NCBI RefSeq assembly: GCF_035083965.1
Contig: NC_089726.1
Location: 21,498,559 to 21,562,558 of the forward strand
Source: Branchiostoma lanceolatum
Lineage: Eukaryota > Chordata > Leptocardii > Amphioxiformes > Branchiostomatidae
Direction of reading: 5' to 3'
Length of the DNA: 64,000 nt
The position numbers were made by a program, and so were the translations under genes. Under the pieces are notes generated by a model that saw only the letters and a list, made by a program, of their open reading frames with translations, ran no database searches and had not been told where the DNA came from. Positions 1-64,000 of this stretch are shown here, one piece after another; the first letter of the stretch is position 1, and each line of letters opens with the position of its first letter.

Positions 1-543
1 ATTTTATGATTATCATACATGTACATCATCAATAACTCACCTGTGAATTTTTCGATAAAAAATATAGGTGATTTTATTCCGGGGGTACTTTTATTAGATT
101 TTGAAAATAGGCCCAGTAGCAACTTTTATGTGAGGGATGAGAATAATGTACAGGTACAAGTCCTATTGCAGTGTAGCTATTGCAGTGTAACTCTTGCTCG
201 AGCAGAAAAAGCAAAAAGTCTATGGGTGTTGAAAAAAAGATTTATTTGTACTAAAAAAATAGCCGTGTTACACATGAATTGTATAAGTTTGTTTTTTTGT
301 GGGTTGTGGTGTTTTATTTACATTGTATATCATTGAATTTTATTTTGAAACAAAAACACATTTAAGCACCAGTTATATGCTAAAGGCTATGTAATACTGT
401 GTACTTACAAAATGTAATTTCAAGAAATCAGTGAATTTTAGGTGGGGCAACCTGAAATTCTGACGGGCAACCTAGCTTTCTACCGAGGTTGCACACCGTG
501 CAACCTGGATCAAAAAAGTATTTTGCACCCTGTATCTAATCTG

Positions 544-1196
544 CAGTAGTCTACATGTGCTAAATTATCAGTGCACTAGTATTTAACCCTCAGTAGTCTA
601 TAGGTGCTGAATTATCAGTGCACTAGTAATTAACCCCCAGTAGTCTATATGTGCTGAATTATCAGTGCACTAGTAATTAACCCCCAGTAGTCTATATGTG
701 CTGAATTATCAGTGCACTAGTATTTAACCCTCAGTAGTCTATAGGTGCTGAATTATCAGTGCACTAGTAATTAACCCCCAGTAGTCTATATGTGCTGAAT
801 TATCAGTGCACTAGTAATTAACCCCCAGTAGTCTATATGTGCTGAATTATCAGTGCACTAGTAATTAACCCCCAGTAGTCTATATGTGCTGAATTATCAG
901 TGCACTAGTAATTAACCCCCAGTAGTCTATATGTGCTGAATTATCAGTGCACTAGTAATTAACGCTCAGTAGTCTATATGTGCTGGATTATTAGAGCACT
1001 AGTAACTAACCTTCAGTAGTCTATAGCTGTTGAATTATCAGTGAACTAGTAATTTACCCTCAGTAGTCTATAGATGCTGAATTATTAGTGCACTAGTATT
1101 CAACCCTCATCAGTAGTCTATGTATGCTGAATTATCAGTGTACTAGTAACTAGCCGTCAGTAGTCTATAGGTGCTGAATTATCAGTGCACTAGTAA
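544..1196. repeat. 47-bp tandem repeat, 14 units
   Basis: Units begin at 544, 591, 638, 685, 732, 779, 826, 873, 920, 967, 1014, 1061, 1111 and 1158, so the period is 47 bp with one 3-bp insertion near 1108. Each unit starts CAGTAGTCTA and contains ATTATCAGTGCACTAGTAA. The central units are almost identical and the units after about 967 are more diverged. A three-unit pattern (one TAGG variant followed by two TATG variants) recurs at 591-731 and 732-872, which suggests higher-order duplication. No coding potential is seen. The call is a minisatellite. Confidence 0.97.
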
Positions 1197-1639
1197 CAAG
1201 AGTTCCGGGACCTCATATCTCCATGAACTATTTTGTTTGTGCAAATGACATACACATTTGCATAATATATGCTTGGTCATAAACACCTCTATGTTGTTGG
1301 TTCTATCATTTTCCACTTGGATGAATTCCGGCACTTTTGCATTAACTTTGCAAATTAGGAATCTATTGGCATAATTGGTATCTGCTGATGCTCCACTTGC
1401 CATGAACTAGATGTTATATGTATTTGAGTCTTATAATGGAAAACACGGCAAATATAGATTTTCTCATTAGTTATGCAAATTAAGTGTCGATTAGCGTAAT
1501 TTGCACATCATTGTGTACATCACTGTCTAAGCTACCTCCATACTAAATATCATGGAAATCCGCCGTCCCTTTGTTCAGTTATTCTCCGTAGAAGATTTTG
1601 CACAATAACGCCACTGCAGTTCCAGAGCAAGCTGCTAGG

Positions 1640-1890
1640 TGGCCCAAAACTACACCACTTCTTTATTACATCACAAGCTATCTGCCACCCAAAAATCAAG
1701 ACAATAGCATGTCCAGGTCAAAAGATACAAAAACGGAAGTTCTGCTGTAGTACCAAGGTCACATACCAGGGGACCCAAAATCGACCTTGAATTTTGGCTT
1801 CACAACATCCGCCACAATACCAAATATCATCGTAATCCATCCAGAGGTTCTTGAGTTATGCTGACTACAATAGTCCGGAAACACAAACAC
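1640..1890 (-). repeat. Dispersed repeat family, copy 1
   Basis: The stretch around 1735-1885 (TGCTGTAGTACCAAGGTCAC, then CCAAATATCATCGTAATCCA) recurs closely at 42684-42833 and more loosely at 62980-63190. The adjoining AT-rich stretch 1200-1620 resembles, in opposite orientation, the region 41900-42150. No protein is visible. It is probably a non-autonomous mobile element of unknown class; its boundaries and strand are uncertain. Confidence 0.55.
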
Positions 1891-1994
1891 ACACACAAAC
1901 ATTTTTTTTTCATGGAGATAACAAGAAGGATGGTAGAGAGATGTTGTGAATCTAACAAGACGTCATATTTGCAGCTAGTCATGGCCGAATCAAA

Positions 1995-2327
1995 ATGCCG
2001 AAACACGTCGGGAGTGGAGTGGCTGCGAGGCATATAACAGCTTCCAAACAACTGGTCCAAATGCTTAAATGCTGCTCTAACGATAATGTAGAGGAGATTG
2101 ACACAAGCCTGGCAAAGGAAGTTATCGCCAAATCAGAGAACTCTGGTGTTGTCGTTCCAACTAACCTATCACCAGGCGCCTTTATCGAAGTTGCTGCCAA
2201 CAATAATGATTTCACTAATGAGGCGACTCTTCATGGGAAGCAGACAACCCATGCTACAGCCCATGTTGTATACCAGAAACAACAGTACGGATCAAAACCT
2301 GAGCCAGTAGTTCATACTGATCATTAA
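1995..2327 (+). pseudogene. Fragment of an orphan multi-copy, transposon-associated protein family
   Basis: A 110-aa open frame looks protein-like rather than random. It opens with KHVGSGVAARHITASKQLV and contains AANNNDFTNEATLHGKQTTH. From memory, a similar arrangement (KHVG near the start, later D-x-K-x-T-x-HAT) occurs in large uncharacterised families of marine invertebrates that behave like mobile genes. I cannot name a domain. The frame stops at 2325-2327, and the next recognisable coding piece, about 100 bp downstream, belongs to a different family, so this is probably a decayed fragment. The upstream boundary is not certain. Confidence 0.45.
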
Positions 2328-2423
2328 AAAAACGGCGCTCCTTCCTCGTGGACAAAAGCAAGCACAGATTTAGACATCAGTGTGTTGATGGGCCGACTTT
2401 AATAATTTCTTGCTATTCATGAA

Positions 2424-2588
2424 GAGGAGAGGAGGCCGGAAAACGTCTCGGTGGAAGACTTGGATGAAATGATGGGCATGTTCTTCCTGGGTATACGCAA
2501 GGAGAACGGTGAAGAATATGAGCCAGGTAGTCTAACAAGCAAGCAGCGATCAATTGCCCGGTATCTGGAGCTCCTCATACATATTTGA
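2424..2588 (+). pseudogene. Crypton-like tyrosine-recombinase fragment (N-terminal region)
   Basis: The frame reads about 54 residues, including EDLDEMMGMFFLGIRKENG followed by EEYEPGSLTSKQRSIARYLE. An acidic helix, then F-F-L-x-I-R-K-x-(D/N)-G, then Y-E-P-x-(S/T)-L and S-I-x-R-Y-L is the pattern I associate with the region before the catalytic domain in Crypton-derived and DUF3504-type proteins. No catalytic R-H-R-Y tyrosine-recombinase core is seen downstream and the frame ends in TGA at 2586. It is best read as a truncated remnant. The family assignment comes from motif memory only. Confidence 0.5.
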
Positions 2589-3295
2589 CTTATCATATGA
2601 ATATTAGTATACTTTTAACGCTTGATATAAGTTTGTCCTTAGATACATTGTTCATATTTTTCCTTTTCAGTCAGACCTTGAGGCGGAAGTTTGATAACGA
2701 GTACTATAAATTTTGTGTCTGTCATCACAAGAGGTAGGATGTTATCACAATAATAATGCCATTGTATAGTCATTGAAAGATGATTTGGTTTTCTTCCAAA
2801 TGACAAATTGAAGTAGACAATTGTTAATGAATATTTCACATTAGTCTATTTTTCTTATATTTCAATATTGTCCTTTTTAGATGTAAATTCCTGGTCGGGT
2901 AAAAGATGCAAGCATCTGGGGATTACAAAAGATGTTACAGAAAGGGGAGTTCCCCCTCCCCCCCCGGAAGCGAACGACTTTACTCCATGTGTTGTCAGTC
3001 GGAAGTTGTGGTGCATGGATATGCCAGGTGAGCAGCAGAAAGTTGCACTGCTCAACATGTGACCAGTTGATTATGTGGCAGAGTACGCAGAAGTTTCAAT
3101 TCGATGGGCCATTACACGACTTAGGGAATGCGTCTAGGTGATCCTTACATGGACATGACATTCAAATTTCCCCGGCCATGCAGGAGAAGCTCTAGAACAT
3201 GTCGGAAACATGCACAAGAAAAAGTGGTTCTAAGCTCCAAGAAATGTCAATGATCTACTTAGCTTGCCCAATATAGAGCAAGTAAATTTTACACT

Positions 3296-3403
3296 CGCAA
3301 TTTAGTAAATAGTCCAGCATGCACCTGTGAACACCCCTGTGAAAATGCACACCACTTCCTTCTGTACTGTCCTAACTATAGCCAACAAACATCAAGGTGG
3401 TAA
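3296..3403 (+). pseudogene. LINE C-terminal zinc-knuckle remnant
   Basis: In one frame the sequence reads SPACTCEHPCENAHHFLLYC followed by PNYSQQ. The spacing C-x-C-x(3)-C-x(3)-HHFLL-x-CP is typical of the C-terminal zinc knuckle of non-LTR retrotransposon ORF2 proteins (Jockey/CR1/I group). The flanking reverse transcriptase is not recognisable: the upstream 200 bp carry stops in all frames. This is a decayed tail of an old LINE. Confidence 0.5.
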
Positions 3404-3409
3404 TGTTAC

Positions 3410-6185
3410 ATTCTTCTTTCATTGAATGATTAAATGAGCACATATTTCATCGAAAGAGGAACATACTATCATTATTATATAGATTTGTATGGACAATTTT
3501 GTTGCAGATGTTTGTAAAGAGCACAATGATACATTTCATGTTAAGATAGTTTATAGTGCGGCTGTTAAGTAGCTGACATTCAAAACATCTACAGATACAG
3601 AACTTTTTTCAATCCAGTGACTTGGATTACACGTAGTTTAACTGCAGTCTGCAGTATATATGACAAACGCTTAAACTAGCTATGACTTTCAGTATACCTT
3701 TCAAAGCAGAAACAAATCAAACTTAACTTTTCAAAAATTCCCTAAGTTCAGTCATTTAATCTACCAAGTGGAACATATCATTGCAACAAGGAGGGGAAGA
3801 CTACAGAGACACCGTGGTAAATGGATTACTTAATACGATACTATATATTTTCTTAATCCGATTTGCTGGGTGTTGCCTTATGTACAGTTGTATTATTTGT
3901 GAATAAGCGTTTAAAAAAGTTAACTGTCACTGCTGTCTTCTCCCAACACTGTGAAGCACCACGGTACAACTCTAATGCTAGTCACAGAATATGAAATACA
4001 TGTATTGCTGTTTGATTCTCATTTCAATTGTTATCTTCCTTCACTGTTTCAGGAGTAGGAGTATTTCTACCTGACAACTTGACCTGAGACAGAGTAGCAA
4101 ATCCGAAAGGTGGGCCTTGTAGAAACGTAGGTCTGGACCTAATCAACGAGTTCCTCAACAGCGACTAATGGTATGATCAAATTAATAAAATGTTCAAGAC
4201 ACAATTCCTGAAGCTGATGAAGTAGATATTTGCAGAACATTTTTTTTTGCATTTTAATGAAAATTACAATGAGGTTTTCTTTCAAAAGAAATATTTTATA
4301 GTACATGACACAGTTGTACAATTGACATGTAACGTTACAGTCACTGTTATTGTTTTCAAAGATGCTGAAGCACTCCAGAGGGCAGTATGCCAACACACAA
4401 GTCAAAGGGTAGGCGAGGATGAGTGGTCCATTTGGACGCGAGCTTGACAGGGTGTTCACTGCAGCTGGGCTAGGTTTTTTTCTCCACCCATACCTCAACA
4501 TTCAGCCATCATAGAAGGTACAAGACGTTAAGGGTTTGTCACAGAATTCAAAGATGATGGGCTGTTCGAGTACCTTTCTGGGCGCAGTCACACCGGGTAT
4601 AAAGACTACTAGTTCAATACAAGAGTAAGAAAACCTCAAAAGAATGGCATGAAGATCAGACAGCTTGCTAAAGACTTGGACTTGTGGTCTGACATAATCA
4701 AAAGCACTGATCAGTAAAGATTGTTGGTAGTAGATTCACATGTGCTTACGAATAGGCAACTAGCATGTGAATTGTGTGAGGCTATGATTTATCGTCACAA
4801 TAGCAAAAGTACCAATGTACGAAACTACAGGCAGTAGCAAGACTACTTCTGTCCATCCCCTTTACAAACAAATTCAGTGAATGAGGGAAACATCCATGAA
4901 ATCATGTCCACTGTCAGCCCATTGCGCGCACATCTCCGCAATCCAACACCACCACCACCCGCTCATTAGGTACACACTGGCGGGAAACTGTGAAACCATG
5001 ATACGCCATAGATAAGGAGTGGATTTTTGTTCAGTCACACTCGGTCATCCAGAAATACAGACTGTTACAATATGAATTAACACTCTTATCTATCTTTCAA
5101 AATGTGGTCACCTTGACGACGTGACAGGAAAATCAAAGGAAGTCCATTCATTCAAACTAAAACAAAACATGTCGAAAGCCGCGGTGACATGATGACCCAA
5201 ACAACATTAGAATGGCGGGAAACAGCGACATACGATATCCAGGAGAGGGTGGGGGGTGCGCTGGCTCCCGTACAACTACAAGCCATCTACAACACGAAAG
5301 AGAATGCCGACGGTTACCAGACCAGTTTTTCTCACCAACACTGACTCAGCAACACCTTAGGAAATCTCAAGATTAACCAATTCGCAAAAACGAAGCCAAA
5401 AGCGCGCCAAAATGGCAGACGTCGCATGAGCTCGAAATCCACACACTCTGGCAAGCTGGCTGAGTCTGACTCATAGCACAACGATCATTTGTATCCATCC
5501 GCAGAACAACTCCGTTCAATACCAAATATCAGATTGATTATAATGGCAATTATACTTTTCAGGCGTACTAATTTTTATTTTTTTTATTAAAGAGTCATCG
5601 GTATTTTTCGAAACTAGTTTGCATGAACTTGCGAAAAGCACTATTTTCTTTCCGCACAGTAATATTTAGGTGTGAGGGAGATATGGCATACAGATTATTC
5701 ACAGCCATATGGAGGGTAGGTATACGGATTTTTGAACACACATATCACTTCAATCTTTATTCGTGTAGATCAACATGACAATACCACTTCTTATATTTTG
5801 GTTTAAATTTCCGTAATCCTCAAAAGGGACCCTTCAGACGTTTTGGGGAAAACAAAGTTGATTAACGTCCACTACCACAATAGCGCCAAATGAGAAAAAA
5901 TGCTGAATTTAAAGAGATATGCTAGTGCAGCAACAGTACTTTCCGAGGTACGCACACTTAAGGCATCCAGGTCTTCATTACATATAGACTGTAAAGATGT
6001 GAACAATGGTGCTCTTATGTATAAAGTTTGCATGCGTCAAACTGAAGTATGCCAAAAGACAACCTATATGAATATTATATCAAAGTGCATGTTCTTTCAA
6101 CGAGCTGGAAAGTATAAACCGAATGTGCGTTCTAGTATTGCAAATAGATAATCTTATTGACCGTTATGAAATGCTCCCTGTCCTC
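3410..6185. other. No gene recognised (about 2.8 kb)
   Basis: I see only short chance frames. Two spots stand out weakly. At 4520-4720 a broken frame reads protein-like text (RQLAKDLDLWSDIIKS) but has several stops. At 5400-5435 there is a short GC-rich patch with an E2F-like GGCGCGC core on the minus strand and a YY1-like CAAAATGGC. Neither supports an annotated gene. Confidence 0.4.
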
Positions 6186-6188
6186 ATA

Positions 6189-6210
6189 ACGGAGGGTGCT
6201 ACAACTTCGG
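6189..6210 (+). repeat. Left terminal inverted repeat
   Basis: 22 bp, matching the inverse of 11740-11761 at 21 of 22 positions, with TA immediately outside at 6187-6188. Confidence 0.65.
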
Positions 6211-7279
6211 CATACCCCCAACTTCGGTATAATTTTCAATTGCTTCGTTATGCAGAAGTGAGTCATATTTGTATTCATCCATGGTGCTGAATAAAATCAC
6301 GAAGCACATGAGACTGTGCATAGAGGTGTTTCATTATTGCAACGCTGATTCTAGCAAAGTTAACGATCATTTCGTCTCTGAGTTGGAATCTGGGCGCTAT
6401 CATGGCCACGCTATACGAAAGGTCACGGCTAACGGCGGCTCTCAAACAAAAACTACAATGCCATTCACCAAACACACAACACACATTTATACACAAGAAT
6501 TAAAGCTGTACAAAACACAAAACAATTGAGTCTCTGTGAGTTTATTTGTCAAAGAAACTGACCTGTAAACACAACTACTCCGCGGAACCGAACGCCCTCC
6601 CAGCCTTTACGTCATGATCATTCCCATGGTCCTGTTCGAAATCGATCGTCGACATTTGATATGGCAGCGAGGATCACGTATGATGAACCTGAGCTTTGAG
6701 TGAAGATCGCTAGGTGGTGTGAGGGTAAGTGACGATTGCTTAAAATATGTTGGAGTTATTCTTTGAGGTGGAACGGGCAAAAATAAGCGCAAACACGCTA
6801 GTAGACTTAGGCAAGAAAAATCGAACGTAATCAAGGTCAATAAGGGCATTGATGTAATGGGCACTAGTATACTTAAACGACACATATATCTTGCGTATAA
6901 TTGATTGATACCTTCCCTAGAACCTTCACCACAACTTGTAGATGTCAGGAGATGCAATAAATCGTTTATTTGTGGTCAGCTGATGACATGAAACTGTTGT
7001 CAAACATCATGACATGATGAGTGGACAAATCATGATGGGTTTAGGGTCAAGTCTATTGAAATCGGTCCTTGGCCTTGTACTGGTCGAAGTATGATAAGAT
7101 ATAATTATGGTCTGACGACCAAAAACCGTGAAAACCACTTGTTAATCAGTAATTTGTCCCAAGTATATATACTAAGTATCGTTGCGGTATAGCTGTGAAG
7201 TTCGGTGGAAACGATAAAAGGACATTAAATAATAAAGTATCAAAATGATAACACATGTACAATCTCGCATTATTTATAG

Positions 7280-9115
7280 ATGTCCGAGTCTCGTCCGAGC
7301 CGACGTTACCGTGAATGGGTCGAGGACGACGTACAAAACGCTTTACGCGAAGTACGACTGGAGCAAAAGTCTGTTTATGCCGCTTCAAAGGCATACAATT
7401 TGCCAAGAAGTACTCTAGATGATAGATTTAAGGAGAGACACGGAGACAAGGTCGGAAGAAGAACAAAATTGGAGCCGGAGGACGAGGAGACCCTCGTTCG
7501 ATACAGCATGTACATGGCAGGTAAAGGTTTTCCCCTTACTGCTGGTGTAATGAAGGTGCTGGCGAAGGAGATCGATAAAGAAAGCAGCAAAAAGAGGGGA
7601 GAAGATCCACGGTTTGGCGGGAAAACACCCGGTAAGAGATGGTGGAGTGGGTTCCGTTTGCGGCACCCACAGATATCGCTGAGGTCTCCTGATCGTCTGG
7701 ACAGGGCACGCGCAGCAATGTCCAATCCTAACACTTTCAGTAATCACTTTGCCAAGCTAGATGAGCTGTTGACAAAGCACAGCCTTCACCAGCGCCCCTT
7801 CTTAGTATATAATGCAGACGAAACCGGGATGGAGCTTGACGCCAGGCGGTCACGCGTCGTAGTGCCGACGGCATCAAAGCGGGCCCCCGCCATCAGGTCA
7901 GGTGGCAGAGACCACGTCACCGTCATGGCATGCGTTTCCGCCGCAGGGGCGGTCCTCCCTCCAATGGTAATCTACGACAAGAATTTACCTTCAGGGAGGT
8001 TTAGCGAGGGTGGACCGCCCGGGGCCGTGTACGCCCACTCTGCCTCAGGTTTTATTAATAGAGAGCTATTCCAAGACTGGTTTTTCAAAATCTTCGTCCC
8101 ACATTGTCATCAGTCCCGACCTATACTACTCCTACTTGATCAACACACGGACCATCTGTCTCTTAATGTTCTCGAAGCTGCCCTCGCCCAAGACATCATT
8201 ATTTACGGACTACCACCTCACACTTCCCAATGCACTCAACCCCTGGATGCAACTGTATTTTCCTCTCTGAAGGCCAAATGGTCCAAAACGTTGGAAGCCT
8301 TGCAGGTCGCAAGCCATTCCTTCCAAGTGAAGAAGAGCAACTTCGCAAGAATATACAGTTCTGTTCAAGACGACTCTTTCACAGCAGACAACATCAAGGC
8401 AAGCTTTGCCAAAACCGGGGTACTTCCGTTTAATCCGAAGGCCCTGGACAAGGTTTGGATGAATATGACCTCCTCGACCGGCTCTGAGGCGGGACCGTCG
8501 ACTTCAAGTGAGGCGGGACCATCGACCTCTACAGTTTCGACCTCACAGGCCCCCCACCAACCAGTGTGCACGTCGTGTGGGAACACATTTGACAATCCGG
8601 TTGTCAATAGTTTAGTCCCTCCGCATCTACGGAGCATCTTGAGGACCGTTACAAGTGTTGCAAAACAGACGAGACGAAAAAAGCTGGTGGCCCGGGTGTT
8701 GACCCATGAAGACGTCATTAATGATCTTAAGAAGAAAGAGGAGGAAGAGAAACAGAAAAAAGCAAAGGGAGAAGAGCGAAAGAAGAAGGCAGAGATGAAA
8801 AAGGCCGAGGAGGAGGAGCGAAAGGAGAAGGCAGAGAAGAAAAAGGCTGAGGCGGAGGAGCGAAAGAAGAAGACAGAGAAGAAAAAAGAGAAGAAGCACA
8901 AAAGACAAGGAAGCAAAAGAAATGGAGAAGGAAGAAAAGCGGAGAGAGAAAGAAGGAACGAAGAGGATGAGGGAAGGAGAAGACGACAAGAAAGAAAATG
9001 CAGAAAACCCCTCGAAGCGGAGAAGGATCAAAAAATGAGTAGAGTGCTACGATCGACTATGATTAGTTGTTGTAAGTGTGGTAAAACTGACGAAATTGTA
9101 CGAGTAGGCATGTAA
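7280..9115 (+). CDS. Tigger/pogo-family DDE transposase (intact, 611 aa)
   Basis: It catalyses cut-and-paste transposition. An N-terminal pipsqueak-type helix-turn-helix (about residues 12-50, SVYAASKAYNLPRSTLDDRF) is followed by a CENP-B/Tc5-type DNA-binding region (about 60-145). The DDE nuclease then carries Asp180 in YNADETGMELD, Asp287 in LLLLDQHTDH and Asp323 in QPLDATVFSSL, so all three catalytic acids are present. A C-x-x-C-G motif sits near residue 435, followed by a long Lys/Glu-rich segment that probably forms a charged helix, and a CCKCG motif near the end. ATG at 7280 is the natural start because the pipsqueak domain begins about 10 residues later. There are no stops or frameshifts, so it is recent or conserved. 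A paralogous, broken relative lies at 54662-56343. A domesticated host gene is the alternative, but the TIRs around it favour a transposon. Confidence 0.92.
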   Translation: MSESRPSRRYREWVEDDVQNALREVRLEQKSVYAASKAYNLPRSTLDDRFKERHGDKVGRRTKLEPEDEETLVRYSMYMAGKGFPLTAGVMKVLAKEIDKESSKKRGEDPRFGGKTPGKRWWSGFRLRHPQISLRSPDRLDRARAAMSNPNTFSNHFAKLDELLTKHSLHQRPFLVYNADETGMELDARRSRVVVPTASKRAPAIRSGGRDHVTVMACVSAAGAVLPPMVIYDKNLPSGRFSEGGPPGAVYAHSASGFINRELFQDWFFKIFVPHCHQSRPILLLLDQHTDHLSLNVLEAALAQDIIIYGLPPHTSQCTQPLDATVFSSLKAKWSKTLEALQVASHSFQVKKSNFARIYSSVQDDSFTADNIKASFAKTGVLPFNPKALDKVWMNMTSSTGSEAGPSTSSEAGPSTSTVSTSQAPHQPVCTSCGNTFDNPVVNSLVPPHLRSILRTVTSVAKQTRRKKLVARVLTHEDVINDLKKKEEEEKQKKAKGEERKKKAEMKKAEEEERKEKAEKKKAEAEERKKKTEKKKEKKHKRQGSKRNGEGRKAERERRNEEDEGRRRRQERKCRKPLEAEKDQKMSRVLRSTMISCCKCGKTDEIVRVGM

Positions 9116-9938
9116 TGTCAAGGAGGTTATTGTTAATCCTAGTTCCGACCAGAAACCCACTGTACTGTATGAATTTTACCATTTGGGGCTTTCTGTGAGG
9201 TGTTTTATATGTCCTTTTTGTACATGTACATGTGTCAAAAATTACTTGCCAGTAATAACTAATAGAAACTTGTTTCCATGTAACATGTCTATGCTATTTA
9301 CTATGTCTTTGGACCATTGAAGATTCTAAAGGGGTGTCAGGTCTTAGATAGGTTATCCTTCAAAATAAGACTTTGTATAACAGACCAGTGATAACAGACA
9401 GAGCTTTAAACTTACATCTCTGTGTATTAATCAAAAAGTTGTATATAGTAACATTTGAGCGTTGACCAGGTGTAGCTACCTTGAATTAATTTGTAACCTG
9501 CCTGGCTTAGTATGTATGTGAGTAAGTTTTCTTGGTCACTGCTGGGTAGTTCTTTACCAGGAGACAACAATACAAAAAATCACATAATATAAACTTTGTC
9601 ACCTGTAAATATACTATTTTAGAATCTGTCTGAAACTGCAACACAATATTCTTCGCCTTTCACATTTACCTCAGTTCACCAGAAAACAAGGCTCGTTGTA
9701 AAGCACTGTAATGTTTTGTCTGATACAGTTCACATCAAGTAGCACAATGCCACGTTGTTACAACTCTGTGTTGTTGTTAACTTAACTGGTCTTCTAAAGT
9801 CGAAGATATATTTGAATACATTAAGAAGACAAGAATTTCTTAACAAACATCTTTACCTTGTTTTACTACTAGTACACATATCGCTGTTCATTATATTTCA
9901 TTGCCCCTAAAGCTCTGTGGCACGGAAAATGAAAAAAG

Positions 9939-10395
9939 TTACAGGATCTCAATCTTAACTACGACGTAGCCTTTCTTTTGGTAAACTTCGTCAAGGCGGA
10001 CTCCCCGGTCTTCCACCCCTCCCCGGCCGTATGCCTGGTCGACCTCGGCGATGTCCTTCTCTCTAATCCAGCCAACCTCCATCCAGGCTCCTCCACCGAT
10101 GCTAGCATATGACATCAACCCTGCTTTCGGTGCCCCCGGACGATGGTACGTCTTGATTCGCAGTTTCACTGTCAATGAGGGCGCCTCCAATATTTTCTCG
10201 GCATTGAACCGATGATGAAAGGTTTGAAGAGTCAGCTTCTATGGATGAAACGAGAGGTGAATGTCAAACGTTAGGTTCGCAACAAGACTGGGGTTAAGTA
10301 TTACTGTTCATCGCTAGGACAGGTCGCCAAGTTCTTGCTTCTGTGTCGTAAATCACGTATCTATTTCAGAAAATAAATAAATACGTACTTACCAT
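9939..10395 (-). CDS. Small two-exon gene, 100-aa protein of unknown function
   Basis: The coding exons are 10393-10395 (only the ATG) and 9939-10238, joined in phase 0. The donor reads ATG|GTAAGT (intron from 10392). The acceptor is a pyrimidine-rich stretch ending CATAG|AAG at 10239. The spliced product starts MKLTLQTFHHRFNAEKIL and ends GYVVVKIEIL. The exon is clearly richer in GC than the flanks and is open for 100 codons. The residues alternate hydrophobic and polar over long runs (SLTVKLRIKTY, VVVKIEIL), suggesting a small beta-rich fold; GGGAWMEVGWI is a conspicuous core. There is no signal peptide, membrane segment or known motif. A short upstream frame (ATG TTT TGA) lies in the leader. 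It sits inside the TIR-bounded segment behind the transposase and may be host DNA or transposon cargo. Confidence 0.6.
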
Positions 10396-11739
10396 TCTGA
10401 TGATCTCTGATCTCAAAACATTACCGTTGATTTAATCCACAGTGAAACGTTTCCGTCACCCCTCCTGACCTTGGTCACTGAACGTGTAATGCCAAGTTGG
10501 CGGGCAAATAACTGGACTGTCCCACTTGAAAACTTTGCTTTACCTAATATTTTACAGAGCATTATAGTCTAATGTGAAAAAGATTAAGATTTTCATCATT
10601 TAATGCTCGTGGTTATGAATATATTAACACGTAGCTTCGGCGAATTTTAAAAGAAATGCGTTTGTAAAACCGCCCGCCCCTGTAATGTAAAAGTGCACAC
10701 ATCCATATGCGCGGTAAACCATATCTCGACGACGATACTAGTCCCCTACGTGGGTGTCATGATTTGAAACGGATACTGTCTTTCACTTCACTCTAAGTGC
10801 AAACATATTAAGATGCATCATATCATGTTATAAAATCTTTTAAGCTTTTATTTTTGGGACAAAGAAATGGATCCGAACTTTAGGCGTCACGATGGTAACA
10901 AGCTCACACGCACCCCTTCATTGCAGTGTCGTTGCCTCAAAGACAGCAGCGAACATTTCATGTTGGTGTAGCTTACAGTAAATCGTACCATTCCGCTGTG
11001 ACTGCTATCATTCCAACAGATATAATGATAGATGGCTTAAAAATGACTCGAAGATAAAGATTGATGTTATTGCCTTGCAAGCCTTTGAACTAGAACAGGG
11101 ATGATTTTTAGCGCACTTTGGGTTCACACGCGGTGTTTTGCAGAGTGCAGAGGTCACCATATCAGTTTCCGGTGTGCACCATGTTCGCCCCCAGCTCCAA
11201 GACGCACTTGCGGCGAATGTGTGGCCCTATGTTTCTTCAGTCATAGGAGTCATTCGCATGAAACAAAGCATTTGTCGTAATTGGCATGCCAAACAACGGA
11301 CCGTCACCTTTGACATGGCTTAGAATGCAGCAAGAGGCGTAAACAGTAGCTAAGGTACAGCGCGCCTCGCATCGGCGGAAATTTACGCACGGCCAAAAAT
11401 TATTTACCAGAGGGAAGTTGAAGTAAGTTAGCACGGAACTATTCCCTCTGTTTACTTAAAATCGTCCAGAGCAATCAAAGACCGGCTATAATGTTTGTAT
11501 GCCGAAGTTAGGATACCCTGTCTAGAATGGAACAATATGGAACGTTATGGTCATAACAACATTTTTCTGGTTTTACCGACTGGGATCCATGGTGTAATTC
11601 GTGCACGGATGATGTAAAATCATTTCGACAACAGAAAATTCCCAAAACACTGCTACCCTCAATCATTATCTATTAAAACGCAACACTTTTCAGATAACCG
11701 ACACTGATGCAATACGATGTCAGACTCGTAAATTTACGT

Positions 11740-11761
11740 CCGAAGTTGCAGCACCCTCCGT
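11740..11761 (-). repeat. Right terminal inverted repeat
   Basis: Inverse of 6189-6210 with one mismatch; TA follows at 11762-11763. Confidence 0.65.
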
Positions 11762-11767
11762 TATATA

Positions 11768-13170
11768 GAATTACGAGGTGGATAAGTTTGAAGCTGCAAG
11801 GAGAGGGAATATACTAACTTTGTCATCTGCAAAGGTCTGCCTACCAAAAATTGATATCATATGTCAATGTATAAATTTTTGCATCATTTCCGGCAAACAA
11901 CTGTATTCAGTTGTAGATCTCAAAGGTACTGCTCTTAAAGGTGCAATTCTGACAACATTGAAGAAGAACATACATCGCATTCAGAAATGATAACTAATGT
12001 GTACAATTACAACACCGTATTACCTAGCAGGTATAGGTGATAACTCTCCATGAGCTTGAGGAATATCATACCTCAATTAGTTCGCGTGCCTTTGATTGGT
12101 TGTTCCAGATAAACACGTTAACAATAGGGGGCAATGGACAGAGTCCATACCGCGTACTATTCTAGTCTGACATTTAATTGTATTTTTCTATAACCCTTTG
12201 TCACTTCCGAGTGGTACTGGTGGAGGAAGGACTGATTACTTGTTCCCCAACTGAGGAAACCTCAATGTTTCCAAAGAAATTGCAAGCTTTACGCACGGCC
12301 GCCTTCAATTTCGTCCAGGAGCTTATTCCTCTAACCCACACTTCCTTCCCATAAGCTTATAAGATGCAGTAATTCACTGCCAGGCCTGTATCATGTTTGA
12401 CAAATTGGTTTTAGCGCAGCCACCTCCCACGCGGATGTGTCGTGTCATCCTCTGGTGCTCTCATGCAAGTTTGCCGTCAAATTACGGAATATAAAAACCG
12501 AGAGTGCAAGGCTCTTCAATGGAAATAATCATCAACAACATATCATGACAGGTGTATTGATATCAATATCAACGGTACATGCTGTTAAAAAGAAGCCGCA
12601 AGCCAAAATCGTGTAAACTCGTCCCACAACCAAAAGCCAATTCATGACATTTTATATCATACTGTATATAAAACAGACAAACAAAGAAAGTCAGAGACGC
12701 TGGTACGAACGTAACGTCAGAACTCACTCGTCTCGTTAACGGTAGGCCTGGTTGAAGATTACACCTAAACTGCACGGTGTAAACTGTAACTCTTGCAAAG
12801 CATCTTCTGAAATATTAATCAAATCCAGCATATACATGTTGATGAAGAACCATCTCCCTGGAGTCACAGAGGTTAATTGGGAACGTGTGGTTTTTATTCG
12901 GTAAGCGGCTACTCCATAAATCGACTAGAGTTTTCTCGAACTTGAAAGATCGCAAAAAATTATTTTCCGTCATAAGTCAGCATCGTTCTATGAGCTTTTA
13001 AAGTTTGTCACATTACAAATTTAGATCGGTTGTTCTGAACAAACACGTAAAAAGAAGAAACTATTTTTATACCTATACTACACTGTGTCTTTCTTAATTT
13101 CACTACCACAAACAGATTCATTTTATTCTGATGAAAGCTCATTTGTGTTGATAGAATATGTAGCTGTGTA
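11768..13170. other. No gene recognised
   Basis: AT-rich sequence with short chance frames only. No repeat family was recognised. Confidence 0.4.
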
Positions 13171-13174
13171 TGTT

Positions 13175-13333
13175 GAGCTTTGTTACAACACAAAGAAACA
13201 TTCACCATGAATTTTCAGTCGTCAACCTTCATTAGATAAAGTGAACAGTGAATCAGACATCTGATGAAGGCTGGCGAGATTGTCTGAAAATTCATGGTGA
13301 GTGTTTTCTTCGTATTGAATTGTAACAAAGCTG
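13175..13333. repeat. Palindromic element with arms of about 45-50 bp
   Basis: The left arm (13175-13219, GAGCTTTGTTACAAC ... CATGAATTTTCAG) pairs with the right arm (13283-13333, CTGAAAATTCATGG ... TTGTAACAAAGCT), with a short A/T-rich insertion in the right arm. The centre holds CTGATGAAGGC. It is probably a MITE or a decayed terminal structure. Confidence 0.65.
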
Positions 13334-13339
13334 AAAAAC

Positions 13340-15700
13340 ACATGTTTTATACATCTGTTTTGCAGCTTTCATCTTTTTGTCATATGCCTGGCGTTAGCTA
13401 CAATCTTGCCAGTGGAAGTTCGACCTTCACCTACGATGTATTTCGTGAGAGTCTTTGCGGAGGCTTATCACCCAATTGCCACACGCCTTTCAAATAAGAA
13501 ACAGTGACATACTACACAGAGGACGTACTACGCAGAGGATGTAATATGTTAGAGTGATTAGTTTTCTGGGAATCGTATAAGGATTGGGAAAGTCGTGTCA
13601 CATTAAAGGAGCGTTTCACTCCAGAAGCGAGTATAACATTTCACCAGAGACTAAATTGTTATGCTTGATTCCAGTTTGTTTTGTTAGATATACTATGCGT
13701 TGGAGCCTAAACGCAGGGCGAACATTGTAGCAATCGAGTTCTTGAAATTCCCGAGGACCATTCCAAGAATAGCAGAGTCCAATGCTTCAAGAACTTACAA
13801 AAGCACCAAATCTCTATATCCCAATACGCGATATTTGTCAAACCTTTTGTGTGCATTTCTATATGTGTGATAGTCACTCAACTGAATTCGTAAGCTTATC
13901 GCGTCCTCCATTAGCGAGAAATTGTTCCCGAAGTTGGCCATGCAAGTACATAGAGACGGGTCCGTATGGGGTATAAGGATTTAGAAAAGGATTATTGTTG
14001 AGAAGACAGATGAGGTAATTTAGCCAAAAGTCGGGTGAACTTGTATCCCGAAAAATATAATCTATCAGAAAATAATACTTCTGGAGTGGAATGCTCCTTT
14101 AACTGATGTTTTCATATTCAAGCAGCGTTCTAATACTTGTCTCAACTTTGATAAGAAATTGTGTTTGTGGGCATGATTAAAACGATTGTGTAATTATCAG
14201 ACTCGGTGGAGAACAAGCATATGCTGTTAGTCGTTGAGACATAGTTAAACAGGCAATATCAAGAGTGGGGGTGGCTAAAACGGTACGGTGATCCACAGTG
14301 TTCTAGATATACCCAACAGTGTTACAACGCAAAGTTTTGGTGTACTAGCTCAAAGTTTTGGTGTGATTCATGAAAAGGTAATGAAAGTTGGCTTTGCTGT
14401 CAAACGTTATACCGGTTCCTCTGTACCACGACATCATGTACAGCATAACAACGGCACCATATCGTCAGGTGTATTGCCAACGATACAGCCGGTTATGCCG
14501 AACCTTGTATGGTTGATCTATTGCTTACATCGTAGGATGTTCAGAGACATTGCCGAGGGCATTTTGCCGTACCGTGCCTCCTGTTTTCCGGTGATTAGGA
14601 GTAATAGGTTTCCTTTTCTATGAGTTTCTAGGAAAGAGACTGTGGTTTCTTCTAAAAGCTTTTTACTTGCAAGACTGAACAACCCATTAAGCTAGGGGAA
14701 AAACAACTTGAAATACTCAATCAAGTTAAAATGCTACGGAAACATACTTAATGAAACGCTGAACGAAATACAATTATCGTTAGCGGCTGAGAAGACAGCA
14801 GTCATCGATGTTGGCTAAAAGCCCAGAAAGATTTCTTCTGTGAGAGCAACTGTAGTCTGAAGCATTTAGCCCCAAATGGGGCATAGCTCTAATAAGTTTT
14901 GGATGATCTGGATGTGCCAATAAAAGGAGGAACCATGTGTTTTAAGATGATTGAGATGTGCACTCTAGCTCTTCTGAGACCGGTGGTAGAAATCGGTTCA
15001 GTGTCAGAACTGTTCAATTTTATTCAAATTCATTTTAAGAGGACTGGGCTAAAAGCAGGATTGCTTGTGGAGGCCCTCTCCTCTTACACACTACAGTAAG
15101 TGTCCGGATATTAGTCGACATCAGGGGAAGTGCACTGAGAAACATAATCAGTGTATATTGATTTTGGATCCGGCCGTCGCTTACAAGTATCCTTCCGCTT
15201 TGTCAGTGATACATCCCTCAGTCACTGGTATGCCTTAAAGTTTGTAATGTTCAGTGCTTGACTAAAATGGATTGCTGAACTTCTAGAACTCAATATCTTA
15301 TCATGCAACAGACACGTACCTTCAGCTATGTATGATATATGGTATCATTAGTAACTGTTGCATCACGGCTGTAATTTTTAAATGTCATTTTTAAATGGTT
15401 TAAAAACTTTTCCTGTCAATTTTATGTCGAGTTAGGCTATGAAGACTGCCTGAGTAATGACGATGGATTCTAACTGTACAAGCCGGTGATTTTAAACCAC
15501 TCAGTTACGAGTGTAAAAACTGAAGCTACACAAAACCTCACATTATCCGCTTTGTTCTTGTCTCCCGCCAGTAGATCGCAGAGGTTAGGGATGAAATCCC
15601 GACAAGTGGAACAGAATTTCGACTAATATCCCATGCTCTTTTGCTACGCATAGGCGTAGCAAGGCAGTTTTTCTAAGGTACAACTGATAGGGCTGATCCA
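13340..15700. other. No gene recognised
   Basis: Short chance frames only. The longest (14288-14623) has no recognisable domain or codon signal. Confidence 0.4.
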
Positions 15701-15929
15701 TTTACACAAGAAAATGGCCCATTGTCTTATCTATAAGTGTGGTGAGTTCTTCAATGTGCTGGAGGTTTGGTTCTCCTCAAACAACTTAAGTTTTGTAGAA
15801 TCAATTAGTATTGTTAATAAGCAAAAACATATATGTCTTGACATTTTGTACTACTTACGAACTTGCCATACATTGTACCCGTTACATTTGTTGTGCAATA
15901 AACTTTGATTGATTTGAACAAGGAACCTA

Positions 15930-16123
15930 CGGCGTTACGTCCCATCCGAGAGGACGTCCCTAATCAAAGCTAGGTACTCTTTTTCATTTGAGCCGAGTGA
16001 AGCTAGAGTAAAGTGCTTTTTTCCAAGGGCGCAACTGTGCGACTTGCTAGGGATTTTAAACCCGGAACGTTTGGATTCTCAGTCAGCAATATTTACCATA
16101 AGGCCACCTGAGCTACCACCGGA
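15930..16123 (-). mobile_element. tRNA-derived SINE, copy 1
   Basis: Read on the minus strand, the head (16123 downward) contains GTGGTAGCTCAGGTGG, a good RNA polymerase III A-box. About 50 bp later CGGGTTTAAAATCCC is a diverged B-box. A tRNA-unrelated body follows (AAGTCGCACAGTTGCGCCC, then the CACTTTACTCTAGC region, then GGGACGTCCTCTCGGATGGG). The same layout recurs at 16271, 32770, 34262 and 38905, always on the minus strand. Confidence 0.75.
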
Positions 16124-16535
16124 GATCTTTGTGGTTTTCTCAGAAGGATGAACCCTGGTTTCTAAAAAAAACGCTTAGAAAAAAGCAAAGATCCGAACCC
16201 ATTTAACTAAATCCACAAGAAAGCCATTTAAACTTGATAAAAGCTTGCGTACCGATAGGGGGATATGAGTGAGCCGAGTGAAGCTAGAGTAAAGTGCTTT
16301 TCCAAGGGCACAACTGTGCGACTTGCTAGGGATTTTAAACCCGGAACGTTTAAATTCTCTGTCAACAATATTTACCATAAGGCCGCCTGAGGTACCACCG
16401 GAGACCGTTGTGGTTTTCCCAGAAGGATGAACCCTGGTTTCTAAAAAAAAGCGTTTAGAAAAAAAGCACCATTTAACTAAATCCACAGGAAAGCCATTTA
16501 AGCTTGATAAAAGATTGCGTACCGATAGGGGGGTT
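15990..16535. repeat. Local tandem duplication of about 275 bp containing SINE heads
   Basis: From about 15992 and again from 16271, the sequence runs GAGCCGAGTGAAGCTAGAGT through the SINE head. It continues into a shared flank (GAAGGATGAACCCTGGTTTC, an A-run, then GCGTACCGATAGGGG). The copies differ at scattered sites and by one short deletion, so the SINE was duplicated together with its flank. Confidence 0.8.
16271..16403 (-). mobile_element. tRNA-derived SINE, copy 2 (head only)
   Basis: This is the second copy within the local duplication. The A-box is more decayed and the body after the GAGCCGAGTGAAGC segment is missing, because the duplication joint lies there. Confidence 0.7.
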
Positions 16536-16624
16536 AGAGTGAGGACAGGCAAATACCACGGGTGCAAACGATGCAGAGTGGATGAATGTTGCATAAACGG
16601 TAACAAACAGAATATAAACATTAT

Positions 16625-17865
16625 TGAAGACGTCTATACTCACGAAAGGTAAAAAGGAAAAATGACTGAAAATTGACGACAGATCCTCTTTACAACCGAA
16701 TATCTTTCCTAATTCGGTTCAATTTGCTGGAATATGATGCCGTATAAATTACATTACATACTCTTTACTTATCTGAGTAATTTTCCACCATATTTCGGAG
16801 ACCAGGTAATCACATGTATCACATTCATACATCAGGATTGTAGCAAACCACATTCCACGCTTTACAGAGTGTGATATAGGTACACATGTACAGTTGACTA
16901 CGTTTAATATTCAGCCATGTCTCCAATATGTTAGAGGAAGACGCATTGAAATAGAGTCTGACACTCTGGATAATACGGAACGTTGAAGTACCTTGAAACC
17001 ATTAGCGGGAGTGTGCAACCATGTTCATTATCATTACCAACTTAATCTAATCTGTCTGAAACACACGGTACTAGCTAGCTGCATATGCTTCAAATGCCTA
17101 CTTCAAAGCTATTCATTTCCAAATCTTAATTATGGTGCCTGTCTTTGATGTTCGCCTCTTCAAAGTTTAGAAAGCCTCCTTTCTTCTGCTCACAAAGTTA
17201 TCCTATTAAGTGCCCATTACCTTTCCTCTGTCCTACTACTCCGTGATTGAGGTCAGTGGTCTCCGACAGGAGTACTGTTTTTGCCTGTAATTGTGTGTTC
17301 GCAGCTATAACTCAGAATGTTTTGGATGGATTTGTTTAAACTTTTCCATGTCGGTAGCTATTGAGGTCCAGATGATGAACGGTGATTTGGGGCAAAGTAA
17401 CAGCATTTTTCTGTTTTGGAGAATTATAGATCTACACCCCCCCCTCGAAGGTGTGGTACAGTCCACATCTGTCGTTTGCCTGTGTTATTGAAGCTTTCAC
17501 AGGCAGTTACTCTCGAAGCAGAGGTTAGTCTTTGGGTTGTTTTAGATCTAGCTGTCGCTTGCCTAATACGTGCGTTATCCAATTATCTGGAGCCTAATCT
17601 CTAAGCAGGGGATAGGCTCCAGATTGTTTGCTGACTAGTGTAATAATAAATTATATATGAAAATAGGTTTTAAAAAAATTATTTTTTTTTCTGGTAAAGA
17701 GGATGTCAAACACCTTATCCCGCACCGCAAGTACCACAACTTTAATAACTTTACGGAGGTTTGTGCCCTACGGACTCCTGTTATCCCTGTGTCTGAACAC
17801 TAGATGGCCCTCGTTCTTCTGTTTTGTTTATTAATTGCTATACCTAGATACTGACGCCTTGTCGT
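16625..17865. other. No gene recognised
   Basis: No convincing coding frame or repeat family is visible. Confidence 0.4.
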
Positions 17866-17869
17866 TGTC

Positions 17870-18240
17870 CCTTGTAGATTTATTTATTATTTATTGAACT
17901 TCTCCATAAAAATGGATGGCATGACGAAACAGGTGTACCCCCGCAGGGGTCACCTTTTCAAGGCCGCCATGCCGAAATATACAAAATTATACACAAGATT
18001 AAAACATGATAATACAATATGAATAACCAATATAGATAAATCGACATAGAATTCAACTTAAGTCAACTTAACAAAATATACAATAAAAAGGTAGAGATGA
18101 ACTGATGAAACAGCACAAGATTCATAATGAGGTAGCAATTTGAACGTTACAAATTAGCGAGGCCTAGTAGCAAGGCAAGTTGAGCAACTGCACGCTAGTT
18201 GCAAGGTTGCTCTAAGTTGAAGGTTTGGCAGAACCTGATA
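17870..18240 (-). mobile_element. LINE 3'-end remnant (CR1/L2-like)
   Basis: On the minus strand this reads as a LINE 3' tail. A compact GC-rich stretch (CTTGAAAAGGTGACCCCTGC ... GTCATGCCATCC) is followed by a microsatellite-like tail of TAAATAAT units at 17879-17896. No protein is left. The assignment rests on layout only. Confidence 0.45.
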
Positions 18241-18641
18241 GATAGATAGCCTTCTTTATTCTACTCACGACGTGATATCATGTTAAGTGTCCAGGGTCTT
18301 GGATGTTTCATACTTTGACACCCATTATCGTTATTAGACATCCATTAGTGGTGTATACGAGTGTAAAAACACACCACTAGATTCCGTACAGATTAACGTT
18401 ACCTATTACACGTTATAAGATTACAGTTACATGCTACACCAACAGTATGATACTGGGGGTCGTAGACAACATTTTTACTTTGTCTTATTAGGCTTGTGAT
18501 TGAACGTTAGATAATTTCTACTTACAAACGTGGGATTTTTTTCTCCAAAAGTCCCTAACATGCTTCTCTGTGTACGTTTGTATAGATAATAGATGATTGA
18601 CGGGTTGGAGTTCTTCACCCAGAGTTCTTTGCGCGTGCGCC

Positions 18642-18673
18642 GATAAATATAGCCGCATTAGATAGTTCATTCA
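18642..18673 (+). promoter_or_regulatory. Possible core promoter of the GPCR gene
   Basis: A TATA-like GATAAATATA at about 18642 lies 25-30 bp ahead of an initiator-like TCATTCA (18667-18673) and roughly 100 bp before the ATG at 18773. It is flanked by a GCGCGTGCGC motif at 18631-18640. The spacing fits a TATA promoter, but there is no direct evidence of transcription start. Confidence 0.35.
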
Positions 18674-18772
18674 GATTCAACTGAGGGCAGATGCTCGTAT
18701 CTCTAACACTAGCATTTTTGTCTCCCCAAACCTCCCTATTTTAGACGTTCGTCTGTAGTTATACCTAAAAGA

Positions 18773-19100
18773 ATGGACATGGCTCGTAACGTAAACATAA
18801 CTTGGCCAAACTTGTCGTTCGTAGATGATTTTGTTTCCCCAAACAAGAACGCGAGCTCGACTGAAGATTCGGCCTGGAGTAGATATCAACATGGCTCTCT
18901 GATCACCGCCGTCTACATCCTCGTGTACAGTTTAGTGTTTATCCTGTGTGTGCTCGGTAATCTTGGAGTTTGCTGGGTGGTGGCCAAAACACGACAACTC
19001 CATACCGCCACGTTTTACTTCGTATTGAACCTGGCTGCTGCCGATCTGCTAGTAGCGATTTTCTGTATGCCCTTCACACTGGTGGCGCACATTTTGGTCG
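18773..19100 (+). CDS. GPCR exon 1 (N-terminus, TM1, TM2)
   Basis: It encodes residues 1-109 plus one base. The donor is GTAAGT at 19101. The downstream in-frame read-through to 19222 loses membrane character at once, confirming the exon end. The start ATG at 18773 precedes a second in-frame ATG (18779) by one codon; both lie ahead of the glycosylated N-terminus. Confidence 0.85.
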
Positions 19101-22100
19101 GTAAGTCAGCACTTTTTTCTCTTCTTATCTGTAGGTCTGCAGTTTTATGTGAGCGTCGCAACAAGTGTGTTAAACCAATATGTTTTTGCCGTCGATGTGT
19201 CCTCTTAGATTTGAATAATTGATCATTGATACTTCAGGAAATCTGATCATCCAGATTTGTGTACGCGTATGTCTTGGCCGTCTTGTGAAGTTTTAACGGT
19301 CTGTAATACAGTAAATGGTCTTTTGTATGTAACGTTGGGTAACATAAATTCGTCATTTTTCCGATAATGGTTCACTGAAATCAATCTAGCAGAACAATAA
19401 ACCATCCTTTTTTTCTATTATTCTGTCAGTATCATGTACTATCTTTGCACTAATCACATATATGGTAGATATTGTCTCTAGTCGTGCTGACACCATAATA
19501 TTTCAACTTGAAACTACCGTCCGTCGCACGCACAATGACGGTGTTGTCGGACAGGTGTGAACATTATTTCGGGAGAGAAGATTCGTCTTGAATATCTTAC
19601 CGCTAATAACATTTTATACAGTAGCTATTCGTTCCATCCTTGGCTTGAGGAGAGTGCTATGGATATAGACGTGTCCAAGTAAAAAAAATACACGAAAAAA
19701 CGGCCGTACCGCACACATCAGGCTAGTTCGGGAACAACCCGTGTGTTGAGTCGGTAGAACTTCACTCAAAGTCGGCCCATCGTCATCATCGGGCAACGTG
19801 TAACGTTACATTATTCATGGAAAGTTAGCTGGATGCCGTAGCAATGGCAATACTACGATGTCCATGTGTTCCTTGTTGTGTTAGGAGCAAACTTTGAGGA
19901 AAATATCTTCCTCAGTCCACTATCACACGCAACATTTAGACAAAAAAGTGTTCCTCACAAACCTTTGTCGTCTGCTTGACAACAGGATTCTGGTTAACAA
20001 TATGGCGGCGGGAAAATACACGTGCCGCAGGTTGTAGCAACAGAGAGGAGTTTTTGTGATTGATCACACTTAGAATCCAGTTGCAGGTTAGCAAAAGAGA
20101 TTGTAATAAGTTGTCTTGTAAATAATTGTGTTTAGCAGGAAGCGGATGTGACATTTTTCTTATAAACCAGCCGACAACCATGTTGTGTAATTCTCCCACG
20201 AAGCCCTCAGACTGTTCCAATAAGGGACGGAGAGTTTTTGACCTCGTCGCCTTCTAATGCATGCTTATCGAAGCTTTTCAGACAGTGTTCTGAATACGTT
20301 AGTCTGTCAGGTTTGCATTTCTAGCGGTATTACTTATGTTGCATCTAGCACATATCCCTAAATACCCCGTTTTCGAAAAATCGCGAATTTAAGTACCCCG
20401 CGAATTTATGTTACCCAACGTTACGTCTTTTGTCTAACATGAGCGAAACAAGCGTTAAGCACTCCTCACACCAAACTCTAATCGATAATGTCGCAACAGC
20501 TTTTTTTACAGCATTTCAATTGACATTATTACTTGATGTCTCAGTTTATTCAACAAGAAAGCACCCAGGCGTAATAGGTAGAAGATTGATGACAATTGTA
20601 TCCAGACGTTCCCGGAAGGAATGTTTAATTGAAAGGCAAATGGATTCACGCCGTGCAACAACAAAGTCAATTACTGTCAAGGGGCAGCACTGAGGTTAAG
20701 ATGTGTTCATGTCGCTCCCAAGCAGAAATTATTGTGTTCATGGCATACTAGTGGACGAAAAAAACCCGCTATGAAAGTTTGTCCTCAAATATCTTCTTGA
20801 AAATCACATACTTAGGCATCTACCCTTGCACAGGCAGTTTTATTACACGGGCGTGCGTAGCGTGTATATGTATAGTTCAAGTAATACTTCGTTTACGCCT
20901 GAGCGAGTTGGCATAGGCGCGTTTCCATTGAAATGTGCAAAAAACCGTTGTCAGTCTTTGTCATACCCGTATTCCACTGGGGTGGCGACCTCGCTGCGAC
21001 CGCGCCGAGACCTAAAATTTTAGAGTGCGCCCAACGAATTTTACAGATTAAAAAAACCTAATATTTTATTATGCCTCTTGTCTTCTGTTGTCTTTTCAGT
21101 CATTCTTTTACATATTACATGAGTTTCTCAATTATGAAGTCAATGTAAGGATTACACATTTTCCATCCGAGGCCCGGCCGGGCTGTTGCGGAAACACAAA
21201 ATCAAAGCGTATCTCAATGAATATGCACAAGCAATGCTCTTAAATAATGTTTGGTACATTTTGTGCCCTTCGTTGCCTTTTATATCATACTTAACACTCC
21301 CAGAGACTGGCCGGCCGGGCCCCGGTTCGGAAATGTGACCCAAGCATAAGGTCGCAGCGAGATCTCATCGGGAACGACGTTGAGTGGATATGAGCCGGAT
21401 AACCGGATTTGTCTATCCTTGATTTCATAAATGGAATTATGGCATGGCTGAAAAGACAGTAAAACACACAAGTCATGAAAAGATTAGTTTTTTTTTCTAT
21501 GAAATCCGTTGAACGCTCTGTTGAATTTTGTCGCAGAGAGCGCGCGGCGAGAGCGCCGTCCTAGTGGAATGGGGATATAACGGAAGTTACGCCTGTCGCA
21601 AAAAAACACGTTATGCTGTGTCTTCAACCAATAATAACGCTGTCGTTCATTTTTGGTAAGAAATTGAGGTGTTAGGGTAAAATGAAGAAAACAACGATGG
21701 TGTCAGACTTTCAACCATACCAAGTTGTAAAGACTGGCAACAGTATTCAGCACATTTCAGCGAGACCGAGCCTGAGGTCTGATGTTTTCTTACAGAACCT
21801 TGAAGAAATTCTGAAATAATTCCAAAGTAGCGTGAATAATACACAATATCTAAAACAACTATATATTGGAAAAATATGCTGCCCGCGAGAAACCCCTTAC
21901 TATCAACTTCGTAGACTTTGAAAAGGCATTCGATAGCGTTCACAGACCAACATTGTGGTCAATACTTCGGTACTATGGCATCCCCGAGAAACTAACACGC
22001 GTGATTAAGGAACTCTACAACGGGTGTGAGTGTGCGGTGAGGCTAGACGGTGGTGACCTCTCAGAATGGTTTGGTGTCGTTACGGGAGTACGACAGGGGT

Positions 22101-25100
22101 GCAATCTGTCCCCTTTACTCTTCGGGCTTGCTATTGACTGGCTCATGAGATCCGTCTCAGGTAGAAACCAGGGCATACCATGGTCACGACGTGGGCAGCT
22201 AGAAGACCTGCCGACGATCTGGCTTTACTGGGCGAAGTCAGACAAAACATACAGGAGAAAACAGATACCTGGGACTGGGGAATCAATAGGCCTACGCATA
22301 AGAAAAAAACACACAAAAGTGATGACATTGAACCAGGTTGGAGTAGTTCCACTGAAGCTGAATGGCGAAGACTTGCAAGAAGTGCCGCAGTTTACCAACC
22401 TAGGCAGCACAGCAACCAAAGGAAATAACGCCAGTGTGGAATTAAAGAAAAGAATTGGGCTTGGAGCCGCAAGCTTTACAAAGCAGAAAAGAGTATGGAA
22501 GGACAGACACATAAAGTTCAGAACCAAAATCCAAATATACAACTCGTGTGTGCTTTCGACAGTACGCTATGGCTCAGAAACCTGGCAAATGACAGTGAAA
22601 CAAGAAAAACGTCTTGATGTTGCCGACCAGAGGTGGTTACGAGCCATTCTGAGGGTGAGATGGCAACAGCACATCTCCAACGAGGAAGTGCACAGGAGAA
22701 CGGGTCAACCCTGTTTGTCTACTTTGGTGCGCAGAGCACGAGTAAGGTGGCTGAGACATGTTGCAAGAATGCCAGAGACACACCTCCCACGGATGGCATT
22801 AAACTGGGTACCACAGGGGAAAAGAAGGAGGGAGGTCAACAAATTACATGGGAGAAAACTGTCTTGAGAGACTTGGAGGAACTGGGCTTCACTTGGGAAG
22901 GAGTGAGAAGGCAGGCACTGGACAGAAGTGCATGGAAAGCAGTGGTGGCCCGCATCGTCGACAGATGAAAGCGGCGACGACGATGATGATGATGATAATA
23001 TCTCTACAACTGGATAAGATATGGCGTTTCGAGTAACATCCATCACTCTTCTTCGGCGTCACCAGAATGAACTGGCAGAAGGAATCTATGAGATGTACCT
23101 GGCAGAATAGTTTACAGTCATGTTCGCATGCATTACAATGGATTCATTCTGCCAGTTCATCCCAGTGACGCTGAAGAAGAGTGATGGATGTCATTTGATT
23201 CGTCCGGAGGTAATCTCCAGTTGCAGCTATTGGATTGTCTTTAGATAACATTAGTGATATTTTCTCAAGGAAAAAACAGCAAATTACAGTCATCTACGCG
23301 CCTATTTTATTATCAAAGTTGGTGTGATTTGCTATGAAAATTTGTAGTGTGGGGTACTTAACGATCGAAATTTCTCACCATTATCGTTTGCACTATAATT
23401 TCTGGACAGTAAAGCCTTATATTTATCATACGGCTCCGATTGAAAACGTGCGGGGTCTGTTAGTCTTTATTTCTTCAATCATGCTCGAGAAAATGATAAC
23501 AAGTAAGGCGCAGCCAAAACTGCCAGCAAGTTTGGATCCACATTTTCCCCCTTTAAGTCCACAAAGTACAGTCAAAACTGCTAAGTGTGGTGATATTAGG
23601 AATACTTTGTCGTTATCGTACCAAACAATATGCTTAGTGAGATTGAATATCTGATAAAAGTTTGAAGACACATCAACTTATGTCGTCATTTTGTGGTAAA
23701 TGGGGCAGCCATGACCAAGTACGACAAAGAAACCACCTGCACGTAAGGGTTACTAGACATATATCTATCGGTGCATTGGCACGTTAAGTTTACATGCCTT
23801 GCCACCTTGCTTTATCCCCCTGCTTGTCTTGACGGTACGTTTTGTATGGTTGCCTCAAAATCCATTACGCCTCCCCGGCTACATGACATTGGCCGTCGAG
23901 GTAGATTCCACTCACCAAACAGTGCCTCATGTTTGTATTCATGGTCACATCATTACCACGTCCAGACAGACTTAAGTGTTGGGTTGTTGTATGTACATTT
24001 GCAATGATTCGTACGCTACGAATAATAAACGAGTCGTACTCTATTAGAAAACCTATTTCGAGGTGGAAAGGTGATGAATTGAAAAGGGGAGACGCCGACA
24101 ACAAGAATTGGCATGATGCCTGGTTTACTTCCCGTGCGCGCTGCAAATGATGGCCTGAGTACCGCACAAGAATACAGAATCCTAAATGTTGGGCTGAATG
24201 TGTCTTTAGTAGGTAATTTGGAGGAGACATGGTCAAAGCTCAAGAAGGGGTTTGTACATTGCTGAGTTAAGCAAGTCTTATAGATAAGTAGGAGAATATA
24301 ATGAGCCACAATGGCAATGGATTACGTCTTCTGAAGTTGAGACCAAGCTGTCGCGAGTCACTCTAATCAACCATAGATGCGAGGCTCTTGATGAGGAGAC
24401 AAAAGGAGCGATTGGAAACATAACGTAGTTTTCCAATCATACTTCGTTCATATTTCATTTTCCAATCATTGTTAGGCTGATTGCACGTACCCCCGTGCCA
24501 AGGTGGAGTTTGAGTTTGAGTTTTATTTAGATCCACAATTAGCCTCATAAGAGGCTATTCTTCCTGTGGTCTACACAATATTTACACATTACAGTCGGGA
24601 TATACAAAGACATACAACATGACAGTAGAGGACAAAAAAGTCCATTAGCAAGTTGATGCAGCGGCAATGCTGAGAGTGTAGCTGCCTGCGAGCTTACGGG
24701 ACGTGAAAAAATGATTGCGTGCACTCTGTATTCCGCATAGGGATACACAGCGGGATCACTCCTCCTTACGAGGCAGTAAAAAGGGGCGAGAAGGTTCCTA
24801 GCGATTGCGTTAGCGGGACCAATTTATGGTGCACAAGCCGGACATAATGCTCAGCCGAGCATTAAGAAAAGAGAAAGCTTGTGTCTACTGAGAACACTGT
24901 CAGCATAATAGGGCACATTTATCCTCTCTTTATGTGACCTTTACGACTGGCAAATCCCTTTTACACGTGTCTATGAACATCGTAAAACCCTGTAAAACTC
25001 TGTAAATTTGGCAAAAGTGCGATTGGTATAAAGAGTTATGTTAGTATTGGAACAAATTTAAGTTCAGTGTTTTCAGACATGTATGGGTTCGTCGGGCTTG

Positions 25101-28100
25101 GCAATTTACTGCTTTCAATTGACAGGAATTCATTTCCACTTCTCCATGACACCCTCTCTAAAGCAACTTGAGTCAGATGAGACCAGACACTATCATTACC
25201 GTGAGGAGGTATTGGATTACCTGGTGGATGTCTCAAGTAGTTATAACTCCTTTCACGTCAATTTGCTCCTCAATAGAAAAGCATGATACATTGGACTCCT
25301 TACAGTTGGGGTCCTTAAGTCTATATTGAAAGCACCAAGATAATTGTTAGAAGAAGAAGAGGGTTTGGGTAATATTCAACATGTTGAAAGTACGTTTAGC
25401 TATATGAATAATGGTACTCCACATTGAGATGATAGCCGAAACTGTCGAAGACATGACAGTGTTTGAATTTACACATCTTATGTCAGTTTAAAGAATCAGT
25501 ACAGTGACTATTGATTGATTGAAAAAATACGGACAATGGACAGAATATTTATTTGCAATTGACATTCGCACACAAGATTCACACACAAATTCATTAGCTG
25601 GAGGAGTTTTTCGGATAGGTTAGAGTTAGGCTCGCGGTAGGGTCAGGTCAATTTTCTCATCTTGTTGAAATTATCATTCAGATTAGAATTCAAATGTCTG
25701 AACGAAGCCAAAAGGGTGTTACATATAGATGCAATCTCATGTGGACACCTGGTTTCACAGCCTGAGGCTAGAATTGATTTAGCACCACGTGTTGGATAGG
25801 ACATGTCTTAAAGCTAAAGCCAGACATCCATATTCAAGTCAGTAGAATTAATGAAGGAAGATCTCTTTCAGTCCCGGTGGAATCAGTGATATATGTCTTC
25901 GAACGCTTGTCAAACGCGCGGCCCTACGTACCATCAGTCACTTGCGGCCGTCAGTCATAATCGACTGTTACTCTTGTGCCTTTCGATGGACTTCTTTTGC
26001 AAGTTGAACAGTTATAGCCAGAGTTTTTCTAACCAAAACAAAAAATGAAGAGAGACAACTTTGAGTCCAGTTGAAATTATCAATACAATGTAATCTTAGT
26101 ATTCCGAAGCTCAGATATACGCGAGGTAAGCACAATTACTTGCCACCGTTAGTCAAAAGGCCGGTTGCCAAACCCGATTTAGGACCTTCCAATGAAAATC
26201 ACGTCTTTCAAATTTAACCGTATGTTGGATGGAAACTGCTCTTAACTAAAGATCGACTTGCTTTGAGTCAGCAAAGGGGAGTTGTAGACTTACATCAGAA
26301 AAGATAAGATACGTTACATTTTCATCATCACCATCATCATCATCATCATCATCATCATCATTATTATCATCATCATCATCATCGCAGCTTTCATCTGTCG
26401 ACGATGCGGGGCCCCGCTGCTTTCCACGCTCTAAGAAGACACGTCTATTATTCACTGAATGGGTATGTTACCGAAAGGGTAATGAGAAAAATTACTTCCT
26501 GATCCAACAGAGCTTCCAGACATCTTAGGGAAATTGCTCTGAGACTGAAACCAAACCTGACCATTAAAACCTAATCTAGTAATACACACTCCAGGACATC
26601 CGTAGAAAATCGCCATTTGAGATGTAGGCTATTAGCGAACATAAAGAAGCTATACAGGGGACAGTTCCTGATACCTACCTGTTTTCGAATGAGATGGAAC
26701 TAATCCAGAAGCATCTTATGCCATAAAATTAATGAGCGTCACAGTTAATTGTTAATCCTCCACAGCAACGAGACAATTAGTACACTTAGAAACCATCGAT
26801 CGGGCAGATGGATCGGAACGTGCTACTGATGTGCAGTTAAGTTTGGTGCTTCACGCCGAAATGACCGTCTGCTCTAAATTAGTTTTGGTCAAAGTCTTTA
26901 AAGCAATAGCAGTGGTCATAATGTCTACAGCATACAAAGACAGACTTTTTTTCACTGTTAAATCTAGTTTATGAGTTGTGAAAGATGCAGGGACTGTCAA
27001 CAGCTGGAATATTCATAATGTAGGATGTCGTTTTTAACCATTTCCGACCAAAAACTGCACATCAAAAAGGTATATGTAGTCTTCCAGCTGAAGGCATGCT
27101 TCGTTTCGAAGCCATGGTTGATTTTGCATCAGAAAGATGACCAGGCAGAGCTAGTCTCTCCTCAAACATTGGTAGTGTGTCGCCACAACTCGATACTCCA
27201 CACAATCGTTAGTGTCCTGTAGTGACTTAAAAGTTTTTGACAGAAATTCATTGCTGACCTTGTGAAGGTCGGTGAGTGATTTGTCTGCTACAGCCGCGTG
27301 GTTCGACGAAGATGAATTGTCACGATCAATTCGCGTCTTAAGGCCCCCAGTCCACTAGACGGCCACCTATATCGAATTTGTCTAATCCTTAATTTCATAA
27401 TTGGAATGTCATGCAAAGTGTTAAAGTATAGCTGAAAAGAGAACAAAAGACACCAAGTCAAAGCGAAAAAAAATTCGTTTTTTATCTATGAAATTCGTGT
27501 AGCGCTCTGTTAAATTTTAGGTCGCTGAGAGCGCGCGGCGAGAGCGCCGTCCTAGTGGAATAAGGGTATAACGGATGGCAGCTGATATTGAATGTATGAT
27601 ACATGCTGTCTTAGGTTGGTACATTTTCACAGCGGAGTACCCACACTTTGGGCGAACAAAAATGGTTTTCATTCAATGTTTTATAGTTACTTGGTCAATC
27701 GGTCTCTTCATGCCAAACTTTACAGCCATCCAAGTTTCCAAACCTCGAGACCATTGACAAATTGTTTTGGGACCGGAACGACTCCTAGCTAACACCTAGC
27801 TTAGATTACAATCACAAATATCAGATTGAATGTAGGACTTTATCATTGTTGAGGCAAGGGATCTTTGCCTCAACAGATCCCTTGAAATTCGCAACAAATG
27901 TGCCGTCAAAAGTCAAGCCTTGTTAGCTTTGGCTCGCTCCCAACGTCCGCTAGCCGCGGCCGCCAACAACACTCCGGTTGAACCGTCCCTTCTAAATGGG
28001 CTTTGCGTCATATTTTACTGTAACAGCAATAGGTATGCCACTATCCCAACAGCATTCTGGCATCGACTGTCCTTTGTTTCAGATTTACATCTACTAAAGC

Positions 28101-31100
28101 CTCGTCATTTCATTGTGTACCGCGCGCGCTTGAACGACCTGAGACGCCCCCCCCCCCCACCCCCACGATCTTCTATGTTCCCTAATCTCCCGGAAGCAGA
28201 ATCTGGTTGTTCGCCACAAATATTGATCGCCCAACTTCCGGAGGTCGGTGAGTGACTTGTCTGCGACAGTCACCTGCCGTAGGTGATGATGAAGTATAGA
28301 TGGATGTGACAGCCAAAGTACTGATGCTGGATAACTTGTCCCTTATCATTGATGCCCCTTCCGCGTTTCATTAAAGAGATAGAGGGAGAACAGTCCCTGA
28401 GAGCGACGTACGTACGAGTAGAAGCATTGTACTGGCGTTGCTGCTTGTTGCATGTGAATTAATCAAACTGATGACTTGCTTTTATACTGACGACTGAGAC
28501 ACAATAAACTACGCTCGCAGGTAGTTTAGATATGACGTTGTTTCTAATGGATGCTGGGACACTTTTTTTTACGAACTCGATCAGTGCAGGGCCGCAGGGG
28601 GCCACTAATCTAAGCACTGAACTAATTGTTACTGTAGCAGCATCTCTTCTGAAGTTTAAAAACAGGAAATTGAGATTGGAAACATTCAACGAGCTTAAAG
28701 AAGAACCTGAGAAATTCATGTTTGTAATTAATTTGAGTATCCGTGGAATTGCAACAGCCGAGTTGATATCCGATGGTACTTACCTGCCGCGCACTACAGA
28801 TGAAACTTAATAGAATCAGAAAGCAGCGAAAGGAACGACTTCACATAGTGCTGCAGTATACATGTGCCTTGTAGCTTCTTGTATTGTATATTGTATATTG
28901 TATATTGTATATTGTATATTGTATATTGTATATCAAATTGTATATATCAAATCAAATCAAATCTGTAGATGAGACAGCTTTCTTTGTCCAGTGTCTTAAA
29001 ATCAAGAACCCGAACATTTGACCACGAAGCGATAACAAATAAAATATTAGAGCAGTAAATAGCTTGATCACGTCTGTAACTCATCACGGTGAAAATGTAA
29101 AAGGTTTTGCACCACAGCAACAGTCGAGTTTCCGCATCGACATTTCAGCTGATGTGGGCTGCCTTCATCAGGGTGTAATGACCCCTGCTGCTCCGGTCAG
29201 ATAACATGAGGCGTTCCCACTATCACAACAACTACTAGCCCTTCTGTACATTTCCCTGATCAGTTATCTCAACCCATGTCGAAAGGAGAGTTGTGTAAGC
29301 CGCTCATACCTCAAGTAATATGTTTAATCGGTGTTATCACCACTAGCCCTCGCCGACACGGCATCTGTGAGATCGACCATTTCCTATCACTATGCTCACT
29401 TCCTGTGTAAAATGAGTTGTGCCCTTTATTTCATTCTCGACTGCTTGCAGACGATAAGACTTTCTGCTTGTGTGGTTACAAATTCATGGTACGAGTATAT
29501 CATCACGCCTTTCAAACAGATTTACGAAATAGTTCGTTGCCTCTAGTAGGTAAGTGCTATCTTCCTGAACTGAAACCGCTCAATGTAGTGTGTGTCGGTT
29601 TAGTACGCTTCATCAAACGTTTGTGTGTATGTATATATATCCGATTGAAAATGAAATGTGATGTAAATCTTCTGTGTCATCGGGTAAGTGAGGTTTGACC
29701 TCCCCTGCCTAATTACATATCAAACCCCATTTGCACCCTAAATGTGATGTGGGACAAACGCGGTGAATCGGTTTGAAAATGGTTGTACGGCTGCTGACTC
29801 TATCAGTGTGTATCAGTGAATAAATATATCCTACAGAAGAAATCGTAGGTAAAGGAGGATCTTAGTTAGTAGTCACAGCACGTATCCTATTCGTCAATGA
29901 CATCAGTATATCTCTCATGACATGCTCGCGAATTTCCCTGAAATTGTCTTCTCGGGGTTTATTTTACGGTATTTACGCTCATGCTTAGATAGATCTAGAT
30001 AAGGGTAGTCGTTGCATCTTTGTTGACAATTTACCCGGTTGCAGATGAACACCCGGTTGATGTATCCTAGGGGCTTGGGTCTAGTATTATCATTCTGGTT
30101 TATTTCCAAGACATCACTGTCAACTTGTCACATTTGATCAAAACCAGCTGTCTTTCTTCTTTTAGTTGTATGATGACTCCGTTCTATTGTGATTGCTTTG
30201 CCTTTGCGGCAATCTTTCTGAAGACGTTCTCCTGTATACTTGATAGTTTTTATGACTTACATAAGATGGAGTGACAAAACACCTGGGCCCTACATGGCCA
30301 AGAACCGCTAGACATCGAAAAGCTTTGAGTCTGACAAGGGAGGGGTTCCTCCAAAGGAGTGATAACGCCCTGGAACGATGATGACATAACCTGAAAATGT
30401 ATTCTATTTATTTGTTTGCTTGTCTGTTTGTTTGTTTGTTTGTTAGCATAAAGAATGTGGTTATTGGCTTCTTATTTCCATTTGATTAATCGTTGGAAGT
30501 GTATAAGTTTGTAGATGCATGGTAAACTTCCATGTGACATTGAATATTGGGTGTGGTCCGTTTTTTTATAGATATTGAAATCATCATGATTCCGTTGAGC
30601 TGACCTTTGTTTATCAAATATTAGCTGATTAGTCCAAGAGCAGTTTGTGTTTAATAAACCAGTCCAGCTAGGGCACAGTGGTCCAAGTCTAACACGGCCT
30701 CATATCGGAAAACAGGATTATTTTTACCAAGACCTTTGCTTCTGCCTTTGACATGGATAGAGAATTCAAACATCCCTAATTACAGTTAACCTTTATTTTC
30801 TACAAAAAAGAGAAGATACACTACTGCACGCAGGAAAACATACAATACAATTGCAGCTCAATACTCTTGTGGCACCGGCGAGCGTCATATATTTCCCTCA
30901 CGATTACCATTCGGAAGGATTCCCCTCATCACAGCAACTATACTATGACTTATTCAGCTCATGAAAGAAAAGTGGGAAAACTGCAGAAATGGCGGCAAAG
31001 TTTGAAAAAAAGTGAATACTTTATTTCATTATGTTTTATTCTATTTTATCTTGTTTTGCTCTATCTTAGATAAAGAATTTCATTCGTGGTTTGCTTTATA

Positions 31101-34100
31101 TAATTTCTTGTTTCATTATTTGTTCAATTTAATTCCTTATCTTTATTATACATGTGATTTGATTTTGATCAGTTTCATTTGATCTTATCTCATTTTCTTT
31201 TAATGGTTCGACTGGGCTTCTCAAGCTATTATCATTGACTAATAAATCAACCTTTGAGTTCAGAACAGATGAAAGCATGTAACTTCAAAATTGTGTCTGG
31301 ACCGTGCACTGATCTGCAATATACCTTAATATGCTTTGAGGATAACTGTTGATCTTTACAAACAATCTTCTCAAACAGTCACTTTCATGTTTCTTTGGGA
31401 GGACCGATGTAGGAGTCTAGTAAATTGCTTTAACTCTAGTGAGATATATTCTGTGTAGAATGTACGTTAATAATACCTGACAGACATGCATATAGCTTTG
31501 ACGTGCTTTTCCATTGGCGTAAATGATCTAGACCTATGGTCTGCTCGTTGTGCCGGATGTAATACATCATCTATGAGAAGAAACTTGCAGCGACTAAGGC
31601 TATTGAATAGCGTATATTTGTGGCTGTATGATTGGCAGATCCAAGGTCAGCCTTTCCATGAAGGCTCGGGTTTTGACAGAGAAGGTAGTTGACCTTGAAT
31701 GGTGTTGATGAAGTAATTTTCACGCACATCCTTATCCCGGGGCTCATGTGCTTAAACGCTTAGATATGGTATTTTGTCATAAGCCAGTATCAACGCTTTC
31801 AGGCCGACGCATTCAATTAAAGTCAACTGTCACTATCTTTCTTTCGGTTACATAGTTCTGAACCATTCTTGATCTACCCTTGAGGTAGTTTAAGTACAGA
31901 AATAAGTACGTTCCTCCATGCATAGCTCGGAGTACTTGTTGTGATAGTTCTGGTGGATTAATTGCCTTTGAAATGTGATGTCAACTCTTAAGATTCCGAC
32001 AAGTACCCGAAGAGCGTCACGTTGACAAGGTCACTTTAAGAGGTCCACTTATGCATCACCAGTAATCCCCGAGGTATGCACACTTGCGTTCCAGACATTC
32101 TTGACAAGACTTCTATAACATTTTTTAATGTGGCGGTCTATGGGTACCCGTTTGAATTATGACCGTTGCAAAAGTGGCGAGTGGTTTATATTTCGAATGT
32201 AGTACTTGGCTGTGCCTACTGGATATCAAGAAGAGCACTGTTGGCTGGTCACTGCTTATTCTGTTTACTAGATCTTTTATTTTATTGGTCAGTGAAAGTA
32301 ATTTCCATGTTGTAAGCTTATTAAGAAGTTATGGGTAGTGAAATCCCAAATCAAATATTGCTCATTGTATATCAATATCTTCAAAATTCCACTCAGCCGA
32401 CCTGAACTAAGGAATATTGATTTTAATATTTTCCAAAGCTCAAAATTCAACCGTTAAGTGTCAGTTGTTCTCTTTCAATAAACACGTTTACAGCTCAGAT
32501 AGGACGCAGTGGCACAAAACAATTACACGTCTACCGCCATAGATATCATGTTTTCTACCTTGAAATCTTCTTCGGGTTCTCCGATATTATCGTTTTGAAA
32601 TTGATTTCAAAGAGTTGACGAAATTCTCCGTAACAGCAAGTAGCCCAAAGCGTACATAAATGTGTTTTTGTATTGCATACCCGATAAACCGCCGAATGGA
32701 GTACCACACCAGGTTTGTACTGAAGAGTACAAGCTGTATATCCGGACAGATCTACTAAACCCTACTCTTTTCGTTAAGTGCGATGTGTTCTTTAACGTGA
32801 TCGAAGTGTGGCTCTCCCTATCCGAGGGACGTCCAAACCGAAGCTAGGTACTCATCTTCATCCGAGTGAAGTGAGGAAATTTGTGTTAAATATCTTTCCC
32901 AAGGCCACAACGTCAACTTGGCATGTCAGTGGGTTCGAAATCAAAACCTGTTGCTTTGGGGCGAACACCCCGCCATTATCTGCCACCCTGCCACGTAGTC
33001 CATGAAATTTGTTCACCAGTGCTGACCAACCAATCATGAGGTGTCCTTGAAATTTGCAGCTCGTCTCCGTTATCTAGTCGTTAATTTTCCTCTGTCGACG
33101 TTGACTTTGAGCCAAGATTAGTTTTATTGGAAAATGGATTATCTCCAGAGATATGTGATAAGTTTAGAAGTCCAAAGAAAGGAAGGCTCCACCTTAGGTA
33201 AGGCGATAGTAAACAAGCTGAATGAATCGCGAAATACATCAGACTTTGCTATTGATATTTGGCGTGGATTAGTGTAAATTGCTCGGTTCCAGTGTGTATA
33301 AATCCAAAATGGCCTTCCTATATTACACGGGTTTATTTGAGTTCGTTTCAACTTCATGGGAAGAAAACTTTTAAATGTTAACTCGTTGAAAAGCAGCATT
33401 GATTGGAACGCAATGTAAGGATGTACAAATTTGCTTACATGGATGACAACCTCTGGTCACTGCAAAATATGTGAAAGCGTGCGAAAAAAAGGTTGGTATT
33501 TGTCAAGAAATCTAAGTGATCAGGAAGGCTAAACTTACAGAACATGGTATACCAAACTATAATTTAGAAAAATTTCTTTTTTTTTCGCATTTCCTTGGAC
33601 TTTGGAAAATTATACCATGGCTAGCAATACGTTTTGTGCAATGAGTAAGTCATTAGTCTAAGAAAATTAGTACATTTTATTATAGGAAAAGAGCCATTGT
33701 ATGGCATTAGTATCCGTTCTCCGATATTTTTTGTACTTGCTCATTTCGCTGCTTCTTTGTACGATTTACAGCATGATCGCAAACATTTCTTTTGGAAATG
33801 GGAATCGGTGCGCGTGAAGATATCATCCTATGATCAAGTCAGCGTGGTCTAAACGCCGTTAATCGCGTTATGTTGTTTCCCGTCGTAACATGTTCCCCAC
33901 AATGGTTCTCTGTACGCCTCAGCGCCGGAAAACTTCAAAGTAATACACGTTTTGGACACAATCCAGACAATGTGTTGATCAAAGACGTTACGCAAGAACA
34001 GTTGCCAGTAAAAGCACCATGAGACACACCAAATTAGGAACTTAAGAAACAGCAAGAAGGAGGAAGCTGTGTATGCAGTTACGCGGGTGTAAATTGACAA

Positions 34101-37100
34101 ACTCTAGCTCCTTTGTAGCTTGATTCGGTTGATTTGGACTGGTGTTTGCATTGATGACTCAAATTACTAAATTACGTTGTTGGATTTCGTGATATGTGAT
34201 ATTAGATCACAGAGATGAGATTCGTGTTACTCAATTATGTGGTTCTCCTAAAACACGTGATCACCATCTAACGTCCTATCCAAGGGAACTCCCTAACCGA
34301 AGCTAGGTACGATTTAGTTTTTCCACCTACGTGAAGTGAGGGGATTCGTGCTAAGTGCCTGTCCCAAGGGCACAACATCGGGACATGCCTAGGGTTTGAT
34401 TCCGTACCCTTTTGATTCTGGGCCAAACACTCCAACTATTACGCTATACGACGATTGCATTAGTGAGACGACTGGGTCCACCGCCATCAAAAAGTGTGCG
34501 CTTGCGTTTATGTTGACCTAAGACGTAACTTTCATTACTTGTCAGGTAAAGAGCTGAAATATATGCAATACACACGTATCTCCTTAATTGATATAAACGT
34601 CTTCTAAAATCTTTATATATCTAAAGCAATGAACAAGTAGGCAAAGTATGGAAACAAGTTAAGGCTGACTAGAGAAGTACTTCAACAAGTATGAACCAAT
34701 TAGCATCTTGCCTGTAGTCTGCCTTGTCACCCCAAACTTCGTTCAAAGCCAACTATATGTGGATCAATCCAGGGCCATACCAGGGCACTCATCATATCCA
34801 TGAGGCATGAACACAGCTACATGTAATTATGGGCAATCGTTGTGCAGCCACGAGCGCATAAGTGCAAGGTTTATTGATAGACGTATGACCCTAGATTGAC
34901 CCACAGTGGATTCAACCCCGCGGAAAGAAAGGTTTACAATTCACCCCGCTGAAAAGCAGCATGGAGTACACGGAAATACCTTGTTGCTCGTCATATTAAA
35001 CATATTCGGTGCTCTTTCACTGTGCAGGAAAACATCAAAGTAAGACACAAGTTTAGGACACAATTCAGAAAACGTATGGATCAAGGATGATATTCAAGTA
35101 CCGCGCAAAGAAATGCTGACTTCTTTAAACCTCCTCAACCTTTTTGATAACATGTAAACAATGAATAGACAATGTATCCATGAATATGTGTTCAATTAAA
35201 GTTAATTTTCCATCGGATTTGTTTTTGATACGTTTCTGAGAAAGAGTCCGTAAAGTATGGGAACAAAGTCAGGGCTGACCATGCGCCAAAGAACCGCTTC
35301 AACAACTAAGTGAAAATCTGCCTCCTGCATTTACGTAGTTTCAGAGCCCCGAGGGTCATGTAATTACCGGGAATCGGTTTGAAGCTACGAACGCCAGAGA
35401 GTTAAAAGGGATACGATTCATTGATTTGTCCAAGGCTTTCGATAAACCGAAAACCTTTAAGATACATACGTGTAGGTATAGCACACCTACCTACCTACAT
35501 GTACCTACCTAGTCCCTTGACCTCCGGGTCGTTGGGGGGGGGGGGGGGGGGGGGGGCTAACACTTAACGACAGGCAGTAAATTTCTAGCGAGGTCCAATC
35601 AAATGGCTGTTAGCAGGTCACCGAACGTCACCGACAATTAGCCAATGACGGCCAACAAAGCCAGTCCTTTAAAATGCAAAGTAGGCAATTAACGCCAATC
35701 TACTGGCACGCGATGGGCAAGAAGGAATATTTCACACCCTTTGTCCGTCGATTACTGGTTCATTGTTAATAGCGGCAATACATTACGAAGTAACTTTTCG
35801 TGTGACTTGCAGCACATGACTTTTAATCCTGCTTATGTAGAGCAGAACTACGCACTGAACAAGTTTTAAACATCGACACGAACTGACTACACAACGCCTT
35901 ATATTTGATAATGCAGTATAGCCATAACGCCACGCTTCGGAGAGAGCATTTTAGTATCTTTAGCATGGTTAAAGTTCTAAGCTGTAGCACTTCGTATCAT
36001 GCATTTTCTTTAAATTTTATGTATGGAAATAATGTTTGGTGATAGACAATGTGACATACAAAACTTAACATTTATTGCCATCAGAAAATACAGGGAAGTA
36101 ATGTCGCTTTCGTGTTTGGCTGACAATAGTCTGCGCCTGTATAGATTCAAAGAAAGGTAAGTATACAGTGTCGAAGGAAAAACAAAACTAGATGCATAGG
36201 TAATACATAATATAATAAACAAAAGCGGGTTTATCGGCTCTTTTGAATAATGCCATATGCCTGCGACTGGCCCATCCCAGCGTCATGGCCGGTGAATCAA
36301 AGACGCGCCGCTGTCGCACTCTGGATTCGTTCTTAGGTGACTTTGCCGGAAAATCCGTTCAATGTCTTCTCACGCCGGCAGTCGGTGATTTGGGGCCTCA
36401 CAATGTGCCACAAAATCCTGACCCAAGACCAGCTTGGACTTGATTTCCCTCCATTTCTGTACGCGGCCCGTCTTTGAGAGCTTGCTTTTGGTGGGAAATG
36501 TTGGGTCGACTCGAAGACTTTCACCCTCGTCGGGATCTATTCCCTCCCGCAATGACCGCTCTATTAGCGCTAGTGCAGCGCCATTGAAGCTGTAAAACTT
36601 CATCTCTTCAGTCTCTTCGCGTTTTGGTGGTGAAAGTTAACTTTACAAACTGATAGATCTAGATCTAGATGTATACGTATGGAAGTAGTGGGAATAACAA
36701 CTGAAAGGCGCTTGGTTTGAGTTGATGACATTCACATAAGACCAGGGGTGTTAACAAGCCAAAACTCGACCGTCATTGGCTAATTGTCGGTGACGTTCGG
36801 TGACCTGCGAGCAGCCATATGATTGGACCTCGCTAGAAAGTTACTGCCCGACATTTAGTGTACACGGGGGGGGGGGGAAAACAAGGTAGCACACAGGGTA
36901 CGGTAAGTAAATTTACCTTCCAGAAAGGCTATATTGGACTGCTATTACCGCGCGTACCGGAGTAAATTCTGCTTTAGACCAAGTGAAATTTGTGGGTACC
37001 ACAAGGCTACATATTTGGACCCCTGTTGTCAGTAACATTGCTGATGATCCATGGTCTAGATTTGTCCAGTCTGATTTAGAGAATGCATATGGCATGTTTA

Positions 37101-40100
37101 TCAACCGGATCTGCTAGGAAGGTGACATCTGCATAGCCCTTATTAGGAAGACCATCAAATGCTTCCCTGTGGTTTCTGTGGCAAACGTTAGCAATCAGAG
37201 CAGCAAATAGACCAACATGTGGCGTGTAGGAGTCGATAGATATACGCATTCTAACTACATGCCTATTTTGAACCAAACCGTCTTTTTTGAACAACATCAT
37301 TCTTTTGTCAGTAGGTTAAACTAGGTTTATAAAGAACTTAAAAACGATGTTGAGCCGGTGGACAAACTGCACCTCTGGCTCCGTGAAGAGTTTCACCAGG
37401 TTGGAGAATCACTGGATGACGTTAACAACTTGAAGGTTCTTCATTCACAACCAAGACATACACTCACAACCGACGCTTCTGTGACCGTGTGGCACCTTCC
37501 TCAGGGCAATACCGACCTGTACTATTCCACACTGCACGCTAGCTATATATAGGTGTCACTGCTTACAATACGATCCCAAACTTAAAGTACTGTCACACAT
37601 ATAATAATGATTATTGCCATGTACAAAAATAAACATATCTATAGCTAACAACAATTGAATAAGGAAGATAACATTGTCAGATGCTTCGTAAGAATACAGC
37701 CCCAATCGTGCCTAAGTCTATATCCCCCTCATTACCCCAGACAACAGCCATTAGAACACCTTTTATCCGGTAATGTAGAGGCACATTAAGTCCACACACC
37801 GTTACTACATGGCTTTACAAGTCTCTTAAGAACAATTTTCCACACGGGAGCCGCCAGACGTTCGTCTCGAGAAATAATACGGCTGTCAAACTCACACTCT
37901 TTCACCTAGGGTACTGGTGCATTAACTTCAGAGGAAGGTGGGGATAGAGTGCATTAGACACTCTGGGATAGTATTTGGAACTCCTTATCCCGACAGACAT
38001 TAATGTAGCACCTTGACTTGACTTACCTGACTTCTGTCGGGTGCCATTGTAGCACCTAATGTATCTACATTAGATCTAGACACGCCTGGAATAAAAGGTG
38101 AAGGCCTCAAAGATGTCGCAGAGTTTGAAGTTGTTCAGTTCTTACTTCAATCCCCATTACTCTTTAATGTAAAGCTACATTGAAGAAGAAACGAAGGCAT
38201 CATGGACATCAATCTGAAGAACTTTGGAAAGATATCAAATGAGCGATAACGAAAATTGCAAGCAAATGTAAAGTCTACACATCTAACAACATGAAACAAG
38301 AACTGGATGACAGGAAACAATACGCAAAACCCATCAAATACCAAAACTAAAAGGTCTTTTTTTTAACGCAATACACTCTCTTCTCAACGTTCATGGTATT
38401 CTAAACAAACGGTCAGTCAAAATGGGGCACTATATCTCCAATTATACACCGTGATTTGGCAAATCTTATCCTTGTAGACTTGGCTTTGAGACACAATTGT
38501 AGCAAATTGAACGGCCGCCTTCTTTACGTCTGTGGGATTATTGCGATAGCGAGATCACGACCTATGCACATCATCCGAGAGACCATAACGCTGAAGAATG
38601 AAACAGAACCTTGGTATGATTGACTGTTGCCAGTGGAAGCACCATGAGACGCACCAAATTAGGAAATTTGGGAACAGCAAGGAGGAGGAACGGTGTGTCT
38701 AAAATGCCTATGTACTTACATGGGTGAAAATCGAAATACTCTAGCTCACTTGTAGCTTGATTCGGTTGATTTGGATTCGTGTATGCATTGATGACTCAAA
38801 TGACTAAATTACGTTGTTGAATTTCGTGATATGCGATATTAGATCACAGAGATGAAATTGGTGTTACTCAATTGTTGGGTTCTCCTAAAACACGTGACCT
38901 CCATCTAACGTCCTATATCGAAGGGAACTCCCTAACCAAAGCTAGGTACTCTTAATTGTCCACCTAAGTGAAGTGAGGAGATGTGCCTGACCCAAGGGCA
39001 CAACATCGGGGCATGTCTAGGGTTTATTTCCGTAACCGATTCTGGGCCAAGCACTCCAACTATTACGCTATACGACGATTGCATTCGAGTGAGACGACAG
39101 GGTCCACTTTCATCTAAAATGCGTGCATGTTTTCAAGGGAGAAGCTACAGCTCCGAACCCATAATACTGTACAAAGATGGACGGAAAGCATCTCAAATAC
39201 AGGATTATATATAAATCGTCTACAGAAAGAAGATTACGGGCGCTATGATTGGATGAATTCCATGCCGCCATGATTGAAATGGAGGGATTATGAAATCCCT
39301 GGGTTGCAGTTGCACGATAACATTCAATATCCTCACGACTTCTTTTGTGCGCATAAAAAAAAGCATTAGCAAAAGTGTACAAAGTCGCTATTTTTTAGGC
39401 ATTGGCATGTATAGGGCGAAGATAATTGCCAATTTCAAGAGAAGCAAAAAACAGTTATTATCCACGTGCCCGTGTTGTAGTATTCCTCCTATTAACCATC
39501 GTAATGTATCGGATCTTACATTATGGCACCGGCAATTCTGAGTGACAATTTCACCTTGGAGGACTGACGACCTTGATCTTGAAAAAAGCAAATAAGTACT
39601 TGCGAAGTATGAGTGAGTTATTTGATTTGTTGAGGGTAATGCTGCGCAGCATATAATCACGTATGCAGAACGTAAGTGTTAAGGTTGTGTTCGCGGATTT
39701 AAGGTTAATATCTTGTGATAGGTTCATATAGTTGTGTCCAGAGACATATCGTATACAACGGCCATTACTCTGATGCAACTTTTATATACCAAAGAGAGCG
39801 AAAGAGACTCACCTGTTATAGCAGGCTAATTACTGTATGCACATCACGTCCCTTTATACCTGCTTCTGACAGCATACGACATTGAAGGATCTGCGGCTCT
39901 GTTTGATTTAGATTGAGCTGCTCAATCTAAAGGAAACAGAGGCAGATCCTTCAATATCGTTTGCTGTCGCTACACCGCCCCTCATTTTGTGACTGCAATA
40001 TCTGCGATACATGTAAGGTCAAGATTTAACTCCCAAACTTACAAACTTGTGAAAATAAGACTAATATCTTACACACTGTATAGTTTCTTCATTACTTATT

Positions 40101-41322
40101 TTTTTTGAATTCAGAGTACCAGTTTGGTGACTTCATGTGTCGGCTGACAGCACTGATCCAGGGTCTGTCTGTGGCAGCCTCCGTCTACACACTGACCGCT
40201 ATAGCTGCGGACAGGTCAGTATGTCTCCAATCCGCTTCAACATGTACATAGATCCACAAAGTCAACATATATATGTTAAAATTTAGATGTTCATGGTGTA
40301 TGTTTTAATCATCACCATATTTGCTTCAATAGCTATATCAAGTATAAGAAGATTATGTCGTTTCTATATTTTGCTATGGTTTCAAACAGGTGCTCGGCTG
40401 GGTAGTCTACGGCTAAGAAAAGTATCATATAAAAGATAAAAAACACACAAAACATCAGCAATCATGAGCATAATTTGTGTATATTTCTTGCCATACACTT
40501 ATAATTTTCGTTCCCACAAACACCGTCGCCGGGCTCCGGTTTGGAAATGTGACCGTTGCATTATGTGGTCAATTTGTGTTTGATAGATACAAGGCAATCC
40601 TGTACCCGCATGATGGTCCGATGAACATGGCTACCATGAAGAAGGTTCTGGTCTCTATCTGGGTCGCCGCTCTGGTGGTCATGGTTCCCCAGGTCTTCGT
40701 CATCCAAGTCCGGGACAAGATGATTCAAGGTCAACCAATGGACCGATGTTTTGAGGTCTGGCCGGACCTAGTGTACAAGAAGATCTATTCCGTCACAGTG
40801 GTGTTGCTGATCTACATCTTGCCGCTCATGGTGATGAGTTTCCTGTACATGCGCATCGCCGAGAAGATCTGGTTCCAGGCAGGTCTCCAGCAAAGAAACA
40901 ACAGCGACAGAGACACCGTGCGAAGGAGAGAGTTCATCGGCTCTGTTCCCAAGAGGCGGAAACGCGTCATCAAGATGCTGATCGTGGTGGTGACGCTGTT
41001 CATGATGTCATACCTGCCGCTCTACACCTGTTGGATGCTCGATGAGTTCGGCAACATGCCCCTTTGGCAGGTGAAAATTGTTCACCAATACGTGTACCCG
41101 ATCGCACACTGGCTCAGCTACTTCAACAGCTGCGTAAACCCGATCGTGTACGGACTCTTCAACCGCGATATTCGCAAGAACGTGGACTGGGGCAAGTTCA
41201 GTCTGATGACCCGCAGCACGATCATCACCGACACCCGCTGCCGGTCCAGGCGGAGGGAGAACCACCAAGCACCGGCCGATCACATCCGTAGCGTTGAGGT
41301 ACAGATGGAGACGGCTCTATAG
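18773..41322 (+). CDS. Neuropeptide FF/SIFamide-like GPCR (three exons, 387 aa)
   Basis: A rhodopsin-type receptor for a secreted neuropeptide, acting at the plasma membrane. The exons are 18773-19100, 40115-40214 and 40587-41322 (328 + 100 + 736 nt, in frame). The seven-helix pattern is complete. There are N-glycosylation sites NIT (residues 8-10) and NAS (26-28). TM1 has GN at 62-63, TM2 has [10 protein letters not shown] (Asp91), the TM3 cysteine is 118, DRY is 142-144, the ECL2 cysteine is 197, TM6 has SYLP and TM7 has [42 protein letters not shown] and IYPIAHW-like [13 protein letters not shown] resemble neuropeptide FF receptors most. Intron 2 splits the Arg of DRY, a position I recall from several peptide-receptor genes. 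Intron 1 is 21 kb and packed with mobile DNA. Orexin- and QRFP-type receptors are the main alternatives. Confidence 0.85.
19110..20960. other. GPCR intron 1, proximal part: nothing recognised
   Basis: No exon-like or repeat-like stretch was recognised before the element at 20966. Confidence 0.4.
20966..21590. mobile_element. MITE-like element, family M1 copy 1, with a nested element
   Basis: The left end (ATTCCACTGGGGTGGCGACC region) and right end (GAGAGCGCCGTCCTAGTGG, 21550-21568) are diverged inverted repeats of one another. Both are flanked by GGGTA-like ends. The interior from 21400 to the right end closely matches 27380-27571, the second copy. A second inverted-repeat element is nested at 21155-21341. 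Confidence 0.6.
21155..21341. mobile_element. Nested MITE with GGCCGG-rich ends
   Basis: The left end ACATTTTCCATCCGAGGCCC and the inverse of the right end, ACATTTCCGAACCGGGGCCC, match over about 25 bp including a shared CGGCCGG core. The element interrupts the surrounding M1 copy, which resumes at about 21342. Confidence 0.55.
21866..23008 (+). mobile_element. 5'-truncated non-LTR retrotransposon (LINE), frameshifted
   Basis: The reverse-transcriptase core is clear: [19 protein letters not shown], then [18 protein letters not shown]. The catalytic ADDLALLG box is in a different frame (from about 22208) after a small deletion that removes the residues before the two aspartates. The thumb and C-terminal part ([33 protein letters not shown]) returns to the first frame, and the last conserved stretch ([20 protein letters not shown]) is in a third. 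There are therefore at least three frame changes. The 3' end is a GATGAT microsatellite at about 22980-23000. Clade is unresolved (RTE- or I-like by tail and C-terminus). The 5' part with the endonuclease is missing. It lies in intron 1 of the GPCR gene in the same orientation. Confidence 0.85.
23034..23193. repeat. 160-bp inverted-repeat element next to the LINE tail
   Basis: The left arm (ACATCCATCACTCTTCTTCG ... GAACTGGCAGAA) and right arm (TTCTGCCAGTTCATC ... GAAGAGTGATGGATGT) pair over about 48 bp with few mismatches around a 60-bp loop. It begins about 25 bp after the LINE microsatellite tail. It is probably a MITE; no clear target duplication was found. Confidence 0.75.
23200..24495. 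other. GPCR intron: nothing recognised
   Basis: Short chance frames on both strands; no domain or repeat identified. Confidence 0.4.
24500..24780 (-). pseudogene. LINE 3'-end remnant
   Basis: On the minus strand, broken frames carry text resembling the last residues of a LINE ORF2 ([23 protein letters not shown]). A 3' UTR follows and ends in an A/T-rich AAATAAAACTCAAACTC tail at about 24505-24525. Two or more stops interrupt it. The assignment is from layout and weak motif likeness. Confidence 0.4.
26318..26386. repeat. (ATC)n microsatellite
   Basis: About 20 CAT/ATC triplets with a few ATT interruptions. The apparent poly-Asp frame on the minus strand across it is a repeat artefact. Confidence 0.95.
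27341..27571. mobile_element. MITE-like element, family M1 copy 2
   Basis: Shares the interior and the right end (GCGCGCGGCGAGAGCGCCGT, then CCTAGTGGAATAAGGGTATA) with the element at 20966-21590. The left end carries an inverted GTCCACTAGACGGC. This copy lacks the nested insertion and is about 230 bp long, so it gives the likely unit length. Confidence 0.6.
27580..32760. other. GPCR intron: long stretch with only small repeats
   Basis: No exon is recognised. A C-tract lies at 28147-28160, and TTTG repeats at 30420-30445. A segment at 29100-29185 (minus strand CCTGATGAAGGC ... GAAATGTCGATG) resembles termini of an unidentified repeat. The open frame 28532-28810 has no recognisable domain. Confidence 0.4.
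28879..28934. repeat. 7-bp tandem repeat (TATATTG)n
   Basis: About eight near-perfect copies of TATATTG, followed by short ATCAA repeats to 28965. Confidence 0.95.
32770..33000 (-). mobile_element. tRNA-derived SINE, copy 3
   Basis: Minus-strand layout as in copy 1: a GC-poor tRNA-like head near 33000, then GCCTTGGGAAAGATATTTAA, the TCACTTCACTCGGATG segment, and the GGACGTCCCTCGGATAGGGA body, extending into GAGCCACACTTCGATCACG. The longer 3' body is preserved best here; a relative of it also lies at 15722-15775. Confidence 0.65.
34000..34480. repeat. Duplicated ~470-bp block, copy 1
   Basis: Matches 38625-39090 in the same orientation over its whole length, starting ACAGTTGCCAGTAAAAGCAC and running through GCTTGATTCGGTTGATTTGG and the SINE to the ACGACGATTGCAT edge. 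Differences are scattered substitutions and a few short indels. Confidence 0.85.
34262..34460 (-). mobile_element. tRNA-derived SINE, copy 4 (inside the duplicated block)
   Basis: Minus strand: TATAGCGTAATAGTTGGAGT is an A-box-like head and GGAATCAAACCCTAGGC lies where the B-box is expected. TTGTGCCCTTGGGACAGGCA and the TTCGGTTAGGGAGTTCCC body follow. Confidence 0.65.
35534..35556. repeat. Poly-G tract (23 G)
   Basis: An uninterrupted run of 23 G directly next to the left end of the TIR element. A second run of 12 G (36866-36877) lies just beyond its right end. Confidence 0.95.
35559..36862. mobile_element. 1.3-kb element with ~105-bp terminal inverted repeats
   Basis: The left arm (35559-35663) contains TTTCTAGCGAGGTCCAATCA, GGTCACCGAACGTCACCGAC and AATTAGCCAATGACGG. 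All recur inverted at 36758-36862 with about 85-90% identity by eye. The interior holds one protein-like frame on the minus strand (36370-36603). The superfamily is unclear: a TA or CTAA-like duplication at the edges is possible but not certain. Confidence 0.75.
36370..36603 (-). pseudogene. Possible N-terminal exon of a transposon protein
   Basis: A 77-aa frame begins [20 protein letters not shown] and contains [20 protein letters not shown], a basic, helix-rich composition. It is the only protein-like frame in the TIR element and is GC-rich relative to its flanks. I do not recognise the family. Without a nuclease domain nearby, the element is either non-autonomous or the frame is a captured exon. 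Confidence 0.35.
36880..38620. other. GPCR intron: nothing recognised
   Basis: Short frames only, without recognisable domains. Confidence 0.4.
38625..39090. repeat. Duplicated ~470-bp block, copy 2
   Basis: Second copy of 34000-34480, 4.6 kb downstream in the same orientation. Confidence 0.85.
38905..39085 (-). mobile_element. tRNA-derived SINE, copy 5
   Basis: Copy inside the second duplicated block, with the same orientation and layout as copy 4. It has a short deletion in the AAGTGAGGAGATG segment, so it arose by duplication rather than by new insertion. Confidence 0.65.
39868..39968. repeat. 101-bp near-perfect hairpin
   Basis: The left arm (39868-39918, GACAGCATACGACATTGAAG ... TTAGATTGAGC) and right arm (39919-39968, GCTCAATCTAA ... 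CTTCAATATCGTTTGCTGTC) pair along nearly their whole length with almost no loop. It lies 147 bp before GPCR exon 2. It could be a palindromic MITE or a structured RNA; no target duplication was found. Confidence 0.85.
40115..40214 (+). CDS. GPCR exon 2 (ECL1, TM3)
   Basis: The acceptor is TTCAG|AG after a T-rich tract. The exon encodes [20 protein letters not shown] through AADR, including the TM3 cysteine. The donor is ACAG|GTCAGT. The 100-nt length keeps frame from phase 1 to phase 2. Confidence 0.88.
40587..41322 (+). CDS. GPCR exon 3 (DRY to C-terminus)
   Basis: The acceptor is TTTGATAG|ATAC, with the first base completing the Arg of DRY. The exon encodes TM4-TM7 and a tail of about 60 residues. 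Codon use is strongly GC-rich compared with the introns. The TAG stop is at 41320-41322. The open frame upstream to 40477 is intron. Confidence 0.9.
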
Positions 41323-41479
41323 CCACGTTTGTGGACAATATAAGTGTGAAGGAAACCCAAGCAATATTAGGGTCCGAAAAATAGGATTTTGAAAGTCAAT
41401 TTATTTAGTCATTTCAATACATGATTAGTTCAAACAACACTATCACAGTGTAAAGCAACGTCCATGATGCAAAAATACG

Positions 41480-42190
41480 ACGTTGTGGTGATGTGAGAAC
41501 TCACTGAAAATCGTGACCGGAGTTTTTGTAAGCTCGCGAAACTAACGGGATCATCGTACGGCACGATTTTCCGCGGTTTTTTTGTAGGTGTGTAGATGCT
41601 GTGGAAACGGAGGTCAAGTTCAAAAATTGTTTCCCTGGCATTTTCCGTCGGTACTGCAGCGGGCCTTGTGTGGATGTGTATTTGTATGTAGCCAGCATAA
41701 CTTTAGAAGCTGCTGATGGATCTATATCATATCTAGTGGATGGGTAGGGTTTACAGAAAAGAAGGTCAAGTTCGATAATGGGCCTTCTAGCGGGTAGCTA
41801 AGGTACTGCAGGGGAGCTTAAAATTTTGGGGCATATTTTCTGAAAGTGCTATGGTCATGATTTTTATGTGGTAGATAGTTCATGCCACAGGAAGTAAGTT
41901 GTGTAAGTTTGGGCCCCCTAGCTGCTTGTTTGTAACTGCAGTGGGTGTTTTTGTTTTGACCTTCGGACTTGAATAACTTGAGAAGGGTCGACAGATCGTC
42001 GTGATGTTTGGTATGTAGAGAGCTCAGATGGTGCTTTACATAATCAAAAACTAATTATGCAAATCAGGAGCTAATTTACGCAATTAGTAAGGAAAGTAAA
42101 TTCACTGAATTTCATAATGGGACATACGACAGTGTTCCCGAAAACAGGTCATCAGAGGGCCTTGCCTAAATGTATAAATAAACAGATGGG
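41480..42190. repeat. Dispersed repeat family, longer copy
   Basis: Contains the family stretches TTTTGACCTTCGGACTTGAA, GAGAAGGGTCGACAGATCGT and CTAATTATGCAAATCAGGAG, the last resembling 1440-1500 inverted. No coding potential is seen. It lies just after the GPCR stop, so the receptor 3' UTR must end within or before it. AATAAA motifs at 42176 and 42448 are candidate polyadenylation signals. Confidence 0.45.
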
Positions 42191-42198
42191 ACACTCAC

Positions 42199-42371
42199 TA
42201 CACTCCAAGCAGAGGTTTTGGTCCGGTTTGTTTTCAACGTGTTCAGTTTAGGCATTTTTGTCCAACACACGGTTGGCGACATAACTAAAAGGGGACAAAA
42301 TAGAAAGCCTGACAAAAACATCTAAAAACACGTCATAAGCAGTCGGACCCACTCCTCTGCTTGGAGATTAC
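42199..42371. mobile_element. MITE, family M2 copy 1 (173 bp)
   Basis: The left end TACACTCCAAGCAGAGG and the inverse of the right end, TAATCTCCAAGCAGAGG, match. The right end is shared with the MITE at 47994-48141. The flanks CACTCAC and CACTGCAC may be a diverged 8-bp target duplication, as in hAT elements. Confidence 0.65.
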
Positions 42372-42683
42372 ACTGCACCAAAACTGCAACACTGCTAGGT
42401 ATGGAAAAGTCACATGTACTATGTCTTTCAAAATTTGTATGATATGGAATAAAGATTTACTCTATTCATACATATTGACTGTACTTCATCTGAATTAGTA
42501 ATACCATGGCCACAGCACGTACATTTTGCGTATGGATGACAATTGCTCCCATATTGCTTTCTATTTCTATTGATTTTTTAACTCATATAGATTAAAAATA
42601 ATAATGAATTTGACGTCTGCAGTGGATGTCATCTGTACATTTTACCTGCCGTGGCCTAAGATAAAATCAAACCTAAACAAGAG

Positions 42684-42833
42684 ATACAAAAAATTGAATT
42701 TCTGCTGCAGTACCAAGGTCACCCAAAATCCACCTTAAATTTCGGCTTCACAACACCTGCCCACATACCAAATATCATCGTAATCCATCAAGAGGTTCTT
42801 GAGTTTTGCTGACTTCAGTAGTCCGGAAACAAA
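42684..42833. mobile_element. Dispersed repeat inserted in copy A
   Basis: Absent from copies B and C at the same place. It matches 1735-1885 (CTGCAGTACCAAGGTCACCC, then CCAAATATCATCGTAATCCA). The comparison fixes this piece as an insertion of about 150 bp. Confidence 0.6.
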
Positions 42834-42899
42834 AAGGGATTAATAAAGGTTAGAATAAAGCTTCTTATGATAACAGCCAAGACTGACCCCGAAGTGTTT

Positions 42900-43026
42900 A
42901 ATCATGGTACTACAGCGCCGACTAGTAATTTGTCACGGTACTTAAGCCTCGGAACTTTAAAAATTTTCAAGGCTGCAGTACTGTCGCGGATCGCCAGTCG
43001 GCACTTCGGTATCGTGATTAAACGCT
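42900..43026. repeat. Internal hairpin of copy A
   Basis: TTTAATCATGGTACTACAGC ... and ... GCACTTCGGTATCGTGATTA pair over about 36 bp. The inner part (GGTACTTAAGCCT / AGGCTGCAGTACTG) extends the stem. The equivalents are 43632-43757 in B and 47954-48240 in C, where the M2 MITE splits it. Confidence 0.75.
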
Positions 43027-44043
43027 TAAGGGCAGCTTAGTTGACTCGTGAAATTTTTCGTGAAATCTGGGCAGTCTTGGGGTTGATATGGTAGGAAACC
43101 CTATCGAGGTAGTAGAGTGATCGTCTGTCTGCTAATGGAAGCCTGAGGGGAAAATACAAGAGCTCTAGTTAGGAAGTTGATTTGTAGAGAAGATTGAGCC
43201 GCATAATTTTGCGCCAGATTTCCCGCAAGGGTCGAGTTAGATGTTAGAATATTTTGTAACTAAATTATAGGTGTCGGCCAATCAGCTACCGGAACTTTAT
43301 CTCTTTATATATATTTTAGCTTGCCGGCAGATATTTTCTGTAGGACACATCGACTGATTTTGATACTTATGTCATGAGGTGCCAATTCATCTTAGTAATA
43401 CAATGGCCACAGCACGTACATTTTATGTATGGATGACATCTGCTCCCATATTGCTTTAAATTTTTATTGCTTTTTATCTCATATAGATTTTCAGAAAATA
43501 ATAAATTCGTCATCTGTACATTTCACCTGCCGTGGCCTAAGATAAAATCAAACCTAAACAGTAACATAGGAATTAGATCAAGGTTAGAATAAAGGTAGTT
43601 ATAATGATAGCCATGACTGTCCCTAATGCGTTCAATGATGGTACTAAAGCGCCGACTAATGATTCGTGGCAGTATTTCAGCCTCGGAACTGTCGAAAGTT
43701 TAAAGGTTGCAGTACTGTCACGAATCATCAGTCGGCACTTCAGTACCGTGATTTAACGCTCAAGGGGGAACCAGTTGACTCCGATTAAATGCAAGTTTTA
43801 ATATATTAAACACCCGTTCTTGATGAGTTTTTTTTCGTGACATCTAGGCAGTTTAGTTGTTGCTATGGTAGGAAACCCAATCGCGATAGCGGAATAATCG
43901 TCTGTCTGTTTCTTGGAGCCTAAATAACCATTCCAAGTCCTTTAATTTGGTTAGGAGGTTTGTTTGTAAAGAAAAATGCGCCACGTTTTAGCCCCTGATT
44001 TCCCCCAATGGTCGAGTTGAATTTTAGACCTTTGTGTAACTGA

Positions 44044-44760
44044 CACTGCACGAAATGGCCTCGTTTCCCGGCGTATACGTACCGGTATTTTTCTGTATTT
44101 GTGTCGGATACTGACGGATACTGACGGATACATGCGGATTCGTGTAAGATATCCGACAATTTCCGCACCGGTATATGGAATATTTCCGGAAGAATCCGAA
44201 AGTAAGGTATTTTCGACGAATACGGAGCCGTACACTGCACGGAAATGCCACCGATCCTGACGGATACGAACAGGAAATTTTCTGTATTTTTGGCGGATAC
44301 TGACGGATCCGACTAAATGCGCACTGGGATATGGAATATTTCCGGAAGAATCCGAAAGTAAGGTATTTTCGACGAATACGGAGCCGTACACTGTACGGAA
44401 ATGCCACAGATCCTGACGGATGCGTACAGGGATTTTTCTGTATTTTTGGCGGATACTGACGGATACTGACGAATCCAACCTAACGGATCCGAAAATTTCC
44501 GCACCGGGATCGGGAATATTTCCGGAGGAATCCGAAAATGAGGTATTTTCGACGGATACGGAGCCGTACACTGTACGGAAATGCCAGAGATCCTGACGGA
44601 TACGTACAGGAAGTTTTCTGTATTTTTTTAAAGAAAATTGCGGATACTGACGGATACAAGCGGACTGTGATCCGGAACCTCAGATCCGGAGGAATACAAA
44701 AATAGGAATTTTCGACGGATATGGGGCCGTACATTGCACGAAATTGCCCAAGATCCTGAC
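44044..44760 (+). repeat. Left subterminal repeat array
   Basis: Five units of about 155-190 bp. Each begins with a version of the terminal sequence (CACTG(C/T)ACGGAAATGCCA) and continues GATCCTGACGGATACG and TTTTCTGTATTTTTGGCGG. Chance frames across it repeat the same residues and are not genes. Confidence 0.85.
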
Positions 44761-45437
44761 AGATACGTACAGTATGTATTTGCCACGGATACAGACTGAT
44801 CCAACATACAGACTTTCTACAATCTTTGACATATGGTGACTCTGAATATGTTTGTATTTGCCACGAATATGTACAAATCAAACACACAAAGTTTGATAGA
44901 ATGGTTGATTATTCATAAATACGCGTGCATTCTTAATTTAACGATACCCAAAACATTATTATTCAATGACAGGAAGTTTTGGGAAAGCCTGAATGTAACA
45001 TCATTTCATATTTCAACATATATGCATTTCTAAGTTCAAAAACTATCAAATACAATACGGAAGTTCTATGTGGCTAAATAATCCATTTCGTTTAAGACAG
45101 GCCGAGGGACATCCACATACTCAAAGCACCTCTGCATATGCAGGTTAATGTCGGTAAATTGGGGTTGTGTAAGCACAATTGTTATAAAATGTATTACAAT
45201 TAACAACCACATCATGGTGGTAATATTTACTGCCGTATAGTGCACTTGGACCAAAAATTTCTACATGTTCTACATATTCTACTAAAGTAATGAAAGCCTT
45301 ATTTGTGGCCAGTTCTTAGTCTAAAAGATATCAGATACAAATAATTTCAAATACAGAGGTTGAAAATAGAAACTTCAAAGTAACATTATACTGTCTGAAA
45401 AACTCCCATGATGACACGCCACATTTTACACGTAAGT

Positions 45438-45966
45438 AGTATATGCCGTGGAACTGCATGTGTATAATCGTCCTCTCCCCATTCTATGACTACATCTGAG
45501 TTCACTTCTTCCATGCACTCTTGGTAAGGTACAGGCAAGGCTGATTTCTTCTGTATCTAGCATGTTGGACTCAGCTTGGAGTTCATCTTGTGATGAACCA
45601 GTTCCTATATGATAAAACCAAATGATGAATAAATATCAATTCACATACTTAGTATTTAAGTAACATGTCACATGATTTTGACATAACTGTGATCAAGGAG
45701 GTTATATAGACTATATAACCTCCTTGCTGTGATGGGCTTCGTTTCATCACAGCAGCTAACAAAAAACAAGGGACAATGGGTATCCATCATGCCTGTCTCA
45801 GCTAACATTGAAGTGTACCGATGATGGACTTAAGCCTTACCGAAGGAGCCTGAGGTACTCTGAGCATCTGACAGCTGATTGCTTTGTTCCAAGCCAAGCT
45901 AAGGTCCTCACAACATGTGCTGCATTTGTGAAGGAAGTATCTGCCGATGCTGTATAGGATATATAT
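45438..45966 (-). other. Exon-like pieces inside the CACTA element
   Basis: On the minus strand, a frame of about 37 codons (including NAAHVVRTLAWLGTKQSAVR) is bounded by CTATACAG| (near 45952) and TTCG|GTAAGG (near 45838). Downstream, a second frame (CMEEVNSDVVIEWGEDDYTH) follows a pyrimidine-rich AG near 45520. They look like captured or decayed exons. No family was recognised and they may not belong together. Confidence 0.25.
45694..45726. repeat. 33-bp perfect palindrome flanked by 7-bp direct repeats
   Basis: The arm CAAGGAGGTTATATAG, a single A, then the exact inverse. CTGTGAT occurs immediately on both sides (45687-45693 and 45727-45733), like a target-site duplication. Confidence 0.85.
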
Positions 45967-46739
45967 AAAGGGAATCAATGACAAATATTAAGCATATCAC
46001 ATAATCACATTTGTAAAAAATGATTCTGGCATCGTTTAATTGAATACGTAAAACTTACATTCATAACTTGAATATGATATTGATCAAACAAGTACAGCTA
46101 CAACTTAATGCAATATTCACTGAAACACACTACTACCTCAACATAAGTTCCAGCTCACTATCCACAAACTGTGGGACCTTTGTGGGACAAATACTTATGA
46201 CATTCTCTTCCGTTACAGGATATCTTTAATTATCTTTCCCTCAATCGCTTGCTATGTTGTATCTAAAACGTTAACCAGACACAAATGTCTGTTGACCATT
46301 GGCAAGAACGAACAAATTGAAAGCTATAAATTTCCTAGATCCTAACGGTGTAGAAGTGCAGGTCGACTGGACAATTCTTAATGTCATGCAAATGCGATGA
46401 TATGTCAAGCCACAATAGGAGGATAACTGACGTTCAAACTAGTTAGAAACAGGAATTTTCCAATTTGTACTTACCAAAGGGCAGTCCCTCTAAATGATGA
46501 ATCGACTCCCTACCAACTTTACAAGGGGGAGGGGGGCGACGAATATTGCATGCACGAAGAAGACTACTTCGCAATGCCGCGCGTTTGAGTTTACACCGAA
46601 TCCCCTTCGACTCTCAAGTCACTAAAAATCACTGGTCGACCATGGTAGACTCTGACGATGCCATGTTAAGCACAGAGAGTGATGAAACGCCGTTCTTGTC
46701 TCCGTGCTGTTCACCGACAAAACCGTTTCTCGCGCCTGA

Positions 46740-47565
46740 CGTCATGACACGCAGTGTCTTGTGGGAGATTGGACACGAATCCGTATTCCGGAAACGTCAG
46801 GATTTGTCGGAATTGTTGGATCTGAGGTGCATCGGATCCAATCGGAAACGTTCCGTATCTGCTATGATGCACGATTGCGGATCCGCTGGATTTTTCAGGA
46901 TCTGAGATCATGCCGTGCAGTGTGTATTTGTTGGTTAGGATCCGAAGCAACTACCGACAAACAAACAATCATTAATCGTATATCTGCCATATTGACAAAT
47001 ATCTGAAAACGAAGGATCCGCGCAAATATCCTCAGGTATCCGAGGCGCATCACGGATCCAGACGTATACGGCGTCGGAATTGCCGGATCTGAGCTGTACC
47101 TGGTATTTGTCTGAATTTGCTCGGAAACGTTCCGTATCTGTACCCGAAACGTATGAAGGATCCAGACGTATACGGCGCCGGAATTGTCGGATCTGAGGTG
47201 CATCGGATTCAATCGGAAACGTTCCGTGTCTGCTATAATGCATAATTCCGGATCTGCTGGATTCGTCAGGAAATGAGATCATGCCGTGCCGTGTGTATTT
47301 ATTCGTCAGGATCCGAAACAACTGCCGACATACAAACAATCCGAACATTCCAAATATAAAAAAACGAGGGATCCGCACAAATATTTTCGGGTATCCGAGG
47401 CGCATCACGGATCCAGAGGAATACGGCGTCGGAATTGGTCGGATCTGTGGGCACCTTAGTATCCGAGCAGTGAACTGGGATGTTTCCGGATTCGCTCGGA
47501 AACGCCATGAGGCCCGATTCCGAATACGTCGGATCCGTCAGGATACGTGGCCATTTCGTGCAGTG
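46740..47565 (-). repeat. Right subterminal repeat array
   Basis: Inverted counterpart of the left array. TIR-like GTGCAGTGT words recur near 46918 and at the end, with GGATCCG, GGAAACGTTCCGT and CGGAATTG(T/G)CGGATCTG words repeated three to four times. Confidence 0.75.
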
Positions 47566-47993
47566 TGAACTATAGGTGTCGCTATTATACGCAATCAGCT
47601 ACTAGATATTTTTCTTTAAATGTTTTAAGCCTGCTCCATGGCAGATACCATCTGCACGACACATTGACTGATTTTTTTCTGTTTATGGCCTGAGGTGTCA
47701 CTTTATCTTGATTAGTGACACCATTGCCACAGCACGTACATTTATTATGGTTAACATCTGTCCTCATATTTCTTTTTTATTACCTTTAACTTCATATAGA
47801 AAAAAATGATAAATTTGTCGTCTGCAGAGAATGACATCTATAAGTTTTACCGGCCGTTGCCTGAGATAAAATCAAACCTTAACAGTCACATAGAAATTTG
47901 ATAAAGGTTAGAATAAAGATTTTTATGATAACAGCCAAGACTGACCATGAAGCGTTTAATCATGGTAATAAAGCGACGACTAGTGATTCGTGG

Positions 47994-48141
47994 TTAGCAT
48001 CCAAGCAAGCCCAATGGATTGCAAAGACCGTATCAAACTGGAAGAAGGAGCTTGTATAGCAATTCAATCTTAGGTTGCAAAACATACTTCTTTTGCCAAT
48101 TTGATACGGTTTTCGCAACCTAAAGTTCTGCTTGGAGATTA
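47994..48141. mobile_element. MITE, family M2 copy 2 (148 bp) with 8-bp target duplication
   Basis: Ends TTAGCATCCAAGCA and, inverted, TAATCTCCAAGCA. An internal stem pairs ACCGTATCAAACTGG with CCAATTTGATACGGT. ATTCGTGG flanks both sides (47986-47993, 48142-48149). Copy B has the uninterrupted site at about 43653-43676. An 8-bp duplication points to hAT-type mobilisation. Confidence 0.85.
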
Positions 48142-48577
48142 ATTCGTGGTGGTCTTTCAGTCTCAGAACTGTCAAAAGTCTCAAGGTTGCAGTACTGTCA
48201 TGGATCGCCAGTCAGCGCTTCAGTACCGTGATTACACGCTTGAGGAGGAGTCGGTTGACGCCAAGTAAAAACAAGGTTTATACCATTATAGATCCATTCC
48301 TGGTGAGTTTTTTTTTTTTTTAAATTTGGGCAGTCTAGACTCTAGGGGTTGCTATGGTAGGAAACCCTATCGAGGTAGTGGAATTATCGTCTGTCTGCTG
48401 TTCCGAGCCTGAGGAACCAATCCAAGAGCCCTGATTAGGGTTTATTTGCTGAGGAGATTGCGCCACATTTTTTTACCCCTGATTTCCCGCGATGGTCTAG
48501 TTAAGTTTTAAGACATTTATAAATAAATTGTTGGTTTCTGCCCATCAGCTACCGGATCTTTTAAGTACTGGTTTTAG

Positions 48578-50151
48578 ATGAGATTGTGAAGGAGATAATG
48601 GACTGTGATGAACAGGTAGTTGTAACATATTCTCATGATGGCTCCAAGAAGCAAGGTGCTGGCTCATTCTCTGTGCAAGGGATCACCGTGAAAGGAAGAT
48701 ACAGGTCACTTCCCACATTGAGCATTGTATCAGAGTCTAGACAGAACCTGGCAGACCTAAAGGTGGCGATGCTACAGATTTTGGAAGCAGCAAGCGGTGT
48801 TGCCTCAAAAACCCTGTTTGAGAAGATTGACTTCGTCATAACAGATCAGACATCTCACAATTTCAAAGTTGATGAACTGGTAGCAGAGAGTTTAGAGTCG
48901 GAGCACATCCCTGATCATCTGTTCTGCAATGTACACCCAACCCTGATGTTCGACCGTGTCATCACCAAGCTGTGGGCTGATATAGAGAACACTTTGGGTA
49001 GAGACAAGATCTACTCCAACTTCTTGGTCAATGCGACAACATCGGCATCAAGTGTCACCGAACAAGCCCTTGACTGTATGACTCGGCTGATAAATCATGA
49101 CTTTGACCACAAACCATGGAACAAATCTCGTGACTTCGATATTCACATAGCGCCACGACCAAACAAATCTGTGAGTCTGAAGGATGAGCGATTCAATCGT
49201 TTGACTCTTACCTGTGCTATCAGTTTGTACCATCTGAATGACGTAGCATCTTTCCTACGTAAGTATGAGCATGTAACCAATCAGCTAGCATGCATAGTGC
49301 GGCGCTTCTTGGACCTGGACTTCTTGAAAGTAATGTACTGTGTTGGTGCCCTTATCGGTCTCCATCTAGTTGAACCGTTTCTGTCGCTGACTACCTCTGC
49401 CGAATCAACCTATAGCAAGATCATCCCAGCATTCCAGCACTTGTACCAAGAACTGATGGAGGTGAACCCTACCACTCTGCTACAGACAGAAGAGCCAGCC
49501 TTCAAGTTCATCTCGAAGGAGAGGTTCCAACAGACAAAGTATGACAATGAAATCTGCAGCGCTATTGTCCAAGTAGCAACCACATACCAGTCTGAGGTGA
49601 CAAGGCTACTGAGAATGCTCCTCCCCAAGCTAGCCACTTGCTTTCAGAAGCAGAAGGGTGACATCTTTGGCTTTGGAGAACATGACGCGGCTGCACAGCA
49701 CTCCGTCACACAGATGGATAAGGAGAAGTTGGAGAAGGCACCAATCCATAACTTGGATGCTGAGAGAAGTGTTGGCTTTGTGAACTATGAACTGTCGAGG
49801 AGAGGTGCCAAGCAGCTAAAAGTTGCCTCAGCCGCACAGGTGAAGGCCAAGTCTTCTGATCTCATAGTAAGAAGAGAACCTGGATCATTCAGAAACTTCA
49901 GCAAGGAAGCCAGGAAAGGAGGCAGGATTCCAGAGATTCTGTTGGCGTGGGAGAAAAAGTAAGAGGAGCTTAAGAAGCAAGGAGTCAAGGACAAAGAGAT
50001 TGCAAACGTCGCTGTTGATAGGCGGAGAAACAAGGACCTGCAAACCCTGAAAAACATGGGCGGACCTTTCACGACTGCAGCTGAAGTTGATACGTATGTG
50101 GCAGCAACTGATGCTGATGATACCACCAAGTTGGGCCGACTATATCTAGAG
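48578..50151 (+). pseudogene. Transposase-like exon of an uncharacterised invertebrate family, with one premature stop
   Basis: An exon open from the acceptor GTTTTAG| (48577) to the donor GAG|GTAAGG (50152), except for one TAA at 49960. The first part (ATG 48586, 458 codons) reads VVVTYSHDGSKKQGAGSF, then DFVITDQTSHNF and, about 20 residues later, HLFCNVHP. D ... D followed by C-x-x-H resembles the RNase-H fold with insertion seen in hAT/MULE-like transposases. The end has NLDAERSVGFVNYELSRRG, like the Glu-bearing C-terminal block. After the stop the same frame continues as EELKKQGVKDKEIA ... MGGPFTTAAEVDTYV ... LYLE. From memory such proteins are multi-copy in marine invertebrates. A GTAAGA donor at 49957 could instead end the exon before the stop. 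Confidence 0.6.
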
Positions 50152-50598
50152 GTAAGGAAGAGGGTCAGCCATATTTTTTATCAGTGAGTTGGTCACCTTT
50201 TAAACCTGTCAAAAATCTCTCTCCATACAAACAACTCATGCCAATTCCTACTTGTATCTTAAACCTTATGTCGTTCTGAATGTTTGTATGTTAAAAGATA
50301 AAGCTAAATTTTTAGTCTAGACGTTTTTTAGGACTCGTAAAAAGTCATATCGTTCTTACCACTGTGATGGGGAGGGCGGCACTTCCCTACCTCTAACCAC
50401 TCCTCGATATTGTTAGTAGCCATGTTTTTTAAACTTGTGTAGTGTGTTAGTATAAGGTTTATTGACGCACTCGTGTGAAGATTTTAAGAATTATTCTGTA
50501 TTTACATGTGTAACACGTAGAGTAGACGATTATCCCATAGACGTGATATGTACTAAGGCTGTACTTACAATAGCTGCACAGGGTATCAGATTAGGTGC

Positions 50599-51375
50599 AT
50601 GTCTCTACATTACGAAATCATGTTAGGCAGTAACGTAAACAGTTGGACAGTGTGGTTTGTGTTGACATTACTTGTATGTCATGATGGAAAAGCCATAAAG
50701 CTTAGACACTCAATTGGAGACGAAGTGATTACATCACGTAAACAGATATGGCCTACCAGCCCAGTCCAAACAGCCGGTCACAAAACTTATATGATGCAAA
50801 ACTATGGACTCAAAAACTGTTCCCTGAACTGTGCAATTGCCGTGTGTGGCGACGTAGAGATTAACCCTAGGCCTGGCTCGGGGGGATTGCACACCTGGAG
50901 AAAGGGGGTGGTGTACGCTTTTTACAACGTAGTTTCACTAACGAGACACCTCGAAGAAATACAAGACTTACTTCTGGGGGGATCGAGGATACATGTACTA
51001 GGTCTTAACGAAACAAGACTGTCGGAGAATATCCCCAGCTCCGTACTGGAAGTCAGTGGGTATACCTTATACAGGAGAGACAGAGACAGACACGGGGGAG
51101 GTGCAGGTGTTTATGTTAAACGGACCATTCCCTAGGAGCGCCGTCCAGACCTGGAGCATATGGACCTTGAAGTGTGTTGTGTGGAGGTTAAACCTGAAAA
51201 GGCACGAAAGACACTGCTTGCATGTATCTACCGCCCACCTGCCTCTGGATGTAAGTGGAAGGACGCAGCAGATTCATTTGTGCATGATCTCAGCACCACA
51301 GCCGAAAAAGAAAACGCCGATGTGATGATCATGGGTGATTTTAACCTGGATTTAATGAAATCAACACAAGCATAA
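50599..51375 (+). pseudogene. LINE ORF, 5' part: 2A-like leader and endonuclease start
   Basis: An ATG at 50599 opens a leader with the hydrophobic run WTVWFVLTLLVC (residues 18-29), then CGDVEINPRPG at about residues 84-94. The endonuclease follows: LGLNETRL holds the catalytic Glu, and MGDFNLDL the Asp-Asn pair. A TAG at 51133-51135 interrupts the frame after VKRTIP, but the same frame continues (CIYRPPASGCKWKDAADSF) to the TAA at 51373, and again beyond it to about 51505. Confidence 0.8.
50851..50877 (+). other. 2A-like motif with altered key glycine
   Basis: The codons read D-V-E-I-N-P-R-P-G. Active 2A peptides end D-x-E-x-N-P-G-P; here the glycine position is AGG (Arg). APE-type LINEs of marine invertebrates, amphioxus included, are known to carry N-terminal 2A sequences, so this is very likely a decayed one. 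Confidence 0.75.
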
Positions 51376-51409
51376 TCTTCTCTGGAATTCCTGATGAGTT
51401 TGTACCAAC

Positions 51410-53758
51410 TTGTTCCACTCATACACCAGCCGACACGCAAAACAGAGGATTCAGCAACATGTACCGACAACATCTTCGTGTCAAATCCTGACCGACACAA
51501 GTGTGGCCTGGGGTGCGTCCGACCACAATCTCATCCTAACGTGTGTAAAAGCAGGGGTGGAGGTCGGTGGTGCCCGGTCATGTGAGTACAGGAGTTACAA
51601 ACGCTACAGTCAGCAAGCATTCATTGACAGTCTTAAATCAGTCCGCTGGGAGACAGTGTTAGACTGTGTAAATGTTTCGGACGCATGGAGCGCCTTCAAG
51701 GATATATTCATCCACGTGGCTGAAGTTCATGCTCCAATCCAAGAGAAGCAAGTGAAAGAAAAACGACGATCTGCACCTTGGCTGACTGAAAGTGTTAAAA
51801 ACCTGATGGGGCAAAGAGATGCAGCGAGGCGCAAAGCCATCAAAACGAGGGACACAAAAGACTGGGAATGCTATCGGTCTCTCAGAAATCAAACAACATC
51901 AACGATAAGGAATGCAAAGAAAAGTCACATTGCAAGTGCCATTGCCGAAGCTGAAGGTAATCACAGTCTTATGTGGAAACTAATCAACACGTTTACAGGA
52001 AAAACAAAAAGCAAATGTCAAGTCCAGAAAATACAACGACATGACGAAACCTGTACATCTGAACCTACGGAAATGGCCGAGGAGTTCAACCAGTACTTCT
52101 CGTCTTGTGCAACAAAACTTGCAAGTGATATCCCAGCGTCCGATGATGACCCCCTTCGACACGTACCTGAGTCAACAACGACGTTCTGCTTGCACCCAGT
52201 TGAAGAAACGAAGGTACTTAGCGAGCTTCTCAAGCTCAAGACTAAGAAGTCTACAGGGCTGGACAAGATCCCAGCTAAACTCTTGAAAGATTCTGCTCCA
52301 GTAATCGTTAAACCATTAACACACATCTTCAACCTGTCAATGTCAACGGGGGAAGTTCCGAACGATTGGAAAATGGCAAGAGTCTCGCCCATACACAAAG
52401 CAGGGAAGAGAGACAACGTTTCTAACTACCGTCCTGTGTCCGTGCTAAACGGGGCTTCCAAAGTCATGGAGAGAATCATGCACAACCAGATCTCACACTT
52501 CATGGAAAGAAATGGCCTACTCACGGCCCACCAAAGTGGCTTCAGAAAGCATCACAGTACCGGTACCGCTGTCCAGAAGGTTGTGGAAGACATTAAGTCT
52601 GCATTTAATGCCCATAAGGTCACGGTCGCCCTTTTCCTCGACCTAAGAAAAGCATTTGACACTGTAAATCATGAAATACTACTGGGAAAACTACAGAAGA
52701 TGGGCTTTGACAGTGGGACAGCACACTGGTTCAGGTCTTACCTCACAGATCGCTTTCAATGTGTAGATATACAAAACAAACAGTCTGCACTATCCCGTGT
52801 CACATGCGGAGTACCGCAAGGGAGTGTCTTAGGACCTTTACTGTTCTGTATTTACATGAATGATCTACCTAAAGTTGTAAGAAAGTGCAGCATCCACATG
52901 TACGCCGATGATACGGTCATTTACTACTCTGCAAGCCTGTTAAATGAGTGTGAGGATGCTGTGTCCGAGGACATGAGAAGAGCTGCTAACTGGTTTAAAG
53001 AAAACAGACTGTCACTTCACCCGGATAAAACTAAATCCATGGTATTTGGTTTGCCACAGAAACTACGTCACACGGGAAAGAGTGTCTCTGTAACGGACGG
53101 TCTAAACACATTTGAGCAGGTAGACTCCTTCACGTATCTGGGTGTTACCATGGACCCCTCTCTACAGTGGGCACCTCACGTCGAGATGATCACTAGAAAG
53201 CTCCTTGCTGGCCTCGGTGCCTTACGTCGCGCCAAACCCTTTGTTACTAAGGGCATACTGCAGCTCATGTGTAGGACTCTGCTATACTCACACCTGGACT
53301 ACTGTTCGACGGCATGGTTGCCATCACTTCTGAACTCGAACAAATCAAAAATGATACAGTTGAATAGGTTGATAAATCGTGCTGCCAGAATTATAACAGG
53401 CAGTAAACTCAAGGACCACAAACCCATCGAATCACTGTTAGCAGAGGCTGGGATGGAGCCACTAACTGGCCGGTTGAAAGAGAACACGCTAGTGACTGTG
53501 TATAAAGCAGTTCGAAATAAAGCGCCGCCCTACCTGACACAAATGTTTAAGTGGATGCCGCCACCGGTGCTTAAAGTGCGGACACGGGCAGCTGCAAAAC
53601 AACTCGCAGACTGGGACCCTCATCTCCTGACGATACCGCAGTCAAACGTACAGTCTTTCAAGGGCAGCTTACAGTTCCAGGGGCCAACACTTTGGAATGA
53701 ACTCTCTGTTGATCGGAGACGACTCACCGGTTTGAAGGCTTTCAAAAATGGACTGTAG
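51410..53758 (+). pseudogene. LINE ORF, 3' part: endonuclease end and reverse transcriptase
   Basis: The frame is open for 782 codons, with the true junction at about 51505. SDHNLI completes the endonuclease. APWLTESVKNLMGQRDAARR precedes the RT. RT motifs are complete: LFLDLRKAFDTVNHEILL, CGVPQGSVLGPLLFCIYMND and HMYADDTVIYY with the catalytic YADD. The thumb, C-terminal HPDKTKSMVFG and LGVTMDPSLQWAPHVE, and the terminal LTGLKAFKNGL are typical of CR1/L2/Rex1-type elements. This part alone shows no defect. Confidence 0.88.
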
Positions 53759-54010
53759 CGATATATTTTCTACTGATGTTTTTAGCTTATTTATAATGTA
53801 ATATGTGCAACACTGTGTTCTTATTGTATGTGTACGTGTCCAGGGACACCTGAATAACAGGCCGCAGGCCTGAGCTGTGATTTCCCTGGTAAAATAAAAT
53901 AAAATGAAATAAAAATAAATACCATGCATATTGAGAAAGAGTTCAACAGGAGGGGGAAACAGAAGAAGTGGATACAGTAACAGGAGCTACAGAAGGTATC
54001 AATGTAACCA

Positions 54011-54038
54011 AGGTTTTATATAGGTCTATATAAAACCT
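54011..54038. repeat. Short hairpin
   Basis: AGGTTTTATATAG and CTATATAAAACCT pair perfectly around GT; an outer CAATG/CATTG pair extends the stem. The A/T core resembles that of the palindrome at 45694-45726. Confidence 0.7.
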
Positions 54039-54059
54039 CATTGATTTAACTACAATCAA

Positions 54060-54660
54060 ACAGAAATGTTGTCTTGTAATGTTAGCCACACCACAGAATT
54101 CGAAATACACCTGTCCTCATGGAACATAAACATAAACTTGGATTATTACCAGCTAAGGGGAATATTAATTGAACTTGATATTGATGTACAAGGATTTTGC
54201 TCACTTTGACTCACAGTAACCTCAGTTTTTTTTAATGTATTTTAATTGTATTTTCCATTACCATGTCGGTTTGATGTAAGCTTTACAAAGTATATAATTT
54301 TATGGTAACAATACACAAACAAAACAGATTCTTCAGTTATAGTACAATTTTTGTGTGCAAAACATCATTCTATGAAGCTGCTGCTGTTAAAAGTTCTGCT
54401 AGCCTAGCCCCACCCTAGCAGCTGATGGTTGAATTAAATGCATTGCTCAAATGATCTTCATTACAGCAAGTTTCTTTCTTGTGTACGTGAATAGATTATA
54501 ATGGGTGTATTACTTTGAGCCATTTGGAGATGGCGAGTCCGAACAGACTCTCTATGATGAAAACTGTAAGGCCGGCTAACTTTCTGCCAATTTTTACTCC
54601 AAGCTTCAGTTCCCCACAATAAAGTAAGATAACTTGCTGGGATCATAAGAAAATTGAAGA
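54060..54660. other. No gene recognised upstream of the second transposase
   Basis: A short ATG frame at 54530 (MASPNRLSMMKT) ends at a possible donor GTAAGG (54566). It would join ITCWDHKKIEE by removing about 60 bp ending AAAGTAAG|. This would supply a missing N-terminus but is speculative. Confidence 0.3.
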
Positions 54661-54661
54661 A

Positions 54662-56343
54662 GTGCTGAAAGAAGTTCATAAGAACAATCTGACACCAGCA
54701 AAAGCAGGGAAAAAGCATGGAGTACCGGAAAGTACTGTACGTGACAAGTTATCCGGAAGGAGTGCTATCGATGCAAAACAAGGACGACCATGTATCCTCA
54801 CCAAAACGAAGGAGGAAAGTCTTGTCTTCTACATTAAGTATCGAGTCGAAAGGGCATTTCCAATAAACAAAAAGACGATTTTAAGTCTGGCACTACAGAT
54901 ACATCTCAGACACTGTAAGGAATATGACCTGAGTCCAAAGGTAGACCCAAAGAAAGGGTTCAGTCGAACATGGTGGAAGCGGTTCAAAAAAAGAAACAAG
55001 TTGACAATACGTAAACCAGACCCACTTGATAGGGGAAGGCGGAATGCTGTGGATAAGAAGGTAATTCAAAATCTCTTCACAATGTTGACATCAACAATGT
55101 CCAAGAATGGCTTGACCAATCAGCCGCACCGAATCTACAACCTAGACGAGACAGGGTTTGATCTGGATCCCCACAAGAAAAAGGTGGTAACCTTTACAAG
55201 AATGAGTGCTCCGGCTGCCTCTGTTAGGAAGGGTACACGGGATCACATTACATCCCTTGAGTGTATATGTGCAGATGGATTAGTTCTACCACCTCTCATT
55301 ATTTTTCCAAAGCGTTTCCCAGTACAGCATACCAATTTGAAGGACCTACCAATGCACTGTATGCTACAACTAAGTCAGGTTTTAAAGGGTCTGATATTTT
55401 CCTTCAATGGCTGCAGAAGTGTTTTGTAAGATTCTGTTCAGCTGAAAAACCGGTACTTGTCGTAATGGACCAACACAGCACACATGTAAACCATAAAGCC
55501 ATTGATTTTGCTGTGAAGAATGACATTATCTTACTGGGTCTACCACCCCATGCTACTCATTTTTTGCAACCACTAGATGCCCCTGGGGGTCCATTCATTA
55601 GACTGAAAGACAAGTTTGAGGACGTTGTGAACAACATAAGTATGGCAAAGCCAAACTTCTTTGTCTCGAAAGCATCATTCCCTAAAATCTACAAAGTTAC
55701 TAGAGAAAAAAGCCTCACTATGGCATGTATCAAAGCAGGATTCAAAAAGTCAGGTTTATATCCTGTAAATGAAGCTCAGATAAATGAGAGGTGGCTCAAG
55801 TTGAATGAAGTGAGTTCAACAAAAGGAGATGGCGAAGAAGAAGATGCAGATCTAGAACAAGACGAAGAAAACTATGACCTGCTCCCTGTAGAAGAAGAGG
55901 TGCTTGAGATGGCAAAGGGTGTAGCTGAGGCTGAAGAACAGGAAGAAGACAACAGCCGTGTACTTCTAGACATAGAAGAGGAAGCGCTGCAGATGGCAGA
56001 AGAAGCAGCCAGAAGAAGCCTTTGTGGTAAAAGAAAGGAGAAGGTCCCAAGTAGTTCAACACAAACACCCTGTTATGCTTGTGGGGGAAATATTGGACAA
56101 AAACCAATTGAAAACCCTTTCGTGAAGGCAGGCATTGTGCCGCCCTATGTCGTTGACATACTTCAGCCAATACAAGAATCAAAGCAACGAAAAATATTGA
56201 AACCCAAGGCACTCGTCTTTGATCGAAAATATCACGATGAGATTAGAAGAAAAGAAGAGGAAAAAGAGAAACAAAAACATGAGGAACAGATTAGGAAGAA
56301 AGAAGAAAGAGAAGAAAAGAAGAGAAAAAGATGCAAGAGGTAG
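54662..56343 (+). pseudogene. Second Tigger/pogo-type transposase, frameshifted
   Basis: Domain order as in the 7280-9115 protein: pipsqueak helix-turn-helix (LTPAKAGKKHGVPESTVRDK), a Tc5-like region, and a DDE domain with YNLDETGFDLD (first Asp at 55145), VVMDQHSTHVNH and QPLDAPGG. A C-terminal C-x-x-C-G motif (TPCYACGGNIGQKPIENP) and a Lys/Glu-rich tail are shared with the first copy. The reading frame changes at about 55305-55330: the first frame runs to 55429 as unrelated text, and the second (open from 55261) carries the matching sequence. The N-terminus has no ATG in frame before the helix-turn-helix. Terminal inverted repeats were not found. It is clearly older than, and diverged from, the intact copy. 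Confidence 0.85.
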
Positions 56344-56606
56344 AAGCAAGAAAGCTAGAAAGGCTAGAAAATCAACAAAAAAGGAAGGAGGCTGCTGCCT
56401 TGGCAAAGACGAAGAAGAAAGGGAGGCGACGGCAGCGCAACCGGAACACTCGAAATGCATTCTAAACATTCCATAGAACCCCGTGTGATGCGGAACACCC
56501 GTAGCGAACGTTTTTGCGGCCCAGGTTTGACACAAAATAAAATACTGCACACAGTACTACTAGCTACTTGTACGACATGGACAATGGCTTCGTGATAATA
56601 ACGTTA

Positions 56607-56735
56607 ATGACCCGCTTTCCTTCGGTCTATACGGTGTGTTAAGGCATGGTCGTTCGCGACCTCGGTACTTTATTCGGTGGTTATAGGTACGACCATGCCT
56701 TATCACGCCGTATAGACTAAAGGAAAGTGGGTCAT
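56607..56735. mobile_element. 129-bp hairpin MITE with TTA target duplication
   Basis: The arms ATGACCCGCTTTCCTTCGGT... and ...ACTAAAGGAAAGTGGGTCAT pair over about 48 bp, including TAAGGCATGGTCG. TTA is found directly on both sides (56604-56606, 56736-56738). A 3-bp TTA duplication suggests the PIF/Harbinger group. Confidence 0.8.
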
Positions 56736-56739
56736 TTAC

Positions 56740-57548
56740 CTTATATTGTAAATGACAGGTGTCATTAAAATGGGTGTTACTTTCTCATTGACCTTTTCAG
56801 CAACAGTAAACAACATTTGACATATCAATAGTCATATTCATAGTTTCAATGACCAGGACATTATGGAGGTCTACAATACTCAGAGGGACCTGGCCATCGG
56901 GAGGGCTGCTAGAAGCACGATTTGCCAGGTTAACATAAAAAGTGATCAAAAATACTACGAAAAAAAACTACACAGCATTCAAAATGGAACACATGTACAG
57001 CAATTGCAAAAGTTTTATAAAGGTTTTGATGTCTGGCAATGACTGTTGTTAGAGCTTTATACACGGGGATGTAACTTTCCAATTGACTGTTATGCAATAA
57101 TTAAACACACAACATATTCAGTGCTGTCTCCAGGACCCGTCGACCCCTCCGTCCTAGGACGGAAATTTGCTTGGTGGGATGGAACAAAATGTAACCCTGT
57201 CCGTCCCCAAAATCGGAACTTCATGACATAAAACTAATGAAAATGCATGTAGTCTTAGAATGACATATTTAGCAACGAAAATTTAAATAAAATATTGGAT
57301 CTCAATGAGTGGCACTGAAAAAAAATTCAAGCTAGATACAGCCTTGCTTTTATAAAGAGTGTGTGACACAAACTATCACTGCCTCCTGGAACCTGACTCA
57401 CACAAAAGGAAAAATTAATAGTCTAAACATTGAATATATGTACAAGAATTTATAACATACTACAAGATCACTCCAATTGTAGGTACATTCGGCAAGAGAC
57501 CAGAACTCGAAACAATGTCAACAGTGCTGCTTATCCTTATCCTGCACT
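56740..57548. other. Downstream flank of the kelch gene
   Basis: It should contain the 3' UTR of the minus-strand gene ending at 57549. No clear minus-strand AATAAA was found; ATTAAA overlaps the stop codon. No other gene is seen. Confidence 0.4.
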
Positions 57549-60500
57549 TTAATGCTGAAAACCGTAAGAAGTGATGTGTTTTTGTGCCCCCTTAAGATAT
57601 GGTAGGTACATACGTGCCACGGGGCACCGAGGACGACATGCTATATATCTTTTACTAGGCAAGGTAGCCTTCAAGTCTTTCCAGGCATCAGCAGACCTGT
57701 CATACACATATATGAGATAGTCTGTTAATGGCCCTTGTTTGACAGTGTCATAGACTCCTAACAATACGTGCAGCTTGTTCTCTAGTAGGAAAAAACTGGG
57801 ACGAACATCCATATCAAGGTTGCCTCGATTTGACCAGCCTTGCAGCTCCTGCCAGTTGCCGGTCACTGTGTCGTACACCATAGTCTGTGTGAAGTGAAAA
57901 TCTGTGCAGAAAATCTCAGTTCCCATGGCAACGGCTGTGCAAACTTCAGGAATTGTCATCAGTGGTGTCCGTTTGTGCCATTGATTCTGGCTCGGGTCGA
58001 AGCGGTGCACTTCAGTGTTTGCGAGGAAATAAAGGTGTGAATCACAGAACAAAGGGGCGCTGAGGTGTATATATGAAGTTCCGTCAACTTGGAGCTGTGG
58101 GCACTCCTGCCATTGGTCCGTGTGCCTGTTGTACTTTTTGATCTGCACCAATGTACTGTCTACTTTACCTTCAACAACGAGGTAACATAAAGTTTGCTTT
58201 TCAACTTCAACAAGGTAGTGTTCGTGACTAGCCAAAATAGATGGGTCTTCTGAAAGTTTGAACCCAGATACTGAGGACATGCCAGCAGGTTCCCACACAT
58301 TCTCAGTATGGTTATATCTAAACACGGACAACTTGCCGTTACTCTCGAGCTCTTTCTCATCAGTAAGGATATAAATGTTGTTATCACTGGTGACTGTCAT
58401 GGCTGTGACTTCAGGTATGTCTCCAGGATCGTAACTGCAGCTGATGTACTTCCCTTCCCGAGGGTTCATGAAAAGGAGCTCATCTGACCTAGAGAGAACA
58501 CATCATAAGCTGTCAACAAAAATCGGCTGAAAATTCAGTATATTTCTCTATTAATATAGCATACACCGATTTCATCTTAAATATCTAATCTTCAAGTCCC
58601 TTGAGAAATGTGCTGTAGCTTAAGTTAGAATTATTTGCCCGGTTTATCTACATAACAGACATTGTAGAAATGTTGTTGCATGGCCACAAAATGTGGAATG
58701 ACATTATGCAAGGATAATTAAGACTTAAAATGTCGAACGAAAAAATATATACTGACTTTATTCTGGACAGCAGAGCCATTTCAGTGGTCATTCCAAGCCT
58801 CGGTCTGGAGTCAGGGTTCCCTTTCTGTACCACATTCCTGATGACCTCAGAGCTCCCAGGATCCTTCCTGACCAGGGGGTGTTTCCAAATGGCTGTCGTT
58901 TCGTCTGAGGTGAGCAGGTTGAAGCGGATGTGAGGGATGATGTCGGGTAGGTGGTGCAGTCTGCAAATTGAAGTGGTAGGGTTGATTAAGCTGGTTTCAG
59001 GGTATAACATCAGCTTCTTATTTAATCATGTTTATTTCATGTTACAACTCAACATGGATCAAAACACACCTATCCTCCCTGCTGTGCTGTACCCATCTCA
59101 CCACAGCCTCCCACACTGTTGTCTCCTCTTTTACATCCAGCTCATCGTGGCTGATGATCTCAGTCAGCTGATTCACACTCAGGCTGCAGAACTCATCGCT
59201 GGAGGCAACCTGTGGAGGCACAGAGGACCAAGGTGCTGCAGAAATCTCTTAATATTGTTGCGACATACAACAAGCTACTGGTTTATTGAACTTCATGGGA
59301 ACCAAAAATAATAACCAAATACTCCATATCTATGTCGGAATATCTGGTTTAACCAGTGTTCGAATTACCCAGTAGCAAGGTTTGGCGCAGTCTAGTTTTA
59401 AACTTAGGTAGCGCAACATGCTATTTAGTTTCCAGGTGGAGACTGTAGAGTCAATTCCACATTACCGAGTGAGTGGCCTTTTGTTCTAACATTTACAAAA
59501 CCTTTGTGACAATCTAAGGGAGATAAGTGACTGTTTAGAACAATTTCCAACATTTGATTTATGTCCTAAATAGTTTCTGCTGTGTTCCAACATATTAGAA
59601 AAATTTCTAACATTGCCCATGTTATTTGTATCATTTTCGAAACTGTTGCAACATAGGTTGCTCATTTGTTCCTACAGGTTCCAACATTATAACAAGATTG
59701 TGTAACTGGGTCAGTGGGATGGGAACAGGGCAATTCACATATCCCTTCAAGGTATAGAGGATTAGGCCTAGGTGCCATGCATAGACACCTCAAGACAAAA
59801 GTCCAGAACGTGAAATCTAAAAATATCCAGAGGCAGACAAGAGAGCGATTAACACCTTCTTTTATGGGAGCAATAACCCAAATCTACCATTTGAAAAATG
59901 ATGCAAATTGTTCAAACATGTTCGAACAATGAACCAGTCACATAGATGTTTGAAAATTGTTCTAAATAAAGAGATATTTGTGCAATTACTTTCAAAATAG
60001 ATCCAAAATATATAGATAAGTTCAAACATGTTCAAACTTTCATTCTTAACTGTTTGAACAATTTAGAACTATTTTGACTGCTCAATAGTCTTTAATCTAA
60101 AATTGTTTGAACTTATTAGCACTATTATCTGAAAACCCTCTCGGTGACATGGATTTGACTCTAGATGTCTGTAGTTATCTGATCTCAATCACAGTATGTG
60201 TAATGTAAATACAGTACTGTAAATGCATTTAAGTTTGTGTTGTTTTTATTTCGTGGTGGGGAGAAAATTAATTGTTTGCGGTGTTTTCAAGCTCGTGTTT
60301 GAAACAATAGTAGCACTACATTCATAGATGGGGAAATGTTTCGTGGAGGTTTTGAGTTCGAGCTGAAGAGTTCACCGCGAAAACCGCGAACATAAAACCG
60401 TCGCAACCATTTCTGCATTTACAGTTTCAGATTACTATTTTGGACAATAAACTAACTATTATGAAGACTAACCTCAGTGAAGTCACTGGAGATTAGCAGC

Positions 60501-61790
60501 AGAGAAGCTTTCAGGACACTGTCCACAGAGAAGACATCAGCAAACTTGTACAGGTCCACACAAGTGGAGCGCTCCACGTTCATGGCCATGTAGCTGCTGC
60601 AGGTGTCTTTCACATTGTCCAGTTGGAGGAGGTCGGCTGCCTGATACAGGGGCTGCACTTTGTCCAGGGACACATGGAGGGTTCCCGAATAGATGTAACT
60701 CAGGATCTCCCAAAAGATGCCTGCATCCAAACCCTGCAGAACGATAAAATATAGATGTTCAAACCTTTATCAAATACATATAGCAAGGAAATATATCGGA
60801 ATACGGAATACATACGATCCATTACGAGAAACATACGAGTTTTAATTACGGAATACATACGATCCATTACGCGGAATACATATACGATCCTTACTAATTT
60901 GTTGGCGTCGCGCAAGCACCGAATCTAGCTTTGTCTGGTCCCCCTCGTTGGTCTTAACCTACATCAGTCTAAATTTACATTACTTGAGATTTTTAGAGTT
61001 AAGCCGGATGGGATACGCCATTATCAAGCACTTTAAAAGCCAAGATTTCGTACGAAGAACGAATTATCCCGAGTCCGCCATCGGTCATGTCATATGACCC
61101 AACAAATAGTAAGGATCGTATGTATTACGCATGATGGATCGTATGAATTCCGTAAAATTCGTACCATTCTTAGTAATGGATCGTCTGTATTCCGTAAATC
61201 TCGTATGAATCTCGTAAAATTCGTATGTTTCTCGTAACGGAACGTATGTATTCCGTAAAACTCGTATGAAAACTTTGTTACCCTGTTATATAGACTGGTA
61301 AAAGATTTGCTAATTTTCCCCGGCAAAGTTGACCTTTAATCCCTTAATACCAACAACATCTCAATAAGTGGGGAGGGGGCACGGGATACACATGCATCCT
61401 CAAAAGAAAGCTTTTACATTTTGTTGGTTCGCGAAAACAATGGGTTTCCCTGCTTTCCATGTTCTCTATGATACCTTTTATCTTAGGTAGTTCCCTGTTT
61501 CACTCTATTCCAACGACACGTTACACCAACCCTACCTGTAAGACAACCGTCTTCTGCCGACTCTCCGCCATGTCATTTGTAAACATGGCCCTGAAGTAGG
61601 GGCTGGCCGCGGACAGAACAAGCCGATGGCAGGGAAACCGCCGGCCCTCGACTTCAAGGATGACATCCTGCAGTACTCCAGCCTTCTGTAAGTCGCTCAC
61701 AGTTCCAAGAAACCCGTGCAGATAGCTCTCGTCTTGGTACGAACGAGGACGAACAGCGCTGGCGTGGGTTTCTTGGTCTGCGGCAGCCAT
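57549..61790 (-). CDS. BTB-BACK-kelch (KLHL/KBTBD-type) protein, five exons, 599 aa
   Basis: Family members act as substrate adaptors of cullin-3 ubiquitin ligases. The exons are 61536-61790, 60473-60733, 59070-59209, 58757-58960 and 57549-58488 (255 + 261 + 140 + 204 + 940 nt, all GT-AG and in frame). The BTB domain (about residues 35-140) has [29 protein letters not shown] and YIYSGTLHV. The BACK domain (about 140-250) has [20 protein letters not shown] and [11 protein letters not shown]. The kelch part (about 295-590) shows at least five blade signatures such as [36 protein letters not shown] and [11 protein letters not shown], with few double-glycines, so the blades are diverged. ATG at 61790 is the first in frame, 34 residues before the BTB. 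Length is normal. I cannot tell which paralogue group it belongs to. Confidence 0.92.
59340..60450. other. Kelch gene intron 2: AT-rich, unusual TTC/GAA-rich text
   Basis: Between 59480 and 60120, TTCTAACA, TTCCAACA, TTCAAACATGTTC and GAACAATTT words recur irregularly on both strands. No clear unit or coding frame. Confidence 0.4.
60780..61275. mobile_element. Inverted-repeat array in kelch gene intron 1
   Basis: The left part (60790-60895) repeats CGGAATACATACGATCCATT and CGAGAAACATACGAG. The right part (61105-61270) repeats the inverse (GGATCGTATGTATT, TCCGTAAAACTCGTATG, TTCTCGTAACGGAACG) at least four times. Inverted subterminal arrays around a 200-bp centre suggest a non-autonomous DNA element. 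Exact ends were not found. Confidence 0.6.
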
Positions 61791-61795
61791 GTTAA

Positions 61796-61803
61796 TGACG
61801 TCA
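61796..61803. promoter_or_regulatory. CRE site upstream of the kelch start codon
   Basis: A perfect TGACGTCA, 5 bp before the ATG on the minus strand. It overlaps TCACATGAC (E-box CACATG), and TGACCTTTGGGGTCA (paired nuclear-receptor half-sites) follows at 61807-61821. The cluster fits a promoter-proximal or leader regulatory block; binding is inferred from motifs only. Confidence 0.5.
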
Positions 61804-61849
61804 CATGACCTTTGGGGTCAAATATCATTAAGACCCACACTGACTACCC

Positions 61850-62925
61850 ACATAATGTAGCAGTAAGAGTGCTCCCATCATCTGTTGATCTAGAAGGCTG
61901 CCTACCGTAGGATGGAAATATCGATATCTGTACCGTTGGCAGGCAGGTTGTTTCAATTCAGTTAATTGAGTGTTGGTTTTGTTTCAAAAACATGTCCCAC
62001 AAGTTACAAAAGGAATTTTCTCGACTTTTTGGGCATGTTGGCACGTGTTGGCCAAATTTGAATCTATGTAACATTATGTACTGATCAGATGCTGGGCCTG
62101 CTGACGGCTTAGGTTGGAACTAATGTCACACCAGTGTGACTCTGTTTGACTAATGTCTTGGCCAGTGTCTTGGCACAATGCCCGAATAGCTTTTCTTGGA
62201 AACTGCAGCTGAATCGACACATGTTTTGCAATAAATGTGTTAATTAATTCATTAGGGGTGGGTACCGGTACAAATACTTCTGGTCCAGGTCCAGAGGTGC
62301 CTGATTATAGTGGTGAAGCAGTGATACATGTTTGGAGAGCGAGACACAAGTAGCAGTCCTACAATTTTTATTTTATTTTTTCAATTGTGTGTCAGAATGA
62401 CACAATTATTTCCAGTGCACACTGATGTGCAAAACGGAAGACAACATGTAATTAACAAAACAGGCAAGATTTTATTCCAAGGTCACCTCAATCCCACAAA
62501 AGAGCTACAGGGTTAACTTGTTCTTCTTGCGGTACAATACAGTTGACAACTAGACATCACTACTTTATAGGCTTAGCTGTTTTCACGGTGGTCAACATTG
62601 GCCTTAAAAGTCCCAGACTTTTTTTTCGAATTCGAATCATGCTCTATCACGGTGATCAGACATGATTGACGTAAAATCGAACAAAACGCGGATTCTATTT
62701 GGGGTCACCTCAGGTTATACGCAAGTATCCACTAAAAATCGCTGCCGGCATGCCCTTTGTCCCTGGGTGCTTCACATCAGAACAAAAACCGTCTATTTCA
62801 CAAATACAAACAATTTTCTTGACAATATGTTCTAACCATGCATTACGCCATATATTCGTGAGTTATTCGGAATTCCCATTTAAACTTTGAAACAACATCG
62901 GCTCCTGCAATTCCAAAAATGGCGC
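61850..62925. other. No gene recognised
   Basis: Likely the kelch gene's upstream region. Only short chance frames are visible. Confidence 0.4.
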
Positions 62926-62929
62926 TAGG

Positions 62930-63190
62930 GGGTCCAAGCCTACACAACTTACTCTTCCTTCCAAGACAACTCAAAAATCATGACCATTCGAATGTCCAGA
63001 ACACGAGATATCAATCCCGGAAGTTCCGCTGCAGTACCATAGCAAGCAACTAGGAGGCCCAAAATCTAAATATTTTGAGGTCTCAAGAAGACCTACCCAC
63101 AAATAAAGAATCAAGACAATCCATGCATGCATTCTCGAGTTATCGTGTTCACACACAGTCACACACACGCACACAAACGCTAACGAGAAC
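62930..63190 (+). repeat. Dispersed repeat family, diverged copy
   Basis: AAGTTCCGCTGCAGTACCAT, GGAGGCCCAAAATCTAAA, CAAGACAATCCATGCATGC and a CACACAGTCACACACACGCA end match the layout of 1640-1900 (also ending in a CACACACA stretch). Identity is low, so it is an older copy. Confidence 0.45.
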
Positions 63191-63765
63191 ATAACCTTCT
63201 AGGCCGGCCAAGGTAATTAAATAGACTCATCGCAGGCACGGATATGATTACCACCAAAAGGGTGGTTACCTGTCATTGTGCTCACGATTAGCTTACGGCG
63301 TCTATTTGTTACCGGGTCAAGGGGGGGGGGGTTAAGTTCGAGTTTAAAAATCCTGAGGCCTTGCCCAAAGTAGCCTTGTAGCTGCAGGGTGTTCCACGGG
63401 GACACGTAGGGGTCACGTCCGAAAGTGCAGAAAACAGCCGGCTTTAAGTACCCGGCGGGGCTATTTATGTGACCGAAGCATTAGTCGGGAAATGTTAGCT
63501 AGACTTGCGATCCCCGTGAAACCCCTGTTTAATAGCTACTGTATTCTTATGTAGTTACGACGCGTTCACATTCGTCGTAGGTTGTTATAAGATTACCTAC
63601 CTCCTTTGTATATTTGTCTTTTCGATCTCGATGAACATTTCAAGGCATTAATCCTGGCTTGGGAAACAATGAAACCTAAACCAGCAGCAGTTTGGAATGG
63701 GCTAAATATACAAGGTGACATACTGCATATAGTGAGAACGCTGCTACCTAGCCTGTCTTGACAAA

Positions 63766-63846
63766 ATGTGTGGATTTCGCGACAAATGTCGGCTGTCTGC
63801 CATCTGCTTGGATCATGCAGACCCAGCGGCCTTCTACACCAGTCCG
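63766..63846 (+). CDS. Possible first coding exon of a gene continuing past the right edge
   Basis: ATG with A at -3, then 27 codons (starting MCGFRDKCRLSAICLDHADP) to a consensus donor CCG|GTGAGT at 63847, phase 0. The stretch is richer in GC and cysteine than its surroundings. The remainder lies outside the window, so no family can be given. A chance frame is possible. Confidence 0.35.
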
Positions 63847-64000
63847 GTGAGTTGGAAAATGTCTTGAAAAAAGCTTCCGTACGTCGCAGGTCTTCTAGGG
63901 GCGCTCACTGATGTATATGGGGGAGGGGTGTGTGTGTGCTGACTCGAGATTTTCAACATGTAGGCCAGGTTCCGATGTCGGGGTTTGTCTCTGTCCTTCT

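Follow-up and report, generated by a model that had tools for sequence, protein, structure and literature searches.

A CACTG-ended, apparently non-autonomous transposon with copies of its terminal repeat in its subterminal arrays in an amphioxus genome

One of three tandem copies of a repeated unit in the genome of the amphioxus Branchiostoma lanceolatum is interrupted by 3,522 bp of mobile DNA in which no gene can be recognised. This raises the questions of how the element came to lie there and to which of the known kinds of transposon, most of all those with CAC...GTG ends, it belongs. We examined it within a window of 64,000 nucleotides (the whole stretch of contig NC_089726.1 that was analysed), and all positions given refer to that window (Table 1).

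Ends, target site duplication and uninterrupted sites

The first 17 bp of the element are the exact reverse complement of its last 17 bp, and the match stops at base 18. Outside these terminal inverted repeats (TIRs) lie the two copies of the target site duplication (TSD), TGA, with C before and A after. Because the TSD ends in A on the left and begins with T on the right, an 18-bp match (ACACTG...CAGTGT) can also be read; this would leave a single-base duplication of G and was ruled out, since the uninterrupted site in flanking copy A, described below, fits best with three bases removed.

A search for paired CAC[AT][AG] ends lying no more than 15 kb apart, with at most 2 mismatches in 14, returned 12 pairs; the element's own pair had no mismatches and the other 11 had 2 each, one of them joining the element's left end to a TIR copy inside the right array. 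The window contains several clusters of perfect inverted 17-bp repeats with a partner no more than 5 kb away (the others lie at about 19.3-20.4, 22.9-26.4, 23.0-23.2, 35.6-36.8 and 60.8-61.2 kb), and only the element's begins with CACT. In 200 first-order Markov shuffles, the mean number of perfect 17-bp pairs was 0.05, and none began with CACT. The window is rich in transposons.

The insertion lies in the middle copy (B) of three tandem copies (A, B and C) of the flanking unit, which blastn aligns in pieces of more than 350 bp at ~68 to 73% identity and in shorter pieces at 76 to 88%. Joined with one TGA left out, the two flanks align to both A and C, and neither alignment has a gap where the flanks meet. 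To measure the length of the duplication, we removed 0 to 8 bases from the joined flanks and scored ungapped identity over 41 positions. Against copy A, 29 of the 41 positions matched with 3 bases removed and 19 to 22 with the other eight lengths (21 with 4 bases); against copy C, 21 matched with 3 bases removed and 18 to 20 with the other lengths. Copy A clearly supports a duplication of exactly 3 bp, and copy C supports it weakly. The trinucleotide at the target is TAA in copies A and C and TGA in copy B. We concluded that the element had inserted into one of the tandem copies, with a duplication of 3 bp at its target. The original prediction, made from the sequence alone, had named perfect 17-bp inverted ends starting with CACTG, a 3-bp TGA duplication and an uninterrupted copy A from which the length of that duplication could be read, and it was right on each of these points; copy C, which it did not mention, is a second, weaker empty site.

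Directly after copy C, on the plus strand, lies a 465-aa open reading frame (ORF; 48565-49962) for which Pfam (E 0.01) and solved structures (E 1) gave no match and viral contigs no relative. Inspection by eye suggests a possible transposase, and the tandem flanking units may be part of its element.

Table 1. Positions of the element and its parts in the 64,000-nucleotide window
Feature	Position	Strand	Description
Whole element	44044..47565	.	apparently non-autonomous; perfect 17-bp inverted ends and 3-bp TSD
Left TSD copy, TGA	44041..44043	.	sequence and empty-site comparison
Right TSD copy, TGA	47566..47568	.	sequence and empty-site comparison
Left TIR	44044..44060	+	CACTGCACGAAATGGCC
Right TIR	47549..47565	-	inverted, identical to left TIR
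Left subterminal array	44044..44805	+	four units (189, 156, 180 and 163 bp), then 74 bp of a fifth; inner limit by eye
Internal TIR-like copy L2	44233..44249	+	14/17 to TIR
Internal TIR-like copy L3	44389..44405	+	13/17 to TIR
Internal TIR-like copy L4	44569..44585	+	13/17 to TIR
Internal TIR-like copy L5	44732..44748	+	15/17 to TIR
Interior without recognisable gene	44806..46770	.	GC 38%; no CGGAT or ATCCG
Right subterminal array	46771..47565	-	inwards from right end, two units (272 and 371 bp), then 150 bp of a third; inner limit by eye
Internal TIR-like copy R3	46906..46922	-	13/17 to TIR
Internal TIR-like copy R2	47277..47293	-	12/17 to TIR
TAA, uninterrupted site in flanking copy A	43261..43263	.	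alignment and removal test
TAA, uninterrupted site in flanking copy C	48524..48526	.	alignment; weak in removal test

Other parts of the window hold two ORFs with rhodopsin-type receptor domains, along with BTB and Kelch sequences, reverse transcriptases and transposase domains. One of the two ORFs, a receptor fragment at 40474-41322, has neuropeptide FF receptors as its best solved relatives (E 3e-32). Transposase-like ORFs lie on the plus strand at 7280-9115 (DDE_1, with HTH_Tnp_Tc5 below the cut-off) and at 54623-56343 (HTH_Tnp_Tc5 just above the cut-off); the latter region goes on in another, overlapping frame from 55261. Further long perfect inverted-repeat pairs, perhaps DNA transposons, are found at 35582-36839 and 19329-20424. 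At 60784-61285, ~500 bp of inverted arrays of CGGAATACATACG-type repeats with CAAGG/CAGGG ends are flanked by ACATATAG and TTATATAG, equal at 6 of 8 positions; this is possibly a hAT-like non-autonomous element. A 47-bp minisatellite (13.8 copies, 90% matches) occupies 544-1196.

Subterminal arrays and interior

Every unit of the left array begins with the TIR or a TIR-like copy. When we scanned both strands of the whole 64 kb for the 17-mer with at most 5 mismatches, we found 14 places, 8 of them in the element (2 terminal and 6 internal) and 6 elsewhere in the window. The internal copies are degenerate, and each points the same way as the end closest to it (4 of 4 on the left, 2 of 2 on the right). 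Shuffling of the arrays, with the terminal TIRs left out, gave no copy in 75 of 100 trials and a maximum of 2 in another 100, compared with the 6 observed. The outermost copies (L1 and R1) are identical at 17 of 17 positions; internal left and internal right copies agree at 10 to 12 of 17. The base before all 8 copies is A, which at the two terminal TIRs is part of the TSD; this shared base may be due to chance or may be recognised. With six internal copies, the predicted reuse of the terminal sequence by arrays on both sides is well founded. Units containing the TIR had also been called striking, and here the prediction was somewhat overstated: the units are present, but tandem repeats in TIRs or subterminal regions had already been proposed to contain secondary transposase-binding sites, in passages of a study that calls the trait convergent among transposons (PMC3573991).

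The arrays are also crowded with the motif CGGAT/ATCCG, which occurs 25 times in the left-hand 762 bp (17 on one strand, 8 on the other) and 22 times in the right-hand 795 bp (11 on each strand), making 47 in 1,557 bp, compared with 0 in the 1,965-bp interior. Outside the element, 53 copies are spread over the other 60,478 bp of the window (0.9 per kb). The ratio of observed to expected CpG is 1.62 and 1.51 in the two arrays, against 0.67 for the interior and 0.77 for the remaining window, and the CG inside the motif accounts for part of the raised ratio in the arrays. On the minus strand, the arrays contain ORFs of 212 and 200 aa, lengths that were each reached by 1 of 300 shuffles; the one in the left array extends beyond the element into the flank, and the one in the right array lies inside the element. 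We ascribe both to repeats of an open frame.

Comparison of the units over their first 150 bp suggests that the arrays grew largely within each side, since identity is 71 to 80% among L1 to L4 and 81% between R2 and R3, as against 61 to 66% between left and right units. The partition is not a clean one, as R1 is no closer to R2 and R3 (60 to 65%) than to L1 to L4 (63 to 65%). Over its first 40 bp, R1 is 80 to 82% identical to all five left units and 68% identical to R2 and R3, and L1 is 80% identical to R1 and 70 to 75% identical to L2 to L5. The terminal stretch thus has a history of its own, in keeping with outer ends that are kept the same. The partial unit L5 scores only 40 to 44% against all other units over 150 bp, a low value that reflects its length of 74 bp.

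The interior contains no ORF above chance, its longest stop-to-stop frame being 90 codons, compared with a median of 89 in 300 shuffles, and no Pfam family reached its cut-off in any of the six interior frames (the Pfam scan took in these six frames and one frame of the left array, with most of the right array in none). The sole Pfam row for the interior up to E = 1 was SSAP_Sak (E 0.081), which we rejected as a chance match, its 12.9 bits lying below the cut-off of 22.3. The minus strand of the element has six sequences resembling splice donors; two of these contain GTAAG (at 46474 and 45840) and suggested exons of a hidden gene in the interior. Inspection by eye found no frames joining across the donors, and this candidate was also set aside. 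The interior may still contain a captured host gene or the remnant of a transposase, although none was recognised there. Because the interior yielded neither an ORF above chance nor a Pfam match, the element looks non-autonomous.

The interior also includes a perfect 33-bp palindrome (45694-45726; CAAGGAGG...CCTCCTTG) with 16-bp arms around one central base. It is directly flanked by the 7-bp repeat CTGTGAT and resembles a very small nested insertion.

Assignment to a transposon group

The ends, the TSD and the arrays of this one insertion point to a non-autonomous cut-and-paste transposon of the CMC supergroup (CACTA, Mirage and Chapaev), a membership that we regard as highly probable. Within the supergroup, the CACTA type is the most likely, and we hold it to be probable. 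Both gradings are judgements and not computed values. The features typical of CACTA elements, as given in sections of one paper (PMC10741241), are CACTA or CACTG ends, short TIRs (mostly <50 bp) and a 3-bp TSD. In line with CACTA termini (CACTA or CACTG at one end and TAGTG or CAGTG at the other), the amphioxus element runs from CACTG to CAGTG with a perfect 17-bp TIR; its TSD is 3 bp (TGA, from one insertion, with empty site A clear and C weak); and its subterminal repeats are two-sided, all 47 of its CGGAT/ATCCG motifs lying in the 1,557 bp of arrays and 0 in the interior. What may argue against a CACTA-type element is that animal TRC members of the CACTA superfamily (SmTRC1 and Spongebob), which resemble ours in their animal host and CACTA placement, differ in their ends and in TSD length: in the portions of the two reports available (PMC1636069, PMC4298943), they have CCC ends and a 2-bp TSD (in SmTRC1, a 2-bp repeat in 7 of 14 copies), compared with CACTG and 3 bp here. 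The prediction of a CACTA-type element in an animal is thus sustained by the ends, the 3-bp TSD, the two-sided arrays and the host, and falls short in that no transposase was recognised in the element.

We doubt that the element is instead a non-autonomous Chapaev or Chapaev3 transposon, which would also belong to CMC and have CAC...GTG ends and would be moved by a Chapaev-type transposase. Chapaev elements in the strict sense have a 4-bp TSD, and a duplication of that length fits copy A worse than one of 3 bp (21/41 against 29/41). Parts of a Chapaev paper (PMC4079192) are more accommodating, giving the group invariable CAC/GTG termini and a TSD of generally 3 to 4 bp. The Chapaev3 elements in it (Merrow, Garfield and Conan) share with ours the CAC...GTG ends, the 3-bp TSD and an animal host, but their TSD was TWA between A and T in all those examined there, whereas our one insertion has TGA between C and A. 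In favor of Chapaev3, the paralogous sites carry TAA, a TWA trinucleotide, and the A before all 8 TIR copies would be expected at the ends after insertion into a TWA target. The terms "subterminal" and "tandem repeat" are absent from the main text of the same paper.

It is improbable that the CACTG start is a coincidence and that the element comes from a different superfamily whose insertions duplicate 3 bp (PIF/Harbinger, Zator, Academ or one not yet described). Zator and Academ do make 3-bp duplications, and an element with no recognised transposase could be accommodated there, but CACTG ends together with two-sided arrays point to CMC. PIF/Harbinger elements duplicate TAA or TTA, according to sections of PMC10741241, and here the duplication is TGA. 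Even less probable is a Foldback or Galileo-like element, the main feature of which would be long, internally repetitive inverted ends. Duplications made by the P element are longer, at 7 to 8 bp, and the 3-bp duplication makes this reading unlikely. Galileo, a Drosophila element classed with the P element, does have tandem repeats in its long terminal regions that are unequal in number and length between the sides and are proposed to contain secondary transposase-binding sites, as excerpts of PMC3573991 describe; it differs from ours in superfamily and in that its described repeats sit inside long TIRs, and the two amphioxus arrays match as inverted copies only in part (61 to 66% between left and right over 150 bp).

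Searches beyond the window added little. The TIR pattern had one match in viral contigs, a non-eukaryotic collection, which we took to be due to chance; the contig has only 3 CGGAT/ATCCG motifs in the 580-bp terminal stretch that contains the match. An internal TIR variant had 0 matches in viral and 0 in prokaryote contigs, also non-eukaryotic collections. In full-text literature, TIR strings occurred in 79 papers, and none of the 25 titles listed among them concerned transposons.

Possible route of movement and comparison with known elements

If the element is a CACTA-type transposon, a transposase supplied by an autonomous relative elsewhere would bind the 17-bp ends and move it in trans, and the clustered CGGAT-type and TIR-like sites of the arrays would be putative additional transposase-binding sites that aid recognition of the ends. 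The transposase would excise the element and join it to the target with a 3-bp stagger. The arrays would grow by tandem duplication of end-proximal DNA, the TIR included, mostly within each side, and the outermost TIR copies would stay identical because cutting is confined to them and requires that they match. A different role for the internal copies, namely that they, each following an A as the outer ends do, are usable alternative ends and give the family a ladder of nested termini for its movement, seems to us rather unlikely. If it were true, the transposase would pick among several cut sites and leave shortened or one-sidedly trimmed elements, and the arrays would be in part captured former ends, not binding sites alone. 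Subterminal units that contain the TIR suggest, from this one copy, how arrays at transposon ends grow.

Set beside known systems, the element is a well-defined but rather typical representative of a transposon type already described, with a neat arrangement of its ends. CNIRT6 of Cryptococcus, a CMC element, has 24-bp TIRs that likewise begin with CACTG, and its transposase falls among those of fungal, plant and animal CACTA elements; unlike ours, it is ~7.5 kb long and carries a transposase gene, as stated in portions of its description (PMC12810828), the main text of which does not use the word "subterminal". An autonomous relative of the amphioxus element, if found, would help to place animal CMC elements. 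The present clean insertion in an animal combines CACTG ends like those of plant elements with a TSD of 3 bp, as opposed to the CCC ends and 2-bp TSD reported in extracts for animal TRC elements. Close to it, too, are plant CACTA/En-Spm elements, which have CACTA or CACTG ends, short TIRs, a 3-bp TSD and subterminal repeats that, in passages of one source (PMC8978399), span several hundred nucleotides of closely spaced direct and inverted copies. The amphioxus element differs from them in its animal host and in having no recognised transposase, and the TIR copies inside its subterminal units may be a further difference.
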